Below are positions 1 to 64,000 of a DNA stretch of 64,000 nt, in pieces. Source of the stretch: Laspinema palackyanum D2c (lineage in GTDB: Bacteria; Cyanobacteriota; Cyanobacteriia; Cyanobacteriales; Laspinemataceae); contig NZ_JAMXFD010000002.1 in the NCBI RefSeq assembly GCF_025370875.1, forward strand, positions 488,218-552,217. Direction: 5' to 3'. The first letter of the stretch is position 1, and every line of letters begins with the position of its first letter. Under the pieces are notes generated by a model. That model was not told the DNA's origin and did no database searches. It saw only the letters and a program-made list of their open reading frames with translations. Made by a program: the position numbers and the translations under genes.

Positions 1-23
1 CAAGGGTGGGGCTATACGGACGA

Positions 24-41
24 AGCCCGCCTGCGCGGGCT
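24..41. repeat. Dispersed GC-rich hairpin repeat (left copy)
   Basis: Perfect 7-bp inverted repeat AGCCCGC/GCGGGCT with a 4-base loop. It and its flank (a GGGTGGGGCTATACGGACGA-like stretch before it) reappear in reverse orientation at 61128-61165 near the other end of the window. Two copies with shared flanks outside genes indicate a dispersed intergenic repeat. The rest of positions 1-175 holds no gene that I can recognise. Confidence 0.6.
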
Positions 42-175
42 AAGAGAGAAAACAACTGTTTACAACTGGATTTGTTATGAGTTGTTAGGTTAGCTCAGGT
101 GTCCTGAAAGTGAATCCGCAAAAGCTCTAACCGATCGCGATTGAACTTCTGGTTTATTCCCTTATTACTCCTCCC

Positions 176-1102
176 ATGACTGTATCGCCCAGTAAGCCGA
201 AAAACGAATCCAAAATCGGAAAACGCACCCTGCCGGAGTGGCTGGGACCCTTAGCTTTACTCGGTCCTGCCGGAGTTTGGTTATTCCTGTTGTTGGTCCT
301 GCCAACGGTGGTAATTTTTCAACTGAGTTTAGTGCCGGGAATTCAACCCGGCGATCGCGTGATTCCCTCGGGACTGGATAACTTCTGTCTCGTCTTGGGA
401 TTTGAAAATTGCCGATTCGCGGACTTTGACCCGGTATTTCTCCAAACTATCGGGCGATCGCTCTTTTTTGCCACCGGCACAACCCTAATTTGTCTATTAC
501 TCGGCTTTCCCGTTGCCTATTGGTTAGCCGTGGATACCCCCAAACGCTGGCGAACTTTACTCTTACTCGCCTTTGTTTTGCCCCTGTGGACCTCATCTCT
601 GCTGCGTTCCTACGCCTGGAAAACGATTCTGCGTCCCACAGGTGTTCTCAACTCACTGTTAGGAGTTGTGGGAATCCCTCCCTTAGATTTACTCCACCAA
701 AGTTCCGCCGTATTCATCGGCATGAGTTACAGTTTTCTCCCCTACATGGTGTTAATTCTTTACGCATCATTAGAGAAACTCGATAAACGCTTATTAGAGG
801 CAGCCGCCGATTTAGGGGCCAATCCCATTGAAGTGTTTTGGAAAGTGACAGTCCCCCAAACCTTATCGGGAATTGCTGCCGGTTCTTTGCTAGTCTTTAT
901 CAGTGGTTTAGGGGATTTTGTGAATCCTGAATTGCTCGGGGGGGCTTCCAGTATGACCGTTTCCCGGTTAATTTATGATCAATTTTTGGGAGTGGCACGA
1001 GACTGGGGGTTTGGTTCGGCCCTAAGTATGGTATTAATTCTAGCGGTGAGTGTGGCGATCGCTGGTTTAATTCGGTTTGGTGAAGCCACTCCTAAAAAAT
1101 AA
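176..1102 (+). CDS. potB: ABC transporter permease, PotB-like (spermidine/putrescine type)
   Basis: Inner-membrane permease of a polyamine-type ABC importer. About six hydrophobic segments are visible, the first near residues 23-50. The cytoplasmic EAA loop that docks the ATPase starts at residues 208-210 (EAAADLGANP) in the usual place before the last two segments. Its length of 308 residues is normal for the family. The next gene is a second permease of the same system 62 bp downstream, so the two should form a heterodimer. No binding protein (PotD) or ATPase (PotA) follows; they may lie upstream of the window. The ATG at 176 has no strong ribosome site, but no other start fits better. Substrate is inferred from family only. 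Confidence 0.88.
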   Translation: MTVSPSKPKNESKIGKRTLPEWLGPLALLGPAGVWLFLLLVLPTVVIFQLSLVPGIQPGDRVIPSGLDNFCLVLGFENCRFADFDPVFLQTIGRSLFFATGTTLICLLLGFPVAYWLAVDTPKRWRTLLLLAFVLPLWTSSLLRSYAWKTILRPTGVLNSLLGVVGIPPLDLLHQSSAVFIGMSYSFLPYMVLILYASLEKLDKRLLEAAADLGANPIEVFWKVTVPQTLSGIAAGSLLVFISGLGDFVNPELLGGASSMTVSRLIYDQFLGVARDWGFGSALSMVLILAVSVAIAGLIRFGEATPKK

Positions 1103-1164
1103 CAGCGTTAACCCCTCAAAGGGTGCATTAAAAAGTCTAGGTAATGCTTGCGTGGTGAAATGGC

Positions 1165-2010
1165 ATGACAGAAACGAGGCTCAAACAGGAGGAAATTCCG
1201 GTAGAAATGTTAAAAAGCCAGAGTCGAATTAATATCTCTTGGCAGATAATATTTGCCGGGTTCATGTTTTTTTTCATGTACCTCCCGATTTTGGTACTAG
1301 CATTTTACAGTTTTAATGAGTCTCGCTATAGTGCGAGGTGGCAAGGATTTACCTTAAAATGGTATGTCACCCTATTTCAGGATGAAGCCATTCTAAAAGC
1401 CCTAAAAAATAGTTTAATTGTGGGGTTTTCGGCCATTATTATTGCAGCAATTGTCGGAACCTTAATGGCAGTTGGGCTATCCCGATATCGATTTCGAGGG
1501 AAGAGTTTGTATTTGGGAGTATCCTATCTGCCGCTGATTATCCCGGATATTGCGATCGCGGTTGCCACTCTGGTCTTTTTAGCCGCCGTCCAAATTAACC
1601 TCAGCATTTGGACGATTATCGCCGCCCATATTGTCTTCTGTCTTGCCTATATTGGGTTAGTCGTTTCTACTCGCCTCAGTGACTTAGACCCGCACCTAGA
1701 AGAAGCTGCCTTAGATTTGGGGGCGACTCCCATCCAGTCTTTTATCCAAGTGTTACTCCCTCAATTGATGCCGGGAATTGTCTCCGGTTGTCTGTTAGCC
1801 TTTGTCCTGAGTTTGGATGATTTATTAATTGCTTCATTCACCTCCGGCGGTGGTGCCGTGACCCTGCCAATGGAAATCTTTGGGCGGATTAGAACCGGGG
1901 TGAAGCCGGATATTAATGCCTTGAGTGTCGTGCTGATTTTAACCTCCGGGGCGATCGCCTTTCTAGGAGAGTTCATCCGCTCTCGGAGTGAACAAAGTCA
2001 GCGCAAATAA
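1165..2010 (+). CDS. potC: ABC transporter permease, PotC-like
   Basis: Second permease subunit of the polyamine-type importer, co-directional with potB 62 bp upstream. There are six predicted hydrophobic segments, the first at about residues 27-50, and an EAA loop from residue 180 (EAALDLGATP). At 281 residues it is of usual PotC length. An AGGAGG at 1187-1192 lies inside the reading frame 14 bases before an in-frame ATG at 1207, so the protein might begin there (residue 15) rather than at 1165; the first 14 residues are polar and dispensable for the fold. Substrate specificity cannot be read from a permease alone. Confidence 0.88.
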   Translation: MTETRLKQEEIPVEMLKSQSRINISWQIIFAGFMFFFMYLPILVLAFYSFNESRYSARWQGFTLKWYVTLFQDEAILKALKNSLIVGFSAIIIAAIVGTLMAVGLSRYRFRGKSLYLGVSYLPLIIPDIAIAVATLVFLAAVQINLSIWTIIAAHIVFCLAYIGLVVSTRLSDLDPHLEEAALDLGATPIQSFIQVLLPQLMPGIVSGCLLAFVLSLDDLLIASFTSGGGAVTLPMEIFGRIRTGVKPDINALSVVLILTSGAIAFLGEFIRSRSEQSQRK

Positions 2011-2055
2011 CCTTCTGATTAAGCCTCATTAAAACGATATTCAGTCTCTAATCTG

Positions 2056-2712
2056 ATGAGTGATTCTTTACCCGACCCGAATTCTGAACCCAATCCCCTC
2101 CCCGGTAAGATTCCCACAGCACCGGATCCGGTCCTGGATGCACCCTCCCTCATAGACTTACGCCGCTATGATCAGTCCTGGTTCGATCGCGGCAAATCCA
2201 GTGGGTTTATCTTGCTGTGGTGGTTAGTTCAAGGAGTCGCTTTCCCCTTAAGTCCTCATTTTGCCCACGGGTTTCGCCGGTGGTTGTTGCGGCGATTTGG
2301 GGCCAAAATTGGGACGGGAGTGCTGATTCGCCCTACTGCCCGATTTACCTATCCTTGGAAAATTGCAGTCGGGGACTACTCCTGGATTGGGGATGATGTG
2401 GTGTTATATAGTCTGGATCACATTCGGATCGGGCAGCATTGCGTCATTTCCCAAAGAAGCTACCTCTGTACTGGCAGTCATCGTATCGACGACCCTACCT
2501 TTAACCTAGAGACTGCACCTGTGGAAATTGGCAATGGGGTATGGGTGGCAGCAGATTGTTTTATCGCCCCTGGGGTAAAAATTGGCTCCAATGCGGCGAT
2601 CGGGGCCCGCAGTAGTGTGTTTGCCAATATGCCCGAGGGTCAGATTTGCTTTGGCAGTCCCTGCCGTCCCCGTTATGCCCGTAAGGTTGAGGAAAAACCC
2701 AGTCTGGAATGA
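2056..2712 (+). CDS. WcaF-like hexapeptide acetyltransferase
   Basis: Predicted left-handed beta-helix acyltransferase (LbH/WcaF family) that would O-acetylate a sugar in exopolysaccharide assembly. From about residue 90 onward it shows the hexapeptide pattern of small/aliphatic residues every six positions (IGDDVVLYS, IRIGQHCVIS, VEIGNGVWVAAD, VKIGSNAAIG). A GSHRIDD segment carries the likely catalytic histidine. The N-terminal 45 residues are proline-rich and a hydrophobic stretch follows near residues 50-65. It starts 45 bp after potC but is functionally unrelated. The acetyl donor and sugar are inferred from the family. Confidence 0.82.
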   Translation: MSDSLPDPNSEPNPLPGKIPTAPDPVLDAPSLIDLRRYDQSWFDRGKSSGFILLWWLVQGVAFPLSPHFAHGFRRWLLRRFGAKIGTGVLIRPTARFTYPWKIAVGDYSWIGDDVVLYSLDHIRIGQHCVISQRSYLCTGSHRIDDPTFNLETAPVEIGNGVWVAADCFIAPGVKIGSNAAIGARSSVFANMPEGQICFGSPCRPRYARKVEEKPSLE

Positions 2713-2725
2713 GAAACTGGGTTTC
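2713..2725. repeat. Short palindrome of the GAAAC-nnn-GTTTC family
   Basis: GAAAC TGG GTTTC just after the acetyltransferase stop codon and between two convergent genes. Similar palindromes occur at 16552, 17730, 17781, 20649 and 21357. It may also act as a weak two-way terminator here, but there is no T-run. Confidence 0.5.
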
Positions 2726-2729
2726 TGGT

Positions 2730-4217
2730 TTACTCATTCATATTCCGATAGGTAGCAACAGCAGAGGGTGAAATGCGGTTCAAATAGCGGAAAATCCAGT
2801 ATTTAAAAACCGTATCCAGGATGACTGGGAAGGTGGCAATAAATAGATAAATAAAGTCTCGACTTTCCGGCAGTCCCAAATGGCGCGAAATGCCTTCGAG
2901 GACGATTTCCCAGCCATGAGGAGAGTGGAATCCGACGAAAATATCGGTAAATAAGATAATGATGAAGGCTTTGGCGCTGTCGCTCAATCCATAAACGATA
3001 TCATCCAGAAAGGATTTGAGGCTTTCAATTTCACGGCGACTGTTATAAATAACTAAGCCAAAGGCAGCAAAGGAAAATAAATCAGAAAAAATATTTTTAA
3101 TCGCATCACTACTTCGATAAGTGTAGCGTTTGGCAACTTCTAAGGCTTTGAGTTTGATTTGCTGTTGGACATCTTCTTCGGATAAATGTTGGGGAATTCT
3201 GCCGATAAATTTGAGTTCTTCTCGTTCGGGGCCTTCTAAACTTTCGAGTTGAGTTGCTAGGACTTCCTCAAATTCCAGGAGTTCATGGAATTGGGTTAAT
3301 TCCATTAAGGCTTCTTCTTTCATATCGACATTGAGAAAGATTTCCGCTTGGCTGCCGATGAGGCGATCGTAGATTGGACCTACAACAAAGTTTTTGGCAA
3401 CTTGTTGGGTGAGTAGGGGAATTAAAATTAACAGTAAAATAAATTTGATGGAAACAATGGTTTTGGTTTTGGACAGCCTAAATTCTTGGACCACTTCATC
3501 TTCGGCTTTGGGGTCCAATTCTCGCTTGAGGCGATCGAGGGTTCTTAAAATTGAGCGCGGTAGGAAGCTGGTTTGTCCGGCGAGGGAGCCTATTTCTTTG
3601 GTTTCAGGTTCCGGGTCTGGAGTAGTCTCTTCTAGGGCGGGAGATGGGTTTTTCTTGCCCTTTAAACTCCGTGATTTTGGAACGTCTAAGGGATAGGGAG
3701 GTATGGATTCCCCTAGGGTGCGAGTTGTGGAAAGATTGGAGGGCGTAGATTGCACTCGGTTGCGGGTATATTTGGCCGTGACTTCATCAATAAAACTGAG
3801 TTTATCTAAAATCAAAGATTGAGAAGGTTGAGATAAACTGAACTCCGGGGTTGACAGTCCATCCTCCTCGGAAGAGACGACCCGAACCGGGATGGAGTCA
3901 TCAAAAGGCCGATCGCCTAATTTAGATTGTTTGTAAATTTCTACAAAGGAGCGACTATTTCTAAATTCTCTCAATCGCAATTTGATAATACTTAAATTTC
4001 TTTTTAAGTCGGCTTCATGAACTGAAAAAACATTCTGACCATAACTAGAATTTTCGGGAGAAATCCGTTGACTATTAAAATATTTTTTCTCAATTTCCTG
4101 AATATTGACTGCCGCTTGATAGGCCAACTCCAGGGAACGAGTCGGAGTTTCCAGTAGCCATTGTTTAATAGACTTAAAAAACCCTGCTTGATTAGAAGAA
4201 TATTTGTGTTTTTTCAT
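2730..4217 (-). CDS. pcxA: Proton extrusion protein PcxA (CemA family)
   Basis: Homologue of cyanobacterial PcxA and chloroplast CemA, a membrane protein needed for light-induced proton extrusion. The C-terminal third carries the family signature: a long hydrophobic segment near residue 255, later segments from about residue 375 to the end, and the stretch HSPHGWEIVLEGISRHLGLP near residue 430 followed by a DTVFKYWIFRYLNR-type end. The N-terminal half is long, charged and poorly conserved, typical of cyanobacterial PcxA and absent from plastid CemA. Length (495 residues) is at the upper end of the family. The ATG at 4217 is the only reasonable start. It faces away from the next gene across a 309-bp gap. 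Confidence 0.88.
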   Translation of the reverse strand: MKKHKYSSNQAGFFKSIKQWLLETPTRSLELAYQAAVNIQEIEKKYFNSQRISPENSSYGQNVFSVHEADLKRNLSIIKLRLREFRNSRSFVEIYKQSKLGDRPFDDSIPVRVVSSEEDGLSTPEFSLSQPSQSLILDKLSFIDEVTAKYTRNRVQSTPSNLSTTRTLGESIPPYPLDVPKSRSLKGKKNPSPALEETTPDPEPETKEIGSLAGQTSFLPRSILRTLDRLKRELDPKAEDEVVQEFRLSKTKTIVSIKFILLLILIPLLTQQVAKNFVVGPIYDRLIGSQAEIFLNVDMKEEALMELTQFHELLEFEEVLATQLESLEGPEREELKFIGRIPQHLSEEDVQQQIKLKALEVAKRYTYRSSDAIKNIFSDLFSFAAFGLVIYNSRREIESLKSFLDDIVYGLSDSAKAFIIILFTDIFVGFHSPHGWEIVLEGISRHLGLPESRDFIYLFIATFPVILDTVFKYWIFRYLNRISPSAVATYRNMNE

Positions 4218-4526
4218 ACCCCTTGTTTACTCGAACCAACCGAGTACAATTTGACTAAGACTGACTCGAACTATTCCGGTGAAAACCCTTTTGCTTCATC
4301 CAGTTCAGGCTGGTTTTCCCGGAATCCAAGCGGGAGTTTGCATCAGGCGCGATGGTGTTTGTAGACCCGAGAGTTCACCGATTCTTTTGCCGAGAGGCTT
4401 GGCGATCGCCCCAGTCTCTGCAACCCTTGAGGTACTATCCCCTTAGACAAGCAATAATGAAACCAGCGACCTCGCGCAAGCAACCGACAGTGGTCGTATG
4501 TTAACAAATTTGGTGGAGGATTAGGG
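4218..4526. other. Divergent intergenic region
   Basis: Gap between pcxA and the AddB-like gene, which point apart, so it should hold both promoters. The overlapping short frames look like chance. I see no strong paired -35/-10 boxes. AGGA at 4517-4520 is the ribosome site of the right-hand gene. Confidence 0.4.
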
Positions 4527-6689
4527 GTGGGTAAAGCATCAATTTGGATCGTTGGATCGACCGGCAGTGGCAAGACAGGTCGTTTGGTTCAGGAGTTGTG
4601 CAACTGGGTTGACTCAAATGAGGACCCAAATACCCTTCCCCTGAATCGCAACCAAACTGCTGCTGGATCGCTCAGGTTGGGACAAGATGAACCCCCGTTG
4701 CTAGTCTTTGCCGCCACCGGAGACGATCGCATTCCCCTAAACGATCGCATCATCCACGCCACCTCCGGACGTTATCCCATCGACTCCTCTACCCCCCTCG
4801 CCTTTTTTCAACGAGAAGTGCTGCTATTTTGGCCCCTGCTGATTCAACAACTCAATCTTAGGGCCGAGTTTCCCCTGCGAGTCCGTCCAGAAACTGAGCA
4901 GGAATTGGCGACCCGCTTATGGAGAGACGAATTAGACTCGGGACGCTTGCGCCAAGAAGGAGTTAGCGAATATCGCATGGTTCGCAGGACTTTGGACTTA
5001 TTGCAACTGGCGGCATCTAGTGGCAGACGCCTCGAAGATGTTCCGGTGATTTTACAGGAAGGGATTGACGATCCGAATGGGAATCTAGACCTCTGGAACT
5101 GCATGGGGGACGTATTGCTGAAGTGGCGCAGGTGGTGTCTGCAAAGGGGTCTACTTACTTATGGGATTATCACCGAGTTGTATTGGCGGCATCTACTCCC
5201 GAATCCTACCTACCAGGATCAGTTAATCCGCCGCTATCCCGCAGTCTTTGCCGATGATGTGGATGAGTATCCCAAAATTGTCCGGGATTTGTTTGAGGTC
5301 CTGCTGGATGCGGGAATTCCCGGCGTCTTTACCTACAATCCCAAGGGCTCTGTGCGTCAGGGATTAGGGGCGGATCCGGATTATCTGGAAGGGTTAGCAT
5401 TCCGTTGTCACCCACAGCAGTTGGATTCGGTGAGTGGATTGGCGGGGAAGTTAGGGAAAATGGCCTTGCAGGTGATGGAAGACCCGACGGTGTATTTAGA
5501 GGAAATGGAGGAGAGTGGATTGTCTCTGCCGGTGGCGTCGATTCAAACCACCGCCCGATCGCAACTGTTGCGGGAGACGGGGGAGGCGATCGCTCATGCA
5601 GTCCATACCGGCAAGGTTAACCCCTCAGAAATTGCCGTAATTGCTCCCGGTTTAGATGCGATCGCCCGCTATAGTCTCCAGTCCATCCTCACCAGCAAAG
5701 GAATTCCCGTCCAATCCCTCAACGAACAACGTCCCCTCGCCACAGTCCCAGTGATTCGCGCCTTACTTACCCTCCTCGCCTTGGTTTATCCTGGTCTGGG
5801 ACGCCTGGTAGACCGGGATAGCGTCGCTGAAATGCTCGTCGTCCTCAGTCGTCGTCCCGATTGGGAATCCCTGAAAGAGACAGAGGAAGGCACCAATCTC
5901 CTCCATCCGGCATCCTTTTTGATTGACCCAGTACGCGCCGGATTATTGGTGGATCATTGCTATTCTCCCGCCACGGAACAGCCGAAATTGTTACCCGTGA
6001 CAGCATTTCCTCGCTGGGACCGTTTAGGATATCGGGCAACCACGGTTTATCAGGAGATTTTAGACTGGATTGAAGAGAGGCGATCGCAGCTAACCAGTCC
6101 CATCGCCTTGCTAAACTCGGCCATTCAAGAGTTTTTAGGCCGTTCCAGCAGTTTACCCCCAGACCAAATTGCCGCCCTTCGCGAGTTAATGGAAACCGCC
6201 CAACATTATTGGGAGGTGGATGCACGATTGCGCCGTTGTGGGGAACAGGATGCGCCGGATTATGTAACCGTGGGTCAATTCATCCAACTGCTTCGCAAAG
6301 GCACGATTACCGCCAATCCCTTCCCGGTGAGTGCCTTGGGTGCAAAACCTGATTCGGTCACCCTGGCGACAATTTTCCAATATCGGGCGGCGCGACAGTT
6401 TCACCGTTGGCACTTTTGGTTAGATATTGGTTCACCCTTATGGTCTCGTGGGGGTGCAGCGAGTCTGTTTGCAGCGCCGTTATTCTTACAAAGTTGGTCC
6501 GGTGACCCTTGGACTCAGGAGGAGGAAATTCGCAATGATGAGGACCGATTGCAGCGGATTGTCCTGGATTTATTGGGACGGGTAGGCGATCGGCTGATTC
6601 TCTGTCACAGCGATTTAGCCACCAATGGTCAAGAACAAACCGGGCCCTTATTATCAGTCTTAAATGCTTGGGTCCCATTGGAGGAGTAA
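4527..6689 (+). CDS. AddB-like P-loop protein (orphan recombination/helicase-like)
   Basis: A 720-residue protein with a Walker A motif GSTGSGKTGR at about residues 10-19 and, in its C-terminal half, stretches resembling the UvrD/AddB C-terminal helicase domain: EIAVIAPGLDAIARYSLQ near 370 and DRLILCHSDLATNGQEQTG near 695. AddB proteins are much longer (over 1000 residues) and end in an Fe-S nuclease with spaced cysteines. That part is missing here. No AddA/RecB partner is adjacent. The GTG start at 4527 is supported by TGGAGGA 6 bases upstream. Homologues in cyanobacteria are, from memory, often called recombinase family protein. Role in double-strand break repair is inference. Confidence 0.65.
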   Translation: MGKASIWIVGSTGSGKTGRLVQELCNWVDSNEDPNTLPLNRNQTAAGSLRLGQDEPPLLVFAATGDDRIPLNDRIIHATSGRYPIDSSTPLAFFQREVLLFWPLLIQQLNLRAEFPLRVRPETEQELATRLWRDELDSGRLRQEGVSEYRMVRRTLDLLQLAASSGRRLEDVPVILQEGIDDPNGNLDLWNCMGDVLLKWRRWCLQRGLLTYGIITELYWRHLLPNPTYQDQLIRRYPAVFADDVDEYPKIVRDLFEVLLDAGIPGVFTYNPKGSVRQGLGADPDYLEGLAFRCHPQQLDSVSGLAGKLGKMALQVMEDPTVYLEEMEESGLSLPVASIQTTARSQLLRETGEAIAHAVHTGKVNPSEIAVIAPGLDAIARYSLQSILTSKGIPVQSLNEQRPLATVPVIRALLTLLALVYPGLGRLVDRDSVAEMLVVLSRRPDWESLKETEEGTNLLHPASFLIDPVRAGLLVDHCYSPATEQPKLLPVTAFPRWDRLGYRATTVYQEILDWIEERRSQLTSPIALLNSAIQEFLGRSSSLPPDQIAALRELMETAQHYWEVDARLRRCGEQDAPDYVTVGQFIQLLRKGTITANPFPVSALGAKPDSVTLATIFQYRAARQFHRWHFWLDIGSPLWSRGGAASLFAAPLFLQSWSGDPWTQEEEIRNDEDRLQRIVLDLLGRVGDRLILCHSDLATNGQEQTGPLLSVLNAWVPLEE

Positions 6690-6703
6690 CTTTCCCCGTT
6701 CCC

Positions 6704-7077
6704 CGTTTGTAGTAACGACTTCAGTCGTTTCCGCGTGTCTGGGAAGAAAGAAGAATGAATATTCCCCGTTTGTAGTAACGACTTCAGTCGTTTCCGGGTT
6801 TCTGGGGGAAAGAAGAATGAATATTCCCCGTTTGTAGTAACGACTTCAGTCGTTTCCGGGTTTCTGGGGGGAAGAGAACGACTGAAGTCGTTACTACGAA
6901 CTAAGAAAGAAACGACTGAAGTCGTTACTACGAACTTAAGAAAGAAAGAAAGAAAGAAAGAAAGAAACGACTGAAGTCGTTACTACGAACTAAGATAAGA
7001 GAACGACTGAAGTCGTTACTACGAACTAAGAAAGAAATACTTTCTTTTGTTTGTAGTAACGACTTCAGTCGTTTCCG
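6704..7077. repeat. Cluster of eight oriented palindromic repeats
   Basis: Eight copies of a 26-bp element with the core AACGACT-TC-AGTCGTT and a one-sided TTxGTAGT flank. Copies 1-3 (near 6706, 6769, 6831) read forward and are embedded in a 62-63 bp tandem unit. Copies 4-7 (near 6876, 6910, 6965, 7001) read in reverse, and copy 8 (near 7050) reads forward again. A tetranucleotide AAAG run lies between copies 5 and 6 at about 6939-6967. The whole gap between the AddB-like gene and the asparaginase is made of this material. Three more copies occur at 37551-37640. Confidence 0.9.
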
Positions 7078-7116
7078 GATTTCCGGAGTCAAAGGATTAA
7101 TAAAACAATCCCTGAC

Positions 7117-8070
7117 TTAAAGCATGGACAATTCCCCTAAGACATCGAGACGCTTATAGGGATTGAGGGTGATATGGGTTTCTGAGAGGGTCTCCGCGAT
7201 CGCAGGGTCGATCCATCCCAATTGTTTCAGCAGGTGAATCGCCACGGCGTGTTTTGCCCGTTTGCTGCCATCCATGACTTTGATGGCTAAACCCATGCCT
7301 TCCCCTTCTCGTCCGATGCAGAGAACGCCTTCGGCACCGCCTTTACTCACCAGTTCCCCTTCGCTTAAGCGCATCAGTTCGGTATCGAACTCCCCCGGTC
7401 CCGAAATCAAGGCCGGATGATGGGTCATGGCCCGCACAATGCGCTCCATATCGACGTTATCCCCCGAGCACAAATGGGCGTACAGGGAGGCCATTTGCCC
7501 TAATTCCATCAGATAGGTGGGTGCGCCACAGTCATCCCGGGCACCGATGAACTCTTCGGCTGGCATTCGCAGCAATTCAGCCACTTTGGTAAGAATTAAG
7601 CGCTGCACCGGGTGATTTTTCTGGGTATAGGTTTCCAGGGGAAAATTGCGCTGTTTGCAGACGGCTAACATTCCGGCGTGTTTGCCGGAACAGTTATGGC
7701 TGAGGGGACTGTCTTTGCCTTCCGGGGTGGGACAGTGGAGGGCAGTGGTATCGACATCACACCGCCAGAGGACGTTAAAGGCTTGTCGCGCTTGTTCGAT
7801 GGTTCCTTTGTGGGAACTGCAAATAATGGCGAGGTCGCGATCGTTGAGGCCGAAGCGTTCTAGGGTGCCGGTGGTGGTCACTGCTAGGGCTTGAAAGGGT
7901 TTGAGGGCGCTGCGGATGAAGGCGGTGGTTTCTGAGTTACCGGCAACGGACAAAACCCGCCCTCGGTTGTCACAAACAACGGCCTGGACGTGATGGACTG
8001 ATTCAATAATTCCTTCGCGCAGCAAGCGGACTTCTAGGGCTGCTGCTGCGGTACGTTTTCCCATTGTCAT
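7117..8070 (-). CDS. Asparaginase (bacterial type II-like, PF06089 family)
   Basis: Resembles the cyanobacterial and plant-symbiont asparaginase family (PF06089) that hydrolyses L-asparagine to aspartate and ammonia. Family-typical stretches are IRSALKPFQALA near residue 50, CSSHKGTIEQ near 85, HNCSGKHAGMLAVCK near 125, and a SKGGAEGVLCIG segment near 240. Length (317) fits the family. It lies downstream of CGLD27-like, rsfS and yqeK genes on the same strand, an arrangement that suggests co-transcription, although a 108-bp gap precedes it. Catalytic residues are not assigned because I cannot align the family here. Confidence 0.82.
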   Translation of the reverse strand: MTMGKRTAAAALEVRLLREGIIESVHHVQAVVCDNRGRVLSVAGNSETTAFIRSALKPFQALAVTTTGTLERFGLNDRDLAIICSSHKGTIEQARQAFNVLWRCDVDTTALHCPTPEGKDSPLSHNCSGKHAGMLAVCKQRNFPLETYTQKNHPVQRLILTKVAELLRMPAEEFIGARDDCGAPTYLMELGQMASLYAHLCSGDNVDMERIVRAMTHHPALISGPGEFDTELMRLSEGELVSKGGAEGVLCIGREGEGMGLAIKVMDGSKRAKHAVAIHLLKQLGWIDPAIAETLSETHITLNPYKRLDVLGELSML

Positions 8071-8178
8071 GGGTTAAATATTATGCCTTTATATTGGATA
8101 GAATGGGTCAATGTTCAGGGTCAGCGGGTCCCAGGTCTTGGGTAAAACTCGGAACGAACTGCCCTGGTACTGCCTTGT

Positions 8179-8679
8179 TTATACCAAATTCCACACGATC
8201 GCACCGAGGAGGACCAAGATGCCGAGGATGGCAAAGGTTCGATGCAGGCGATCGAGGATGGGTTGGATTTGATGGCTGACAACGAGGCGATCGCGGGTTA
8301 AAATTTCCGGGGTTTTGGGCCAGGTTTGACCGTCGTACCAGCCGGATTCTTCATAGAAGATGGTGGCATTGAAGAGGCGATCGCGCACATAGCGCCACCC
8401 AAAGTAGAGTCTCAAGAGCAATAAGGTCAAAATCAATCCGCCACCCCCGGTACTCCCGAGGATAAACTGACCCAACGCTTTGGCGGGCGGAAAACTTGCT
8501 GCTGCCACGGGGGCACAGACTGCCACGGATACTCCCAAAATCCAGGCCATTTTACTCAAATAGCCTTTGATATCACGGGTCGCCCAGCTAAAAAAACAGG
8601 ACTCCTGAAGCTCTTGATATTCATTGAGCGGTTGCCAATCGGGAGGTACTGGGCAGGCAGACACAGACGAAACCCTCAT
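8179..8679 (-). CDS. CGLD27-like membrane protein (DUF1230)
   Basis: Matches the CGLD27/DUF1230 family, known from green algae, plants and cyanobacteria. Two pairs of hydrophobic segments are visible, at about residues 44-85 and 148-165. The family hallmark is a stretch with FYEESGWYDGQTWPKTPE near residues 108-125, and the N-terminal part contains CPVPPDWQPLNEYQEL. Length of 166 residues is typical. It follows rsfS by 9 bp, so the two are almost surely in one transcript. Biochemical function is not known to me; membership in a photosynthetic gene set (GreenCut) is family knowledge. Confidence 0.85.
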   Translation of the reverse strand: MRVSSVSACPVPPDWQPLNEYQELQESCFFSWATRDIKGYLSKMAWILGVSVAVCAPVAAASFPPAKALGQFILGSTGGGGLILTLLLLRLYFGWRYVRDRLFNATIFYEESGWYDGQTWPKTPEILTRDRLVVSHQIQPILDRLHRTFAILGILVLLGAIVWNLV

Positions 8680-8688
8680 CGCTATTTC

Positions 8689-9123
8689 TTATGGTGTGCC
8701 ATTGAGTTCGGCACTCAGGTCTAGGCGTTCGCCATGTCCCCAAAATGCCTCTAAATTGTAATACTCCCGTTCGGTAGGCATCAAGATATGTACGATCACG
8801 TCGCCATAGTCTTGCACCAGCCAACTGCCATGATACTGTCCTTCGACTCTGCGGGGAGCCCGTTGGCACTCTTGTTCAGCTTGATGGGCAATTGAATCAG
8901 AAATGGCCCGGACCTGTACGCGGGAATAGCCGGTGACGATAATAAAATAATCGGCGAGATAGGAGACTTCCGACACCCGCAACACGATCAGATCGCCGCC
9001 TTTGCGGTCATCTGCGGCCCTGGCGATCGCAACGGCTAAACGGTAGCTTTCGGAGTCGGTTTCCGTTTGAGCGGTTTCTCGGGTTAAGGCGCTAGTCGAT
9101 TGAATCGAGGAAGAATCGGTCAT
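8689..9123 (-). CDS. rsfS: Ribosome silencing factor RsfS
   Basis: RsfS/Iojap family protein that binds ribosomal protein uL14 and blocks joining of the subunits. The sequence shows the family core: a DLIVLRVSEVSYLADYFIIV strand-helix region near residues 45-63, GYSRVQVRAISDSI, VEGQYHGSWLVQDYGDVIVH near 94-113, and the terminal YYNLEAFWGHGERLDLS. A polar tail of about 30 residues precedes the domain. It sits between yqeK and the CGLD27-like gene, the usual bacterial neighbourhood of rsfS. Confidence 0.93.
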   Translation of the reverse strand: MTDSSSIQSTSALTRETAQTETDSESYRLAVAIARAADDRKGGDLIVLRVSEVSYLADYFIIVTGYSRVQVRAISDSIAHQAEQECQRAPRRVEGQYHGSWLVQDYGDVIVHILMPTEREYYNLEAFWGHGERLDLSAELNGTP

Positions 9124-9271
9124 TCACTCTCCATTAGGTGTAAAAGTTTTAGGCGGGTTTAGTTGTTTATCTGGGAATTTTTACTCAATTTTTTGCTCAA
9201 AAAGCCGATTCTCTCGGGACTGAGAGTCTATATCGGATTTAATGAGATTTTTGAGTTCATGCTAACAAATT

Positions 9272-9886
9272 TTAGGCGCTAATGCGATCGCTTGCGGATG
9301 CTCTTTCGGTCCGATGCTGTTCTTTGCTCTGTTGCATGGCCCAATTGCGGGTTAAAATCGTCCGGGGGTGAATCATCCGTTGGTGTTCGACGAGGTGGCG
9401 GATGCAGTAGTCCCCCGTCTGCCACACCGCTGCCACGAGATTTTCAAAGCAAATTTGCCGCAACTGTTCAAGTTCTGGGTTAGTCCCTCGTCCTGGTTCT
9501 AAGGTATCCGCCACATAAACCACACAACTGAGTTGGCTCATTTGTGGACTGCCTAGGGTATGATTGCGAATTGCCTCTAAAATTTCTTCGTCTTTTACCC
9601 CAAACTCATCTCTGGCAACGATCGCGCTCACATCCGCGTGTAACAGATGGGGTTCCCCGGCTAATATTTCATCCAGTTCTAAGCCCTCAGTTTGAGCCAT
9701 TTGCAACAATCGCTGAGGTTTGAAATATTTGGCTAAATCATGCATTAAACCCGCTTGTTTGGCTTTTTCCACATCGAGTTGATGATGTTCCGCGAGTTCC
9801 CCACAGAAGGTTTCTACGCGCAGAATATGTTGCAGTCGCGGGGGGGTGACGTGATGTTCTAACCAAGTTAAGATGCGATCGCGCAT
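9272..9886 (-). CDS. yqeK: YqeK-like HD-domain hydrolase (diadenosine tetraphosphatase)
   Basis: HD-superfamily metal-dependent phosphohydrolase of the YqeK type, which cleaves Ap4A symmetrically. Metal-binding motifs in order: the first histidine in LQHILRVETF (near residue 20), the HD pair in AGLMHDLAKYF (near 48), a histidine in HLLHADVSA (near 83), a histidine in RNHTLGSP (near 109) and an aspartate in VYVADTLEPGR (near 126). The C-terminal tail after residue 175 is polar and unconserved. It lies upstream of rsfS with a 148-bp gap. The ATG at 9886 immediately precedes the HIP1-containing codons. Confidence 0.9.
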   Translation of the reverse strand: MRDRILTWLEHHVTPPRLQHILRVETFCGELAEHHQLDVEKAKQAGLMHDLAKYFKPQRLLQMAQTEGLELDEILAGEPHLLHADVSAIVARDEFGVKDEEILEAIRNHTLGSPQMSQLSCVVYVADTLEPGRGTNPELEQLRQICFENLVAAVWQTGDYCIRHLVEHQRMIHPRTILTRNWAMQQSKEQHRTERASASDRISA

Positions 9887-9901
9887 TATGCTTTAAATCT
9901 C

Positions 9902-11182
9902 CTACTTAGGCGCGGATCGTTTATGCTTTCCTTTGCGGCTGGCGATCGCCTCTTCAAACAAGGCTTCATATTTATTTAAAGTCTCCTCAAAGGCATAATG
10001 GGCGATCGCATACTCTCGACCTTGCCGACCCAAAGCCTCGGTTTTTTCCGGTTTTTTATACAGATCTAAAATCGCATTCGCCAGGGCTTCCGGGTCTTCC
10101 GGAGGGACCACAATTCCCCCTTCACTATTTTTAATCGCTTGCGCTGCGGTCCCTGTGGCTGGCACTGAAGCCACGATCGCCCGCCCACTGGACAATAATA
10201 CTGGAATTTTTGAGGGCATATTAAACCCAATGACATTATGCTTTTGCAGCACTAGCCCCACATCGATCCCCCCTAACATCTCCGGTAGGGTTTCTCTCGA
10301 TTGAAACGGCAACAAGGTGACATTATCCGCCCCAAACATTTCACAATATTCTTTCACCCGGCCTAGGGCTTTCTGTTCTCCCACCACCACAAAGGCAATG
10401 TCCGGAATATGGGTCAGTTTCCCCGCTGCTTTGATTGCCGTAGGCAAATCCTGGGTTAGGGCAATATTTCCCGAGTACAGCACCACAAATTTCCCATTCA
10501 AGTGATGCTGATTCCGAAACTTATTCTCCTCTTTCGGTAAGGGCTTAATGAAATTTGTATCAACCCAATTGGGAATTAAGGCAATTTTCTGAGCTGGCAC
10601 GGATTTCCCTAACAAATTCTCCACAAATCCCTCAGCAATTACGCTGATTTTATCCGCGCTGTGACAGGCAAATTTTTCTAATTCCGTAAAGGCTCGAATC
10701 ACCTTTTGATTTTTCAACAACCCAACATGAACTGCCGCTTCATGTTGAATATCCTGAATATTTAAAACCACCGGACAGCCCGTAATTCGCCCTAACAAGG
10801 TCGCCGGAATGCAGACCGGCAAAGGGGGAACCGTTGCCAAAATTACATCAGGACGCCACCCCCTTAACGCCTGGGGAAAACTATTCAAGACAAAACTGCC
10901 ATCAAGTAACACCCGGTCTACTAAGGACGGTTCCGGGCGAATATACACCAAACTGCGTTGAATTTTTACGCCGTTTCTGTCTTCATTAAAATACCATTTC
11001 CCCTGATATTCGGGGTAAATGCGGCGTTCTGGATAATTAGGCATCGCCGTGACGACTCGGACTTCATGGCCTCGATTCACCAGTCCTTCTGCCAACTCGG
11101 TCATTAAAGGAGCGATACCGATCGGTTCAGGATGATAGTTGTAGGAATAAATCAGAATCCGCATAAAATGAGTGGTAGTCAA
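9902..11182 (-). CDS. WcaI-like glycosyltransferase family 4
   Basis: GT4 glycosyltransferase similar to WcaI of colanic acid synthesis. The N-terminal Rossmann half opens with MRILIYSYNYHPEPIGIAP (residues 7-25) and the C-terminal donor-binding half carries VVLYSGNIALTQDL near 235 and a KIPVLLSSGRAIVA segment near 330 where the nucleotide-sugar is bound. Although 426 residues run from 11182, the start is more likely the methionine at residue 7 (11164), because the six preceding residues lie before the conserved first strand. It ends 15 bp from yqeK's start and is probably a separate unit functionally. Sugar donor (GDP-fucose in WcaI) is inferred. Confidence 0.85.
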   Translation of the reverse strand: MTTTHFMRILIYSYNYHPEPIGIAPLMTELAEGLVNRGHEVRVVTAMPNYPERRIYPEYQGKWYFNEDRNGVKIQRSLVYIRPEPSLVDRVLLDGSFVLNSFPQALRGWRPDVILATVPPLPVCIPATLLGRITGCPVVLNIQDIQHEAAVHVGLLKNQKVIRAFTELEKFACHSADKISVIAEGFVENLLGKSVPAQKIALIPNWVDTNFIKPLPKEENKFRNQHHLNGKFVVLYSGNIALTQDLPTAIKAAGKLTHIPDIAFVVVGEQKALGRVKEYCEMFGADNVTLLPFQSRETLPEMLGGIDVGLVLQKHNVIGFNMPSKIPVLLSSGRAIVASVPATGTAAQAIKNSEGGIVVPPEDPEALANAILDLYKKPEKTEALGRQGREYAIAHYAFEETLNKYEALFEEAIASRKGKHKRSAPK

Positions 11183-11854
11183 GGGAGTGCTGTTTTAATC
11201 GTTGGGGAAAATGCCCATCACTCTGAATTTCTGCCGTCTTCAAGATTGCCCTGTGTTAAGACATTTTACCCAGACCCGGGGGCAAGGAAACAGGATAGAC
11301 AAGAAATACACTTGATCCAGGAGCAACCTGTAAGGGTCATTGTACTCACAATTCTAATTTCAGTCTCCTCAAGGATCCCTGAATGGAGGCCATCCCAGGG
11401 GTTCGGTCAAATTGCAGCTCAAACAGGACTTGTTTTTGCAGCGATGATATCCCCGAAAGAAAGATTTGAGATCCATTGAATTGTTTTCCCGCTTACCGGA
11501 TTGCTCCTGTGGGTGCCCTCTTTTCTATCGCCTCTTTGGTAGTTGCACGCCTCAGTGATTCGGCCCCAGGGCCGAACTCGTTTTGGTTACCCTACAGGTT
11601 ATTTTATTCTATTATAGTCAAAAAATTACCGAAGCCACACCCACCCAATCATCATAGCCCCACCCGGCTCTATCCTGAAGATGATTGCCCTTGAGGATTT
11701 TAAATTTTGTTTAAATTTTGTTTAAATTTCCGTTGACTGCCTCTTGCTTGGGCCTTTTTTTAGCTTCGCAAAATCACCTGGGGGGGTTTTGGCCCTCTAT
11801 CCTCCCTCCCGAGCCAAAACCCTGAATCCTGATTTAACCTCCCACTCAATCGGT
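11183..11854. other. Intergenic region with short AT repeat and hairpin
   Basis: No convincing gene. An 11-base direct repeat (AAATTTTGTTT) runs two to three times at 11700-11729. A 10-bp inverted repeat GGGTTTTGGC/GCCAAAACCC with a 19-base loop lies at 11784-11822, just beyond the stop codon of the minus-strand membrane gene. It could end that transcript but lacks a T-run. Confidence 0.5.
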
Positions 11855-12529
11855 CTAACTTCTCTTGACTTGTAACTTGCCAATTTTAAAGTTAACCACG
11901 GTAGAAAATACCGAGACACTGAAGTAAAACAAGCGAATTACCCAACCTCTACCGGCGTATAAATAACCCACTAATTCTGGACTTAATCGAGTAATTCGAG
12001 CAAATCTAGCTTTGCTTTTTCTTTCTAATTCTTCTAATTCTACCATTTCTTTTTCTCGGACTGGCAACGAGGGTGATTTAGCGGTATATATATAATATCC
12101 AATAAATCCCTCTTGTTGAGGTGTAGATTTTCTCAGAAAAGAATTAGTAATTAACTCGGCTTGATTATAAGAAATATTTTCTTGAGCAGAAAACAGTTGC
12201 ACCCAGTTATAATATCTAAAAATGGTGCCGGTACTAAAAATTAAGGGAACTAATACCACTAAGGTTAAAGCACTGACTCGGGACGCAAAGTAACGGGGTA
12301 ACAGAATGGTAGCTACGCCAAATCCCATACCCACAATCCCAAATACAATGATATTTAGAAGTTCCATGATTTCTAGGCTTAAAAGTGCGTCGCCTATGAG
12401 GGGGATTTGATAGACGAGGGCATCCCCAAGCAGAATGGAGATAAATTTGATTACTAATGCGATCGCTACGACTGCACAAGTCACTACAAGATACAGCAAG
12501 GTGCGGCCCACAAGTTTTAGGTAAAGCAT
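11855..12529 (-). CDS. Hypothetical four-helix membrane protein
   Basis: I do not recognise the family. The 224-residue protein begins with a hydrophobic segment at about residues 3-30, followed by segments near 50-80, 85-105 and close to the C-terminus (residues 195-215). Between the third and fourth lies a charged soluble loop of about 80 residues containing a REKEMVELEELERKSKARF helix. The frame is open 14 codons further upstream, but GGAG at 12535-12538 sits 5 bases before the ATG at 12529, so that start is chosen. Its neighbours give no hint of function. Confidence 0.7.
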   Translation of the reverse strand: MLYLKLVGRTLLYLVVTCAVVAIALVIKFISILLGDALVYQIPLIGDALLSLEIMELLNIIVFGIVGMGFGVATILLPRYFASRVSALTLVVLVPLIFSTGTIFRYYNWVQLFSAQENISYNQAELITNSFLRKSTPQQEGFIGYYIYTAKSPSLPVREKEMVELEELERKSKARFARITRLSPELVGYLYAGRGWVIRLFYFSVSVFSTVVNFKIGKLQVKRS

Positions 12530-12571
12530 TAGCTCTCCGTAAAAGTCAGAAATACAGGCTGATAATAACAT

Positions 12572-12879
12572 TTTGCACGTTTCCGATTGTTCGGGGCCTC
12601 TTTACGGAATGGCCCTCTCTCGGTTTACCCCTCAATTCCCTCCCCCCTCGACAGCACCCTAGGACCACCTTGAAGCCAGAGTGGAGCCTCCCCCTTCGTG
12701 GGAAAGATATTTCGTTATAGCAAGTTTACGGTAGAGTGGTCAGCAAATTTCATATCCTTAATTGCCAACGGTTAATTTGTCGCATCCTTGTCAGGATTTT
12801 GTAACGAAATGTTGCAGTTCCCCTCACTATGCGTTAAGTTATATTACAGAGACTTGACTAACTAGGAGTTTTCTGAATC
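12572..12879. promoter_or_regulatory. Upstream region of the Hli gene
   Basis: No gene seen. A possible -10 box TATATT lies at 12840-12845, which would give a leader of about 28 bases before the Hli start codon. The only -35-like hexamer (TTGCAG at 12812) is too far away at 22 bases. A GTAACGAAATG stretch near 12801 loosely recalls half of a high-light regulatory element, but not convincingly. Confidence 0.3.
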
Positions 12880-13023
12880 ATGGATGATACAAAAGCAAAA
12901 TTCGGATTTACAGAGTTCGCGGAAACCTGGAATGGTCGTCTGGCAATGCTAGGTTTTGTGATTGGTGTGGCAACTGAATTGCTGACGGGACATGGCATTC
13001 TGTCTCAGATCGGACTCATGTAA
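12880..13023 (+). CDS. hli: High-light-inducible protein (Hli/SCP), 47 residues
   Basis: A short gene for a one-helix chlorophyll-binding stress protein of the LHC superfamily. The diagnostic helix reads ETWNGRLAMLGFVIGVATEL at residues 15-34, containing the ExxNGRxAMxGF chlorophyll-binding motif. Hli proteins dimerise in the thylakoid membrane, bind chlorophyll and carotenoid, and protect photosystem assembly under strong light. The ATG at 12880 has AGGAG at 12864-12868. The gene is closed by a strong terminator at 13076, so it is transcribed alone. Length of 47 residues is at the short end of the family, with a minimal N-terminal tail. Confidence 0.93.
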   Translation: MDDTKAKFGFTEFAETWNGRLAMLGFVIGVATELLTGHGILSQIGLM

Positions 13024-13075
13024 CTCTTAAGAATATTTTTCTTTCCTTCCAAGAGAATCAAGCGAACAACCTAAT

Positions 13076-13111
13076 GCCTGAAAGTACCAAGACTACTTTC
13101 AGGCAATTTTT
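13076..13111 (+). terminator. Rho-independent terminator of the Hli gene
   Basis: Perfect 11-bp stem GCCTGAAAGTA/TACTTTCAGGC with a 7-base loop, followed by AATTTTTGG. It stands 53 bp after the Hli stop codon and fits a monocistronic transcript. Confidence 0.85.
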
Positions 13112-13178
13112 GGGTCTAGGGAACAAGGACCCCTGAATCAAATCCGCCTTCTTGGCGTGCGATCGCCCGGGGTGGGAC

Positions 13179-14267
13179 TTAATTACCGTCCGGATGATCC
13201 ATCCCGGGGTCCTCGGATTCAAAAATTGCCCCTCGCTTAATCAAATCCTCTTTCAGGGATTCAGAAACACCCACCGTCTGAGCAAATCGCGCCCGATCGC
13301 AGATGACTCCAGTCCACTCCACTCGACTGACATCGGCACCGGTGAAGTCAGCATCGGTTAAATTCGCCCGACTCAAATCCGCATTTTTAAGCACCGCATC
13401 CACCAAGCAGATCCCCGAGAGATTTGCCCCCCGCAGATAAGCGGCACTAAAATTAGTCCGACGGGCGATCGCATTCGTCAGATTAGCCCGATTTAAGTTC
13501 GTGCGTAAATCCGCATCACTCAGATTAGCCCCACAGAGGTTAGTCCGGTTGAGATTGGCATTGGTTAACTGGGCGTGAGATAAATTCGCCCCAGCCAAAT
13601 TTGCACTGGATAGATCCGCCAGTTCCAGATAGGCATTGCTAAAATCGGAATTTGCCAACTCGGCATGACTCAAGTCAGCATAATGGAAATCGAGATTGCT
13701 TAGATTACCCCCAACAAAATCCTCTAGGGGATTGAGTCCAAGACTCTGGGCGATCGCGATAAAATCATCGCTTTTGGTTTCAAAAAACAAATCGCGGGCG
13801 ATCGCCAGTAACCGATCCAGGCAATCGCGCACCCGATCGCCATCGCCAAGATGCCGATAAGACACTTTTAACTGATAGAGGAGGTGACCCTCCAAGGTTT
13901 TATCCCCCATTTCAATCGCGATCGCCATCCGACGTTGTTGATAGGCGATCGCCAATTCATACTCTCCCAGAGTCGAATAAGCCGTTCCTAAATTTAACAG
14001 GGCATTCCCCTGTCCTTGGAGGTCCTCAAGATCTTCGGCGATCGCCAGATGTTGCTCGTAACAGGCGACTGCCGCTTTTAAATCTCCCAGGGCCTGATAA
14101 GCCGCCCCCATATTTCCCAGGGCCGCCCCTTCCCGACCTCCTTCAGCGGTTTCTCGATAAAGGGTCGCCGCCTGACGCCAAGACTCCAGGGCCGCCTCAA
14201 ACTCCCCCTGTTGATATTGGGCAATTCCTTCTTTGAGCAGTAAATCTCCTTCACTGGTCATCTTCAT
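13179..14267 (-). CDS. TPR plus pentapeptide-repeat protein
   Basis: Two-part repeat protein. Residues 1 to about 165 form three or four tetratricopeptide repeats (for example GAALGNMGAAYQALGDLKAA and NALLNLGTAYSTLGEYELA). From about residue 190 to 320 it turns into pentapeptide repeats of the A(D/N)LxX type that fold as a right-handed square beta-helix. The end, ARFAQTVGVSESLKEDL then KRGAIFE, resembles the end of the next protein upstream. The frame begins with GTG-ATG; the ATG at 14267 is preferred. Both repeat types are protein-binding scaffolds; partner unknown. No signal peptide, so probably cytoplasmic. Confidence 0.8.
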   Translation of the reverse strand: MKMTSEGDLLLKEGIAQYQQGEFEAALESWRQAATLYRETAEGGREGAALGNMGAAYQALGDLKAAVACYEQHLAIAEDLEDLQGQGNALLNLGTAYSTLGEYELAIAYQQRRMAIAIEMGDKTLEGHLLYQLKVSYRHLGDGDRVRDCLDRLLAIARDLFFETKSDDFIAIAQSLGLNPLEDFVGGNLSNLDFHYADLSHAELANSDFSNAYLELADLSSANLAGANLSHAQLTNANLNRTNLCGANLSDADLRTNLNRANLTNAIARRTNFSAAYLRGANLSGICLVDAVLKNADLSRANLTDADFTGADVSRVEWTGVICDRARFAQTVGVSESLKEDLIKRGAIFESEDPGMDHPDGN

Positions 14268-14338
14268 CACTTAAGCATCAGGTTAACGGGGGAGCCATTC
14301 ACTTTTGAATCAAACCGTTCAACGATGTTCGGGCAGTA

Positions 14339-15553
14339 TCAAGGCTCAAAAATAGCGCCCCTTGCCTTGAGGTCCCGTTCCATTTCCGCAGATAAACCCG
14401 AATCCAGCTTGAAACGAGCTTGATCCACATTAGCCCCAGTCAGGTTCGTATTCGTGAGATTGGTCATGACTAACCCCGCCTGATGCAAGTCAGCCCCTGC
14501 TAAATTCGCCCCCGACAAGTCCGCATCGCTGAGATTGGCATTACTTAAATTGGCCTCTTGCAGATTGGCATTTTTCAGGGAAGCACCGCTTAAAGAAGCC
14601 AGGGCCAAACTGCATCGATGGAGGTCTGCACCGGATAGATTGACATCGCTCAAGAGTGCACCACTGGCATCAGCCCCGGCTAATTTGGCCCCCGCCAAGT
14701 TCGCTTCACTCAAATCAATATCACTCAGGTCAGCACCGCGCAATTTTACCCCAGGAAGTTCGGCTCCGCTGAGGTCTAGTCCCTGTAAGTTACAACCCCA
14801 GAGTTTGGCTCCGGCAAAATCCCGGGCGGGATCCATCCCGGCGAGTTTTGCCAATTCGATAAAGTTATCTGTGGTGGCGTCTAAAATTGGGGCGATCGCC
14901 TCCACAATCGGGGACAAGTCTCGATGAGGGGGAGCCTCTTCCACCGCCGTTGGTGCTTCCGGGGAGCCAGCATAGTGCAGTGCGGTCCGGGTGAGGTGCG
15001 GTTGGAACTGACGTTCCACGAGCGATCGCGTCAGCAGTCGCTCTAGGATGCCATGTTGATTGGGATTGATATCGTGGGGCCACAATCCTTCCGACTCTAC
15101 CATCAGGATATTAGCCGCACTCACCTGGAATGTGGCTTGTACCCGCACCGGGGTTCCGCTAACTTGCAACCGGGCGAGTTTCAGAAGTCCTAGACTGCCT
15201 TTGAGGATGGAGCCATCCCCGGTAATCTCTAAAATCCAATGGGAAGGGGTTGGAGTCCCGGTGGTGACTTGACAGGAAATGGCTTGGGATGGCGAAGAAG
15301 CGATGTCTGCTAAGTCCGTGAGCAAACCCACGCCCTCCGGGAGGCTCGCATTTTCCAGATTTAGCATCAGTTTGCCACCCGTCAACCCGAACTTAAAACG
15401 ACCGCCGAGGACCTCTTGCCAGACTTCCTGAAAGTGTAAAGTCAGGTTCACATCGAGGAACGCGGTCTCAGTGGGGGGATCTAGGATAGGGGTGCCGGTC
15501 AATTCAATAGACAGGCAATGGAACTGTGGACGATCAGAAGATGGTTGTTGCAT
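14339..15553 (-). CDS. Pentapeptide-repeat protein with a beta-rich N-terminal domain
   Basis: The first 190 residues form an unrecognised, beta-rich domain. A shared linker follows near residue 232 (FIELAKLAGMDPARDFAGAK), then about 25 pentapeptide repeats to residue 380 and an ending SAEMERDLKARGAIFEP. The linker and ending match the neighbouring TPR protein (FIAIAQSLGLNPLEDFVGGN), so these two genes share their C-terminal halves and have swapped N-terminal domains. There is no signal peptide. The gap to the next gene is 71 bp and the pair may be co-transcribed. No function can be assigned. Confidence 0.75.
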   Translation of the reverse strand: MQQPSSDRPQFHCLSIELTGTPILDPPTETAFLDVNLTLHFQEVWQEVLGGRFKFGLTGGKLMLNLENASLPEGVGLLTDLADIASSPSQAISCQVTTGTPTPSHWILEITGDGSILKGSLGLLKLARLQVSGTPVRVQATFQVSAANILMVESEGLWPHDINPNQHGILERLLTRSLVERQFQPHLTRTALHYAGSPEAPTAVEEAPPHRDLSPIVEAIAPILDATTDNFIELAKLAGMDPARDFAGAKLWGCNLQGLDLSGAELPGVKLRGADLSDIDLSEANLAGAKLAGADASGALLSDVNLSGADLHRCSLALASLSGASLKNANLQEANLSNANLSDADLSGANLAGADLHQAGLVMTNLTNTNLTGANVDQARFKLDSGLSAEMERDLKARGAIFEP

Positions 15554-15680
15554 AACCCAGGCGCGAACGATCTGCTTCGGAATTTGCCTAAGCTTTTACC
15601 GTATCACGAGCTAGGGCATCCCATCTCAATTTGTCAGAAAACGACTCCCGGGCGATCGCCGATCGGGTTTAACCCCAAAA

Positions 15681-15721
15681 AAATTTAAGGGCCCTGCTTT
15701 TGAATTAAAGCAGGCCCTAAT
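15681..15721 (-). terminator. Terminator after the gifA pair
   Basis: On the minus strand a stem GGGCCTGCTTT/AAAGCAGGGCCC (one bulged base) is followed by TTAAATTTTTTT. It lies 134 bp past the stop codon of the second IF7-like gene and is oriented to end that transcript. Confidence 0.75.
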
Positions 15722-15854
15722 GGGAGGTCGAGGCAATTTAATAGTTAAATTCAACGGGCTAATATTAGCGAGAATCAGAGGCTCTCAGAAGTTTTGTCGC
15801 GATCGTCGGCACAGAATCGGATTAACCTTCGCGATTCAGACCGACTGTTTCGGA

Positions 15855-16046
15855 TTAGCTCATTGATGCGCCATTGCTGTTATAAGGCTGACAGCCATTA
15901 GACGGGCACTGGTTCGCATTGCTATTCCAGCAATCGTTTTCGTCTAAACCAATTTCTTCCGCACTCCGGGTCAACATCGATTGCTGGCGATTTTTGGCGA
16001 GATGTTGATGACGAGTCATTCTGACGCGAGCTAGATCTTCAGACAT
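15855..16046 (-). CDS. IF7-like glutamine synthetase inactivating factor, divergent copy
   Basis: 63-residue paralogue of the gifA product next to it. Residues 10-34 (MTRHQHLAKNRQQSML followed by a TRSAEEIGL segment) align with IF7, and arginines 7, 20 and 27 correspond to the three arginines of IF7 that are known to be needed for binding glutamine synthetase. The C-terminal third differs: it is rich in Asn and Ser and has three cysteines (in NDCWNSNANQC and NGCQPY), whereas the other copy has none. AGGAG lies 9 bases before the ATG. It sits 74 bp after gifA on the same strand and shares its promoter and terminator. Whether it still binds GS is inference. Confidence 0.78.
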   Translation of the reverse strand: MSEDLARVRMTRHQHLAKNRQQSMLTRSAEEIGLDENDCWNSNANQCPSNGCQPYNSNGASMS

Positions 16047-16120
16047 TGGATTATTCTCCTTTTTTTTATCGGTGAAATTTTACAAAAAAAATGATTGCTA
16101 CCAGGGACAATTCGATGGAC

Positions 16121-16315
16121 TTAGCTCATCGTAGATTTAGAGCGGTCATAAGACTGACGGAAGTCAGACGGGGGTTTGCCTTGAATGGTACTGGTATAGT
16201 CGTCGGGCTCCAATCCGATTTCAGCGGCGCTCCGGAATAACATGGATTGCTGACGGTTTTTGACGAGTTGATGGTGACGCATCATTAACGAGCGAGCTTG
16301 ATCTTGTGCAGACAT
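16121..16315 (-). CDS. gifA: Glutamine synthetase inactivating factor IF7
   Basis: 64-residue basic protein matching IF7 (GifA), which binds glutamine synthetase type I and blocks it when ammonium is plentiful. Arg8, Arg21 and Arg28 occur at exactly the positions known to be essential in Synechocystis IF7 (in DQARSLMM, KNRQQS and LFRSAAEIGL). The open frame extends 42 codons further upstream, but a clean AGGAGG lies 8 bases before the ATG at 16315 and the extra codons overlap the promoter, so the short form is chosen. IF7 is intrinsically disordered and degraded quickly when not bound. Control: see the NtcA site at 16382. Confidence 0.88.
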   Translation of the reverse strand: MSAQDQARSLMMRHHQLVKNRQQSMLFRSAAEIGLEPDDYTSTIQGKPPSDFRQSYDRSKSTMS

Positions 16316-16363
16316 TTGAGTAGCCTCCTGGTTTTTTTCGGGAAAGTTTTTTCTCTTGTTTTC

Positions 16364-16395
16364 ACTATAAGGGGAAATTCTGTAAAAAATGCTAC
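16364..16395 (-). promoter_or_regulatory. gifA promoter with NtcA-type operator
   Basis: A perfect palindrome GTA-N8-TAC lies at 16382-16395. On the minus strand it is followed, 12 bases later, by a -10 box TATAGT (16364-16369). The NtcA box therefore covers the place where a -35 element would be. Activating NtcA sites stand about 22 bases from the -10; this closer placement is the layout expected for repression. gifA is known to be repressed by NtcA under nitrogen limitation in Synechocystis. Confidence 0.8.
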
Positions 16396-16551
16396 AAAAC
16401 CGCTGAAATTTACAAAAATTTACACAAATCTTTGGGATCACTGGAAAGTCTTGTTATCAGGGGGATTCCAGGGGGGATACGGTAACGCAGTAGGGGAGCC
16501 GGTTAACTTGGAGGGTGATCCTTAGAAGATTTTGGGAAATAGGAGAGTGGG

Positions 16552-16570
16552 CCAGAAACTAGGTTTCTGG
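16552..16570. repeat. Dispersed palindrome CCAGAAAC-TAG-GTTTCTGG
   Basis: Perfect 8-bp stem with a 3-base loop between the gifA promoter and the zinc-ribbon gene. It is the best-preserved member of a palindrome family seen also at 2713, 17730, 17781, 20649 and 21357. Confidence 0.65.
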
Positions 16571-16604
16571 TCCTAGGCATTTCATCCCTGTACCGAGGCT
16601 GGCC

Positions 16605-17639
16605 CTAGGGGGAGAGTTGGCTGACTCGTTCTTGAGCGTAGAGGAGATTGGTCTGGTATTCGATCGCCTTTTGCTGGGCGGTGGAATAGTCTCGACTCTC
16701 TTCTGGGACCGATTCCATCAGACCGATCGCCTGTTGCCATTCCTGAGCCACCTTAATCCAGTCTTCCTGAGTTTCAGCCCATTGGGTCAAACTGGCAGCA
16801 CTCATCGCCTGATTCACGGCATAGCGGAAGATTTCTTGGGGTTGGGGAGGGGGAGAAGGGACTTGGGCTGGAGGTGGAGGGGGCGGTAAGGGGGAATTGG
16901 TGACCGGCATTGGGAAGAGTGGAGGCGGTGGCGGGGGTGCGTAAGCGATTTGGGTGATTTGGGTACGAGCGTAGGACCAATTGGTTTGGTACTCGACTGC
17001 TTTTTGTTCAGCAATTGGGCGATCGCGACTGTGGTCAGGGACCGCTTCCATCAGGGCGATCGCCTTGGACCACCAAGACTCTACCGTTTGCCATTGCGCC
17101 TGAGTCCGTGCAGATTGAGTTAGGGTCGCTGCGGTCATCGCTGCATTGACCCCTTGGCGAAAGGCATCTTCGGCTGGAATGACTCCTACTTCATCCCCTG
17201 GGGAGGGTGGAGAAAGCATCACCCAGGGAGCAAAATGGGGAGTGAACCCCCCGAATAGATGAAAAGCGGTGAGGGTGACTGTAGCGATCGCCAGGGTCGT
17301 TAGGGGGATAGAAAATTTGGAGGGTTCAGGTGCGCTCTCCCGACATTTTTGAGCAGACAGGGCAGAAGACTGACAAAGCCAAACAGGGAGTTCCTTTTTT
17401 TCACTCAATTGGGTTGAGAATCTGTTAGAAACTTGAGGAACTGAAGGGGGGTTAACCTGATCTGTTGCCACCTTTGTTGGCCTAAAGGATGGGGAACGAA
17501 CAGGTTCAGCGGGTTGAAACAGTACATCTTGCCAATCACAATTAGGACAATTAAATTGCTGGGCGCGAGGCTTCAATGGGACCGAAGTACCACAGCGCGG
17601 ACAGGGAAAATGGTTAAACAGGGAATTGGAATCAGGCAT
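16605..17639 (-). CDS. Zinc-ribbon membrane protein with two C-module repeats
   Basis: Uncharacterised protein. Numbering from a possible longer start at 17696: a zinc ribbon with CPRC (32-35) and CPNC (50-53), a hydrophobic segment at 128-150, a C-module repeat at 178-248, a proline-rich linker at 253-287, and a second C-module at 289-359. The module of about 70 residues has a core like QWxxVxxxWxxAIxLMxxVP, then an A..K..EYQ.N..YA part. The same module occurs once each in the genes at 21562, 25592 and 28012. The start at 17639 (residue 20) is preferred because the zinc ribbon begins just after it; no clear ribosome site decides. Topology suggests the ribbon is cytoplasmic and the modules are outside. 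Confidence 0.7.
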   Translation of the reverse strand: MPDSNSLFNHFPCPRCGTSVPLKPRAQQFNCPNCDWQDVLFQPAEPVRSPSFRPTKVATDQVNPPSVPQVSNRFSTQLSEKKELPVWLCQSSALSAQKCRESAPEPSKFSIPLTTLAIATVTLTAFHLFGGFTPHFAPWVMLSPPSPGDEVGVIPAEDAFRQGVNAAMTAATLTQSARTQAQWQTVESWWSKAIALMEAVPDHSRDRPIAEQKAVEYQTNWSYARTQITQIAYAPPPPPPLFPMPVTNSPLPPPPPPAQVPSPPPQPQEIFRYAVNQAMSAASLTQWAETQEDWIKVAQEWQQAIGLMESVPEESRDYSTAQQKAIEYQTNLLYAQERVSQLSP

Positions 17640-17729
17640 TGATTCGAGGCGATCGCAGCAGGCAACTCGATCTTTTGTAGCACAATTTTTTGCCATTGGC
17701 AGAGTAAACCCACATCAACCCGTCCAAAA

Positions 17730-17795
17730 AAACCGGGTTTCTTAGGAGGAAATAGAGCATTTAATCTACCCTTAATACCCAGAAACCCGGTTTCT
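17730..17795. repeat. Two dispersed palindromes (AAACCGGGTTTCT and AGAAACCCGGTTTCT)
   Basis: Copies at 17730-17743 and 17781-17795 between the zinc-ribbon gene and the GH57 gene. They are inverted copies of each other, so besides small hairpins they could pair into a larger one. Same family as 16552 and 20649. Confidence 0.6.
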
Positions 17796-17839
17796 ATCCG
17801 AGAGAAAATCAATTTACAATGCATTGAACTCAAGACAGA

Positions 17840-19429
17840 TTACAAGGGACGATAAACCCGATAATTAATCTCCGGAAAAATATTATCAATCGCCTCAACC
17901 TTGGATAACCAACCGGAATCAATTTTGCCGATATTGATATCCTCATAAAGTTTGTGGAGACGCATCAAATGCGATCGCGTCCGCCGGACCGCATAAGGGA
18001 CCATCGTCCCCGTCCGCATGATAAACGCCCAATCCGAAGACTGTGCCAGGAGCAATTCTCGGGCCGCTTGGTTGAGGGCGCGCCACTCCAGTTCATCTGC
18101 CGGGTCCCGATGGCTCAACTCAATCATGCGTTCTGCCGCCTTATGTAAGTGGGGGTAAACCCAGGTATTCGTTTCATTCAGCCAATACTCGTGGAACCCT
18201 TTATATCCCCAGCTAGACTGAGACGGACGACAAACCTGCTGAGTGGGATTGTTGCGTAAGTAATCCGCCAGGTGGGTCATCTGGTAAGTACCTTGGTCAT
18301 ACCAAGACTTGCGGAAGAGGTAATCAATGAACCAAGGGCCTTCATACCACCAGTGTCCGAACAGTTCCGCATCATAGGGGGAGACAATAATCGGGGGGCG
18401 TTGCATAATGCCGTGGAGGTGTTCCACTTGACGCGCTCGGTTAAACATGAAATTGCCCGCATTTTCGGCGGCCTTTTCCCGCGCCCAATAGGGGTCATAA
18501 AGTGCCTTATCTCCTAAACCGAGACCGCGACCTGTTATTTTGTGATATTTAATCCCGACATTCTTGCGTTGACCGTTGGGCATGATATACGGCTTGATAT
18601 AATCGTATTCAGCTTCCCAACCTAAATCCTTGTAAAATTCGCGATATTCGGGGTCACCGGGATAGCCGACCTCCGAAGACCAAACCTGTTGAGAGGATTC
18701 GTGATCGCGACCGAAGACCGCCACCCCAGACTCGGTAAAAATGGGGGCATAAGTGCCGAATCGGGGACGGGGACGAGCATAGAGAATGCCATGACCGTCC
18801 GTGAGGAAATAGCGCAGACCGGCATCGGCCAACATTCGCTCCAAGCCTTCATAGTAGGCACATTCCGGGAGCCATATCCCTTTGGGGGGACGACCGAAAT
18901 TTTGTTCATAATGTTCGCAGGCGACCTGGATTTGTGCCCAGACTGCTTGCGGATACATTTTCATCAAAGGCAGGTAGCCGTGAGTGGCCCCACAGGTGAT
19001 GATTTCCAGATTGTTGGAGTCTTGGAATTGTTTAAAGGCAGAGACCAAATCGCGATCGTAGCGTTCCCAGATTTGGCGTGTGTCGTTAAACTCATTGGCA
19101 TAATGTTCGGCTAGATAGCGAATGTGACCATTATGCTTGTTATGCTCGATTTCTAGTTCAGCAAGTTCTTCGAGTTTAGCGAGGTGTTCCTCGTAACGGT
19201 CTTGGAGGAGGGGGTCCCGGAGCATTGACACCAAAGGGGGCGTCATACTCATGGTAATTTTGAAATCGATTCCATCCCGCTTTAGACCTTCAAATACTCG
19301 GAGTAAGGGGATGTAGGTTTCTGTAATGGCTTCATAGAGCCATTCTTCTTCTAAAACATAATCACTTTCGGGATGGCGGACGAAAGGAAGATGGGCGTGG
19401 AGGACGAGAGCAACGTAACCAATAGCCAT
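17840..19429 (-). CDS. GH57 1,4-alpha-glucan branching enzyme
   Basis: Glycoside hydrolase family 57 protein with a DUF1957-type C-terminal part, the layout of GH57 glycogen branching enzymes. Visible landmarks: HAHLP at residues 11-15 (GH57 motif 1), GATHGYLP near 147-154, GIWLPECAYYEGLE with the likely nucleophile Glu189, and SPYDAELFGHWWYEG with the likely acid Asp353. It would make alpha-1,6 branches in glycogen. Length 529 is normal. Its neighbours are unrelated. No ribosome site is evident before the ATG at 19429; the HAHLP motif close to the N-terminus confirms the start. Confidence 0.9.
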   Translation of the reverse strand: MAIGYVALVLHAHLPFVRHPESDYVLEEEWLYEAITETYIPLLRVFEGLKRDGIDFKITMSMTPPLVSMLRDPLLQDRYEEHLAKLEELAELEIEHNKHNGHIRYLAEHYANEFNDTRQIWERYDRDLVSAFKQFQDSNNLEIITCGATHGYLPLMKMYPQAVWAQIQVACEHYEQNFGRPPKGIWLPECAYYEGLERMLADAGLRYFLTDGHGILYARPRPRFGTYAPIFTESGVAVFGRDHESSQQVWSSEVGYPGDPEYREFYKDLGWEAEYDYIKPYIMPNGQRKNVGIKYHKITGRGLGLGDKALYDPYWAREKAAENAGNFMFNRARQVEHLHGIMQRPPIIVSPYDAELFGHWWYEGPWFIDYLFRKSWYDQGTYQMTHLADYLRNNPTQQVCRPSQSSWGYKGFHEYWLNETNTWVYPHLHKAAERMIELSHRDPADELEWRALNQAARELLLAQSSDWAFIMRTGTMVPYAVRRTRSHLMRLHKLYEDINIGKIDSGWLSKVEAIDNIFPEINYRVYRPL

Positions 19430-19739
19430 AGTGTATTGTTTCTAGTGTAAGAGATAAAACTGACGGCAGCTTCAGGCAAGTTTTCTGTATGTGTAAGATT
19501 TTAGAATGAAAGAGGAAGCTATCAACCAATTGATTGAGGCAGATGAGAGAAAATTGTGATCTAAGTCTGGGTCAGATCAACCCAGTTAGGTCCACCCAGG
19601 GGAAGATTGTTCCTCATCGGAGGCACCATTACCCCTTTGGCTCTCGTCTCTTACATCAAGAATGACGGAAGCGCTGGGGTTCCCTGGTAGAATTCAATCC
19701 CATTAAATTTCCCCGGAAGGGACAAGGAAGTTGGACATA
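19430..19739. other. Intergenic region between divergent genes
   Basis: About 310 bp separating the GH57 gene and a secreted protein gene that point apart. It should contain both promoters. I see no repeat, hairpin or convincing promoter pair. Confidence 0.35.
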
Positions 19740-20396
19740 ATGATCGAAAAAATAGCGTTGGGACTGGTAGGTTTGGCTGTCGGTGTGGTGCCTACGATGG
19801 TGTTGCTGATAACTCCAGTCCGGGCTGAATTGGTGGTAGAGGAGCCTGTGAGCCCAGAGAGTGTGATTTTGGCACAGGCAGGGACATGGGCTGATGTCAC
19901 CTTGAGATTGGAGGACCTGCCACGGGGCTTTACGGCAATGCCACCGGCGGAGTTAGCGAAGCTCAAAGAGGAACTGAGTCAAGATCAGATTGCTGTTGAG
20001 AATGTGTTTGCCTTTGTTGCTCAGGAAGAGTTTCAACTGATTATGGGGATAACCACGAGACTGGAAACAGCTCAACAACAGGCGCAATTTGACGAATTAC
20101 TCCGGGATCCCGAAAAGTTGAAGGCGTTGTTAGCAGAAAACCTTCAAGACACGAACGTGCCTCCCCAGCCGTTAAATAATGTCAGCAATATTGGCGATGA
20201 GGCAGCGGGGGTGAGCTTGCCGGTGGATTTGGATAATTTGTTAGCGCGATTGGAAATCTTGGTGTTGCGGAAAAACCAGATGGGCGCATTTGTGTTCGTG
20301 TTATATCGCGAGGGTCAAAGACCTTTATATCCGATCGCTGAAGTAGGACGCAAACTTGATCAACGGGTTCGAGAAGTCCGAACTGGGAGTAATTAG
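19740..20396 (+). CDS. Secreted hypothetical protein
   Basis: 218-residue protein with a probable signal peptide: MIEK followed by a hydrophobic run to about residue 28 and a cleavage-like region near VRAEL. The mature part contains RLEDLPRGFTAMPPAEL near 60 and a VFAFVAQEEFQLIMGI segment near 90, with a later acidic/charged helix. I know similar exported cyanobacterial proteins only as hypotheticals. A TTG three codons upstream is in frame, but GGAAG at 19726-19730 is correctly spaced (9 bases) for the ATG at 19740 and not for the TTG. Confidence 0.68.
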   Translation: MIEKIALGLVGLAVGVVPTMVLLITPVRAELVVEEPVSPESVILAQAGTWADVTLRLEDLPRGFTAMPPAELAKLKEELSQDQIAVENVFAFVAQEEFQLIMGITTRLETAQQQAQFDELLRDPEKLKALLAENLQDTNVPPQPLNNVSNIGDEAAGVSLPVDLDNLLARLEILVLRKNQMGAFVFVLYREGQRPLYPIAEVGRKLDQRVREVRTGSN

Positions 20397-20838
20397 TGGC
20401 GATCGCTTTGGGCAATTGTGAGTTTGAATACAGACAGGATGACTGGAAGTAAGCTAAGGCGATTTCCCATTAAATGACGGAGTGACCTCCTGGGGCGATC
20501 GCCGGGGAAATCAGGGATGAATCAGTTGGGTGTTCCAGTTGGTTGATAGGTCACGGTTTCAGATTGCCTAAAGCATCGAAACCGGAGGGTGAAGAACACC
20601 GGGTTTTGTCACCAAACTGCTAGGAATTAGCAACAAATTCCATCAGTGAAACCCGGTTTCTTGTCCAGGCTCTCGAAATCCTCGGCCGATCTCCTAGAAT
20701 GAGTTACCCCTAACCCAAACTTTGGCCCAGACACAATCCACCCCAGGGCGATGGGCTGAAAATTGCCGTCATTCCCCCAGCAATGGTAGATTTTAAAACA
20801 ACTTTAGCCATCACATCCCGAATGATGACCGTAATAGA
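20397..20838. other. Intergenic region with dispersed palindromes
   Basis: No gene recognised. It contains members of the AAACCCGGTTTC family: a degenerate pair near 20578-20608 and a good copy GAAACCCGGTTTC at 20649-20661. HIP1 octamers are also present. Confidence 0.45.
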
Positions 20839-21027
20839 GTGCAACCGGAATCTAATATTGAAAAAATTGTCGAACGGATCTTCCTCACACACCGCATCAC
20901 GCGGGCCGATCAAAAAATCTTTATGATGACACTGTTATCTAAGGATTCCCTGACCCCGAAAGAGCAAATGTTGATCGACCGAGTATTTGAGGCCCTCCGT
21001 CAGGGATTGTTAAGGGTTGTCGATTAG
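20839..21027 (+). CDS. Small conserved-looking hypothetical protein
   Basis: 62 residues, charged and helical, with a middle stretch RITRADQKIFMMTLLSKDSL and a tail VFEALRQGLLRVVD. I recall similar short proteins in other cyanobacteria without a function. The only usual start in the open frame is the GTG at 20839; no clear ribosome site precedes it, and the frame remains open 14 codons upstream without another normal start. Codon use looks like its neighbours. Confidence 0.6.
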   Translation: MQPESNIEKIVERIFLTHRITRADQKIFMMTLLSKDSLTPKEQMLIDRVFEALRQGLLRVVD

Positions 21028-21561
21028 ACCCCGGGCAAAATCTTGAGTAGCCCACCGAGCCCTTTTCCAGTGGCTATCCGAACATCAAGGAACCCTGACA
21101 AGACCGGGGGCGGTTAGGGAATTATCCCAGGAGTCTCGGAGTTAAGTCAAGCTCAAGGGAGCGGATTGTGGAGTTCCCCCGGTGGCGATCGCCCGTTTGG
21201 GGTTTATTATATCCAGACCCCAGCACTGGCGGATATCCAACTCGGCTTGGAGAGTGTTGAGCACAAGGCGATCGCCAGGGTGACCCACCCCCGCCCCGAT
21301 CTCCGGGCCTTTCCGCACCAGCCTAACCGAGGGCCTCAGTACAGCAGAGGGATGAAAAACCGGGTTTCTTGAGAAAATTCCTACTCAGCCGCCCCAAATT
21401 AGGGCCAGAAATCCGGTTACTTGCCCGTTTTATGCGATCGCTGAACTGATGTACTAGAGAAAGTCAAAGTTTGAGGTAAAATCCGATCTACCGACTAAGC
21501 TAAAGTTTCCCGTGGGTATTCTCGACAGTAAGATGATTTCAGAATCTACCTACCTCCTCCC
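21028..21561. other. Intergenic region, repeats only
   Basis: The 68-codon open frame here (21166-21372) looks like chance. The region holds another palindrome AAACCGGGTTTCT at 21359-21371 and a decayed copy near 21405-21420. No promoter can be pointed out for the next gene. Confidence 0.4.
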
Positions 21562-22572
21562 ATGCCCTTATTTAATGCACCGAAAGACCAAAAAGAACTC
21601 GCCAGAAAGGGCCAACCCGAGGCGATCGCTGCTGTAGTCAATCACGCGATTCAATCTCAAGGGATAACTGCAAAAGCCGTTCTCAAAGACGGTTCTTTGC
21701 TCCTGTTGCTGGAATCGGCAACAGTCCCGGATCCCACGGCCCTGGTTCCTTTCATTAAGAATGGTCTAACCGAGTTGGGGATTGAGTCAGTTCCTACCTT
21801 GAAGATTTACGGACGCAAAATCGGCGATCGCCTTCCGGCGTGGCAAGAAGAAATAGACATCGAACCCCCAGAAGAAGCATTCCCCGAAGATGAGGATATG
21901 TTCGCCACCGATGAGGATATGTTCGCCACCGATGAGGATATGCTCGCCGAAGATGAGGATATGCTCGCTGATGATGAGGACCTCCTCCCAGACGACGAAG
22001 AAAATCTAATGCCCAACGATGATTTAGAGGGGTCGGATGAATACGAGGAAGGGGAATACCTCGACGACGAGGACGAAAACGAGGAAGAAATCGCCTCGGT
22101 CAAACCCCAGGGCAAAAAATGGTATCAGAATAAAGTCCTGCTGATCGTTCCTCTGGTTGTTTTAATCGCCGCTCTAGGCGGAGGTGCTTTCTACTGGTTC
22201 CTGATGAGAGCTCAACAGACCCCAACTCCAGCCGCTGACTCTGCGGACCCGGCAGCAGAAGCTCCGGCCCCAGCCCCGGACCAGGCAGCCCCCGCACCGG
22301 CACCAGCCCCGGCCCCGGCCCCCGCACCGGCACCCGCGGCCAATTCCTTTGCGGAAGCGGTGAGACGAGCAAGCCAAGCGGCAGAGCAATCCCAAACAGC
22401 TCAAACCCAGGCGGAATGGAATCAGATCGCAGTTTTGTGGCAGGAAGCCAGCGATTTGATGGGCCAAGTCCCCGCAAACAGCCCCAATTACTCAGCGGCT
22501 CAACCCCGAGTGGGGCAGTATCAGCAAAATGCTGATTTGGCTCGACAACGGGCTGCCAATGCGTTTGAGTAA
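21562..22572 (+). CDS. Two-module membrane protein with acidic repeats
   Basis: Uncharacterised, clearly modular, 336 residues. N-module at 1-100 (ELARKGQPEAIAAVVNHAI, then GITAKAVLKDG, ending PAWQEEIDI). A very acidic stretch at 101-177 contains in-frame 21-bp DNA repeats encoding DEDMFAT units. One transmembrane helix lies at 191-213. A Pro-Ala linker of mostly PA dipeptides spans 219-260. C-module at 262-331 (AQTQAEWNQIAVLWQEASDL, then GQVPANSPNY). The N-module recurs at 22729 and 26449, and the C-module at 16605, 26449 and 28012. This is likely a single-span protein with the N-module inside and the C-module outside; topology is inferred from the linker type. Confidence 0.78.
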   Translation: MPLFNAPKDQKELARKGQPEAIAAVVNHAIQSQGITAKAVLKDGSLLLLLESATVPDPTALVPFIKNGLTELGIESVPTLKIYGRKIGDRLPAWQEEIDIEPPEEAFPEDEDMFATDEDMFATDEDMLAEDEDMLADDEDLLPDDEENLMPNDDLEGSDEYEEGEYLDDEDENEEEIASVKPQGKKWYQNKVLLIVPLVVLIAALGGGAFYWFLMRAQQTPTPAADSADPAAEAPAPAPDQAAPAPAPAPAPAPAPAPAANSFAEAVRRASQAAEQSQTAQTQAEWNQIAVLWQEASDLMGQVPANSPNYSAAQPRVGQYQQNADLARQRAANAFE

Positions 22573-22728
22573 AGGGAAGTGGGTTTTAGATCAAGGAAGG
22601 AATTGGGGTGATTGAACAGAGCAAACACCCCATACAACCCGAGGCGTTGAGAGGTCGTTACACCCGATCCTTGATCCTGATGCTGATCGGTATTCGCGCT
22701 TTTTCCTAATCATCCCCCAGTGCCAGCT

Positions 22729-23829
22729 ATGACACAGACTGAGCTTTTGGAACTTGCTAAACAGGGCCGCCCCACAGCGATCGCCGCCCTGATCAATCGG
22801 TCCCTAGAACCCAAAGGGATCACGGCGAAAGCTGCCCTCAAGGGTCGGTGCTTGCAGATTACCCTGGCAGCCCCCAAGGTTCCCAATCAAAAAGTTTTAG
22901 CTGGGTTTATTTATCAAGGGGTGATGAAATTGGCACCCGAGGCGATCGCCTCCCTGAAAGTTTTAGGTCTTCAGACCGGACAGACGGCCCCCGCCTGGTC
23001 CCAGGAGTTTAAGCTCTCTCCCCAGGCTGAATTTTCTGATGATCTCTCGGCGATGGTGCCTTTAGAGGCTCCGATTTCGCGGACGGGAAGCTCCCGCAAG
23101 TCCCCAACCGCCACCCCACCCCCCTCGGTCAATGGGGGAAAAACCCCGGGCAGAACCCGCGAATCCCGGAAGGGCGATCGCCTCCAAAAATTCCCCCAAT
23201 CCGTCGATAATTCGGCCTCAGTTCCTGACGGTTCAGAACAACTGGCTGAAAGTGAAGGGCGATCGCCTCTCACCGCCCTTGACTATGAGGACTTACTTCG
23301 AGACATCGGTCGGTTTCCCCAAAAAGGAAAATTCAGCGTGGATTACTACTACGCCATTCCTAAAATTGCGGATGCCCTCGCCGAATTGATGCCCTCAAAC
23401 CGTCAAATTCTTGACGTTGTTGGGGTGCGATTTCAAGGCCAATTAGCCTGTCTGGTCCTGACTGAGCGGGGTTTAGCTTGTTTTTCCTGTCCAGATTTTT
23501 CTCGACAAGCCCTTAAAACTTTTGGGGTGAATTTTAATAAAATTAGTCACCTCAGCGCCGGAAAACGGGGGCTGAGTATTTATCAACCGAAAGGTCTCAA
23601 AAACCATTTTTATTTCTATAATAAAAGACTAGGAAAAATTTTTATAGAGGGGAAACTTTCCGAGTTTATTTCCGTAGAAAAAACTCGATTTATTCCCGAT
23701 GATCGCCATGAAATTACTCTAACGCTGTTTGGGTATTTTGCCTTGTTTTTATCTCTGGTGGTCAACCTTGCCGGATTGGGAGCGGGGGTCTGGTTTTTAA
23801 TTCAAAGAATGATGGGAAATCCCTTTTAA
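22729..23829 (+). CDS. N-module protein with C-terminal membrane helix
   Basis: Uncharacterised protein. Residues 1-97 are the N-module (ELAKQGRPTAIAALINRSL, GITAKAALKGR, ending PAWSQEFKL). A disordered Ser/Pro/Arg-rich linker follows to about residue 185, then a domain of about 145 residues with VVGVRFQGQLACLVLTERG and KHFYFYNKR-like strands that recalls a PH-like fold, and a final membrane helix near residues 337-360. It lacks the C-module. It follows the 21562 gene by 156 bp on the same strand. A GTG three codons upstream (22720) is also in frame; neither start has a clear ribosome site. Confidence 0.72.
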   Translation: MTQTELLELAKQGRPTAIAALINRSLEPKGITAKAALKGRCLQITLAAPKVPNQKVLAGFIYQGVMKLAPEAIASLKVLGLQTGQTAPAWSQEFKLSPQAEFSDDLSAMVPLEAPISRTGSSRKSPTATPPPSVNGGKTPGRTRESRKGDRLQKFPQSVDNSASVPDGSEQLAESEGRSPLTALDYEDLLRDIGRFPQKGKFSVDYYYAIPKIADALAELMPSNRQILDVVGVRFQGQLACLVLTERGLACFSCPDFSRQALKTFGVNFNKISHLSAGKRGLSIYQPKGLKNHFYFYNKRLGKIFIEGKLSEFISVEKTRFIPDDRHEITLTLFGYFALFLSLVVNLAGLGAGVWFLIQRMMGNPF

Positions 23830-23966
23830 TCTCCTCCAGTTCCTTCTATTCATTCCTGAATTTCTGGTATTTTCACCCCCTCCAGTTAACAATTAACACA
23901 GGAGAGATTTTCTCCAACAAGTGAGCTTAAATCAAACATGAAATTTCGGCTAGGCGGTTTAGCTCA

Positions 23967-25448
23967 ATGGTAAATTGGATCATCAAGCAGACACAACATC
24001 TCTTAACCGTCTTCGGTGAGATTTTTACCAAAGATTTGTTTAAGGTAGGAGGGAATGAGTTTTCCCTGAATCGTCTTGCTCAACTGCTATTACTCAGTGC
24101 GATCGCCTATTTTATCTCCCGCAGCTTGAACGAATGGATTAAGCGCCGGTTATTAGGGCGCTTAAAATTTCACATCGGGACCCGAGAAGCGATCGCCTCC
24201 GTCCTAGGGTATCTTCTGAGCGCCCTCTCCTTTCTCATCGTCCTCGAAAGCGCAGGAATTGACCTAAGTTCCCTCACCGTCGTTGCCGGGGTTTTAGGAA
24301 TTGGGATCGGGTTTGGGTTGCAAAATCTCGCCAGTAACTTTATCAGCGGTATTACCTTATTATTTGAACAACCCATTAAAGTCGGCGACTATATCCAAGT
24401 CGATGATCTATTTGGAACCGTCGAAAAAATCTCCATTCGTTCTACCATTGTTCGGAGTCGCGATGGAGTATTTGTGATTGTTCCTAATATCCGATTTGTC
24501 GAAACTAATATTATTAACTGGAGTTATCAAGACCCGAAATGTCGCCTGCATATTCCCATTGGCATCGCCTACGGGACTGATCCAGCTTCAGTCACCGAAG
24601 CACTCCTCACCGCAGCGCGTAAAGAACCGCAAGTGTTATCTGACCCACCGCCTAAAGTCTGGTTTCAAGCTTTTGGAGACAGTGCCTTAGACTTTAAACT
24701 GTTAGTCTGGATTGATGAACCGGAAAATAGTGAACCGATTAAAAGTGCTTTGAATTTTCGGATTGAATGTGAATTGCGTCAGCGAGGCATTGAAATTCCG
24801 TTTCCTCAACGAGATTTACATATCCGCAATCTGGACTCCTTCAAGACTCTGTTTAAACATGAGATTCCCACAGTCCCCAGTCAGGAGACGCTTCCCCCTT
24901 CAGAAACCCCTCCCCCCAAGCTCGAACCAGCCATTCCCAAATCCCCGAATAACTGGACCTTGCGGGATTTGTTGCGCCGAATGCCCTATTTTGAGACCTG
25001 TAGTGATATGGAATTGCTGCATTTAATTGAGTATGGATATCGGCAATTGTTTCCAGGCGATCGCTTAATTTGTCGGGAAAATGACCCGGGGGATTCTTTT
25101 TATATTATTCTGTCGGGTTCCGTCGAAGTGTTTTCCCAACGCCTGCAAAAATATATTGCTAGTCTGCACGCGGGTGAGTTTTTTGGAGAAATTTCTTTAC
25201 TGATGGGAATTCCCCGTTCGGCCAGTGTCAGAACCTTGGAAGATACGATTTTATTTGTAATTGATCGCAATGATTTACAACGGTTGTTAGTCACCCATCG
25301 GAATTTAGCCGATCGCATTGCCGAAAAATTATCCGAAAGACAACAATCCCTCAAAAGTTTAGGATTGCTGGTGGATGAAGAAATTGAAGGGGAAGAAAAA
25401 CCCTTGATTTGGATTCGCAAGCGGTTAAATACTCTATTTGGAATTTAA
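23967..25448 (+). CDS. Mechanosensitive-channel (MscS) protein fused to a cyclic-nucleotide-binding domain
   Basis: Residues 1-290 form an MscS channel: two to three membrane helices, then the pore-lining helix VVAGVLGIGIGFGLQNLASN (about 106-125) and the beta domain with LLFEQPIKVGDYIQVDD. After a proline-rich linker (290-330) comes a cyclic-nucleotide-binding domain (about 350-470) with a phosphate-binding cassette reading GEFFGEISLLMGIPRSASVR, in which the FGE and the arginine before Ala-Ser are as expected for a binding site. This is the bCNG architecture, in which the ligand may gate the channel in place of, or along with, tension. The start at 23967 precedes the first helix directly. 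No ribosome site is obvious. Confidence 0.88.
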   Translation: MVNWIIKQTQHLLTVFGEIFTKDLFKVGGNEFSLNRLAQLLLLSAIAYFISRSLNEWIKRRLLGRLKFHIGTREAIASVLGYLLSALSFLIVLESAGIDLSSLTVVAGVLGIGIGFGLQNLASNFISGITLLFEQPIKVGDYIQVDDLFGTVEKISIRSTIVRSRDGVFVIVPNIRFVETNIINWSYQDPKCRLHIPIGIAYGTDPASVTEALLTAARKEPQVLSDPPPKVWFQAFGDSALDFKLLVWIDEPENSEPIKSALNFRIECELRQRGIEIPFPQRDLHIRNLDSFKTLFKHEIPTVPSQETLPPSETPPPKLEPAIPKSPNNWTLRDLLRRMPYFETCSDMELLHLIEYGYRQLFPGDRLICRENDPGDSFYIILSGSVEVFSQRLQKYIASLHAGEFFGEISLLMGIPRSASVRTLEDTILFVIDRNDLQRLLVTHRNLADRIAEKLSERQQSLKSLGLLVDEEIEGEEKPLIWIRKRLNTLFGI

Positions 25449-25591
25449 CCCGTCCAATAATTCCGAGCCAGTTTTATCAACATGACAGCAGACAAGGGGA
25501 ATTTTCCAGGTAAAACCGTCCCGCTGTTTAAGTCAGCGTGGCTAGGTTGTTTCAGATCACCGGACTTGAATTCCCCAGTCCAAGCTATGAA

Positions 25592-26449
25592 TTAGAGCTG
25601 TTCTTGACGTAGGCGATCGCCTTGAGCTTGGGCATCCTCGCTGTTACTGCGATAGAGTTCCGTGCGGTTTTGAGCGATTTTGTATCGGGGATGATCCGCC
25701 GGGACTGAAGCCATCAACACCGAAGCCTGTTCCCACTTGGCGGCAATTACCAACCATTCCGCAGAAGTTTCAGCAACTTTCCCCTCAGCAGAAGCTTGTT
25801 CAGCTAATCGCACCGCTTGTGCAAAGGGATCGCGATCAGTAACTGCCTCAGAGGGCTCTTCAGAATTGCCAGAAGTCAGAGAAAATTGACCTGACTGGAA
25901 TCCAGCCTGTATTTGGGGCCAGTTATAAATCAGTAAACCCAGAGTCACCAGTACCAGACTCACCCCGAGACCATTGAGGATCCCCCGGCGAAATTGGCGT
26001 TCTTCTCGGACTTGACGGGAATAGGGGGATTTAGGGAAAGCGGGGTCAGTGCGGGGTTTTGGACGGCTGAAATCTTGGCCCATTTGTTTGAAGATATTGG
26101 GTTTTTTCAGAGTAATTAGTTGGGACCAGAGGAGTTGATTTTCGGGGTCCCGATTAATTTCCTCCAACCACAACAACTGCTGTTCTCGCACCAGGCGGCT
26201 GTTGATATGGACTCGCCGAATATTGCGCGGTGCCAAAGACTCTAAAATCTGTCGAATGCGATCGACCAAAGTAGATTGGTCCAGGAGTTCGGGACTCCCC
26301 GCCTCGCATAGCAGTTGCAACACGCCATCAGCAAACACGGCGCGGGTTCTGACGCCGGAAGGAGCCAGTTTTTCATTCAGGACTTGAATAATCGCCGATA
26401 CGCTGCCCTGGCGAGCTTGATTGGCGATATCATCCATCGGATGTACCAT
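25592..26449 (-). CDS. Protein with both N-module and C-module
   Basis: Uncharacterised, 285 residues from the chosen start. N-module at about 1-105 (DIANQARQGSVSAIIQVLN, GVRTRAVFADG, ending LLWLEEIN), an arginine-rich linker, one membrane helix near 158-178 (LNGLGVSLVLVTLGLLIYNW), and a C-module near 205-275 (AETSAEWLVIAAKWEQASVL then ASVPADHPRY). It has the same order of parts as the 21562 protein and lacks the acidic repeats. The frame is open to an ATG at 26506, but alignment with its two relatives places the start near 26449. It converges on the MscS-like gene. Confidence 0.75.
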   Translation of the reverse strand: MVHPMDDIANQARQGSVSAIIQVLNEKLAPSGVRTRAVFADGVLQLLCEAGSPELLDQSTLVDRIRQILESLAPRNIRRVHINSRLVREQQLLWLEEINRDPENQLLWSQLITLKKPNIFKQMGQDFSRPKPRTDPAFPKSPYSRQVREERQFRRGILNGLGVSLVLVTLGLLIYNWPQIQAGFQSGQFSLTSGNSEEPSEAVTDRDPFAQAVRLAEQASAEGKVAETSAEWLVIAAKWEQASVLMASVPADHPRYKIAQNRTELYRSNSEDAQAQGDRLRQEQL

Positions 26450-26674
26450 GCTTGGGTTTAGCAATTGATTGTTTGTCAACTCTATAAAAGCGGTAATAGT
26501 TTGCATTTAGAGATATAGCCTATCAGTTTTTTCAGCAGGTCAACCTTCATGGACCGGGGAAAACAAAAAGCCGCCAATTTAGGCTCCTATTTAGGGCCCA
26601 GGGAATCTGTTGCCACAGCAGGCTGACCCGCTCAACGGGACTGACGGGCTTCCGTCGGGATGTTATCGGATCCT

Positions 26675-26819
26675 AGGACTTACGCTTTACCCCTAAATAA
26701 TGTAGAGGGGAGCAAGCGAATCGCCTCTACATTATTTAGGACTCGCTCATAAAATATGCGTAAGTTCAGCTTTCATCTCCAGCCCCTATTATCTACAGCA
26801 TAAGTTCTGTAAGTCCTGA
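26675..26819. mobile_element. MITE-like element with AGGACTTACGC ends
   Basis: Begins AGGACTTACGC (26675-26685); inverted counterparts lie at 26757-26767 and at 26809-26819 (GTAAGTCCTG). Inside is a perfect 14-bp inverted repeat AAATAATGTAGAGG/CCTCTACATTATTT (26695-26738). The same terminal motif bounds the element at 45486 and the same inner hairpin occurs at 44382 and 55018. No coding capacity, so mobilised in trans if at all. Confidence 0.65.
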
Positions 26820-26984
26820 GCCAGTTTGAGATTGGCATTAATGGCTTTTGGAGTCAATTGAGCCCTTTGCTGAAAGGGATTGCTCTAAAATTGATGGAGA
26901 CAGGACAGATGGGGCGCTTGAAACAGGCGATCGCTTTTGTCCTGCCGCCACTATATTATCCCCTGGGGGAATTAAAAAAAAACG

Positions 26985-27950
26985 ATGCCTACCTATACTG
27001 GAATTTCTAGCGAAGCCTTTCGCCATCCCTTGGATCGGGAAGCCGAGCAAACCTTACGTCGGGTCCCTGGGTTTGATTTGGTGGCCCGGAAGTTTGTAGA
27101 ATTTCTCGTGGAGCGTCCCCAGTATGTCTATATGATGGGCAATAGCATCCAAGTGGGTCCTCGGCAATATTCAACCTTGTATGGAATCTTTCGAGAATGT
27201 ATTCGGGATTTAGATATTTATCCCGAGCCCACTTTGTTTGTCTCTCAGGCCCCCGTGGTCAATGCCTACGCCCTGGGACAAGATCTGCCTTACATTGTCT
27301 TAAATACGGGATTAATTGACTTGATGAGTGAGGACGAAATTCGCTCGGTGGTCGCCCATGAACTGGGACATATCAAATGTGGTCACACCACGTTGATTCA
27401 GATGGCAAGTTGGGCGATTATGGCGGTTTTCAGTCTGGCAGATTTGACGATGGGGTTTAGCCGCATCCTCAGTACCGGCTTGATTTTGGCCTTTTATGAA
27501 TGGTTGCGAAAAGCGGAACTCTCGGCCGATCGCGCGGCGATGTTGGTTATGGATGATACCAGGCCGGTGATGCAGACGATGATGAAAATGGCCGGGGGGT
27601 CTACACGCTATGCCCATGAATGCAGCTTAGACGAGTTTACCCGCCAAGCCCAGCGCTATCAAGAACTGGATGAGGATGGACTCAATCAAGTTTATAAGTT
27701 TTTTCTCTATAACAACGTTGGACAGGGGGTTTTTCTGACCCATCCCTTTACCGTGGAACGAATCAGCTATTTACAAGCTTGGGCGTCTTCGCCGGAGTAT
27801 CGGGAGATTAAGCGGGGAAATTATCCGCGAGGGGGCGCTCAAGGGTCGGTGGAGGTGAAACCGGAGTCTTCCCCAGAACAGGAAGCCGATCGCTTGCGGC
27901 GTCAAATTGAGGAGTTGCAGCAGGAAATTAATCGGATCAAGGGGGAGTAG
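26985..27950 (+). CDS. M48 family metalloprotease
   Basis: Zinc protease of the M48 (HtpX/Ste24-like) family. The zinc motif HELGH is at residues 125-129 and the third ligand region ELSADRAAML is near 176. The preceding strand (VNAYALGQDLPYIVLNTGL) is also typical. A hydrophobic stretch around residues 140-165 lies between the two. The C-terminal 50 residues are a charged coiled-coil (EQEADRLRRQIEELQQEINR). It is probably membrane-associated and cytoplasmic, acting on misfolded membrane proteins, by family analogy. The ATG at 26985 agrees with the family N-terminus PTYTGISSEAFRHP. It is followed 61 bp later by a lipoprotein gene. Confidence 0.88.
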   Translation: MPTYTGISSEAFRHPLDREAEQTLRRVPGFDLVARKFVEFLVERPQYVYMMGNSIQVGPRQYSTLYGIFRECIRDLDIYPEPTLFVSQAPVVNAYALGQDLPYIVLNTGLIDLMSEDEIRSVVAHELGHIKCGHTTLIQMASWAIMAVFSLADLTMGFSRILSTGLILAFYEWLRKAELSADRAAMLVMDDTRPVMQTMMKMAGGSTRYAHECSLDEFTRQAQRYQELDEDGLNQVYKFFLYNNVGQGVFLTHPFTVERISYLQAWASSPEYREIKRGNYPRGGAQGSVEVKPESSPEQEADRLRRQIEELQQEINRIKGE

Positions 27951-28011
27951 GTGCAGGCGATCGCTCACTCAGCTACTCCCGCGATCCGGATCGAACTTTT
28001 ACATCGAATTC

Positions 28012-29406
28012 ATGCCTAGATTTCAGTGGTTTCTCAAGTTTATTCCGGCAGTCTCGCTTCTGGTCCTAATGGGGGGCTGTTCCCAAAGGGTCTCGCCAAC
28101 TTCTACAGAGTCTTTCGATTCACCCTCAGCAGTTGCCCAAGTCCCAGTCGCCCAAGGGGCAATTGATCCGTTTGCCGAGGGGATTAAATACGCCACGAGT
28201 GCCGCGAACCTCGCTCAAACTGCCCGTTCTCCGGCGCAGTGGGATGAAGTGTCAAAACAGTGGCTGCAAGCAATCTACTGGATGCAGTCCGTTCCCCCGA
28301 CGAATCCCCGCAGGGCGTTTGCTCAGAAAAAGGTGGCGGAATATATGCGCTATCTGATTTACACCCAGCAACAAGCGACGGTGAGTTCGCGCCTGAACTA
28401 TCCCACGTTTAATAGTGATATCCTCGATGAGCAATTGGGACTCTATTTATCCTACATTGAGGCGATGGGACGTCCTGATATTTTGATTGTCGGCAGTTCT
28501 CGGGCGGTCCAGGGAGTAGATCCGCGGATCCTTCGCCAAGGGTTAGCAGCGAGGGGGTTGTCGGGACTGCGGGTGTTTAATTTTGGGATTCATGGGGCCA
28601 CAGCCCAGGTGGTGCGGTTTCAGTTACAGCAACTGTTGGGTCCCGAGCATTTGCCCCGAATGATTTTATGGGCGGATGGGGTGCGGGCGTTTAATAGTGG
28701 CCGGGTCGATCGCACCTATACCGAAATTGTCCAGTCTCCGGGATATCAGCGGTTAGCTTCTGGGGTGCGTCCTCAGTTGAGTTCGGGGACTCCCCTAGAG
28801 GAGGCGATCGCCTCTTCCTCTCCAGGAGAATATCAGTTTCAACCCCTGAGTGTTTCCCCTTTCTCTGATTCGAGGGAGGTGAAGGATTTATCCTTACAAT
28901 ATCTCACCGGGTCCGGAGACAGGAACTCATCGACAATTGCGACGACGGTCCGCAGATTGAGTGCTTTGGGTTTAGCCATTGATGCCTACGGGTTCCACCC
29001 GGTTGCGACTCGCTTCAATCCCAGTCGCTACTATCAGCAACGGTCTCGGGTTGCCGGTCGCTATGATGGGGATTATGCCAATTTTCAATTGGGCGGCGTT
29101 CAGGGTTCGGCGTTGCAGTCTGTGGCAGCGTTTGCGCGATCGCGTCAAATTCCATTGGTGATTGTTAATTTACCCCTGACTGATGATTATTTAGATGCTA
29201 CCCGCAGCGCTAGGGAGGTGGAGTTCCGCCAGTATATGCGCCGCATCAGCGCTCAAGCATTTCTGTGGCGAGATCTGTCCACGGTGCGGGGGCTGAATCG
29301 GAATGAGTATTTTGAGGATCCGAGTCATTTGAATGAGTTAGGTGCGGCTGCGGTAGCTCGTTCCCTGGCTGCGGATCCGAATATTCCCTGGCCGAGACGT
29401 CGCTAG
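28012..29406 (+). CDS. Lipoprotein with C-module and SGNH/DUF1574-like domain
   Basis: 464 residues. A lipoprotein signal ends in the lipobox LMGGC with Cys23. The C-module lies at about 52-120 (ARSPAQWDEVSKQWLQAIYW then QSVPPTNPRR). From about 150 to the end is an SGNH-like domain resembling DUF1574/AlgJ-type acyltransfer proteins: DILIVGSSRAVQGVDP with the candidate nucleophile serine at 162 or 163, and a C-terminal EDPSHLNELGAAAVA segment with the Asp-xx-His pair. The frame opens 35 codons earlier, overlapping the protease gene, but those codons are arginine-rich without hydrophobicity, so the ATG at 28012 is chosen. It may modify a surface polysaccharide; that is inference. Confidence 0.78.
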   Translation: MPRFQWFLKFIPAVSLLVLMGGCSQRVSPTSTESFDSPSAVAQVPVAQGAIDPFAEGIKYATSAANLAQTARSPAQWDEVSKQWLQAIYWMQSVPPTNPRRAFAQKKVAEYMRYLIYTQQQATVSSRLNYPTFNSDILDEQLGLYLSYIEAMGRPDILIVGSSRAVQGVDPRILRQGLAARGLSGLRVFNFGIHGATAQVVRFQLQQLLGPEHLPRMILWADGVRAFNSGRVDRTYTEIVQSPGYQRLASGVRPQLSSGTPLEEAIASSSPGEYQFQPLSVSPFSDSREVKDLSLQYLTGSGDRNSSTIATTVRRLSALGLAIDAYGFHPVATRFNPSRYYQQRSRVAGRYDGDYANFQLGGVQGSALQSVAAFARSRQIPLVIVNLPLTDDYLDATRSAREVEFRQYMRRISAQAFLWRDLSTVRGLNRNEYFEDPSHLNELGAAAVARSLAADPNIPWPRRR

Positions 29407-29409
29407 TGC

Positions 29410-29488
29410 GGGGATGGGGAGGATGGGGATGAGGGGGAGGATGGGGATGAGGGGGAGGATGGGGAGGATGGGGAGGATGGGGAGAAGT
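29410..29488. repeat. G-rich minisatellite
   Basis: Tandem GGGGAGGATGGGGATGA-like units of about 17-18 bp, decaying into GGGGAGGAT 9-mers, right after the lipoprotein stop codon. The strand bias (G and A only, with T) is extreme. Confidence 0.8.
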
Positions 29489-29658
29489 GAGGCCAGGTTC
29501 CCCCTCAAGTGAGGTGAGCGGTTTGGGAGTCTAGGGGAGTGTAATGGGTTCAAAGGCTTCCTAATGAAAAGTGATGCCCCTTTTACCAAGGACATCACTT
29601 AAGTTTACCGTTTATAATTGAACCGTTCTAACTTATAATATGCACCACTGAATTTTAC

Positions 29659-30261
29659 TTACCAAAGTGCGCGCACAGGTTGCTGAATGTTGGAGACCAT
29701 GTTGCGATCATCAATGTCGAATTCAATCCGACGACCGGGAGTCATAACAGCTTGAGTACAAACATCCGGACCTACCATATAAGTGCGGATTCCGCCATCG
29801 GGAAGACGAACCTGTAAGGTGGTGTCTTCACAAGAAACGACATCACCAGCAACCCGGATGGTGCGGGCGGTGGTTGTCGTCGTCGGGGCGGTGGTTGTCG
29901 TCGTCGAGGTGGTGGTGGTGGTTACGCGATTATCTGGATTGAGAACCGTAACTTCTGTCCCCATCATCCCGGTATCATCTAACACCACTTGGATTTCCAT
30001 TCCGGGGAGCAACCCGAGACGGTTTCTTTCATCTTCGGAAATCTCGACGATCTGAGTTTCGCCATTGGGGAGACGAATGCTCACTTGATTGTTACGAATA
30101 CTTTGAATTGTACCTCGGACCATACTGGGGTTAGTTTGGCTAATAAACTGGCCCTCCCCAACTGGAGCGACTGGCCGAGACAATGCTGGAGAGACTGATA
30201 CTCCCGAGAGTAACAGGGTCAACATTGTACCTGTTAAGACTTTCATGTTTTTCATCCGCAT
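29659..30261 (-). CDS. Secreted protein ending in PVRALW (paralogue 1)
   Basis: 200-residue exported protein of unknown function. A signal peptide spans about residues 1-29 (ends SPALSRP). Then come two repeats of a small beta unit, MVRGTIQSIRNNQVSIRLP with NGETQIVEIS, and CEDTTLQVRLPDGGIRTYMV, separated by a linker made almost only of threonine (residues 113-131). It ends QQPVRALW. The gene at 33542 encodes a paralogue with the same signal, IRNN and NGET motifs, and the identical last eight residues. AGGA 7 bases before the ATG supports the start. Confidence 0.75.
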   Translation of the reverse strand: MRMKNMKVLTGTMLTLLLSGVSVSPALSRPVAPVGEGQFISQTNPSMVRGTIQSIRNNQVSIRLPNGETQIVEISEDERNRLGLLPGMEIQVVLDDTGMMGTEVTVLNPDNRVTTTTTSTTTTTAPTTTTTARTIRVAGDVVSCEDTTLQVRLPDGGIRTYMVGPDVCTQAVMTPGRRIEFDIDDRNMVSNIQQPVRALW

Positions 30262-30588
30262 GACATCCTCACTTCAACACGATTTAATTAACGAGATTTT
30301 GATGGAGATCTCGCGATCGGATCTACACACAACTTGCTGCTATTACCGGAACCCTGGCATGATTTTACCAGTCCGGTCCTGAATCTGTCATCTACCAATA
30401 GGTAGAGGTTGGCCCCCTAGGATCAATATAGATGGTTTTTTTTAGATCCGAGGAATTGATGCAAGAGCTCAAATCAAGTCAAGCTATAGAATAAAATAAT
30501 ATCAGTTTTTCTGGAAATGTGTAGTCCGGGTTTGTTAGGAATTAAAGATAAAGGAATGGTGCAAGGAGAAGTTCTATTGTTAAAGTTT

Positions 30589-31185
30589 ATGCGCCTTACC
30601 GTCAGTGCCGCAGTTTTACTCCTGTCGATGCCATCCCTCGCGTGGGGAACGGGTGTACCGGCAGAAATTTCCGTGGGAAATCTGCCAATTCCTGATTTAG
30701 AATGGTTGCCGGTTCTAGACCCTGAGTTACCTCCGTTAGGAGAATATTCTAAATTTATTCCCTTTGAGCAGGAAGTGTATCCTGAAAGGGTGGCTGAGGG
30801 AGTTCATTTAGTGATTCGCTTGAGTGAACGTCGCGTTTATGTCTATCGCAACGATCGCGTCCAAACCAGTTATCCGATCGCCGTTGGTAAGGAAGGGTGG
30901 GAAACGCCAACCGGCCAATATGAAGTCATGCAAATGCAACGGAATCCCATTTGGGAGCATCCTTGGACGGGTGAGTTGGTTTATCCAGGGCCGGATAATC
31001 CTTTAGGGCCTAGATGGATTGGGTTTTGGACAGACGGAAAGGATTTAATTGGGTTTCATGGTACTCCCAATGAAGAACTCATTGGAGAGGCGGTGTCACA
31101 CGGTTGCGTCCGAATGCGAAATCAGGATATTTTGTCCTTGTATGCCCTGGTAGACATAGGAACCCCGGTGACGGTAGAACCGTAA
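30589..31185 (+). CDS. L,D-transpeptidase (YkuD family)
   Basis: Cell-wall enzyme that makes 3-3 crosslinks or attaches proteins to peptidoglycan. The YkuD domain starts at HLVIRLSERRVYVYRNDRV and carries the catalytic signature HGTPNEELIGEAVSHGCVRM, including the active-site cysteine in SHGC. A signal peptide precedes it (MRLTVSAAVLLLSMPSLAWG), so it is exported. The frame is open to an ATG at 30517, but the signal peptide fits the ATG at 30589; an AAGGAGA at 30563-30569 would also serve a TTG at 30577. Terminated by the hairpin at 31250. Family length is usual. Confidence 0.87.
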   Translation: MRLTVSAAVLLLSMPSLAWGTGVPAEISVGNLPIPDLEWLPVLDPELPPLGEYSKFIPFEQEVYPERVAEGVHLVIRLSERRVYVYRNDRVQTSYPIAVGKEGWETPTGQYEVMQMQRNPIWEHPWTGELVYPGPDNPLGPRWIGFWTDGKDLIGFHGTPNEELIGEAVSHGCVRMRNQDILSLYALVDIGTPVTVEP

Positions 31186-31249
31186 TCTCTTCTGAGAGAA
31201 ACACAGATGAGAAAACGAGTCAAGACTGCCCCAATCTCAAAAATCGGAA

Positions 31250-31293
31250 GAGGAAGTGCGAAGAGACTGCCTTCGCACTTTCTCTGGCTTTTT
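31250..31293 (+). terminator. Terminator of the L,D-transpeptidase gene
   Basis: 14-bp stem GAGGAAGTGCGAAG/CTTCGCACTTTCTC (one G-T pair), 7-base loop, then TGGCTTTTT. It lies 64 bp after the stop codon. Confidence 0.82.
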
Positions 31294-31371
31294 CAATCCG
31301 AGTCCAATTCCCAGTGGGATGGACGATTAGAGACGAGATCTAAAAGATATAAAATGGATTGAACTAAGCAA

Positions 31372-33261
31372 TTATTCCAGCGATCGCTGATACTCTTCTA
31401 ACAACTGAAAAATATGATCGTATCCATCGACGCCGATCGCCGGTATAATTCGGGGGCGATGTTGTTCTAGCAATCCATGAAAGGCTTCTGCACCGATTTG
31501 ACCTTGGATAATCGAGAGCAATCCCGCACTTTGACGCCATTCTTGGGCCTCAATTTGCTCCAGGAGATACATTCCCAACCCGCCAAAATAAAGGGTCGAT
31601 TCCAGATTTTGTTGACGATAGTGAGCTTGGGCTAAATAGGCTAAGTTCAACCCCTGAAGGTAAAGGTCCCCGGAAATTTGGGCCGATTCCCATCCCTTCA
31701 ATAAATTGGCGATCGCCTTGGGATACTCGCCGATCGCCACATAAGCAATCCCCAAACTACTGCGACATAAGGCTTGACTTTGGCGATCGGCTAACTTGTC
31801 CGAAAGCTGCAATCCTTGTTCCAAATAATGAATCGCCCCCTCATACACCTCCGGTTCCAATTCTCCCTGTTCCCGGGCTTGAAACACCTCGCTAAACCCC
31901 AGATTTGCTAAAGCATTAGCCTCTCCTAGCCGTTCCCCCTCTTGCCGGGACCCGATTAAGGCGCGCTGGCTACAATCAATGGCTAAAGCGTAATTTTTCT
32001 GCCCCACATAACTGCGGCTGATATGATTGAGATTGGCAATTTCACAGCGGCGATCGCCTGCTTCCCGGGCAATATCCAAGGCTTGTTGATGAAAGGCGAT
32101 CGACCGCTCAAAATTTCCCATTGCTCGCATAGAATAACCCAGCAAGGTCAAAATCCGCGCCTTTTCCTGAGTCCCCTCCACCCGTCGCAAGGGTTCATCC
32201 AGATATTGCAAGGCACCGCGCAGATACTCCCCAGTAAAGGCCGCAAATATCCCCCCATACAAAGGAAAATACTCTCGCTGCGAAAATGCTCGTAAAATCT
32301 GTAACGTCACCTGAAAACAAGCATTAGTCAAGCGTTCCCGAGTATTGGGATTGAAGCGGGTGCTCCGATGGACCGCATTGGCGAGTTGAGACCAAATCAG
32401 GGCAAAGGTTAGATAGGTTGAAATCGAAAGCTTTGCTCCAACTTTGGAATCATAGACCATTTTATCAAACCAAACCACTAACCCCCGTTGTAAACCCTGC
32501 AAAATTACGGTGAGTTCCACCCAATCGCTCACATCGGCATGAGGTTGGCGATCGAGAAAGTCGAGGAAAGAGTGATTGAACGAAAGCGTGGTAAACAGTC
32601 CTTGGGGAAAGGGCCGATTCACTTGTTTGGCCCATAATGCCCAGGGTCCGTTCTGTCCGGGAATTCCCGCAAATCCCAGTTGTCCTCTGCCTTGTTCGTA
32701 GATCCAACTAACCAGGTGAGGTTCAATCTGCTGCCAGGATTGTAAGCCTTGTTGCAGTCCGTTAGCTAGGGGTGAAACTTCTAGGTGCAGTTCGGGATTG
32801 GCTATGCCATCGAGTTTATTCGTGAGAGTTTTGGCGAGTTGTCGCTGTTGGTCGAGGGTGAGAACTTCCGGTTGGTTGGGGTCAATCTCGCGCAGGAGTG
32901 CAAACAGGCGAGTATTAGGTTCGGCTTGGATGATGCGATCGGCAGCAGAGGCGATCGCATCTTTGACGCGATTTTCCTTTTGCCAGCGTTCCCATTGTTT
33001 TTCGATGGTTTGTAATGCGCGGTGAATGCGAGTAGCTTTGGCGGATTTCAACTCATCGGTTTCATGATCGAGTTGATATTGAGTGGTACTGAGGCGATCG
33101 CTGAGGCATCGCTCAAAAATTTCTCCAGTCCCACTGTCAATCTCTTGGACCAGCATTTGATAGACCTGCTCAACGGAGCGAATTTTGCCCTTGAGGGTCG
33201 TGTCTACGATGGTATCGATAAATTGGAAGTAGCGATCGCGCAAGGAAGTAGAATCTGACAT
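31372..33261 (-). CDS. TPR-repeat protein
   Basis: 629-residue protein without signal peptide. The first 330 residues are an unrecognised helical region. From about 370 to 580 are five or six tetratricopeptide repeats (for example ILTLLGYSMRAMGNFERSIA, ANLNHISRSYVGQKNYALAI, and a LGIAYVAIGEYPKAIANLL segment). The shape recalls scaffold or regulatory TPR proteins common in filamentous cyanobacteria. A TTG seven codons upstream is in frame; the ATG at 33261 is preferred. It is alone on its strand here. Ligand unknown. Confidence 0.78.
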   Translation of the reverse strand: MSDSTSLRDRYFQFIDTIVDTTLKGKIRSVEQVYQMLVQEIDSGTGEIFERCLSDRLSTTQYQLDHETDELKSAKATRIHRALQTIEKQWERWQKENRVKDAIASAADRIIQAEPNTRLFALLREIDPNQPEVLTLDQQRQLAKTLTNKLDGIANPELHLEVSPLANGLQQGLQSWQQIEPHLVSWIYEQGRGQLGFAGIPGQNGPWALWAKQVNRPFPQGLFTTLSFNHSFLDFLDRQPHADVSDWVELTVILQGLQRGLVVWFDKMVYDSKVGAKLSISTYLTFALIWSQLANAVHRSTRFNPNTRERLTNACFQVTLQILRAFSQREYFPLYGGIFAAFTGEYLRGALQYLDEPLRRVEGTQEKARILTLLGYSMRAMGNFERSIAFHQQALDIAREAGDRRCEIANLNHISRSYVGQKNYALAIDCSQRALIGSRQEGERLGEANALANLGFSEVFQAREQGELEPEVYEGAIHYLEQGLQLSDKLADRQSQALCRSSLGIAYVAIGEYPKAIANLLKGWESAQISGDLYLQGLNLAYLAQAHYRQQNLESTLYFGGLGMYLLEQIEAQEWRQSAGLLSIIQGQIGAEAFHGLLEQHRPRIIPAIGVDGYDHIFQLLEEYQRSLE

Positions 33262-33333
33262 TGTAAATATAAGCTCTATCAAGGATTCGGCAGTTTCCCT
33301 TGTTTATTCTACTTCTGCGGCTTTCCCTTCATC

Positions 33334-33372
33334 AGAGCAAGACCGCTTGCCGGTGGAAAGCGGTCTTGCTCT
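33334..33372. repeat. Perfect 15-bp inverted repeat
   Basis: AGAGCAAGACCGCTT / AAGCGGTCTTGCTCT with a 9-base loop in the gap upstream of the TPR gene. No T-run follows on either strand, which argues for a dispersed repeat and against a terminator. Confidence 0.7.
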
Positions 33373-33421
33373 ACGGAAGGCTGCGGTAGGCCCCTATCCA
33401 TCCTGCTCCCCCTAGAATTTG

Positions 33422-33478
33422 AGGAGTGGGAGCATTTTGCTTCCTTCTACAAAGAGGGAGCAATCTGCTCCCACTCCT
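33422..33478. repeat. 13-bp inverted repeat with long loop
   Basis: AGGAGTGGGAGCA / TGCTCCCACTCCT with a 31-base loop that contains a further nested GCT/AGC pair, beginning 50 bases after the neighbouring inverted repeat. It is followed by TTTAG only. It lies downstream of the minus-strand PVRALW gene and could double as a weak terminator. Confidence 0.6.
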
Positions 33479-33541
33479 TTAGACAATTGTCCTAATTCCT
33501 ACAAAAGTGGCACTATCTGAGCTTTAATTCATCAACACCCT

Positions 33542-34090
33542 TTACCACAATGCTCGAACAGGCTGCTGAGGGGCAGTTTCCACCTGGATCCGCTGAGGGG
33601 CCGGTTGCATCGGTTGTGGTGCAGCTGTGGGTGTCGTGGTTACAGAGGGGCGGGGTTCCGGTGTGATGGTGGTGGTAGTTTCCTGGCGGCTGTTAATTGA
33701 TTCAAAGACGCGGCGAATTTCATCAAGGGTATCGGAAGAGGCGGTTTCCTCGGACTCGATCTCGGTGGTGTAAGCCGTCACAGTCCCATTGGGGTAAAGC
33801 AGGACCTCCACTCCCGGACGCATCCCTAGTTTTTCTTGTTCGAGTACAGGGAGGGCAACTTGGGTGGTCTCTCCATTCTCCATTTCCAAGGTGACGATAT
33901 TGTTACGAATCATCGTGACTCGGCCCATCATCGGCTCCCCCATCGGCTGATTCATCATGGTTTGCGCGATCGCCTCTGGAATAATCCCGGATTCGGGAGT
34001 CGTTTCGGCGATCGCCTGGGATACATTTCCCCAACTGATCGTTACTGATAAAATTGTACCTGTCAAAAGGCTGATATTTTTTAGGTTCAT
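33542..34090 (-). CDS. Secreted protein ending in PVRALW (paralogue 2)
   Basis: 182-residue exported protein. The signal peptide ends near residue 29 (SQAIAETT). The middle part holds MGRVTMIRNNIVTLEMENG and ETTQVALPVLEQEKLGMRPG, which align with the protein at 29659 (IRNN, NGET, LGxxPG). A linker of Thr/Pro/Gln (residues 130-170) leads to the identical ending QQPVRALW. The conserved end after a disordered linker suggests a tail recognised by a partner or export machine. A GGAGAAC stretch lies 8-10 bases before the ATG. Confidence 0.75.
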   Translation of the reverse strand: MNLKNISLLTGTILSVTISWGNVSQAIAETTPESGIIPEAIAQTMMNQPMGEPMMGRVTMIRNNIVTLEMENGETTQVALPVLEQEKLGMRPGVEVLLYPNGTVTAYTTEIESEETASSDTLDEIRRVFESINSRQETTTTITPEPRPSVTTTPTAAPQPMQPAPQRIQVETAPQQPVRALW

Positions 34091-34937
34091 TTAAGGTTCT
34101 CCTTATTCACAATTCAGTTCAAGGATTTAAAGGAAATTATAACAGGATTGAGTTGATTTGTAAAAGATGGAGTAAATTTCAGATTCCTCACCCTCCTGTG
34201 TTCCCAATCCCCTAGCGGGTGAGAAATTTACATTGGACCCAATCTGTAGACTAGCCTGCATTGCATGGGATGCAGCCAGGTGTGGGTGTTAAGAGTTCGA
34301 CATCCTTAAGAAGGAAGTGTTAGGCATTTGAGCGAGAATGCGATCGGTTGGATTACTCTTGTAATGTCTGAAAGCCCCTACGCTCTAAACGAAATGTAAG
34401 TTTGGGAAATAGTATAGGGATTCCTGGCCCAATGACATTCACAAAAAGAAAAGGTTGCCGCCCAGATTGTCCGGTTTAACTTGTTCTCCCCGCATTCTGG
34501 AGAATTTTCATCCGGCTGCTCCCCCGATACTAGGGCGGTGCTTGTGAAAATCTCGCTTTTTTATAATGGGCTCACCTTATTTTCGGCGACTGCCGGTTTT
34601 GTGTACTCAAAAGGTGGCTACTGAGGGGATTGTTCGATGATGTGTGACCACGATTCCTGAGTGGGGGATAAAAAATTTCAAGACCCTCTAAATTGTTGTT
34701 CAACAGGTGTCAACCCTTGCGGTGAGAACAATCGAGGCGATCGGTTAATTCAAAAAAATTGGGACCTAGTTGAGCAGAAATACCCGAAATGGGGCGTTGT
34801 GGGTATTATCTCTATCCTTAGATAGCAATAGCAGTCGGTTCAACTTATTCCCTTCGATAGATGAGAAATGATGGATGTAATTGTTAATCTATTTACATAA
34901 GACAAAAAGCAACGAATTCAAAAAAGGAGATTATCTC
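34091..34937. other. Long non-coding gap (847 bp)
   Basis: No credible open frame on either strand. It holds small hairpins, for example CTGCAT/GATGCAG near 34256-34276 and CTCACC/GGGTGAG near 34187-34224. It separates two divergent genes and is unusually long for that. A small RNA gene is possible but I cannot identify one; no tRNA-like T-loop was found. Confidence 0.4.
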
Positions 34938-35201
34938 ATGTTGGTTAGTATTTTAACTTGGATTGTTTTAGGACTGATTGCTGGTGCTTTAGCAAAATTA
35001 ATTTATCCCGGAAGACAAGGCGGTGGTATTTTTGCCACGATTGGACTAGGGATTCTGGGTGCAATTGTCGGGGGATGGGTCGCGCAAGCCATCTTTGGAA
35101 TTACAACAGTGGGTCTGAGTTGGCAGGGTATTCTGTTTGCCGTGATCGGTGCCATGATCCTGATCTTCATCTGGGGTCTCTTGACTCAGCGTGCAGCCTA
35201 A
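34938..35201 (+). CDS. GlsB/YeaQ/YmgE-family membrane protein
   Basis: 87-residue protein of the transglycosylase-associated (GlsB/YeaQ/YmgE) family, small inner-membrane proteins linked to general stress. Three hydrophobic helices with glycine-rich turns are visible: ILTWIVLGLIAGALAKLIYP, then GGGIFATIGLGILGAIVGGW, and GILFAVIGAMILIFIWGLL. The open frame extends 19 codons upstream, but AAGGAG is 8-9 bases before the ATG at 34938, which also matches family length. Biochemical role unknown. Confidence 0.88.
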   Translation: MLVSILTWIVLGLIAGALAKLIYPGRQGGGIFATIGLGILGAIVGGWVAQAIFGITTVGLSWQGILFAVIGAMILIFIWGLLTQRAA

Positions 35202-35387
35202 ATTTTTCCAGTTTTCTCCCTAGAATGATCTAACTCTTTTTTAATAAACTGGTATTAGGGGTAGGGTAGCAAGCCTTTACCCCTTGCTTCATGGGACCAC
35301 ACTTAGGAAATCACTGCAATCCAGTCTCTAAGGGCCGGTTTAAAAGAAGGTTCATCACAATTATCAATCTGGGGCTAAGAAACGGTC

Positions 35388-35445
35388 TATACTACAAAGC
35401 AGTCTTCAGGGATATCACGATCATCCCTGAAGACTGCTTAATTTT
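35388..35445 (+). terminator. Perfect 15-bp hairpin with T-rich tail
   Basis: GCAGTCTTCAGGGAT / ATCCCTGAAGACTGC (35399-35413 and 35423-35437), loop of 9, then TTAATTTTATG. It lies about 200 bp after the YeaQ-type gene. A TATACT hexamer at about 35388 stands just before it and could be a -10 box, in which case the transcript would be only the hairpin. More likely a terminator or repeat. Confidence 0.55.
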
Positions 35446-35568
35446 ATGAAGGGTTTTGAGAGAGTTTCCCCCTCGGTTGCCAAACTCCGAAGGGCCTATT
35501 CTCTTAAATCCCGAAGGGGCTTTGTCAGCAAAATGGCAGAACTCTATTTCCTGAAACGGATCCCAATC

Positions 35569-35811
35569 CTATTTATTTTTCTGCCAAATTTGCCAAGTGG
35601 CTCCGAATGCAGCGCTCGCCCCAGCAATTAATCCAAAAGTCATCCCTTCAAGGGTGTTAAGAACGGGATCTTGGGTAAGGCATTGATTCGTCGGAACAGC
35701 AGCATCTAAACAGCGATTAAGGTCTGCGCTGTAGGCAGTGCCTCCAACCAGAACACCGATAGTGCTACAAGCAACAATATAAATAAGAAATCGACTATTT
35801 TTTCTAACCAT
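35569..35811 (-). CDS. Small two-helix membrane protein, hypothetical
   Basis: 80 residues from the ATG at 35811. A hydrophobic helix at about 7-27 (ends AYSADL, perhaps a signal peptide) and a second at about 52-70 (TFGLIAGASAAFGATWQIW). Two cysteines in the loop (NRCLDAAV and TNQCLTQ) could pair if exported. No ribosome site is clear, and the frame is open 19 codons further. Function unknown; it could be a chance frame, but the hydrophobic pattern argues for a real gene. Confidence 0.5.
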   Translation of the reverse strand: MVRKNSRFLIYIVACSTIGVLVGGTAYSADLNRCLDAAVPTNQCLTQDPVLNTLEGMTFGLIAGASAAFGATWQIWQKNK

Positions 35812-36022
35812 AGATAGATGGCAAGGGAATATGGAAGACTCTCCTTTATTGTGCCGCTTATTACTCAATCTGGCAAGGGTTTTATGATTAATTTTAATGT
35901 TTAAAGTTTAGATTGCACCCTCATTCTCTAAGGGATAGGGATGGAATCCTTTAACGGCCACCTAGGAATAAAAATACTACCCTGCAAATTTAATGTAAAT
36001 TAAAATCTGGTTTTTAAAGAAA

Positions 36023-36055
36023 AAACGACTACATCCTTGAGGATATAGCCGTTTA
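36023..36055 (-). terminator. Terminator of the 36088 gene
   Basis: On the minus strand a stem AACGGCTATATCC/GGATGTAGTCGTT (with G-T pairs) is followed by TTTTTTCTTT. It lies 33 bp after the stop codon. Confidence 0.78.
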
Positions 36056-36087
36056 GGGTCATGGTAGGGGGCAAAATTCACCCTAGT

Positions 36088-37431
36088 TCAGGAGGCGAGA
36101 AAGCCTTTGGATGCTTTCTTTTTCCCCTTAGATTTGGATTTGGATTTGTTGACTTCCACTAGGGCCTCTTCAAAGAGTTGGTTTAAGTGCAGGGGAATCG
36201 AGGCAGTTTCCGGCAGATGAGGTTCTAACGGTTTATTAAATTCCTGCAAAAGTGGCCCTAAATCGCGATCCAGTTGAAAATTGGGTCGTTCTAACACCAG
36301 TTGCAGGAGGTTTTCTAATGGCGTGGGATACTCTGCGGCGAGTTGCTGCCAGACATAAAAATTAATAATCGGGTCTTCGAGGTAATGGCGGACCAGAGGT
36401 TCGGCTTCGATTAAACTAGGGTCTTCCCGGTTGAGGAGTGCTACAAATTTACTGTAAGTGGGAATCAACATTTGACCCCATCGCGGATGAGAAAAACAGG
36501 TGACCTCTTCGGCTTTTTTGAGGTCATCGGGCAAATGGACTTTCGGCATGACCATTTTATTGTTTTTATTGCGATCGAAGAGTTGAGCCGCTTCTTTGGG
36601 GTCCATACCGGCTTCTTCCGCTGCCGCGATCAGTTCCTCCATATCAACGCCCGCTTCGTCAGCTACTTCTTGGAGAGACTTGTTTTCGTCAATCCCTGCC
36701 TCGGCAAGACGTTTTTTCGTCATGCTTTCTTGCAGTTCACCAATTTTTTTGTTGAGTTGATATCCGGGTAAGGTAAAATTATCACTACCAAAAAATCCGG
36801 TAAATTCTTCATGATATTTCACCACGGATTCCCAGGCTTCTTCTAATAATTCAGGGGCATCACCATACAAGTGATTTTTGTAATTATCTTTAAAATTGCC
36901 GATCGCCACCGCCAGTTTTGGTTTACCCAGATTCCCCAGGGCCATATAACTGCCAAAGAACATATACTGAGAATTGTCCACTGGGGCGATGCGAGTCAGT
37001 AAAATGTCTCCGGGTTTAATCCGCTGGAGTTGTGCCTGTTGCACAGCAGAATTGGCGTTAACCTGATAATGTTTAGCGGTCAGCCAGTTCATCAACTCTA
37101 AGCCATCGGGTAAACTTTGGATGACTTCAAAGACCCCCATGAAGCTACGTTGCCAACTTTGAATTAAGGCGCGATCGCCTTCTGGTAAGTCCGGTTGGGT
37201 TTCTAAAAATAAATCAATGGGAGTTTTGTTCCCAACTTTCCCCTCCACCGCAAACGAATCAATCCGCATATTGCGTTGACTGATATCGGACCGATCGCGA
37301 GAAGCGTGTTCAGCAGCGTAGGTTTCCAAGGCGATCGCCAACTCTCCCTCGGCATCCATCACAAAATCAATTAATTCCTGCTTGAGTTCCCAAGCGCGAT
37401 CCACAGTTGCGTCCACAGTTTCTCTCTCCAA
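36088..37431 (-). CDS. Conserved-looking cyanobacterial hypothetical protein
   Basis: 447 residues, mainly helical and soluble, no signal peptide or membrane segment. Recognisable parts are a stretch PGDILLTRIAPVDNSQYMFF near 139-158, a charged helical insert with two related acidic repeats near 248-290 (EVADEAGVDMEELIAAAEEA, GMDPKEAAQLFD), and a lysine/serine-rich basic tail of about 20 residues (SKSKSKGKKKASK). The tail suggests nucleic-acid or ribosome contact, but that is only inference. I cannot name the family. It is followed by its own terminator and preceded by the 37551 repeats. Confidence 0.68.
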   Translation of the reverse strand: MERETVDATVDRAWELKQELIDFVMDAEGELAIALETYAAEHASRDRSDISQRNMRIDSFAVEGKVGNKTPIDLFLETQPDLPEGDRALIQSWQRSFMGVFEVIQSLPDGLELMNWLTAKHYQVNANSAVQQAQLQRIKPGDILLTRIAPVDNSQYMFFGSYMALGNLGKPKLAVAIGNFKDNYKNHLYGDAPELLEEAWESVVKYHEEFTGFFGSDNFTLPGYQLNKKIGELQESMTKKRLAEAGIDENKSLQEVADEAGVDMEELIAAAEEAGMDPKEAAQLFDRNKNNKMVMPKVHLPDDLKKAEEVTCFSHPRWGQMLIPTYSKFVALLNREDPSLIEAEPLVRHYLEDPIINFYVWQQLAAEYPTPLENLLQLVLERPNFQLDRDLGPLLQEFNKPLEPHLPETASIPLHLNQLFEEALVEVNKSKSKSKGKKKASKGFLAS

Positions 37432-37550
37432 GTTACACTGTTCTAACGTATCCGGACATGAAAGGCGATCGCATCTGCCCTCAGACTGGCTTTTCCCAAA
37501 AAATCTGGCCCCTCCACCCCAATCCCCTGAAAAAAAGATAAAAGCACCCG

Positions 37551-37640
37551 TTCGTAGTAACGACTTCAGTCGTTCTTAATTGTTCGTAGTAACGACTTCA
37601 GTCGTTCTTAATTGTTCGTAGTAACGACTTCAGTCGTTTC
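37551..37640 (+). repeat. Three tandem copies of the AACGACT-TC-AGTCGTT repeat
   Basis: Copies start at 37551, 37583 and 37615, all forward, spaced exactly 32 bp. The element is the same as in the 6.7-kb cluster, including the TTCGTAGT flank. It lies between the 36088 gene and the decayed NTPase gene. Confidence 0.9.
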
Positions 37641-37672
37641 TTAAGTTCATACCCCCCTAATCGCCCCAATCC

Positions 37673-38520
37673 TTAAGGCGATACAGGTTGTGCCACTGCT
37701 GGCGGGGGTGCAGATGGTGTCATCGTGCGATCGCCAATTTCTTTCGGCACAAAATCCCTATCCTTCGCCCCAGGAATTTTAGCCCAATAACAATCCCTCA
37801 CCGCCAACAAAAAGCCTTTAATCGCATCCGGTGCAACGGATTGATCATCAGCCGTTTTAAAGAAATCTTGCCCTCGCTAAGAGTCACTTTTATACAAATC
37901 CACCCAATACAAACCCGCTAAATATTCCGCCACCGGGTCCAAAGCAAACCACAGGTTTTCTTGACCAACCCCAACAGTTTGCAGCAGACGCAAGTTGGAT
38001 TCCAGATAATGCAGAGGTTGGTCCGCATCCGGTGCCGGTAAAGCGGCGATCGCATCTTTAATGCCAGCACTCGCGGGATGATAGCGTTCTTATGGGAATG
38101 GGTGAGATGGGGAGCGATCCGATGTTGGGGTGTTTCTTTGATGGCCCAAAGTGCGATTTGACAGGCGCTGCTGGTTTTGCCGGAACCGCCTTGTGCGACA
38201 ATCAGCAGACAGGCGCGTTGGCGATCAAACAGGGGACGCAGACTCTCCGAGGGGAGGTTCGGGAGGGTATTGCCATCGAGGATAACGGGGATACGGATAT
38301 AGGTGCGATGTTCCTGGACCGTTTCTAGGGTTTTAAATTCCTCTCGGACGGTGCTGATGTGAGCAGTCACCCAGGCATCCAGGACCCGAGGGCGATCGTA
38401 AAACAGATAGTCCTAAATATGTAATGATTCGTGATCAGGGTGAATAAAATACCATAAGGCTCCTTTATGATTTTCTAATTTTTTATAAACCGATAAAGGG
38501 TTTCAAAATAGCGACATGAT
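37673..38520 (-). pseudogene. Decayed P-loop NTPase gene
   Basis: On the minus strand, one frame gives a Walker A segment ACLLIVAQGGSGKTSSACQI preceded by YLFYDRPRVLDAW and a segment reading HRTYIRIPVILDG. Near 38090 the frame shifts; the next frame continues IKDAIAALPAPDADQPLHYL, then NLWFALDPVAEYLAGLYWVD, then hits an in-frame TAG near 37878 and goes on RGQDFFKTADDQ to a stop at 37673. Upstream of 38404 the coding-like frame continues with at least three more stops. So the gene has one frameshift and several stops. The original looks like a NACHT-type or similar signalling ATPase, as seen in filamentous cyanobacteria. Confidence 0.7.
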
Positions 38521-39219
38521 CCGCTGTTTTAACGTCTGTTAAAATCGTTCACTAATACTATTTCTTGCTATTCTTACTCACATACTTATACCGTTTTTTT
38601 AGGCAATGCACATTCGTATTTTTGCCCAAATTCAGTATAAAAAAAGCACGTTGGAGATAAATATCTGGTAAGTAATTCCATGATTTTTGCGTGATTCATG
38701 TAATTATTTTTACTCTTTTTTTACAGAGTTGCTAAGTTTATAGCAAAAACTTGAACGAGAAATCCCCCACAGGGTCACTCGGCCCTCTCTTGCTAGTATG
38801 GGTTTGGCAATCCGGCTCAATTGACGTACATTCGTGGCCCCGAAGACTGGGCTAATGCATTGTAAAAGTGGTAAGATGTCTTTCTTATGCTAATGTAGAT
38901 GTCTTATGTAGTTGTGGTAACCAACAAGTGTACTACGTTAGCTCTCCCGTGAGTTGGCGAAGGTATTGTTTACCCAATCTTCAGTCTTTAACCACAGATT
39001 AGGGCCAGAAAGCCCCTGGGTGGTGCGATTTATCTAATCCTGAACGGACCTTCTAGGCAAACCAACGGCTTGAAACCCCCGCCTGAGCTAATTTACCCAA
39101 CCGATCCCCGCCTTTGGGGGTGAAGAGTTAGGCTTCGGAAGAGTGCCTCTATAATAGTGCATAACGCCTTGCCTTCTAGTCCTCGCAATTCTCTATTTTA
39201 GAACAGGCACGAGAGATCC
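38521..39219. other. AT-rich gap upstream of the HD phosphohydrolase
   Basis: About 700 bp without a gene. The first 230 bp are very AT-rich and may be more remnant of the decayed NTPase gene. The part near 38840-38960 (a TTATGCTAATGTAGATGTCTTA stretch split by small repeats) and the last 200 bp likely carry the promoter of the next gene. No named element is recognised. Confidence 0.35.
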
Positions 39220-41760
39220 ATGAGATCAATTCAGATGCTGACTCGGCAACTCGAACAATGGGGGAGAGATTGCGCCAACATTTACTCGCGCAATCTTTCC
39301 AAAAGCAATCGGCTGAAGAGAGGGACCCTACCTCAAGGGTCCCCTCCGTCTTTGCCCCGCGAGTTACCCGCCCCTCCCGGTCCAGGTTCGACTAAACCGA
39401 CGGATTGGACAAAGGGACTCCAATCTCGGATGAATAGCACAGTCCATTCACCTGTAGCGGTTCTGCTGGCGGTGACTTGCCTCACCGCAACCATCGGACA
39501 GCGCTTTTACAATCAGCCGCAACTGGATGTAGGGACCATTGCCCCACAAACCTTTATCGCCCCGTTCGATGCTAGGGTAGAGGATACCAAAACCACCGAA
39601 GACAATCGCAGGGCGGCCCGCATTGGGTCCAGTCCGGTTTTAATGATCGATCGCCCCGTCTCTCAGCAGATTGAGAAAGTCCTCCAACGAGTGTTGGACG
39701 AAGGGACCCAATTGCGCCAAGTTGGGGGGCAATTTCCCTTTGTGGATACCACCATCTTGTCTACTTCTACCCAGCTTTATCTAAGACAGGCGCAAGAGTG
39801 GGAATATAATGCGGTGGTGAGGGCAGCCGGAGAAGATGCGCCAATGGTGGATATCCCCAGCAATTCAGACCAGAACCCCAATAACTCGTCGGCGGCAGAT
39901 TGGGCGGTGGAACGGGGTCTGTTAACGGACTCCGGACAGCAAGCGGTGATGGAACTGCAAACGTACCGCAAACGCGGGGGGTCGGTGCCCTTTTCGGGAT
40001 TGGTTGAGCAAATTTCCCAGGCGCGTCAAACTTACCGATTAGCGGTGGCGGCGATCGCCGATACAACCAGTGTCGCCTCAACCCATATTTACGGTCTCAA
40101 TTTATTTGAACTCTCCGATGAAGAGTGGATTCAAACTCAATTGGGTCTCCAGAATGCCTTAAAGCGGATGTTGTCCCAAGGGATTCCAGGGGGACTGCCG
40201 AAAAATGTTCTGCAAATGGCGGTGATGATCCAGTTGGAGGGTCAGGTGCCACAGGGGGCAGTGGAACTCTCTCAGAATTTGTTGTTAGAGGTCCTACAGC
40301 CTAATTTAATCAAAGATTTAGAACGCACCCGAGTCCGCGCTGAACAAGCGGCCCTGGAAGTCAAGCCGGTTTTTGTCAGCGTTGAACAAGGGGAGGTGAT
40401 TATTGAACAGGGTGAAGCGATTTCTCAGTCGCAATTTGTGCTGCTCGATCGCTTTGATTTGAGTCGCCGCGAAATTAATTGGGTGGGACTCTTTGGGTTT
40501 GGCGGAACGGTGACGATCGCTGTGGGAATTTTTTGGCTGACGGAACGGAGGGTGCATCCGAAGTTACGACGGCGCGATCGCACTCTGGTGTTACTCCTCT
40601 CCTTGACGGCCCCACTGCTGATTTCTCTGGGGATTCCTTACACCACCTTACCGGCAGTCGGGTTATTACTCGGCAGTTTCTACGGGTCCATCCTCTCGGG
40701 GACTGTTGTGGGACTCCTGAGTTTCCTCTTACCCCTAGGCATGGAAATTGAGTGGACTTATTTGCTGGCGAATGCGGCAGCGGGTTTAATCAGTGGTATC
40801 CTCGCCGGACGAACGCGATCGCGAGAAGAACTGGCAATGGTTGGGGGTGTGGCCGGTTTAACCCAAGGTGGAGTTTACCTAATTGGCAGCCTGATTCCCA
40901 GTGCCACTGCCGGGACGATTTGGTACACCATTCTCGGGGCCGCTGGGATTCAGGCGATCGCTGGGGTCTCCTGGAGTATTGTCGCCCTCGGTTTGAGTCC
41001 CTACCTCGAACATCTGTTTGACCTGGTAACCCCCATCCGTCTGGCAGAACTGGCGAACCCCAATCGTCCTCTGTTAAAACGTTTGGCTTCCGAAGCGCCG
41101 GGGACCTTCCAACATACCCTGTTTGTCGCCACCCTCGCCGAAGCTGCGGCGAAGGAACTCGGCTGTAATGTGGAATTGATTCGGACGGGTACACTGTATC
41201 ATGATATCGGAAAAATGCACGACCCCCAAGGGTTTATCGAAAACCAAATGGGGGGACCGAACAAACATGATGAAATTGATGACCCTTGGGAAAGTGCGGC
41301 CATTATTAAAAAGCACGTCACCGAAGGGCTGGTGATGGCGCGAAAATTCCGTTTACCTAAAGCCATTCAAGCCTTTATTCCCGAACATCAAGGCACGATG
41401 TTGATTGCTTATTTTTATCATCAAGCACAACAACGTGCTCAACAAGAGGGGCGAGAAGTCCGGGATGAAGATTTCCGCTATGATGGTCCGATTCCCCAAT
41501 CTCGGGAAACGGCGATCGTCATGTTGGCGGACTCTTGTGAGGCAGCCTTACGCAGTCTCAAGGATGTCAGCGAAGAGGAAGCCCTGAATATGGTGAATAA
41601 AATTCTCAAAGCCCGCTGGCACGACAATCAACTGGGTGAGTCCGGTCTGAAACGGGAAGAAATGCCGAAAATTGCCGAAATCTTTGTGAGGGTTTGGCAA
41701 CAGTTCAATCACAAACGGATTGCCTATCCCAAAGCGGCCCTTTCTCTCCAGTCGAAGTAG
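39220..41760 (+). CDS. 7TM-HD phosphodiesterase, PgpH-like
   Basis: 846-residue membrane phosphohydrolase with the 7TMR-HDED architecture of PgpH, a c-di-AMP phosphodiesterase. A proline-rich cytoplasmic N-terminus is followed by a first membrane helix near 75-93, a large extracellular region (about 95-425), a bundle of seven helices (about 430-605) and a cytoplasmic HD domain. The metal residues include the histidine in GTFQHTLFVATLAEAA (near 631) and the HD in TLYHDIGKMHDP (near 660), with HDEIDDPWESA and PEHQGTMLIAYFYHQA later. It should degrade a cyclic dinucleotide; c-di-AMP is inferred. Start ATG at 39220. Confidence 0.9.
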   Translation: MRSIQMLTRQLEQWGRDCANIYSRNLSKSNRLKRGTLPQGSPPSLPRELPAPPGPGSTKPTDWTKGLQSRMNSTVHSPVAVLLAVTCLTATIGQRFYNQPQLDVGTIAPQTFIAPFDARVEDTKTTEDNRRAARIGSSPVLMIDRPVSQQIEKVLQRVLDEGTQLRQVGGQFPFVDTTILSTSTQLYLRQAQEWEYNAVVRAAGEDAPMVDIPSNSDQNPNNSSAADWAVERGLLTDSGQQAVMELQTYRKRGGSVPFSGLVEQISQARQTYRLAVAAIADTTSVASTHIYGLNLFELSDEEWIQTQLGLQNALKRMLSQGIPGGLPKNVLQMAVMIQLEGQVPQGAVELSQNLLLEVLQPNLIKDLERTRVRAEQAALEVKPVFVSVEQGEVIIEQGEAISQSQFVLLDRFDLSRREINWVGLFGFGGTVTIAVGIFWLTERRVHPKLRRRDRTLVLLLSLTAPLLISLGIPYTTLPAVGLLLGSFYGSILSGTVVGLLSFLLPLGMEIEWTYLLANAAAGLISGILAGRTRSREELAMVGGVAGLTQGGVYLIGSLIPSATAGTIWYTILGAAGIQAIAGVSWSIVALGLSPYLEHLFDLVTPIRLAELANPNRPLLKRLASEAPGTFQHTLFVATLAEAAAKELGCNVELIRTGTLYHDIGKMHDPQGFIENQMGGPNKHDEIDDPWESAAIIKKHVTEGLVMARKFRLPKAIQAFIPEHQGTMLIAYFYHQAQQRAQQEGREVRDEDFRYDGPIPQSRETAIVMLADSCEAALRSLKDVSEEEALNMVNKILKARWHDNQLGESGLKREEMPKIAEIFVRVWQQFNHKRIAYPKAALSLQSK

Positions 41761-41791
41761 GGGGAGGGGGAAATTAACCCCCTGCTTATAC

Positions 41792-42652
41792 TTACCCTTT
41801 GACTCCGGTCCCGGCATCCGTGGGGACAATGTACTGCTGCAATAGGAGAAATAAGAGTAAGACTGGGGCGATGGCGATCGTTGACCCCGCCGCAATCAGC
41901 CGCCAATCTAAAGAAAATGTCCCTTCTAATCGCGCCACCCCTAGGGGCAATGTATAAAATTCTGGACGATCAATTACCAGTAACGGCCACAGAAAATCAC
42001 TCCAAGACCCGATAAAGACAAACAGAGCTAACGTCACTAGCGCCGGTCTCACTGCCGGAATCATCACATTCCACCAAATCCCTAATTCTGAACAGCCATC
42101 CATTCGTCCTGCTTCTTCTAACTCTTTCGGAACGCCTTGAAAGGCTTGGCGCAATAAAAAGATGCCAAAGGCTGAGGCGAGAGAGGGGAAGATAATCCCT
42201 AAATAAGTGTTTTTTAATCCCAATTGGACGGTTAAAATATACAAGGGAATCATCACGATTTGAAAGGGAATCATAATCGTAGAGACTATCCCGGAAAAAA
42301 TTAGATTCCTCCCAGGAAATTCTAATCGGGCCAGGGGATAAGCCGCTAAGGCACAAAATATCACATTAAAGCTCACCGTTAGGACCGCAACCAGGGTGCT
42401 ATTAAACAGATATTGTCCGAAGGGACTCGCTTGCCATACCCGGACAAAGTTCTGGAAGGTAGGTTCTGCGGGGAGGAATTGCGGAGGAACTTGAAAGATG
42501 TTTTCAGTCGGGGATTTGAAGGCGGTACTAATCAGCCAAATTAGGGGGAGTAGGGTGAGGAAGGCGATCGCACTCAACAGGGCATAAAGGCCCAACCGTC
42601 TCCATCGGGATTGGGTTTGACGCGAAGCGGTCAGTTTGAGGGAATCTTTCAT
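41792..42652 (-). CDS. Carbohydrate ABC transporter permease, MalG-like
   Basis: Permease of a CUT1-type sugar importer. Six hydrophobic segments; the cytoplasmic docking loop reads EEAGRMDGCSELGIWWNVMI near residue 185. A segment PPQFLPAEPTFQNFVRVW after the first helix is typical of MalG/UgpE-type permeases. The open frame extends to 42724, but the ATG at 42652 gives the expected short N-terminus. No partner permease (MalF-like), binding protein or ATPase lies within view on this strand, so the other parts are elsewhere. It converges with the PgpH-like gene. Confidence 0.87.
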   Translation of the reverse strand: MKDSLKLTASRQTQSRWRRLGLYALLSAIAFLTLLPLIWLISTAFKSPTENIFQVPPQFLPAEPTFQNFVRVWQASPFGQYLFNSTLVAVLTVSFNVIFCALAAYPLARLEFPGRNLIFSGIVSTIMIPFQIVMIPLYILTVQLGLKNTYLGIIFPSLASAFGIFLLRQAFQGVPKELEEAGRMDGCSELGIWWNVMIPAVRPALVTLALFVFIGSWSDFLWPLLVIDRPEFYTLPLGVARLEGTFSLDWRLIAAGSTIAIAPVLLLFLLLQQYIVPTDAGTGVKG

Positions 42653-42886
42653 AAAGGTTAGCCTTGAAAGTTGAGAATAAAGACAATCCAAGGGATTTAA
42701 ACAGGAATAGGAATAGCGTACCATAACCCCCCTATTTTAGGCTAAAATATTTAGGATAATTTGAGGATAATCCATAAAAATCAAAATCACAAAGAGTGAC
42801 TTAAATTAATCCGGCATCTGCTAAAATAATTTTATCAAAAACAAATAAATCATTTCCAGGTTTTCCCAATAAAAGTGAGTGCTAAC

Positions 42887-43531
42887 ATGACCAAACAACT
42901 TGAGGAAACGAAAATTGCAAATATTATTAAAAAATGGCTCAAGACCATTAAAGAAATTCAGGAAGACAGTGGAACAAACTGTCTTCAAGTTACCCGACTT
43001 ACCAGTATTAAAAGTTTGTGTAAAGATCGTCAACCCGCAAAACATTTCGCCGTGCATATCGCTAAACGGGTCTGGGAATCAATGGAGAGCACCCGGGACG
43101 ATCACTTTGATCAGAGCGAATGGCAAGCGCACAAAGCCATTGTAAGTCAGGCGATCGCCCAAATGGAAGCAGCGATCGAGGAAGTAAGTCCCCAACACGA
43201 ACAATCGATAGAAGCCCTCCGGGAGGAAATTAAAATCTACCAAGGGAACGATTATCGCCGAACGGAATGGGCAACTGTCCATTTTATTCGCAGTGGTAAC
43301 TTACTCAAAATTGATTATGCTCTTTGTTGTTTTATTAATCAAGAATATCTATATTATACATACCAATTAGCCCGAGAATATGCGGAAAACTATGACATAA
43401 ATTATGGTAATGGATTGAATCCCAATTCTCTCTCTATGTTGTTAGATATTGCTGAGTTTTGGTGTCAGTATTATTTTAATCAATCTCTAAAAGATCGCTT
43501 TCCTAAACTACTTTCTAATTCAGTACCTTAA
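42887..43531 (+). CDS. Hypothetical cytoplasmic protein
   Basis: About 214 residues, helical, no signal or membrane segment. It opens with a basic helical region (KIANIIKKWLKTIKEIQEDS) and has a C-terminal aromatic-rich part (YLYYTYQLAREYAENYDINY). I do not recognise a family. A GTG four codons upstream is also in frame; the ATG at 42887 is chosen. AT content is higher than in the neighbours, mainly in its last third, which may mean recent arrival. Confidence 0.6.
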   Translation: MTKQLEETKIANIIKKWLKTIKEIQEDSGTNCLQVTRLTSIKSLCKDRQPAKHFAVHIAKRVWESMESTRDDHFDQSEWQAHKAIVSQAIAQMEAAIEEVSPQHEQSIEALREEIKIYQGNDYRRTEWATVHFIRSGNLLKIDYALCCFINQEYLYYTYQLAREYAENYDINYGNGLNPNSLSMLLDIAEFWCQYYFNQSLKDRFPKLLSNSVP

Positions 43532-43739
43532 ATACATTCTCTTCAAGAGTCGAAAAGCGATTGGCATAGAAAAAAGGGGGTTTTATGTGGGTTTCATAAG
43601 TGCGAAGTAGGGAGAGTAGGGAGTCAGAAAATTTATTCTGCCTAAAGTCTACATCCCGGTTGGTTAAGATGGGAAAAATTATAATAAAACCTTAAATTTA
43701 CATAAAAAAACTGCGCTTTTCTCTCCAGTCCCCTCCCAC

Positions 43740-44336
43740 TCATTTTGATGGGATTTGTCTCAATCCAAGTTCGGTACAAACTCCCTGCAAGGGTTTATCC
43801 CAGGAAGCGATTGGTAGTTGGAGTAAATCGCCAAAGTCGAACAAAATCCCCACGGTGGGTTTAGACTGCCATTGGGGAAGGGACAGTAGGCGATCGTAAA
43901 ATCCACCCCCATATCCGAGGCGATACCCCTGGCGATCGCATCCCACCGATGGGACTAAAATTAAATCAACTTCCTCCGGTTGCAAGATTGGCGCATCCGG
44001 TAGCGGTTCTAAAATGCCATACTTACCCGGTTGTAGCGGATCCCCAATACTGTAGCGATGCCACACTAACTGCTTCTTTACACAACGAGGCAGTCCCCAT
44101 TGATGATTGGTATCCGTGAATAAAAAACTTAAATCCGGTTCTTGGCGAAAACTAATATAGGCTAAAATAGTTCGGGAACGCTGATATAAATCTGAGGATT
44201 TTAGATGGTGACAAAGGCGATCACTTTTCTCCTGCCATTCTGCTGGAAAAAAAGCGTTTCGCTTTTGGAGTAACTTCAGTCTGAGTTGGGCTTTCTCTAG
44301 TTGAGGGTCGAGAGACATTTGGGAATTGTCAATCAT
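43740..44336 (-). CDS. 5-formyltetrahydrofolate cyclo-ligase
   Basis: Enzyme that converts 5-formyl-THF to 5,10-methenyl-THF with ATP, part of one-carbon metabolism. The C-terminal signature GYRLGYGGGFYDRLLS near 137-152 and the PSVGCDRQG segment before it are diagnostic; the N-terminal basic stretch (LRLKLLQKRNAFF) holds the lysine/arginine ATP contacts. Length (198) is usual. It may start at the second methionine (residue 7, 44318); AGGT about 10 bases upstream of 44336 favours the longer form. Confidence 0.9.
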   Translation of the reverse strand: MIDNSQMSLDPQLEKAQLRLKLLQKRNAFFPAEWQEKSDRLCHHLKSSDLYQRSRTILAYISFRQEPDLSFLFTDTNHQWGLPRCVKKQLVWHRYSIGDPLQPGKYGILEPLPDAPILQPEEVDLILVPSVGCDRQGYRLGYGGGFYDRLLSLPQWQSKPTVGILFDFGDLLQLPIASWDKPLQGVCTELGLRQIPSK

Positions 44337-44381
44337 AAAATTGTGACCTGAATCGCACAGATTTTAACATTAAATCCTAAA

Positions 44382-44417
44382 AAATGTAGAGGCAATTTGC
44401 GATTCGCCTCTACATTT
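44382..44417. repeat. Hairpin of the AATGTAGAGGC family
   Basis: Perfect 12-bp inverted repeat AAATGTAGAGGC / GCCTCTACATTT with a 12-base loop, between the cyclo-ligase and fcl genes. Same inner element as at 26695 and 55018. Confidence 0.7.
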
Positions 44418-44482
44418 AAGGGGTATTCTAAAAACAGGATAATCCGCTATCATTAGCCGTTTCTAGTCACAAAATTTGCTAC

Positions 44483-45427
44483 CTAAGCCGCATTTTCCCG
44501 ATACCAGGCGATAGTTTTTTGCAATCCTTCTTTAAACCCAACCTCTGCCGTAAATCCAAACTCTTTTTTAGCCAGTTCCGTATCTAAACAGCGGCGAGGT
44601 TGACCATTAGGTTTCTCCGTATCCCAAACCAATTTACCCTCAAATCCCATCAATTCGCAAATCAGTTCAATTAAATCGCGAATGGTGATTTCATAGCCGG
44701 TTCCCAAATTAACCGGGTCCGATTTATGGTAAGATTGAGTTGCCATCACAATCCCTCGGGCGGCATCGGTGGAGTAGAGAAATTCCCGAGAAGGGGTACC
44801 ATCTCCCCACACCACTAATTCTTTATCTCCCCGTTCTTGGGCTTCATGAACTTTGCGAATTAAGGCGGGGATGACGTGAGAACTGCTGGTGTCGAAGTTA
44901 TCTTCCGGTCCATATAAGTTAACAGGCAGTAAATAAATGCCGTTAAAATTATATTGTTGTCGATAGGATTGCAGTTGGACTAATAAGGCTTTTTTGGCAA
45001 TCCCATAAGGCGCATTGGTTTCTTCTGGATATCCATTCCAAAGGTCATCTTCTTTGAAGGGGACGGGGGTGAATTTGGGATAGGCGCAGATGGTACCGAC
45101 ACAGACAAATTTCTGCACACCGGCTTGATAGGCGGCATGAATGAGTTGCGTCCCCATCATCAAATTATCATAGAAGAGTTCGGCGGGTTTTTCGCGATTT
45201 AAGCCGATTCCACCGACATGGGCGGCGAGGTGAATGATAATATCTTGTTGTTGGACAACCTGCTGACAAACTTCCATGATTCTCAGGTCAGAATCACGCG
45301 ATCGCGGGACGGTGATTTTATCGCGATCGGCCCCATTTTGGGTTAATTGGTCGATGACTTGCCGACCTAAAAATCCGGCCCCTCCGGTGACGAGAATGCG
45401 TTTGTCTTTTAAGTCTAATGATTCCAT
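44483..45427 (-). CDS. fcl: GDP-L-fucose synthase
   Basis: Epimerase/reductase that turns GDP-4-keto-6-deoxymannose into GDP-L-fucose, the step after GMD, encoded upstream. The Rossmann motif [16 protein letters not shown] is at residues 14-29 and the catalytic Tyr-x3-Lys is in [11 protein letters not shown] near 140. [14 protein letters not shown] and the [10 protein letters not shown] segment are family-typical. Length 314 is normal. It lies 212 bp from gmd on the same strand, with a MITE-like element in between, so the two may still be one transcript. Confidence 0.93.
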
Positions 45428-45485
45428 TTAGCTTGACCTCTGATACTTAATACTTGAACGAGGCGGCGATCGCACTTTCCCTTGA

Positions 45486-45577
45486 CAGGACTTCCGCACT
45501 ATTTAAGACTAGACACTAAATGTAGGGTTGATTCGCGAATCAACCCTACAAGATATGGGGTTGATGCGTAAGTCCTG
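45486..45577. mobile_element. 92-bp MITE between gmd and fcl
   Basis: Terminal inverted repeats CAGGACTTCCGCA and TGCGTAAGTCCTG (13 bp, one mismatch) enclose a perfect 30-bp palindrome centred on GATTCGCGAATC (45521-45550). No coding capacity. The same ends occur at 26675. Confidence 0.75.
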
Positions 45578-45639
45578 TTTGGTTGAAGAACAGGCCCCCT
45601 CCCTAGAGTCTTGGGGAGGGGACTGGATTGAGTGGCGAA

Positions 45640-47700
45640 TTAGTCCACCATGTGACCACTGTCTTGGCGGATGAAGGCGCGATCGATAATCGGTTGTCCT
45701 GTGGGAGATTCTACCCCGATCGCCTTGAGGTCAGAATCCACCATTAAGGCAACCAATTGTTCAAAGGTAATGGAGGGTTCCCATCCTAATTTTTCCTTCG
45801 CTTTACTGGGGTCGCCAATTAATAAATCAACTTCCGCAGGACGGAGATAGCGGGGGTCGAATTCGACGTAATCTTCCCAATTCAGGTTAACGAAATTAAA
45901 GGCTAAATCCAAAAACTTGCGGATGGTATGGGTTTCATTGGTGGCAACGACATAATCATCCGGTTCTTCTTGTTGCAGCATCAACCACATGGCGCGAACA
46001 TAGTCTTTGGCATAGCCCCAGTCCCGCTTAGAATCCAGGTTACCAAGGAAGAGTTTCTTCTGCTTTCCGGCGACGATGCGGGCGACGGCGCGGGTAATTT
46101 TGCGGGTGACGAAGGTTTCGCCTCGGCGCGGGGAGTTATGGATCCAACCCTGGCCGACTCCAGCATGGAAGGTGCCACTGGTGGTTGCTAAGTCAAATAA
46201 CCATCCTTGATAGTTGATGGGTTCAGCGGTGACAACTTGGGCGCGGTTGGTGCCTTGGGGTGGGGTGGCGTTGATGTGAATTTGATACTGGAACCCGTCG
46301 CCTTGGGATTCGGTGGCAATCCAGGCGGGTTGTTCCAGGGTAGTGACGGACATCCAGTAGAGTCCGGCAGCGAGGAGGGCGGAGGGAGTTTGGACGGTGA
46401 AAGTGTCTCCAGCTAGGGGAGAAACGGCTTTAAATCCGTCTAAAAAGGCTAACCGTTCCCGATCGCCTGCGTTGAGAATCCGCTTGGGAATGCGTTTGTC
46501 TTGGGATTTGCTGTACAGTTCCGATCGCAAGTAGTCACTGTAGGCCGGGTTGCCGGATAACTGGAGACGGGATGCGGCGAGGCGATCGCAATTTCCACCG
46601 GAGACTTTTCGCCAAGAGGCGGCGAGGCGATCGCCTACAGCGGTGTCCGGAATTGTCAAGATGACTTGACTTTGACTATCAATTTCTGCGGCAGCAACGA
46701 GTACCCCAAGCAACCATGCCTCAGTTTCGGTGAGGTCAAGTTGTTCAGGCGATCGCGGCAAGTCAATCAACGCCAAGGAATCCCCGACTTTGACCTCACC
46801 GGCAGGTTTTTCTACTGCCGATTCGCCCTGTTGCACAAATACAACATGATCGCTGGTGGCATGATAAACCGCACCCTCTGCCGCAATCCGATGTACGGTT
46901 TTATTGGGTTGTTCTGTGGCCCCATTCCAGGTGGCCGTCATGCAAGTCACTTGCACCCACCCTTGGGCATCCCAGACTTCCAACCCGTTACCGTCCCTAA
47001 TGTCCGTGGTATATCGATTTTTATGGCCTGGATCCTGGTCATGGGGGACAATTTCCGCAATGGACACCAGGTCAATTAATCCATCCTGACGAATGAACAC
47101 CGGGGTATTGTCAATCACGCATTCATGGTTAAACAGGATGCCATTACAGGCAAATAAATCATAAGATTCGCGATAATTGACCGTTTGCCAATGGGCGTAA
47201 ACCTTGGCGCAGGAATAGGGACTGCGGGGATAAAACGGGGTCGTTTCCTTTTGGGGGACTTCCAAGACCTTGCCAAACATTTCCGAGGAACCCGCTTGAT
47301 AAAAGCGGACTTGGATCCCGGTGCGATGTTGGTAGTCGCGGATCGCTTCTAAGAGGCGCAGGGTTCCCATTGCCACCGTATCCACGGTGTATTCTGGGGA
47401 GTCAAAGCTGACGCGGACATGGGATTGAGCGCCCAGGTTGTAAATTTCAACAGGTTTGACTTCTTCGAGAATTCGACGGAGAGTGACCCCATCGGTTAAG
47501 TCCCCGTAATGGAGAAATAACCGGGCGGCTTCACTATGGGGGTCCACATAAAGATGGTCGATCCGGTCGGTATTAAAGGTGGAAGTCCGGCGGATAATCC
47601 CGTGGACTTCATAGCCTTTTTCTAGTAATAATTCGCTTAAGTAAGAACCGTCTTGGCCGGTGATGCCGGTGATTAATGCCCGCTTACGTTGCTGCGTCAT
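45640..47700 (-). CDS. gmd: GDP-mannose 4,6-dehydratase with in-frame intein
   Basis: Makes GDP-4-keto-6-deoxymannose from GDP-mannose. The 686-residue frame contains a 329-residue insertion (residues 194-522, see separate entry); removing it leaves a 357-residue GMD, the normal size. N-extein: ITGITGQDGSYLSELLLEKG at 10-29, SSEMFG at 138-143, the catalytic Tyr162 and Lys166 in PYSCAKVYAHW, and GILFNHE ending at 193. C-extein: SPRRGETFVTRKITRAVA from 523, then DPRYLRPAEVDLLIGD. The two halves join exactly at the conserved NHE-SPRRG. No stop or frameshift separates them. It works upstream of fcl. Confidence 0.95.
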   Translation of the reverse strand: MTQQRKRALITGITGQDGSYLSELLLEKGYEVHGIIRRTSTFNTDRIDHLYVDPHSEAARLFLHYGDLTDGVTLRRILEEVKPVEIYNLGAQSHVRVSFDSPEYTVDTVAMGTLRLLEAIRDYQHRTGIQVRFYQAGSSEMFGKVLEVPQKETTPFYPRSPYSCAKVYAHWQTVNYRESYDLFACNGILFNHECVIDNTPVFIRQDGLIDLVSIAEIVPHDQDPGHKNRYTTDIRDGNGLEVWDAQGWVQVTCMTATWNGATEQPNKTVHRIAAEGAVYHATSDHVVFVQQGESAVEKPAGEVKVGDSLALIDLPRSPEQLDLTETEAWLLGVLVAAAEIDSQSQVILTIPDTAVGDRLAASWRKVSGGNCDRLAASRLQLSGNPAYSDYLRSELYSKSQDKRIPKRILNAGDRERLAFLDGFKAVSPLAGDTFTVQTPSALLAAGLYWMSVTTLEQPAWIATESQGDGFQYQIHINATPPQGTNRAQVVTAEPINYQGWLFDLATTSGTFHAGVGQGWIHNSPRRGETFVTRKITRAVARIVAGKQKKLFLGNLDSKRDWGYAKDYVRAMWLMLQQEEPDDYVVATNETHTIRKFLDLAFNFVNLNWEDYVEFDPRYLRPAEVDLLIGDPSKAKEKLGWEPSITFEQLVALMVDSDLKAIGVESPTGQPIIDRAFIRQDSGHMVD
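46135..47121 (-). other. Intein inside gmd (329 residues)
   Basis: Class 1-type splicing features at both ends: Cys at the first residue (CVIDNTPVFIRQDGLIDLVS, block A), a TSDH block B near residue 283 of the precursor, a block F-like stretch YQGWLFDLATTSGTFHAG, and a terminal His-Asn (WIHN, block G) followed by Ser as first C-extein residue. All catalytic residues for splicing are present. The middle has degenerate LAGLIDADG-like helices (WLLGVLVAAAEID near 329 and FLDGFKAVSPLAGD near 419) that lack the usual acidic residue, so the endonuclease is probably dead. Confidence 0.93.
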
Positions 47701-48148
47701 TGTTTGATTTTTCCTCTCAACCTCTAGTTAAGTCTTTGGACTCTCAGTGGCGATCGCCTGAGTCTGTACTGAACCGCACCCTAATGATTCTTTGCCTTGA
47801 CCCCCATCCTGGGAATGTTTCGCGCAGGATGGGATTTATCAAATCAGTCTTTCACTTTATCGTGAATTTTGGCAGTTAATGTGAAGGAATCCTATAGTTT
47901 TGGCGTAGTTTTGGCGAACTTTTTGTAAATCGAGTCGTCCGGTTTGCGTTACCGGATGTTAATGGATTGTACTTCCTTAGGGTATCAACTGTCACCGTTT
48001 TCTTGAATTTTCCCCGGGTTTGGGGTGGAAATGCAAAAAATTTGCTGAAGCCTTGCGTCCTCAGCATAATTCCCGATCGCAGTCGGTGGGTTAAAGGGGG
48101 TGAACTGCACCAGCCCAGCACTGATGCAGTTCAGAGCAACAAGGCCCG
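47701..48148. other. Intergenic region upstream of gmd
   Basis: 448 bp with the gmd promoter side and the end of the sugar transferase gene. A 9-bp inverted repeat CCCATCCTG/CAGGATGGG with a 13-base loop lies at 47803-47833, without a T-run. The 81-codon frame on the minus strand looks like chance. Confidence 0.45.
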
Positions 48149-48853
48149 TTAATACGCCCCATTATTTTTAGGGAACAGCACCACTTTAAGGGTTTTTAAG
48201 ACAATCCACAGGTCCATCCACAAGTTTTTAAAATTGACATAATAAACGTCAATTTGGATGCGCTTGGGATAGGGAATGTCATTTCGACCGGAGACCTGCC
48301 ATAATCCGGTAATTCCGGGCTTAATGGTAAGGACTTTATCGATATATCGACCATATTTGGGCAATTCTTCAACCACTAAAGGTCGAGGGCCGACAACGCT
48401 CATTTCACCTTTCAAAACGTTCCAAAATTGGGGAAATTCATCCAGGCTAGTGATTCTTAGAAAATGGCCGATCCAAGTAATTCTCGGGTCTTGCTTGAGT
48501 TTGAAATTATCCTCAAATTCTTGACGCAGATGAGGGGAAGTTTCCATGATATCCAGCAAAACTTCGTCGGCATTGAGCACCATTGTCCTGAATTTAATGC
48601 ATCCGAATTTTTGGCGGTTCTTGCCAACGCGCTCCTGCACATAAAAAATTGGGCCGGGGGAGCTAATGTAAATCAGCAGACCCAAAATCGCGTAAACCGG
48701 GGAAAACACGATTAGAACGCACAGGGAAAACACAACGTCGAACAGCCGCTTGGAAAATTCTCCGTTGATCCCACTCAGGACGAAAGGCCAAAAAGTCCGT
48801 CTGGCAACCGCCCGAATCACTTTGCCGGAGATGAGTTGGCTATCGGCAGTCAT
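48149..48853 (-). CDS. Undecaprenyl-phosphate sugar phosphotransferase (WcaJ/ExoY type)
   Basis: Priming enzyme of exopolysaccharide synthesis that loads the first sugar-phosphate on undecaprenyl phosphate. It starts with a short cytoplasmic tail and a membrane re-entrant helix (RLFDVVFSLCVLIVFSPVYA, near 36-55), then the family motifs IKFRTMV, DEFPQFWNVLKGEMSVVGPR, and KPGITGLWQVSGRND. It consists only of the catalytic half; the multi-span N-terminal domain of long WcaJ proteins is missing, as in ExoY. It sits with gmd, fcl and a GT4 gene on the same strand. Confidence 0.92.
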   Translation of the reverse strand: MTADSQLISGKVIRAVARRTFWPFVLSGINGEFSKRLFDVVFSLCVLIVFSPVYAILGLLIYISSPGPIFYVQERVGKNRQKFGCIKFRTMVLNADEVLLDIMETSPHLRQEFEDNFKLKQDPRITWIGHFLRITSLDEFPQFWNVLKGEMSVVGPRPLVVEELPKYGRYIDKVLTIKPGITGLWQVSGRNDIPYPKRIQIDVYYVNFKNLWMDLWIVLKTLKVVLFPKNNGAY

Positions 48854-49189
48854 CTTACTCCTTTAATTCACACCACACACAGTCCTGATTGTAAAGCCTT
48901 CAGACGTTTTGCACCGCGTCTGGAGAGTTCAGGTCACAGACACCCAGACAAAACCGACTCTTTCAAAGTGCCTGTCTTTCTGAGTCTGAGCGATTCATGC
49001 CGATTTACTTCCCGTCAGCCGAGTTGATTACACCCTCATCGCCTCAATCCTTGCAACTAGCCGATGATTGTTACAGGGGATGGAAAGAAAGCAAAAGCAG
49101 ATTTTTTGGCTGATTTGGTGGTGCGATCGCCCAACTTAAAGGGTCCCAGCAAGTCTTGTTTACCCATATATCATAAAATCGACTTTTTA
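48854..49189. other. Intergenic region upstream of the sugar transferase
   Basis: 336 bp. It should hold the promoter of the sugar-transferase/gmd/fcl block. No repeat or clear promoter pair is seen. The plus-strand frames here are short and look like chance. Confidence 0.35.
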
Positions 49190-50332
49190 TCAAGCTTTTG
49201 TCAGAAATTTCTGATAACACTCATCGATAAAATGGCGGTAACGCGCCTGAAACACCTGGGGAGTGAACAGGGCCGCTTGCTCGGGCCCCGCCTGGGGATT
49301 AAACTGCGATCGCAACCCTTCAAAGCTCTCCACCACCTCCATTAATGACCCTTCGGTTTGCTGACTAAAAAATAATCCAGTCCCCTTAGAAGGATGGTTG
49401 CGGATATCCAAAACCGTCTCTAACGCCCCACCCGCCCCATAAGCAATCACCGGAGTCCCACAAGCTTGAGCCTCCACTAAGGCAATGCCAAAATCTTCAC
49501 AGGCAGCATACACAAACGCCTTCGCTCGTGCCATATAGTCCTCCACCACCGCATCCGGTTGTTCCCCCAGGACCTCCACATTGGGTCCGGCGATCGCCCG
49601 AATTTCTGCCAACTCCGGACCCGTTCCAATCACCACCAACCGTTTTCCCAACTGATTAAACCCCCGCACAATCGTCCCCACCTTCTTATAAGGCACCAAC
49701 CGCGCCACAGTTAAATAAAAATCCTCCTTCTGCGGTTCAAACCGAAACCGATCCACATTCACCGGGGGATAAATCACCTCCGCTTCCCGCCGATAACAGC
49801 GCCAAATCCGCCGCGCCGTATGCTGGGAATTGGCAATAAAATAATCCACCCGATTCGCCGCAATCACATCCCACTGTCGCAATCGATGGAGCAAATACCG
49901 CGTCAAAATACCCGGCAATCCTCGTCCCGCAGCACTGTTTTGGAGATAATCAAAGGTTAAATCCCAGGCATACCTCATCGGCGTATGGCAGTAACAGACG
50001 TGCATCTGATGCGGTGCCGCCAGCACCCCCTTCGCCACCGCATGAGATGAGGATAAAATCACCGGATACTCGCGCAAATCTAACTGTTCAATCGCCAGAG
50101 GTAACAACGGCAAATACTTTTGCACACCCTTTTTCGCCATCGGAAACTGTTGCAAAAAGGTTGAACCAATCTGCCGTTTAAATAAATAACTCTCGGAATT
50201 TGTAGATTCAAAATCAATCAACGCATACAGATCCGCATCCACTGCATTGAGAATTTCTTTAACTACCAGTTCTGAACCCCCGGTTGCATAAGGCGTCAGC
50301 CATTCATGCACCAGAGCATAATTTTTTACCAT
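49190..50332 (-). CDS. Glycosyltransferase family 4
   Basis: GT-B fold transferase similar to those adding mannose or rhamnose in exopolysaccharide clusters. The start MVKNYALVHEWLTPYATGGS gives the first beta strand and the glycine-rich loop. The C-terminal half holds VARLVPYKKVGTIVRGF, the nucleotide-binding stretch VVIGTGPELAEI, and the E-x7-E motif in CEDFGIALVEAQACGTPVIA. The frame runs 11 codons further, but those codons come from a palindromic repeat (50363), so the ATG at 50332 is preferred. Acceptor sugar unknown. Confidence 0.88.
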   Translation of the reverse strand: MVKNYALVHEWLTPYATGGSELVVKEILNAVDADLYALIDFESTNSESYLFKRQIGSTFLQQFPMAKKGVQKYLPLLPLAIEQLDLREYPVILSSSHAVAKGVLAAPHQMHVCYCHTPMRYAWDLTFDYLQNSAAGRGLPGILTRYLLHRLRQWDVIAANRVDYFIANSQHTARRIWRCYRREAEVIYPPVNVDRFRFEPQKEDFYLTVARLVPYKKVGTIVRGFNQLGKRLVVIGTGPELAEIRAIAGPNVEVLGEQPDAVVEDYMARAKAFVYAACEDFGIALVEAQACGTPVIAYGAGGALETVLDIRNHPSKGTGLFFSQQTEGSLMEVVESFEGLRSQFNPQAGPEQAALFTPQVFQARYRHFIDECYQKFLTKA

Positions 50333-50362
50333 CAAATCCGCCGGATCTACAAAATCTCTTCT

Positions 50363-50408
50363 CATTCCCAGGCTCTGCCTGGGAATGCCAAATCAGAGGC
50401 TCTGCCTC
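50363..50408. repeat. Palindromic repeat CATTCCCAGGC-TCT-GCCTGGGAATG
   Basis: Perfect 11-bp stem with a 3-base loop (50363-50387), followed by a second small palindrome GAGGC-TCT-GCCTC at 50396-50408. Both share the TCT loop. I recall this double element as widespread in cyanobacteria. It lies between the TRAP binding protein and the GT4 gene and gives the latter a false upstream ATG. Confidence 0.75.
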
Positions 50409-50416
50409 CTACCTCC

Positions 50417-51523
50417 TTAAGGTTTGGGAATCACAAAATTGCTATAACTCAACTCCGTAATTGCCGTCCATTGATACATTTCCTCGCGAAATGTATTCCA
50501 TTGTTCATAAATCCCGCGAAAGGTTGCATCTTGTCGCGCACTGTCTGCATACAAGTCAAAGGTGACTTTCTTCGCCGCGTCGATAATTTCTTGACTGTAG
50601 GGAAGTAACTGAGTCCCCCCAGCTTTTAAGGTCGCTAGAGCTTCGCGATTGAGCACTTCATACTGGGCTAACATATTCAAATTGGCCTCATACGCTGCCG
50701 TTTTGAAGATTTCTTGATAATCCTTGGGCAGTTGGTTCCACTGGGCCTGATTTACCAACACATCCAAGGTCGGTCCTGGTTCCCACCAGCCAGGATAATA
50801 GTAAAATTGTGCCGCTTTATTTAATCCCAACTTGAGGTCATCATAAGGACCAACCCATTCTGCTGCATCGATCGCCCCCCGTTCCAAGGCTAGAAAAATC
50901 TCCCCTCCAGGCAACACCTGGACATTGACCCCCAATTTTTCCATCACCTGTCCCCCCAGTCCCGGAATCCGCATTTTCAACCCATTCAGGTCCCGGACGC
51001 TGTTGATTTGACGCTTGAACCAGCCCCCCATCTGCACCCCGGTATTGCCTGCGGGAAAATTAATAATATTGAAATCGCTATACAGTCGCTGCATGGCCTC
51101 TAATCCCCCGCCATGATACAGCCACGCATTCTGCTGTTGAGCATTTAATCCGAAGGGAACGGAGGTGGCAAAGGCTAAAGCTGGATTTTTGCCAATGTAA
51201 TAATAGCTGGCAGTATGTCCGCATTGGACGGTTCCACCTTGCACGGCATCAAGGACCTGTAATCCCGGGACCAGTTCTCCCGCAGGATAGGGGCGAATCT
51301 CGAAGCGGTTATCGGTCATCTCAGCGACCCGTCGGGCGATGGTTTGCGCGCCCCCATAGATGGTATCCAGGGAAGCGGGCCAACTGGTGGCCATATTCCA
51401 GCGAATTCTGGGCAAGCTATCCCGAGAGGCGTCAGGACCTCTGGCGGCAGGACTACAAGCAGTGGCGGCAGCCGCACTCAGGGCACCGATGGCCCCATGA
51501 CCGATGAGTTTTCTACGTTTCAT
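50417..51523 (-). CDS. TRAP-type solute-binding protein (DctP family), orphan
   Basis: Periplasmic binding protein of the DctP/TAXI-like TRAP class, 368 residues. An MKRRKL start followed by a hydrophobic run and ATAC near residues 20-23 gives a twin-arginine-like signal with a possible lipobox. Family features: [20 protein letters not shown], the substrate region [17 protein letters not shown], and [18 protein letters not shown]. This resembles the TRAP proteins for 2-oxo acids or organic anions (substrate inferred). The DctQ and DctM membrane partners are not adjacent, so they must be elsewhere. Confidence 0.88.
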
Positions 51524-51625
51524 AGTGTCTTTTTACCTTGCAGGAGGGTTGAGGGTTTTGCGGTGGCAAACACCGGATGATCTGCGTCCGAAGGTTTGTC
51601 CGGGATACTGATTTTATCACCCATT

Positions 51626-51646
51626 TAAACTCTAAACTCTAAACTC
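51626..51646 (+). repeat. TAAACTC heptanucleotide repeat (x3)
   Basis: Three perfect 7-base units directly before the start codon of the exporter gene at 51650. A related run (TAAACCC twice, then TAAACTC) lies at 53507-53527. Heptanucleotide short tandem repeats are a known feature of cyanobacterial genomes. Confidence 0.75.
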
Positions 51647-51649
51647 CCC

Positions 51650-52513
51650 ATGCTCTGGTTTTTTTTAGCAATTTCGACGGCCTTTTTTACGTCGCTCAAA
51701 GATGTTTTAGGTAAAAGAACCCTAAAAAATATCAATGCAACGATTGTGGCTTGGTCTTGGTCATTTTTTACGGCGTTGGTGTTACTGCCGGTGCAAGTTT
51801 TGGCGGGAATTCCTGATTTGGGCAGTCAATTTTGGGTCGCCCTGGCGGTGGGCAGTGTGCTGAATGCGATCGCCTTTTTGTTCTATATCCAGGCAATTAG
51901 TACCTCGGATTTATCCCTCTGTTTGCCCCTGATTGCCTTTTCGCCCCTGTTTATGGCAATTACTTCTCCGATTATTGTGGGGGAATGGCTCAGTTGGGCG
52001 GATGGGTTAGGAATTGGGTTGATTGTCGCTGGGTCTTATTTATTAAATCTCCAGGACCGCAGGCGGGGATATTTTGCGCCGTTTCGGGCTCTGGTGAGAG
52101 AACCAGGGCCGAAGTTAATGTTGGGGGTGGCGTTTCTGTGGAGTATTACGGCGAATGTGGATAAGGTGGGGGTCCAAAATTCTTCGCCGCTATTTTGGAG
52201 TTTTGCGGTGTTTTCGGCGATCGCCTTGTTGCAATTGCCCTTAATATTCTGCCAGTCTAAGAATCCGGGAGGTCAGATTGTCAAACATTGGCTGGGGTTG
52301 AGTCTGATGGGATTCTGTACGGCGATCGCTGTTTTGTTTCAAATGCAGGCATTGAAATTAACTCTGGTGGTTCAGGTGATTGCCATTAAACGCACCAGTG
52401 TTCTCTTCGGGGTGTTGTGGGGTAAGTTCCTGTTTCACGAGTCCGGGATTCGCGATCGCTTCTGGGGCGCAACAACGATGCTGTTGGGGGTTGTCTTGAT
52501 GTCGGTGTTTTAA
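51650..52513 (+). CDS. EamA/DMT-family transporter
   Basis: Ten-helix membrane exporter of the drug/metabolite superfamily, built from two copies of a five-helix EamA unit: residues about 1-135 (ends GLIVAGSYLLNLQDRR) and about 150-287 (ends RFWGATTMLLGVVLMSVF). LKDVLGKRTLKNINATIV near the start is usual. No ribosome site precedes the ATG at 51650 because the TAAACTC repeat occupies that place; a later start is not compelling. Substrate unknown. Divergent from the TRAP binding-protein gene. Confidence 0.85.
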   Translation: MLWFFLAISTAFFTSLKDVLGKRTLKNINATIVAWSWSFFTALVLLPVQVLAGIPDLGSQFWVALAVGSVLNAIAFLFYIQAISTSDLSLCLPLIAFSPLFMAITSPIIVGEWLSWADGLGIGLIVAGSYLLNLQDRRRGYFAPFRALVREPGPKLMLGVAFLWSITANVDKVGVQNSSPLFWSFAVFSAIALLQLPLIFCQSKNPGGQIVKHWLGLSLMGFCTAIAVLFQMQALKLTLVVQVIAIKRTSVLFGVLWGKFLFHESGIRDRFWGATTMLLGVVLMSVF

Positions 52514-52757
52514 CCCCTTTGATCTGCGTCCCTGGGCAATCTCAGAGGGGATCGGGTTTTTCAGTCCCTTCTCAACTGGGGGACATTCCCCGGTAAAATA
52601 AGAACAATAAGAAGATAGACCCGTAGTGCTATTCTGAGATGCCAAGGGGAGGGTGCTGCACTCAATCTGTGGTCTCTCGTTCGCGATCGGTTCCGCGAGA
52701 CTTCCAAGGAATCCGAATAAAATGGGAAAGTAGAGATGGCTGGAGCAACTTTAATCT

Positions 52758-53156
52758 ATGTCTAAACTTAGACTCATGGTAGTGGATGATGAGCGAGACA
52801 ACCTGGATCTACTGTACAGGACGTTTCGCCGCGACTTTCAGGTACACAGAGCAGAAAGCCCTCTCGATGCGATCGCCCTGCTGGATACAGAAGGGGAAAT
52901 GGCGGTGATTATTACGGATCAGAGTATGCCGGAAATGACGGGTTTGGAATTGTTGAGCAAGGCAAGAGTCCGTTTCCCCCATACCATCGGCATTCTGTTA
53001 ACCGGGTACAGTGAGGATGCCCTAGAAGCCTCGGAAGATATGATGAATAAAGCGAATGTTTTTAAATGCATCAGTAAGCCCTTTGATACTCAGGACCTCA
53101 AGGCACTGGTTCAAACGGCGGCTGAAATCTACCAAACTAACAAGCAAAGCGCGTAA
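52758..53156 (+). CDS. Single-domain response regulator (CheY-like)
   Basis: 132 residues, a receiver domain alone. Acidic pocket Asp10-Asp11 (VVDDERDNLDL), phosphorylation site Asp54 in AVIITDQSMPEMTG, the Thr of LLTGYSEDA and the Lys of CISKPFDTQDL. The sequence around the site (TDQSMPEMTG, LLTGYSED, KPFD) resembles the receivers of RpfG/HD-GYP regulators, but no output domain follows. No histidine kinase gene is adjacent. A 9-bp hairpin follows at 53179. Confidence 0.88.
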   Translation: MSKLRLMVVDDERDNLDLLYRTFRRDFQVHRAESPLDAIALLDTEGEMAVIITDQSMPEMTGLELLSKARVRFPHTIGILLTGYSEDALEASEDMMNKANVFKCISKPFDTQDLKALVQTAAEIYQTNKQSA

Positions 53157-53651
53157 TTTTAAGAAAGCAACTCTTTTCCCCCATTCAGCGTGAATGGGGA
53201 TTCCCCGATGAGTGGGTTGTCCCTAAAACACCGATGAGCCAGATCTATAGGGATGGGTCGGATCACTCCCCAGGAGAAGCTGAGGCGATCGCCTTTCCCC
53301 CCCATCCCAGATAATTACCCTTTCCCTCAGACTAGGACTGACGGGGCAAACGGGCGGGTTGTTGCTACTTTTGTCCCGTTTCTCTACAAGGCGATCGCCG
53401 CGCTTCCTGCAATTCCCGGCTCAGTCTCCTCCAAACCCTCTCCCCTGGAAATTCAACCCCTTGAGACATCGGCTCTCCAAACCCTCTCAAGCGCTTTTAT
53501 AAAACTTAAACCCTAAACCCTAAACTCTCCCTCTAAAACTCCAAATCCCTCCAACACAAATCTCGGCAATCCCTGACAAAAAAGCTATGAAATCCGGAGA
53601 ACTTGGTTAATAATGAACAGTTGATCGGTATTGCAGTAGAGGCAAAAAGTA
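53157..53651. other. Intergenic region with hairpin and heptad repeat
   Basis: A perfect 9-bp inverted repeat CCCCATTCA-GCG-TGAATGGGG at 53179-53199 follows the response-regulator gene and may terminate it, though no T-run follows. TAAACCC/TAAACTC heptads lie at 53507-53527. The 87-codon plus-strand frame looks like chance. The argG promoter must be in the last 150 bp. Confidence 0.5.
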
Positions 53652-54857
53652 ATGGGTCGCGCTACCAAAGTCGTCCTGGCATATTCTGGAGGAGTTGATA
53701 CCTCCGTTTGCATTCCCTACTTAAAAGAAGAGTGGGGCGTTGAAGACGTGATTACCCTAGCGGCAGATTTGGGACAAGGTGAAGAACTTGGCCCCATTAA
53801 GGAAAAGGCTCTAACCTCCGGTGCCAGTATCTCCCTGGTGGAAGACGTGACGGAAATCTTTGTCAAAGATTATGCTTTTCCCGCCATTCAAGCCAATGCT
53901 TTGTATGAAAACCGTTATCCCCTGGGAACAGCCCTAGCTAGACCCCTAATCGCCAAAATCCTGGTGGAGGCGGCGGAAAAATATGGGGCCGATGCGGTGG
54001 CCCACGGCTGTACTGGCAAGGGCAATGACCAAGTGCGGTTCGATGTGTCGATCGCCGCTCTTAATCCCAATATCAAGGTCCTCGCACCGGCCCGGGAATG
54101 GGGTATGAGTCGGGAAGAAACCATTGCTTATGGTGAAAAGTTTGGCATCCCCACTCCCGTTAAAAAGTCCTCTCCCTACAGTATTGACCGCAATCTGTTG
54201 GGACGGAGTGTGGAAGCGGGACCCCTGGAAGACCCCTGGACTGAACCGGAAGAAGAAATCTATGTGATGACGAAGGCGATCGCCGATACTCCGAATGAAC
54301 CGGAATATGTGGAAATCACTTTTGAGCAAGGTCTCCCCACCCATGTCAATGGCAAGGCCCTCTCTCCCGTCGCCCTGATTACAGAGTTGAATGAGGTGGT
54401 GGGTCGTCATGGGGTCGGACGCATCGATATGATCGAAAATCGTCTGGTGGGGATTAAATCTCGGGAAATCTACGAGTCCCCGGCCCTCCTCGTCCTGATT
54501 CAAGCTCACCGAGATATCGAAAGTCTCACCCTCACCAAAGATGTCACCCAATACAAGCGCGGCATCGAAGAAACCTACAGCCAAATGGTTTACAACGGTC
54601 AGTGGTACAGTCCCCTGAAGATGGCCCTTGATGCGTTCATTCAAAAGACCCAAGAGCGAGTCTCGGGCACGGTCCGCATTAAACTGTTCAAGGGAACGGC
54701 GAATATTGTCGGGCGCAAGTCGAATGAGTCTCTCTATGCGCCGGATCTGGCGACTTATGGGGCGGATGATACCTTCGACCATAAAGCAGCAGAAGGGTTT
54801 ATCTATGTCTGGGGTCTGCCCACTCGGATTTGGTCTGAGAAGGTTAGAGGCAACTAA
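53652..54857 (+). CDS. argG: Argininosuccinate synthase
   Basis: Joins citrulline and aspartate using ATP to give argininosuccinate, the penultimate step of arginine synthesis. The PP-loop [14 protein letters not shown] is at residues 6-19 and [14 protein letters not shown] near 118-131 is the family signature; [17 protein letters not shown] and KSRGIYESP-like stretches follow. Length 401 is normal. GAGGC about 10 bases before the ATG supports the start. A clear terminator follows at 54883. Confidence 0.97.
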
Positions 54858-54882
54858 TCTCACCCTTTAATCAATGGTAAGA

Positions 54883-54915
54883 AGGCAAAAGAATCGCGTT
54901 ATCTTTTGCCTTTTG
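54883..54915 (+). terminator. argG terminator
   Basis: Perfect 11-bp stem AAGGCAAAAGA/TCTTTTGCCTT with a 9-base loop, then TTGCC. It starts 26 bp after the argG stop codon. Confidence 0.7.
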
Positions 54916-55442
54916 CCATCGGTTTTATCTATTTATTCTGTAATTGAATATTTGGTTATTCAATATATAGTGCGTTTACAGGGATTGGACAATTCCTTTA
55001 AGACTTACCCATTACCCCTAAATAATGTAGAGGCGATTCGCTTGCTCGCCTCTACATCAAGTCTATTGTTAGACTGCTACAGGACCGGCTATATAGGAGG
55101 GGATTCCCGCTATAAGCGCTCTCATGCCGATCGCCATCCCTACAGGTGATTCTGGTCAATGTGCGATGTTGTTAAGTTATCAAAACACAGGTTAATTATA
55201 TTAAATTTTAAAAGAGTGTACTAGGCTACCTACTCTGACTGAGTAGAACGCTTACAATCGGACTGATATGAGCCAGTATCGGTCACTTTCCCGTTCGGGG
55301 TGATTGAATTCACAACTCAGCGGTGATGGGTGACAACCCTCAGGGGACAAATTGGATGGATGCTGGAACAAATAGCGTGCTGCTTTCTTCAGTGCGTGTT
55401 TATTATCAAGTCCTGATTAAGATATTTTTTGAGGTAAACATA
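54916..55442. other. Intergenic region with AATGTAGAGGC hairpin
   Basis: Contains a member of the hairpin repeat family at about 55018-55058 (ATAATGTAGAGGCGA / TCGCCTCTACAT). The open frame that covers part of 55323-55442 is the upstream extension of the STAS gene and lacks a good start. A GAGG just before 55443 belongs to that gene. Confidence 0.5.
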
Positions 55443-55814
55443 ATGACGTCCTCTCAAGCCATCCGTCAGCCGATCGTCTTTCAGCCCCAAGCCTGTTTAG
55501 ATGAGGCAACCCTGGCGACTATCGAACAAGCTGTCGCTCAGTGCGATCGCCCGACGTTCTTCGCGATCGACATGAGTCAGGTGGAGATGATTGACAGTCC
55601 TGGATTATTTACCCTGGTTTCGGCCCTGAGAACCGCTAGAGAACATGGGTCCCGCCTCGCCATCTACCATCTCAAAAGTCCGGTTCGGGTGATTTTTGAA
55701 ATTACTCAGCTCGATCGCATTTTTGAAATTTTTGACAGCCAGGAAGCAGTGATGGCGGCGATCGCCCCAGAGTTGTCCTCCGCTAGTCCCAATTCTGACC
55801 TCGCTGCCGCTTAA
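55443..55814 (+). CDS. STAS-domain protein (anti-sigma factor antagonist-like)
   Basis: 123-residue single STAS domain. The strand-helix unit FAIDMSQVEMIDSPGLFTLV includes the conserved Asp-Ser pair at which SpoIIAA-type antagonists are phosphorylated, followed by SALRTAREHGSRLAIYHLKS and VRVIFEITQLDRIFEIFD. The frame is open 40 codons upstream, but GAGG about 9 bases before the ATG at 55443 and the domain boundaries favour the short form. No anti-sigma kinase is adjacent; a sigma factor of the SigF type lies 2 kb downstream, which may be a coincidence. Confidence 0.85.
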   Translation: MTSSQAIRQPIVFQPQACLDEATLATIEQAVAQCDRPTFFAIDMSQVEMIDSPGLFTLVSALRTAREHGSRLAIYHLKSPVRVIFEITQLDRIFEIFDSQEAVMAAIAPELSSASPNSDLAAA

Positions 55815-55880
55815 CTCGTTCTGCTGCTAACCATCTGGGTGTTATCTAAATCAATCATTCCAATACTCACCTAAGTTGCC

Positions 55881-56588
55881 TCACTTCCGAACCGGAACGA
55901 TAGTGAGGTCATAAATCGGCTGTCCGGTCAAACAGTACCAATGACAGGTGAACAAATCCGGGTCTTGAACGCCCAAACTGGCTAGGGCGGGAATGCCTGG
56001 AAAAGGCCAGAGGCGATCAAACCATAGACCCTGCTCATCCCATCCAAACTGAATTAAATAGGTTGCCGGGGGCGCTTCTAGCCACTGGAGCAGCCGTCGT
56101 CCCAAGGCATAAATCGGTTGTCGCCAAAGGTCGGGCAAATGCACTGGCTGGATGTACTGGACTATCTCTTCACAGCCCGGTTGTTGCTCGTCCGCCAGTC
56201 CGATCGCCTCCCCATAAATCGGACCTTTGTCCGTCAGTACGACCGGCAGCCACAGGTTACCTGTTCCCGTTGCCACCTGCCACTGTTCGGCTACCACGGT
56301 TCGCAATCCTTCTACATCCTGACAAGCCCGATAGAGGGGGGGTTGAAGTGATCCGATTACCGAGTTAGGGATATTCAGACTCAAGGGACAAAACAGTACC
56401 TCACTATCTGGCAGAGAAAGGGCTTTTAAGTGAGAAAAGGGGGTGACTTTTACCTCACAACCTGGATGGGTTTGAGCGATCGCCCTTTGGAGGGCTTCTA
56501 CCATCCGGGCGATCGCCTGGGAGTCAGCACTGGGGAACCCCATTGCTGACGCCTCATCCTCAACAATAATCCAGACCTGACTAGGCAT
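55881..56588 (-). CDS. Hypothetical protein coupled to the coiled-coil gene
   Basis: About 235 residues, soluble, with many aromatic residues near the C-terminus (PATYLIQFGWDEQGLWFDRL). No family recognised. The frame is open 41 codons further, inside the upstream gene, but the ATG at 56588 overlaps that gene's stop in the 8-base sequence ATGCCTAG, a classic sign of translational coupling, so it is chosen. It likely works with the coiled-coil protein. Confidence 0.72.
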   Translation of the reverse strand: MPSQVWIIVEDEASAMGFPSADSQAIARMVEALQRAIAQTHPGCEVKVTPFSHLKALSLPDSEVLFCPLSLNIPNSVIGSLQPPLYRACQDVEGLRTVVAEQWQVATGTGNLWLPVVLTDKGPIYGEAIGLADEQQPGCEEIVQYIQPVHLPDLWRQPIYALGRRLLQWLEAPPATYLIQFGWDEQGLWFDRLWPFPGIPALASLGVQDPDLFTCHWYCLTGQPIYDLTIVPVRK

Positions 56589-57141
56589 TACCCAAGGACG
56601 GTAGACTGATATCGCCACCATCGCCACCGGAAATGCTCGGTAACTCCAGATGTCCATTCTTGCGCTTGCTTCTAACCGCCAAGCGATAGCTGACACTTTG
56701 GAGTTCGGCATGGAGTTGACGGTTTTCCCGTTGTAGGCGTTCCACCTTGTCTTTGACCTCTTCCATGCGATCGGCGAACTTCTGCCGATAAATTTCTGGG
56801 AGTTCCTGGACCACCTGTTCCAGCATCCGGGCGCGATCGGTCAATTCCTGAACCGATTGGCGCAGATGATAAATTTCCCCATCTTTTTGAGTCATCTGCT
56901 CTTGGTAAAAGGTCACCTGTTCCTCAACCCCTTGCAGTTGTTCGCGCAAGGACCGCATTTGAGCCAGGTATTCCTCGGGGACATCTTGAGATGTCGGTAG
57001 CAAGGAGTTATTGCCCTTGACTAACCGAAAGAGTTCTTGGGAGAGTTGTTCAACAAGCTGGTCCCGCATCTGCAACTCTTCGCGCAGTTGAGACACTTCC
57101 GCCTGGAGGGAATGTAGGTTGGGGGCTTCTGATTGGCTCAC
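56581..57141 (-). CDS. Coiled-coil protein, hypothetical
   Basis: 186 residues, almost wholly coiled coil: heptads from about residue 10 to 155 (for example LQAEVSQLREELQMRDQL and KDKVERLQRENRQLHAEL), followed by a basic patch RLAVRSKRKNGH and a short Gly/Ser tail. No membrane segment. It could be a scaffold or polarity protein, which is inference. The next gene starts within its stop codon region, so the two are made together. Confidence 0.78.
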   Translation of the reverse strand: MSQSEAPNLHSLQAEVSQLREELQMRDQLVEQLSQELFRLVKGNNSLLPTSQDVPEEYLAQMRSLREQLQGVEEQVTFYQEQMTQKDGEIYHLRQSVQELTDRARMLEQVVQELPEIYRQKFADRMEEVKDKVERLQRENRQLHAELQSVSYRLAVRSKRKNGHLELPSISGGDGGDISLPSLGNA

Positions 57142-57845
57142 GATCGTTCGCAGCTCCTTAATGAACTAAATATCGGTTTATGTAATTTTTAGCGGAAGCG
57201 GGGGCGATCGTCATCCTCCCCCAATCGGTGTTCTGTGTTAATTTACCATTTCGGTTCGAGATTGGCACTAATTTTAAACATTCTGTTAAGAAACTTCAGC
57301 ATTTCATCAAAACTTGGGTGGCCCCAGGCTCCTAAAAAGCCGGAGGCCCTAGCCGCCCATCCCGAGTCCGAGGGAAGGAGCCTCAAGCACTCCCTCCATA
57401 AATCTTTACAGAATTTTTCCCCGAGCTTGACCGATTGATTAGGGATAGTTATGATTGTAGCTATTGCTCTGAAGCAAAAAAAAGTTAAAATAGCTTGTAG
57501 CCGGAAACAAAAACAGCAGCAGTCCAGTTGTCGAACACGGGTCCTCACGGACTCCCTGAGTAAAATTGCCCGATCGCCGGGTCTAAATGGATGTAGAAAA
57601 TGCTGAATGTTGGATAACTACCTCTAAGGGGAATTATCAATCCATCCTCAGTTCTTCCTCCTACGGAAAACCCCCTGATTCCTTCCCGACCAACCCTACG
57701 GATTTTCCGAGGTGGCGGTATAACTAAGGGGGAGGCAAGACCAGGCAAGGTCATCCATTCGGTAAAAACTCTGTGTTAGAGATCACTGCGGCTACCACCA
57801 ACCTGTAAGATACTAGGCTAGGGAGCAACCTACCGGGGTGTCAAA
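57142..57845. other. Long gap between divergent genes
   Basis: 704 bp containing no convincing gene; short minus-strand frames (57243 and 57545) look like chance. GC-rich segments near 57330-57390 could form structure, but no named RNA was recognised. It likely contains the sigF promoter and a long leader. Confidence 0.4.
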
Positions 57846-58619
57846 ATGCTTACAACAGTCAACAAAGAACTCAAGAGTGAGAGTTTGGAACTCCTACGTG
57901 AATACCAAACCTCTCCCACGACCCATCTGCGGAATCGAATTGTCCAGCTGAATATTGGGCTAGTTCGTAAAGAGGTCCATCACTGGATGCAACAGTGTAC
58001 GGAAACTTATGACGATCTCCTGCAAGTGGGCTGTTTGGGCTTGATTCGGGCGATCGAACGGTTTGATATGTCGAAGGGACACGCATTCAGTTCCTTTGCG
58101 GTTCCCTACATTCGTGGGGAAATTCAACATTATCTGCGGGATAAAAGTCCATCAGTGCGGATTCCGCGCCATTGGTTAACCCTGCAACGGCAGGCAAGCA
58201 AGGAAATCCTGAAACTGCAACAAACGCTCAATCGCCATCCCTCCGATGTGGAAGTGGCATCTGCCTTAAAGGTTTCTGTTACAGAATGGCAAGAAATCAA
58301 ACTCGCCTGTCGCAACCGAGCTCCCCTGAGTTTGGATGCTCCAGTGCAGGATGATGACGAAGGCGCAGCATCCCTTGGGGAATTAGTGCCGGATGCCGGG
58401 TATCGCAGTTTCCAGTTAGCGCAGGAAGACCAAATTCGCCTACAATTGGCCCTAGGCAAACTAGAGGATGGGACTCGCAAGGTCCTAGAGTTTGTATTTC
58501 TCCATGATTTGACCCAGAAAGAAACAGCGGAACGGATGGGGATTAGTTCTGTAACCGTTTCTCGTCGGGTTAAGAAAGGTCTAACTTCCCTCAAGAAATT
58601 GATGGGAGGGGCTGAATAG
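57846..58619 (+). CDS. sigF: Group 3 RNA polymerase sigma factor, SigF-like
   Basis: 257-residue sigma factor of the SigB/SigF/SigG class. Region 2: DDLLQVGCLGLIRAIERFDM then FSSFAVPYIRGEIQHYLRDK; region 3: PSVRIPRHWLTLQRQASKEI; region 4 with the helix-turn-helix near the end: LTQKETAERMGISSVTVSRR. No anti-sigma domain. Cyanobacterial SigF controls type IV pilus formation and cell-surface functions (family knowledge). A GAGCAACCTACCGGGG stretch precedes the ATG without a strong ribosome site. Confidence 0.88.
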   Translation: MLTTVNKELKSESLELLREYQTSPTTHLRNRIVQLNIGLVRKEVHHWMQQCTETYDDLLQVGCLGLIRAIERFDMSKGHAFSSFAVPYIRGEIQHYLRDKSPSVRIPRHWLTLQRQASKEILKLQQTLNRHPSDVEVASALKVSVTEWQEIKLACRNRAPLSLDAPVQDDDEGAASLGELVPDAGYRSFQLAQEDQIRLQLALGKLEDGTRKVLEFVFLHDLTQKETAERMGISSVTVSRRVKKGLTSLKKLMGGAE

Positions 58620-58676
58620 CTCAAAAACTGCTTATTGTGTTGAGAAATATAGAATAATACATAAAAGTCGTGTAAA

Positions 58677-58706
58677 GCGCGATCGCCATCTCAGCGGCGA
58701 TCGCGC
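58677..58706 (+). terminator. Hairpin after sigF made of two HIP1 sites
   Basis: Perfect 11-bp stem GCGCGATCGCC/GGCGATCGCGC with an 8-base loop, 58 bp after the sigF stop codon. Each arm contains the HIP1 octamer. No T-run follows, so it may be only two HIP1 sites in inverted order. Confidence 0.45.
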
Positions 58707-58822
58707 AATGTCTGTTGAAATTCGGCATTCGGTGGAGAGGGGGGTGCGAAGAACTGCGGTAAGGGGAGCATTTGAAGCGACAAACCGCAGCTATTCTTGA
58801 GGTCTATTACCATCATTCCCAT

Positions 58823-59284
58823 TTATTGAACTAATCCTAACATCTCTTTGGGCATGACCGTATCTTGGAGATTGGCCCCTATTAAATTAATATTGGCCAA
58901 ATTGGCAGCACTTAAGTTGGCATCGGATAAATCGGCAAAGGAGAGATTGGCATCGGTGAGATTGACTCCTTCGAGATTGGTTCGGGTTAAGGTGGCGCTG
59001 TTGATATAGGCCCCTTTAAGATTGGCCCCTTGCAAATTTGCGCCGGTTAAGTCGGCACCTTCGAGGTTGACATCTTGGAGATTGGCACCCGAGAGGTCCG
59101 CATTTCGCAAGTCGGCACCAATCAGATGGGCCCCGCTTAAGTCTGCACCGGCAAGATCGCAGGCGGCACCTTCGAGGTTGGTTTCGATTAATTGGTTGAT
59201 GTGGGTGGGATTTTGGGCAAAGGCAGGGGTGGCAGATAATAGGGTGATTGAGAGTGCAGCGATTTTTAAAAGGGTGGCTTTCAT
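58823..59284 (-). CDS. Secreted pentapeptide-repeat protein
   Basis: 153 residues. A signal peptide (MKATLLKIAALSITLLSATP, cleavage near AFAQN) followed by about 20 pentapeptide repeats of the A(D/N)LxG type from residue 38 to 145. The ends are short. Lumenal or periplasmic pentapeptide proteins are common in cyanobacteria; their partners are not known. AGTTTTCTCCT before the gene on the plus strand corresponds to an AGGAG ribosome site about 8 bases before the ATG. Confidence 0.85.
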   Translation of the reverse strand: MKATLLKIAALSITLLSATPAFAQNPTHINQLIETNLEGAACDLAGADLSGAHLIGADLRNADLSGANLQDVNLEGADLTGANLQGANLKGAYINSATLTRTNLEGVNLTDANLSFADLSDANLSAANLANINLIGANLQDTVMPKEMLGLVQ

Positions 59285-59567
59285 TGGAGTTTTCTCCTTT
59301 AATGCTATATTTATATTTTCGCTGGTTTGGGGACATAATGCAGCGATCGCTCACCCCAAATGGGAGTGAGATATTTGTAATATTTAGGCGATCGGCGTCC
59401 TTGCAAAAAATCCCCACTCTGGTATAATTAGCAAAGATATTTCGCGGGTTACGGGGAATTAAGGCGGGGGGATGAGGTGTTTCACCCCTCACTTAGGTTT
59501 AAAACTGGGTAAATTGGGGGAGATTTAGGTATAATTTACGGGGAAAACTGCGATTGAGGTCAAGAAC

Positions 59568-60422
59568 ATGAGTCCCATGACCCCGGATGAATCGGAGAAA
59601 ATTGCCCAGTTAATCGCGAGTTTACCCAGCGATCGCCTGTTAGAACAGTGCCAAACCCTACAACAACAGGCAGAATGGCATAACTCTAGGACCAATCAGC
59701 AGATGATTGCCGACTGTTGGCGGGCGAAATTTATGGAAAACTTCAGCGACCCCATTGCCGATGCTTTAGAACAAGGCAAAATTTCCCAACATAAACATGA
59801 CTTAATTAACTCCAGAGTCAATCTCTATAAAGAACAATGGCAACTGATTAAAATTGCTCATCCCTCTCTACAAACATGGCATCAGGCAATTTATCAACAG
59901 ACTCAGAACCATCCCAAATTCTTCCAAGTTTTACCCTTCTGGCATAAATTGTTCTCCCCCGGGTTTAAAGCGCCCTATCCCTTCGTCACCCCCTGGGAAT
60001 TGTTTTCAAAAACCCTGGAAGAAGAAGTTAATGCACCCATTGAATGGTCATTAGAACCTTATTATGTCGTTCCGGTGAAGAAATGGCGAACCGCAACTGG
60101 ACTGCTAAAAAAGCAATTTGAGAATTTGAACGAAGATGGCAGTTATCCAGAACAGAAACCCTCGACAGGGGATAAACTCAAAAATCAGATTGGTTATGAC
60201 AAAGTGACCTTTTCCTGGTTTGGGTTCACCCTATTTGTCTGCCAATTTGTCGCTGTCAAAAACCCCGCAATTCGGCAGCACTACACCGCCTTTATTCGCG
60301 CCCTTGTCGAATATTACAAAATGGGTATCCGTGCCAGTCGTTCCGTGGGCGGGTTTGCTTGGCACAAGGGAGAGCAAGTACAGAGTACCCAATATGGGGG
60401 AACATATCGTAAATCGGGCTAA
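59568..60422 (+). CDS. Hypothetical protein, soluble
   Basis: 284 residues, helical, tryptophan-rich (for example LIKIAHPSLQTWHQAIYQQT and TFSWFGFTLFVCQFVAVKN). No signal peptide, membrane helix or named domain. A second methionine at residue 4 could be the start. The gene is preceded by about 280 bp without features and followed by the hairpin at 60471. I do not recognise the family. Confidence 0.65.
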   Translation: MSPMTPDESEKIAQLIASLPSDRLLEQCQTLQQQAEWHNSRTNQQMIADCWRAKFMENFSDPIADALEQGKISQHKHDLINSRVNLYKEQWQLIKIAHPSLQTWHQAIYQQTQNHPKFFQVLPFWHKLFSPGFKAPYPFVTPWELFSKTLEEEVNAPIEWSLEPYYVVPVKKWRTATGLLKKQFENLNEDGSYPEQKPSTGDKLKNQIGYDKVTFSWFGFTLFVCQFVAVKNPAIRQHYTAFIRALVEYYKMGIRASRSVGGFAWHKGEQVQSTQYGGTYRKSG

Positions 60423-60470
60423 AACACAAGTTTTTTTAATAAAAGTTCACATCAGGTCAAAAAAAATCCG

Positions 60471-60523
60471 CCTCCCCGAGAACTCCAATAGGGTGAACCT
60501 ATCAACTTTGGTGTTCTCGGAGG
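60471..60523 (+). promoter_or_regulatory. RNA hairpin covering a ribosome-binding site
   Basis: CCGAGAAC (60476-60483) pairs with GTTCTCGG (60513-60520) over 8 bp, and CTCC before it can pair with the following GGAG, with two bulged bases. The GGAGG at 60519-60523 is the ribosome site of the gene that follows. Within the loop a second stem ATAGG/CCTAT is possible. The structure would hide the ribosome site and might act as a thermometer or other switch. A bare terminator is less likely, as no T-run follows. Confidence 0.6.
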
Positions 60524-60529
60524 ATGATT

Positions 60530-61054
60530 GTGAGATTAAATTCATTAAAATCCCTTGGCGTTTTTTCCAGTTTGGGATTCCTGTTTGTTGCCGGTATCAT
60601 GAGTGCAGATGCCCGAGATTTGGGGATGAAACCCTTGCTGCGACAGCAGTCAATCCAAATCAGCCAAAACAATCTAGGTCCTGTGAGTGGACAATGGAGA
60701 CTTGCCATTGAGGTGACTGCACATACGGACTTAAGTGTGAGTACCCAACCCAATTATTCGATGGTGACATCTCTGCAACAAAGCGGGATAGAATTATCGG
60801 GGCGAATTCTTAATGTGAATCCAAATGCTTGTTCCGATGCGGAAATATTAGGGAAAGTTGAGGGAAATCGAGTCACCTGGACGATGTATTATACGGGGAC
60901 TTGTTGTCAAGGTGGGATGATGAAATTTGAGGGGGAAATGGTTTCACCGGGACGGATTGAAGGGACTTTAGTTCCTGCGGGGAGTTCACCTCAAAATTGT
61001 ACGTTATGGTCGGGGAATGTGGTGGCTACTCAAGGGCATTATTATAATAAATGA
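60530..61054 (+). CDS. Secreted small beta-rich hypothetical protein
   Basis: 174 residues. A signal peptide (RLNSLKSLGVFSSLGFLFVA, cleavage near SADARD) is followed by a beta-rich region with VSGQWRLAIEVTAHTDLSV, then a domain ending in NCTLWSGNVVATQG. Conserved-looking cysteines occur at NACSDAE, CCQGG and QNCTLW. ATG at 60524 overlaps the GGAGG ribosome site directly; the GTG at 60530 is better spaced (6 bases), so it is chosen. Function unknown. Confidence 0.72.
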   Translation: MRLNSLKSLGVFSSLGFLFVAGIMSADARDLGMKPLLRQQSIQISQNNLGPVSGQWRLAIEVTAHTDLSVSTQPNYSMVTSLQQSGIELSGRILNVNPNACSDAEILGKVEGNRVTWTMYYTGTCCQGGMMKFEGEMVSPGRIEGTLVPAGSSPQNCTLWSGNVVATQGHYYNK

Positions 61055-61127
61055 GGGGTGGGGATTTTAACCACTGATTTCAGGGATTTTCACTGAATAA
61101 GATTTCGCGCAGAATGAGATGGATTTT

Positions 61128-61165
61128 AGCCCGCGCAGGCGGGCTTTGTCCGTGTAGCCCCACCC
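61128..61165. repeat. Dispersed GC-rich hairpin repeat (right copy)
   Basis: AGCCCGC-GCAG-GCGGGCT followed by TTGTCCGTGTAGCCCCACCC. It is the reverse-oriented counterpart of the copy at 24-41, with the flank also preserved. It lies after the 60530 gene and before the minus-strand ABC-F gene end. Confidence 0.65.
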
Positions 61166-61218
61166 TTTCCTTACGGAACGCTACGCGAACAGGGTGCGGG
61201 CGAGTGGGGCCACAAAAA

Positions 61219-62913
61219 CTACTTGCCTTTTGCAGTAGCTTTGGACTGTTTGGCTGCTTTTTTAGCGGCTTTTTCAGCAGCTATTTTCGCTTGACGTTCC
61301 TGCTCTTTTTCTTCGGCTATTTTATCCAGGTAGTAATGATAGTCGCCGAGGTAGGGTCGGAATTCGCCGTCGCGGATTTCGACTATTTTATTGGCGACTT
61401 TGGAGATAAAATAACGGTCATGGGAGACAATAATAACCGTGCCATCGTAGTTTTGCAGGGCTTCTTCTAGCATCTCTTTGGCGGGGATGTCTAGATGGTT
61501 TGTAGGTTCGTCTAGGAGTAGCAAGTTGGCGGGACGTAGGAGCATTTTTGCTAGGGCTAAACGGGCTTTTTCTCCTCCACTGAGGGCTTCTACGGGTTTG
61601 AATACGGTGTCTCCACTGAAGAGAAATCGTCCGAGTAAGGTGCGAACTTCTTCGTTTTTCCACTCGGGTACTTCGTCATGAATGGTGTCCATGACGCTTT
61701 TTGTTAGTTCTAAGGCTTCGGCTTGATTTTGCTCGAAGTAGCCGGGAATGACGTTATGTTGTCCGAGTTGGATGCTGCCTTCGTTGGCTTTTTCCATTCC
61801 CATGATCATTCGCAGCAGGGTGGATTTGCCGCAACCGTTGGGTCCTAAGAAGGCGATGCGATCGCCTCGTTCGACGAACAAATCGGTGCCTAAAAAGAGG
61901 ATTTTGTCGTCGTAGGTATGGACTAGGTTTTTGATGTCTACGACTTCTCGTCCACTGCGAGGGGCTGGGGGAAATTGGAAACGAAGGGTTTTTAAGGTGC
62001 CTTCAGGGGCTTCGATGCGTTCGATTTTGTCGAGTTGTTTTTCCCGGCTTTTGGCTTGGGTACTGCGGGTGGCACTCGCCCGGAAGCGCTCAACGAAGAC
62101 TTGCTGTTTCTCGATTTCTTTCTGTTGGCGTTCGTAGGCGCTCAGTTGCGCTTCGCGGTTGAAGGCTTTTTGCTCTAAATACGAGGAATAGTTGCCGAGG
62201 TAGGTGGTGGAGACGCCTCTTTCGGTTTCGACGATTTGGGTGCAGAGGCGATCGAGGAATTCCCGGTCATGGGAAACGATAACCATTGGGGTGATTAATC
62301 CCTTGAGGTAGGTTTCCAACCATTCGATAGTTTCTAGGTCTAGGTGGTTTGTCGGTTCATCCAGCAGCAATAAGTCAGGACTCTGTAACAAAATTTTGCC
62401 TAAACTCATCCGCATCTGCCAACCGCCACTGAACGCGCTGACGAGGCGATCGCCATCTTCGGCGACGAATCCCATTTCCGGCAGGATTTTCTCGATTTGC
62501 GCTTCTAGGGTATAACCATCTAAGGCGTCAAATTTGCGATGGAGTTTGTCCAGTTTGTGGATGAGTTTGTCCAGTTCTGCCTCGGAAGCACTTTCCATCG
62601 CGTGTTGGACGTCCAACAAGTCATGCTGGACTTGGTTTGCTTCGGTAAACACTGTCCAAAATTCTTCCCGGACTGTACGGGTGGGGTCTACCTCGAATTC
62701 TTGGGTGAGGTAGGCGATATGGAGGTTGGACGGACGGATAATTTCTCCGGCAGTGGGTTCGATTTCCCCAGCAACGATTTTGAGTTGGGTAGATTTTCCG
62801 GCCCCGTTGACGCCGACTAAACCAATGCGATCGCCCGGTTTGACTTCCCAGTTAATATCTTTGAGAACTTCGCCAGTCGGGTAAATTTTACTAATATGTT
62901 CGAGTCGTAGCAT
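61219..62913 (-). CDS. ABC-F family ATPase
   Basis: Soluble protein with two ABC ATPase domains and no membrane part, of the ABC-F class that acts on ribosomes. Domain 1: Walker A GLVGVNGAGKST and signature SAFSGGWQMRMSLGKIL, Walker B LLLLDEPTNHLD. An interdomain linker follows (about 240-320, AYERQQKEIEKQQVFVERFR). Domain 2: Walker A FLGPNGCGKSTLL and LSGGEKARLALAKMLL, Walker B again LLLLDEPTNHLD. The C-terminal lysine/alanine-rich tail (AKIAAEKAAKKAAKQSKATA) is a Uup/YdiF-like end. GGAG 9 bases before the ATG at 62913 fixes the start; the frame runs further upstream without family similarity. Confidence 0.93.
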   Translation of the reverse strand: MLRLEHISKIYPTGEVLKDINWEVKPGDRIGLVGVNGAGKSTQLKIVAGEIEPTAGEIIRPSNLHIAYLTQEFEVDPTRTVREEFWTVFTEANQVQHDLLDVQHAMESASEAELDKLIHKLDKLHRKFDALDGYTLEAQIEKILPEMGFVAEDGDRLVSAFSGGWQMRMSLGKILLQSPDLLLLDEPTNHLDLETIEWLETYLKGLITPMVIVSHDREFLDRLCTQIVETERGVSTTYLGNYSSYLEQKAFNREAQLSAYERQQKEIEKQQVFVERFRASATRSTQAKSREKQLDKIERIEAPEGTLKTLRFQFPPAPRSGREVVDIKNLVHTYDDKILFLGTDLFVERGDRIAFLGPNGCGKSTLLRMIMGMEKANEGSIQLGQHNVIPGYFEQNQAEALELTKSVMDTIHDEVPEWKNEEVRTLLGRFLFSGDTVFKPVEALSGGEKARLALAKMLLRPANLLLLDEPTNHLDIPAKEMLEEALQNYDGTVIIVSHDRYFISKVANKIVEIRDGEFRPYLGDYHYYLDKIAEEKEQERQAKIAAEKAAKKAAKQSKATAKGK

Positions 62914-63130
62914 CCAATATCTCCAAGGCAGAGGGAACAAAGGCAAGTTCAGCGACGGATCCGGAAAAAACAGACGCGATCGGGGCATCTGGGGGCCGCA
63001 CTATCCGTCCGGTGTAGGCTGTGTTGGGTTAATCTTAACAAAAATTAACGACTAGAGATCGTAGTTAGATGGGTGTTTTCATAAAGTTTGGCTGGGTAGG
63101 TCCATATCAACGGTTAAGTGTGGCTACGAA

Positions 63131-64000
63131 ATGAACCGCAACGTTCGCAGATTCTTAAATGTCGCCTTGGGTTTACTGATGGCAGTCGCCTGGTCGATAG
63201 GTTTTATCCCTGATATGGCTACATCTGAAACTCCAGCGCGGGAAGAAATTCGTGGGGTCTGGTTGACCAATGTGGGGAGTGATGTCTTGTTTGTGCCTGG
63301 GGCGGTTCATCATGCCTTGCAGGAACTCTCCGACCTTAATTTTAATACAGTTTATCCCGTGGTTTGGAATCGGGGACAGACTTTTTATCCGAGTGTAGCC
63401 TCTAAGCAGGTAACTGGGCGATCGCAGGATTGGTTGCTCTCCCTGATGCGGGGCAGTAACGATGTCCTCGGGGAAATTATCGCCGATGGTCAGTCTCTGG
63501 GGTTGCGGGTGGTGCCCTGGTTTGAGTATGGGTTCATGGCACCCGCCAATTCAGAATTAGTGAAACGCCACCCAGACTGGGTAACTCGACACCAGGATAA
63601 CAGTGAGAATCTGCGAGAGGAAGAATTAGCCCCAATTTTTAACGAAAATCCCTTAACGATTCAGCAGGTTTGGTTAAATCCCCTCCATCCCGAGGTGCAA
63701 AATTTTCTCCTGCGGTTAATTGTGGAAGTGGTAGCCAATTATCCCATTGATGCGATTCAATTTGATGATAATTTTGGTTTGCCGGTTGAGTTAGGATATG
63801 ACCCTTATACCATCGCCCTCTATCAAGCAGAACATTGGGGAGATACTCCCCCCAGTAATCCCTATAATGCTCAGTGGGTACGTTGGCGGGCGGACAAGAT
63901 TAATGATTTTATGGAACGCATCTACCAAGCGGTGCAATTTGTCAATCCTCATTGTTCGATTTCCCTGGCAGCCAATTCTCAAAGTTTTGCCTATAGTTAC
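63131..64000 (+). CDS. GHL10-family glycoside hydrolase (partial, runs off the window)
   Basis: First 290 codons of a gene that continues past the window. A hydrophobic N-terminus (FLNVALGLLMAVAWSIGFIP) acts as signal peptide or anchor; the catalytic domain begins EEIRGVWLTNVGSDVLFVPG and goes on NTVYPVVWNRGQTFYPS, VVPWFEYGFMAP, WLNPLHPEVQNFLLRLIVEV and IDAIQFDDNFG. This is the DUF187/GHL10 family of putative glycosyl hydrolases. The ATG at 63131 is the only start before the conserved strand. The active site is partly in view (IQFDDNF); the rest is missing. Confidence 0.87.
   Translation, partial: MNRNVRRFLNVALGLLMAVAWSIGFIPDMATSETPAREEIRGVWLTNVGSDVLFVPGAVHHALQELSDLNFNTVYPVVWNRGQTFYPSVASKQVTGRSQDWLLSLMRGSNDVLGEIIADGQSLGLRVVPWFEYGFMAPANSELVKRHPDWVTRHQDNSENLREEELAPIFNENPLTIQQVWLNPLHPEVQNFLLRLIVEVVANYPIDAIQFDDNFGLPVELGYDPYTIALYQAEHWGDTPPSNPYNAQWVRWRADKINDFMERIYQAVQFVNPHCSISLAANSQSFAYSY

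Follow-up and report, generated by a model that had tools for sequence, protein, structure and literature searches.

The gene for GDP-mannose 4,6-dehydratase (Gmd) of Laspinema palackyanum D2c is very probably interrupted by a fixed intein at a late stage of the homing cycle, comparable to the PhoVMA intein, and comparative sequence analysis indicates that its precursor would be spliced to a complete Gmd. The gene, gmd, lies in a stretch of DNA of 64,000 nucleotides that we analysed as a whole and call the window; positions given without a contig name are those of the window. It forms a single uninterrupted reading frame of 686 residues with the following parts and neighbour.

45640–47700, minus strand: Gmd precursor gene, 686 residues, made up of an N-extein of 193, an intein of 329 and a C-extein of 164 residues
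47122–47700, minus strand: Gmd N-extein, with the last residues ILFNHE
46135–47121, minus strand: Gmd intein, Cys1 to Asn329 (CVIDN ... WIHN), 329 residues by translation
46738–47121, minus strand: N-terminal splicing half of the intein, residues 1–128 (approximate boundary), with Cys1, T89-x-x-H92 and the invariant Cys60
46249–46737, minus strand: degenerated LAGLIDADG endonuclease domain, residues 129–291 (approximate boundaries)
46681–46725, minus strand: first LAGLIDADG helix, residues 133–147, TEAWLLGVLVAAAEI, with Ala144 in place of the acid
46402–46455, minus strand: second LAGLIDADG helix, residues 223–240, RLAFLDGFKAVSPLAGDT, with Ser234 in place of the acid
46135–46248, minus strand: C-terminal splicing half, residues 292–329, ending with GQGWIHN
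45640–46134, minus strand: Gmd C-extein, starting with SPRRGETFVTRK, stop codon included
44483–45427, minus strand: GDP-L-fucose synthase-like gene (NF047922), the next gene downstream of gmd, on the same strand

The first-pass annotation of this DNA had placed an intein at 46135–47121, splitting the NHE^SPRRG motif of Gmd. Those coordinates are correct to the base, as translation gives Cys1 at one end and His-Asn followed by Ser at the other, and the identification itself was borne out by the motifs, the insertion site, the relatives and the predicted fold. It had also stated that removal of the insert restores a normal enzyme. The two exteins (residues 1–193 and 523–686) sum to 357 residues, and both profile and alignment evidence agrees that together they would constitute a normal Gmd. 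The precursor scores 541.7 bits with the TIGR01472 gmd profile (cut-off 415), in two stretches of which the better covers residues 6–195, and in alignments with two solved Gmd chains all matches fall before residue 194 or after residue 520. The product of the downstream gene scores 295.4 bits with NF047922, below the cut-off of 500.

The insert of the window harbours the TxxH motif of block B (T89-S-D-H92) and ends with a block F/G sequence, WLFDLATTSGTFHAGVGQGWIHN. A search of Gmd homologues for the same insertion point, which had been proposed as a check, yielded 17 different inteins, all of them inserted at ILFNHE^SPRRG. This set excludes L018–L021, whose gene DNA is identical to that of L026, L027, L029 and L030, L023, identical to L048, L010–L012, taken as duplicates of L022, L023 and L024, and L009, which is the window itself. 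The nucleophile Cys1 is present in all 17 inteins, Cys60 is likewise invariant in all 17, and T89 and H92 of block B are conserved in each of the 12 inteins that were aligned. A C-terminal His-Asn followed by Ser+1 was found in 15 of the 15 rows excised by match coordinates, all with the same junctions. The same junctions were also found in 22 intein rows (17 different) and three empty rows, chosen by a script that seeks the site with a pattern that itself demands the HN-Ser junction. With the same ends in eight of eight Laspinema genomes and in nine other lineages, the sequences indicate that the insert is not a product of chance.

Scores with the Pfam Intein_splicing profile are low. The insert of the window reaches 18.7 bits, below the curated cut-off of 35.8; eight of 12 relatives have a match with an E of at most 1, and every match in a set of 10 Gmd inteins lies below the cut-off. 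Thus, the identification rests on the motifs, the exact site, the relatives and the fold. A profile built from 12 relatives gave weak matches with solved inteins (best E 0.0044). The structure predicted for the intein of the window has a mean pLDDT of 69.3 and a pTM of 0.71, with residues 1–5 and 312–329 under 50. A Foldseek search with this model returned inteins with endonucleases as its top matches, namely TliVMA (7qsu, E 4.4e-16) and PhoVMA (7qst, E 2.1e-13), with PI-PfuI (1dq3, E 4.2e-11) as a further match; the superpositions of the first three are loose (rmsd 7.6–8.4). The predicted structure thus supports the presence of a splicing (Hint) fold and of a LAGLIDADG endonuclease. Altogether, the exact site, Cys1, the TxxH motif, the terminal HN, Ser+1, the relatives and the predicted fold identify the insert as an intein.

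We determined how widely this intein occurs. The insert has matches with an E of at most 0.01 in nine of 386 genomes drawn from the Cyanobacteriota. Seven of these matches are full length, including that in the window's own genome, and the other two are weak and partial (E 0.008 and 0.0096). An uninterrupted ILFNHE-[S/T]-P pattern is present in 205 of the 386 genomes and in none of the seven carriers; some of the sequences that fit this pattern may be Gmd-like paralogues, and gmd is perhaps absent from many of the remaining genomes. Scanning named genomes with six peptide patterns revealed eight Gmd intein loci, in two Laspinema species, two Oscillatoria, Spirulina sp. CS-785/01, an Oscillatoriaceae MAG, Synechocystis salina LEGE 00031 and a MAG called Chloroflexaceae.

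All eight genomes examined in the window's genus code for the intein, each with the full 686-residue span. Inteins 89–96% identical to that of the window come from records called Laspinema or Oscillatoria, and the length is 329 residues in the genus versus 346–365 in the others. In the family of the window, 11 of 14 genomes harbour the intein and three are empty at the same residue (N-extein 91–92% and C-extein 80–81% identical). Within one genus of this family, g145, the intein is present in one genome and absent from two. As the intein-containing L049 and the intein-less L052 share 999 of 1038 extein bases, the gain or loss in g145 is fairly recent.

Two of the inteins, L025 and L015, are found in distant types of Gmd, again at this site. 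L025 comes from the MAG called Chloroflexaceae, and L015, one of the seven full-length carriers, is found on a 3.6 kb contig in an assembly with 9% contamination. They hint at a spread of the Gmd intein beyond cyanobacteria, with the host organism of both unsure.

Other intein-like inserts were observed in genome G000. One (G000:C2:160645–161973; L076, L077) lies in a frame that resembles PurL (phosphoribosylformylglycinamidine synthase) from its translation, and its LAGLIDADG-like motifs are seemingly kept. Two others (G000:C47:2797–4062, L074 and L075; G000:C58:2841–2951, L078) are in frames whose translations resemble DnaB and a ribonucleotide reductase. The DnaE intein at G000:C3:44672–44851 (L079) is apparently contiguous (cis), in a single frame, whereas split DnaE inteins are common in cyanobacteria.

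We then analysed the endonuclease domain. Columns 144 and 234 of the alignment, in the first and second LAGLIDADG helices, were taken as the catalytic acids on the basis of the motif and of the way in which PMC8966425 describes blocks C and E. Column 144 is Glu in eight of the 17 inteins and Ala in nine; column 234 is Asp in eight, Ser in eight and Asn in one. Both acids are retained in L013, L014, L015, L022, L024, L025, L048 and L049. The eight Laspinema inteins all have Ala144 and Ser234 (E to A, D to S), a loss that the first-pass annotation had not mentioned, and have kept their splicing residues. The LAGLIDADG_3 profile matched none of five Laspinema inteins versus five of the five others tried, among which only L025 passed the curated cut-off. 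Judging from these sequence features, the Laspinema endonuclease has most likely lost the ability to cut DNA. An intein of another genus of the family, L050 (G397:C99:79330–81462), has also lost the acids (Ala and Asn). It is placed beside Laspinema in the intein tree (support 92/90), where it forms a long branch, and beside L049 in the extein tree (90/93). The acids of the Laspinema and L050 inteins may have been lost once or twice.

Selective constraint within Laspinema was estimated as the ratio of mean pairwise dN and dS values over the eight genomes. This dN/dS ratio is lowest in the two exteins (0.024 and 0.040), intermediate in the splicing halves (0.092 and 0.075) and highest in the endonuclease part (0.252). 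Bootstrapping of pooled counts gave 0.285 (0.19–0.40) for the endonuclease, 0.121 (0.07–0.18) for the N-terminal half and 0.099 (0.03–0.24) for the C-terminal half. As the intervals of the endonuclease and of the short C-terminal half overlap, the contrast is clear relative to the exteins and barely so relative to the N-terminal half. For the intact inteins L048 and L049, the endonuclease has a dN of 0.046 and a dS of 1.40, i.e. a ratio of about 0.03, some eight times below that of Laspinema; this comparison is of one pair, dS being saturated in most other pairs. The endonuclease dN to L048 is 0.335 for the intact copy assigned to Thermosynechococcus strain CL-1 and 0.432–0.479 for the eight Laspinema inteins (0.432 for the window), and the corresponding values for the N-terminal half are 0.293 for the CL-1 copy and 0.280 for the window. 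Thus, the loss of the acids seems to have been accompanied by relaxed constraint on the endonuclease, although some constraint is still present, the ratio being well below 1.

Within the genus, dS is higher in the splicing halves (0.44 and 0.41) than in the exteins (0.21 and 0.30), with the endonuclease part between the two exteins; vertical inheritance alone does not explain this difference. Nothing in the dS values of the intein points to its having spread recently among the genomes of the genus. Recent transfer between L048 and L049 was also considered; their intein dS of 1.08 is close to their extein dS of 1.10, and thus there is no sign of it, most other pairs being saturated. The extein tree of 29 rows, obtained from one of 32 rows by removing L068 (branch of about 10) and the distant Gmd types L015 and L025, needs four presence/absence changes, two of which are forced by well-supported branches; gains and losses are indistinguishable in it. 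No vehicle of the intein was identified in tblastn searches of phage and plasmid sources or in a scan of viral contigs. The intein gave no plasmid match and weak matches with six phage records (E 0.005–0.008, 23–24% identity), in which the genes concerned are annotated as nrdD, portal protein or hypothetical. Scanning the viral contigs with two peptide patterns derived from a 12-sequence alignment yielded 23 hits, none of them a relative.

We propose the following model. The intein would interrupt Gmd between Glu193 and Ser+1. Attack by Cys1 would form a thioester, followed by transfer to Ser+1, cyclization of Asn329 and ligation of the two halves into the 357-residue Gmd, which makes the precursor of GDP-fucose. 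The inteins at this single site presumably form a family that was moved in the past by homing through the LAGLIDADG endonuclease. In the Laspinema copies, with both catalytic acids lost, vertical inheritance would be the simplest reading. The intein probably persists because its loss requires a precise deletion and because defective splicing would break the enzyme. The residual constraint on the endonuclease would fit a need for it as a scaffold in splicing.

An alternative is that the intein is conditional, i.e. that redox or another signal governs splicing, hence Gmd and surface fucose, and that it has been retained because it is useful. Its presence throughout Laspinema although the endonuclease looks dead and the invariance of Cys1 and Cys60 in the 17 inteins are in favour of this idea, as are data on Synechocystis, in which loss of the fucose synthase that acts downstream was reported to abolish fucose, impair growth and alter the envelope (PMC12285223, PMC3769361). 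It is plausible that fucose supply depends on splicing of the Gmd intein. However, fixation together with a dead endonuclease is what is expected at the last stage of the homing cycle even if the intein brings no benefit, as described in PMC8966425, and a second Gmd-like gene may buffer the cell. We thus regard a conditional intein as improbable; its more specific form, in which the Laspinema intein was kept after the death of its endonuclease as a splicing switch, for instance through Cys1 and Cys60, so that GDP-fucose and the cell surface would track redox or light, is slightly less probable still.

The second gene just mentioned is uninterrupted, and its product is 49 and 47% identical to the two exteins. 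It scores 350.7 bits with TIGR01472, below the cut-off of 415. Such a gene was found in the window's genome and in all 14 genomes examined in the family, and two gmd candidates have been named in Synechocystis (PMC12285223). One might thus suppose that the insert has lost splicing and that the interrupted gene codes for a dead Gmd whose role has been taken over by the second protein. We consider this very unlikely, as the exteins are under strong purifying selection and in frame in all eight Laspinema genomes, and the splicing halves are constrained and have retained their catalytic residues. Least likely of all, with hardly any probability, is a BIL- or hedgehog-like domain that cleaves without joining and leaves two Gmd fragments: the Hint fold is common to inteins and such domains and the Pfam intein score is weak, but the insert lies exactly at a position that is uninterrupted in homologues, each of the 15 excised rows retains Ser+1 and the C-terminal HN, and both flanks belong to one enzyme.

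With the fixed intein as the preferred reading, the gmd site offers several stages of the homing cycle at one position in living relatives, and the host is an enzyme of sugar-nucleotide rather than DNA metabolism. Some relatives have an empty site, others have an intein whose endonuclease looks intact, and in one genus the endonuclease is degenerate and every genome examined has the intein. The site therefore allows one to ask whether splicing still requires an endonuclease domain that is dead, and whether an intein, once fixed, has a regulatory role or is neutral.

The first-pass annotation had been aware of no description of this insertion site. On this point it was preceded by a 2022 report of type II inteins in gmd of Thermosynechococcus, with the insertion placed in the ancestor of Taiwanese and Indian strains (PMC9403480); thus, an intein in gmd was already in print. 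Among the matches listed in open-licence PMC, this is the only report of a gmd intein that we recognised, and others could exist in subscription journals or in intein databases. The copy assigned to strain CL-1 (L014, genome G247) is in the same gene and, as taken from the L014 sequence rather than from that report, at the same residue as the intein of the window, to which it is 49% identical. In contrast to the latter, it has 346 residues and both LAGLIDADG acids (AEG and GDG). The pattern of an empty site is present in G089 and G179, two genomes with the same genus code as that of CL-1. The remark that most inteins reside in replication proteins agrees with a review, which names replication, repair and recombination proteins (PMC5874633).

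The best structural match of the window's intein, TliVMA (7qsu and 7qss, E 4.4e-16), differs from it by an active endonuclease, an accessory domain and an unrelated host protein, at 17% identity (PMC8966425). PhoVMA (7qst, E 2.1e-13) is closer in its state. Its endonuclease has lost the acids of both blocks C and E and is reported as inactive with its fold retained; the same source describes how, in the homing cycle, the endonuclease is lost once the intein is fixed, with no benefit needed, and mentions inteins that require the endonuclease scaffold for splicing (PMC8966425). Like PhoVMA, the intein of the window has lost the catalytic acids of both blocks, but PhoVMA resides in an archaeal V-ATPase, at another site, with 15% identity over the alignment. 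Thus, the gmd intein as such is already known, and what is particular here is a genus in which all eight genomes examined carry a copy with a degenerate endonuclease.
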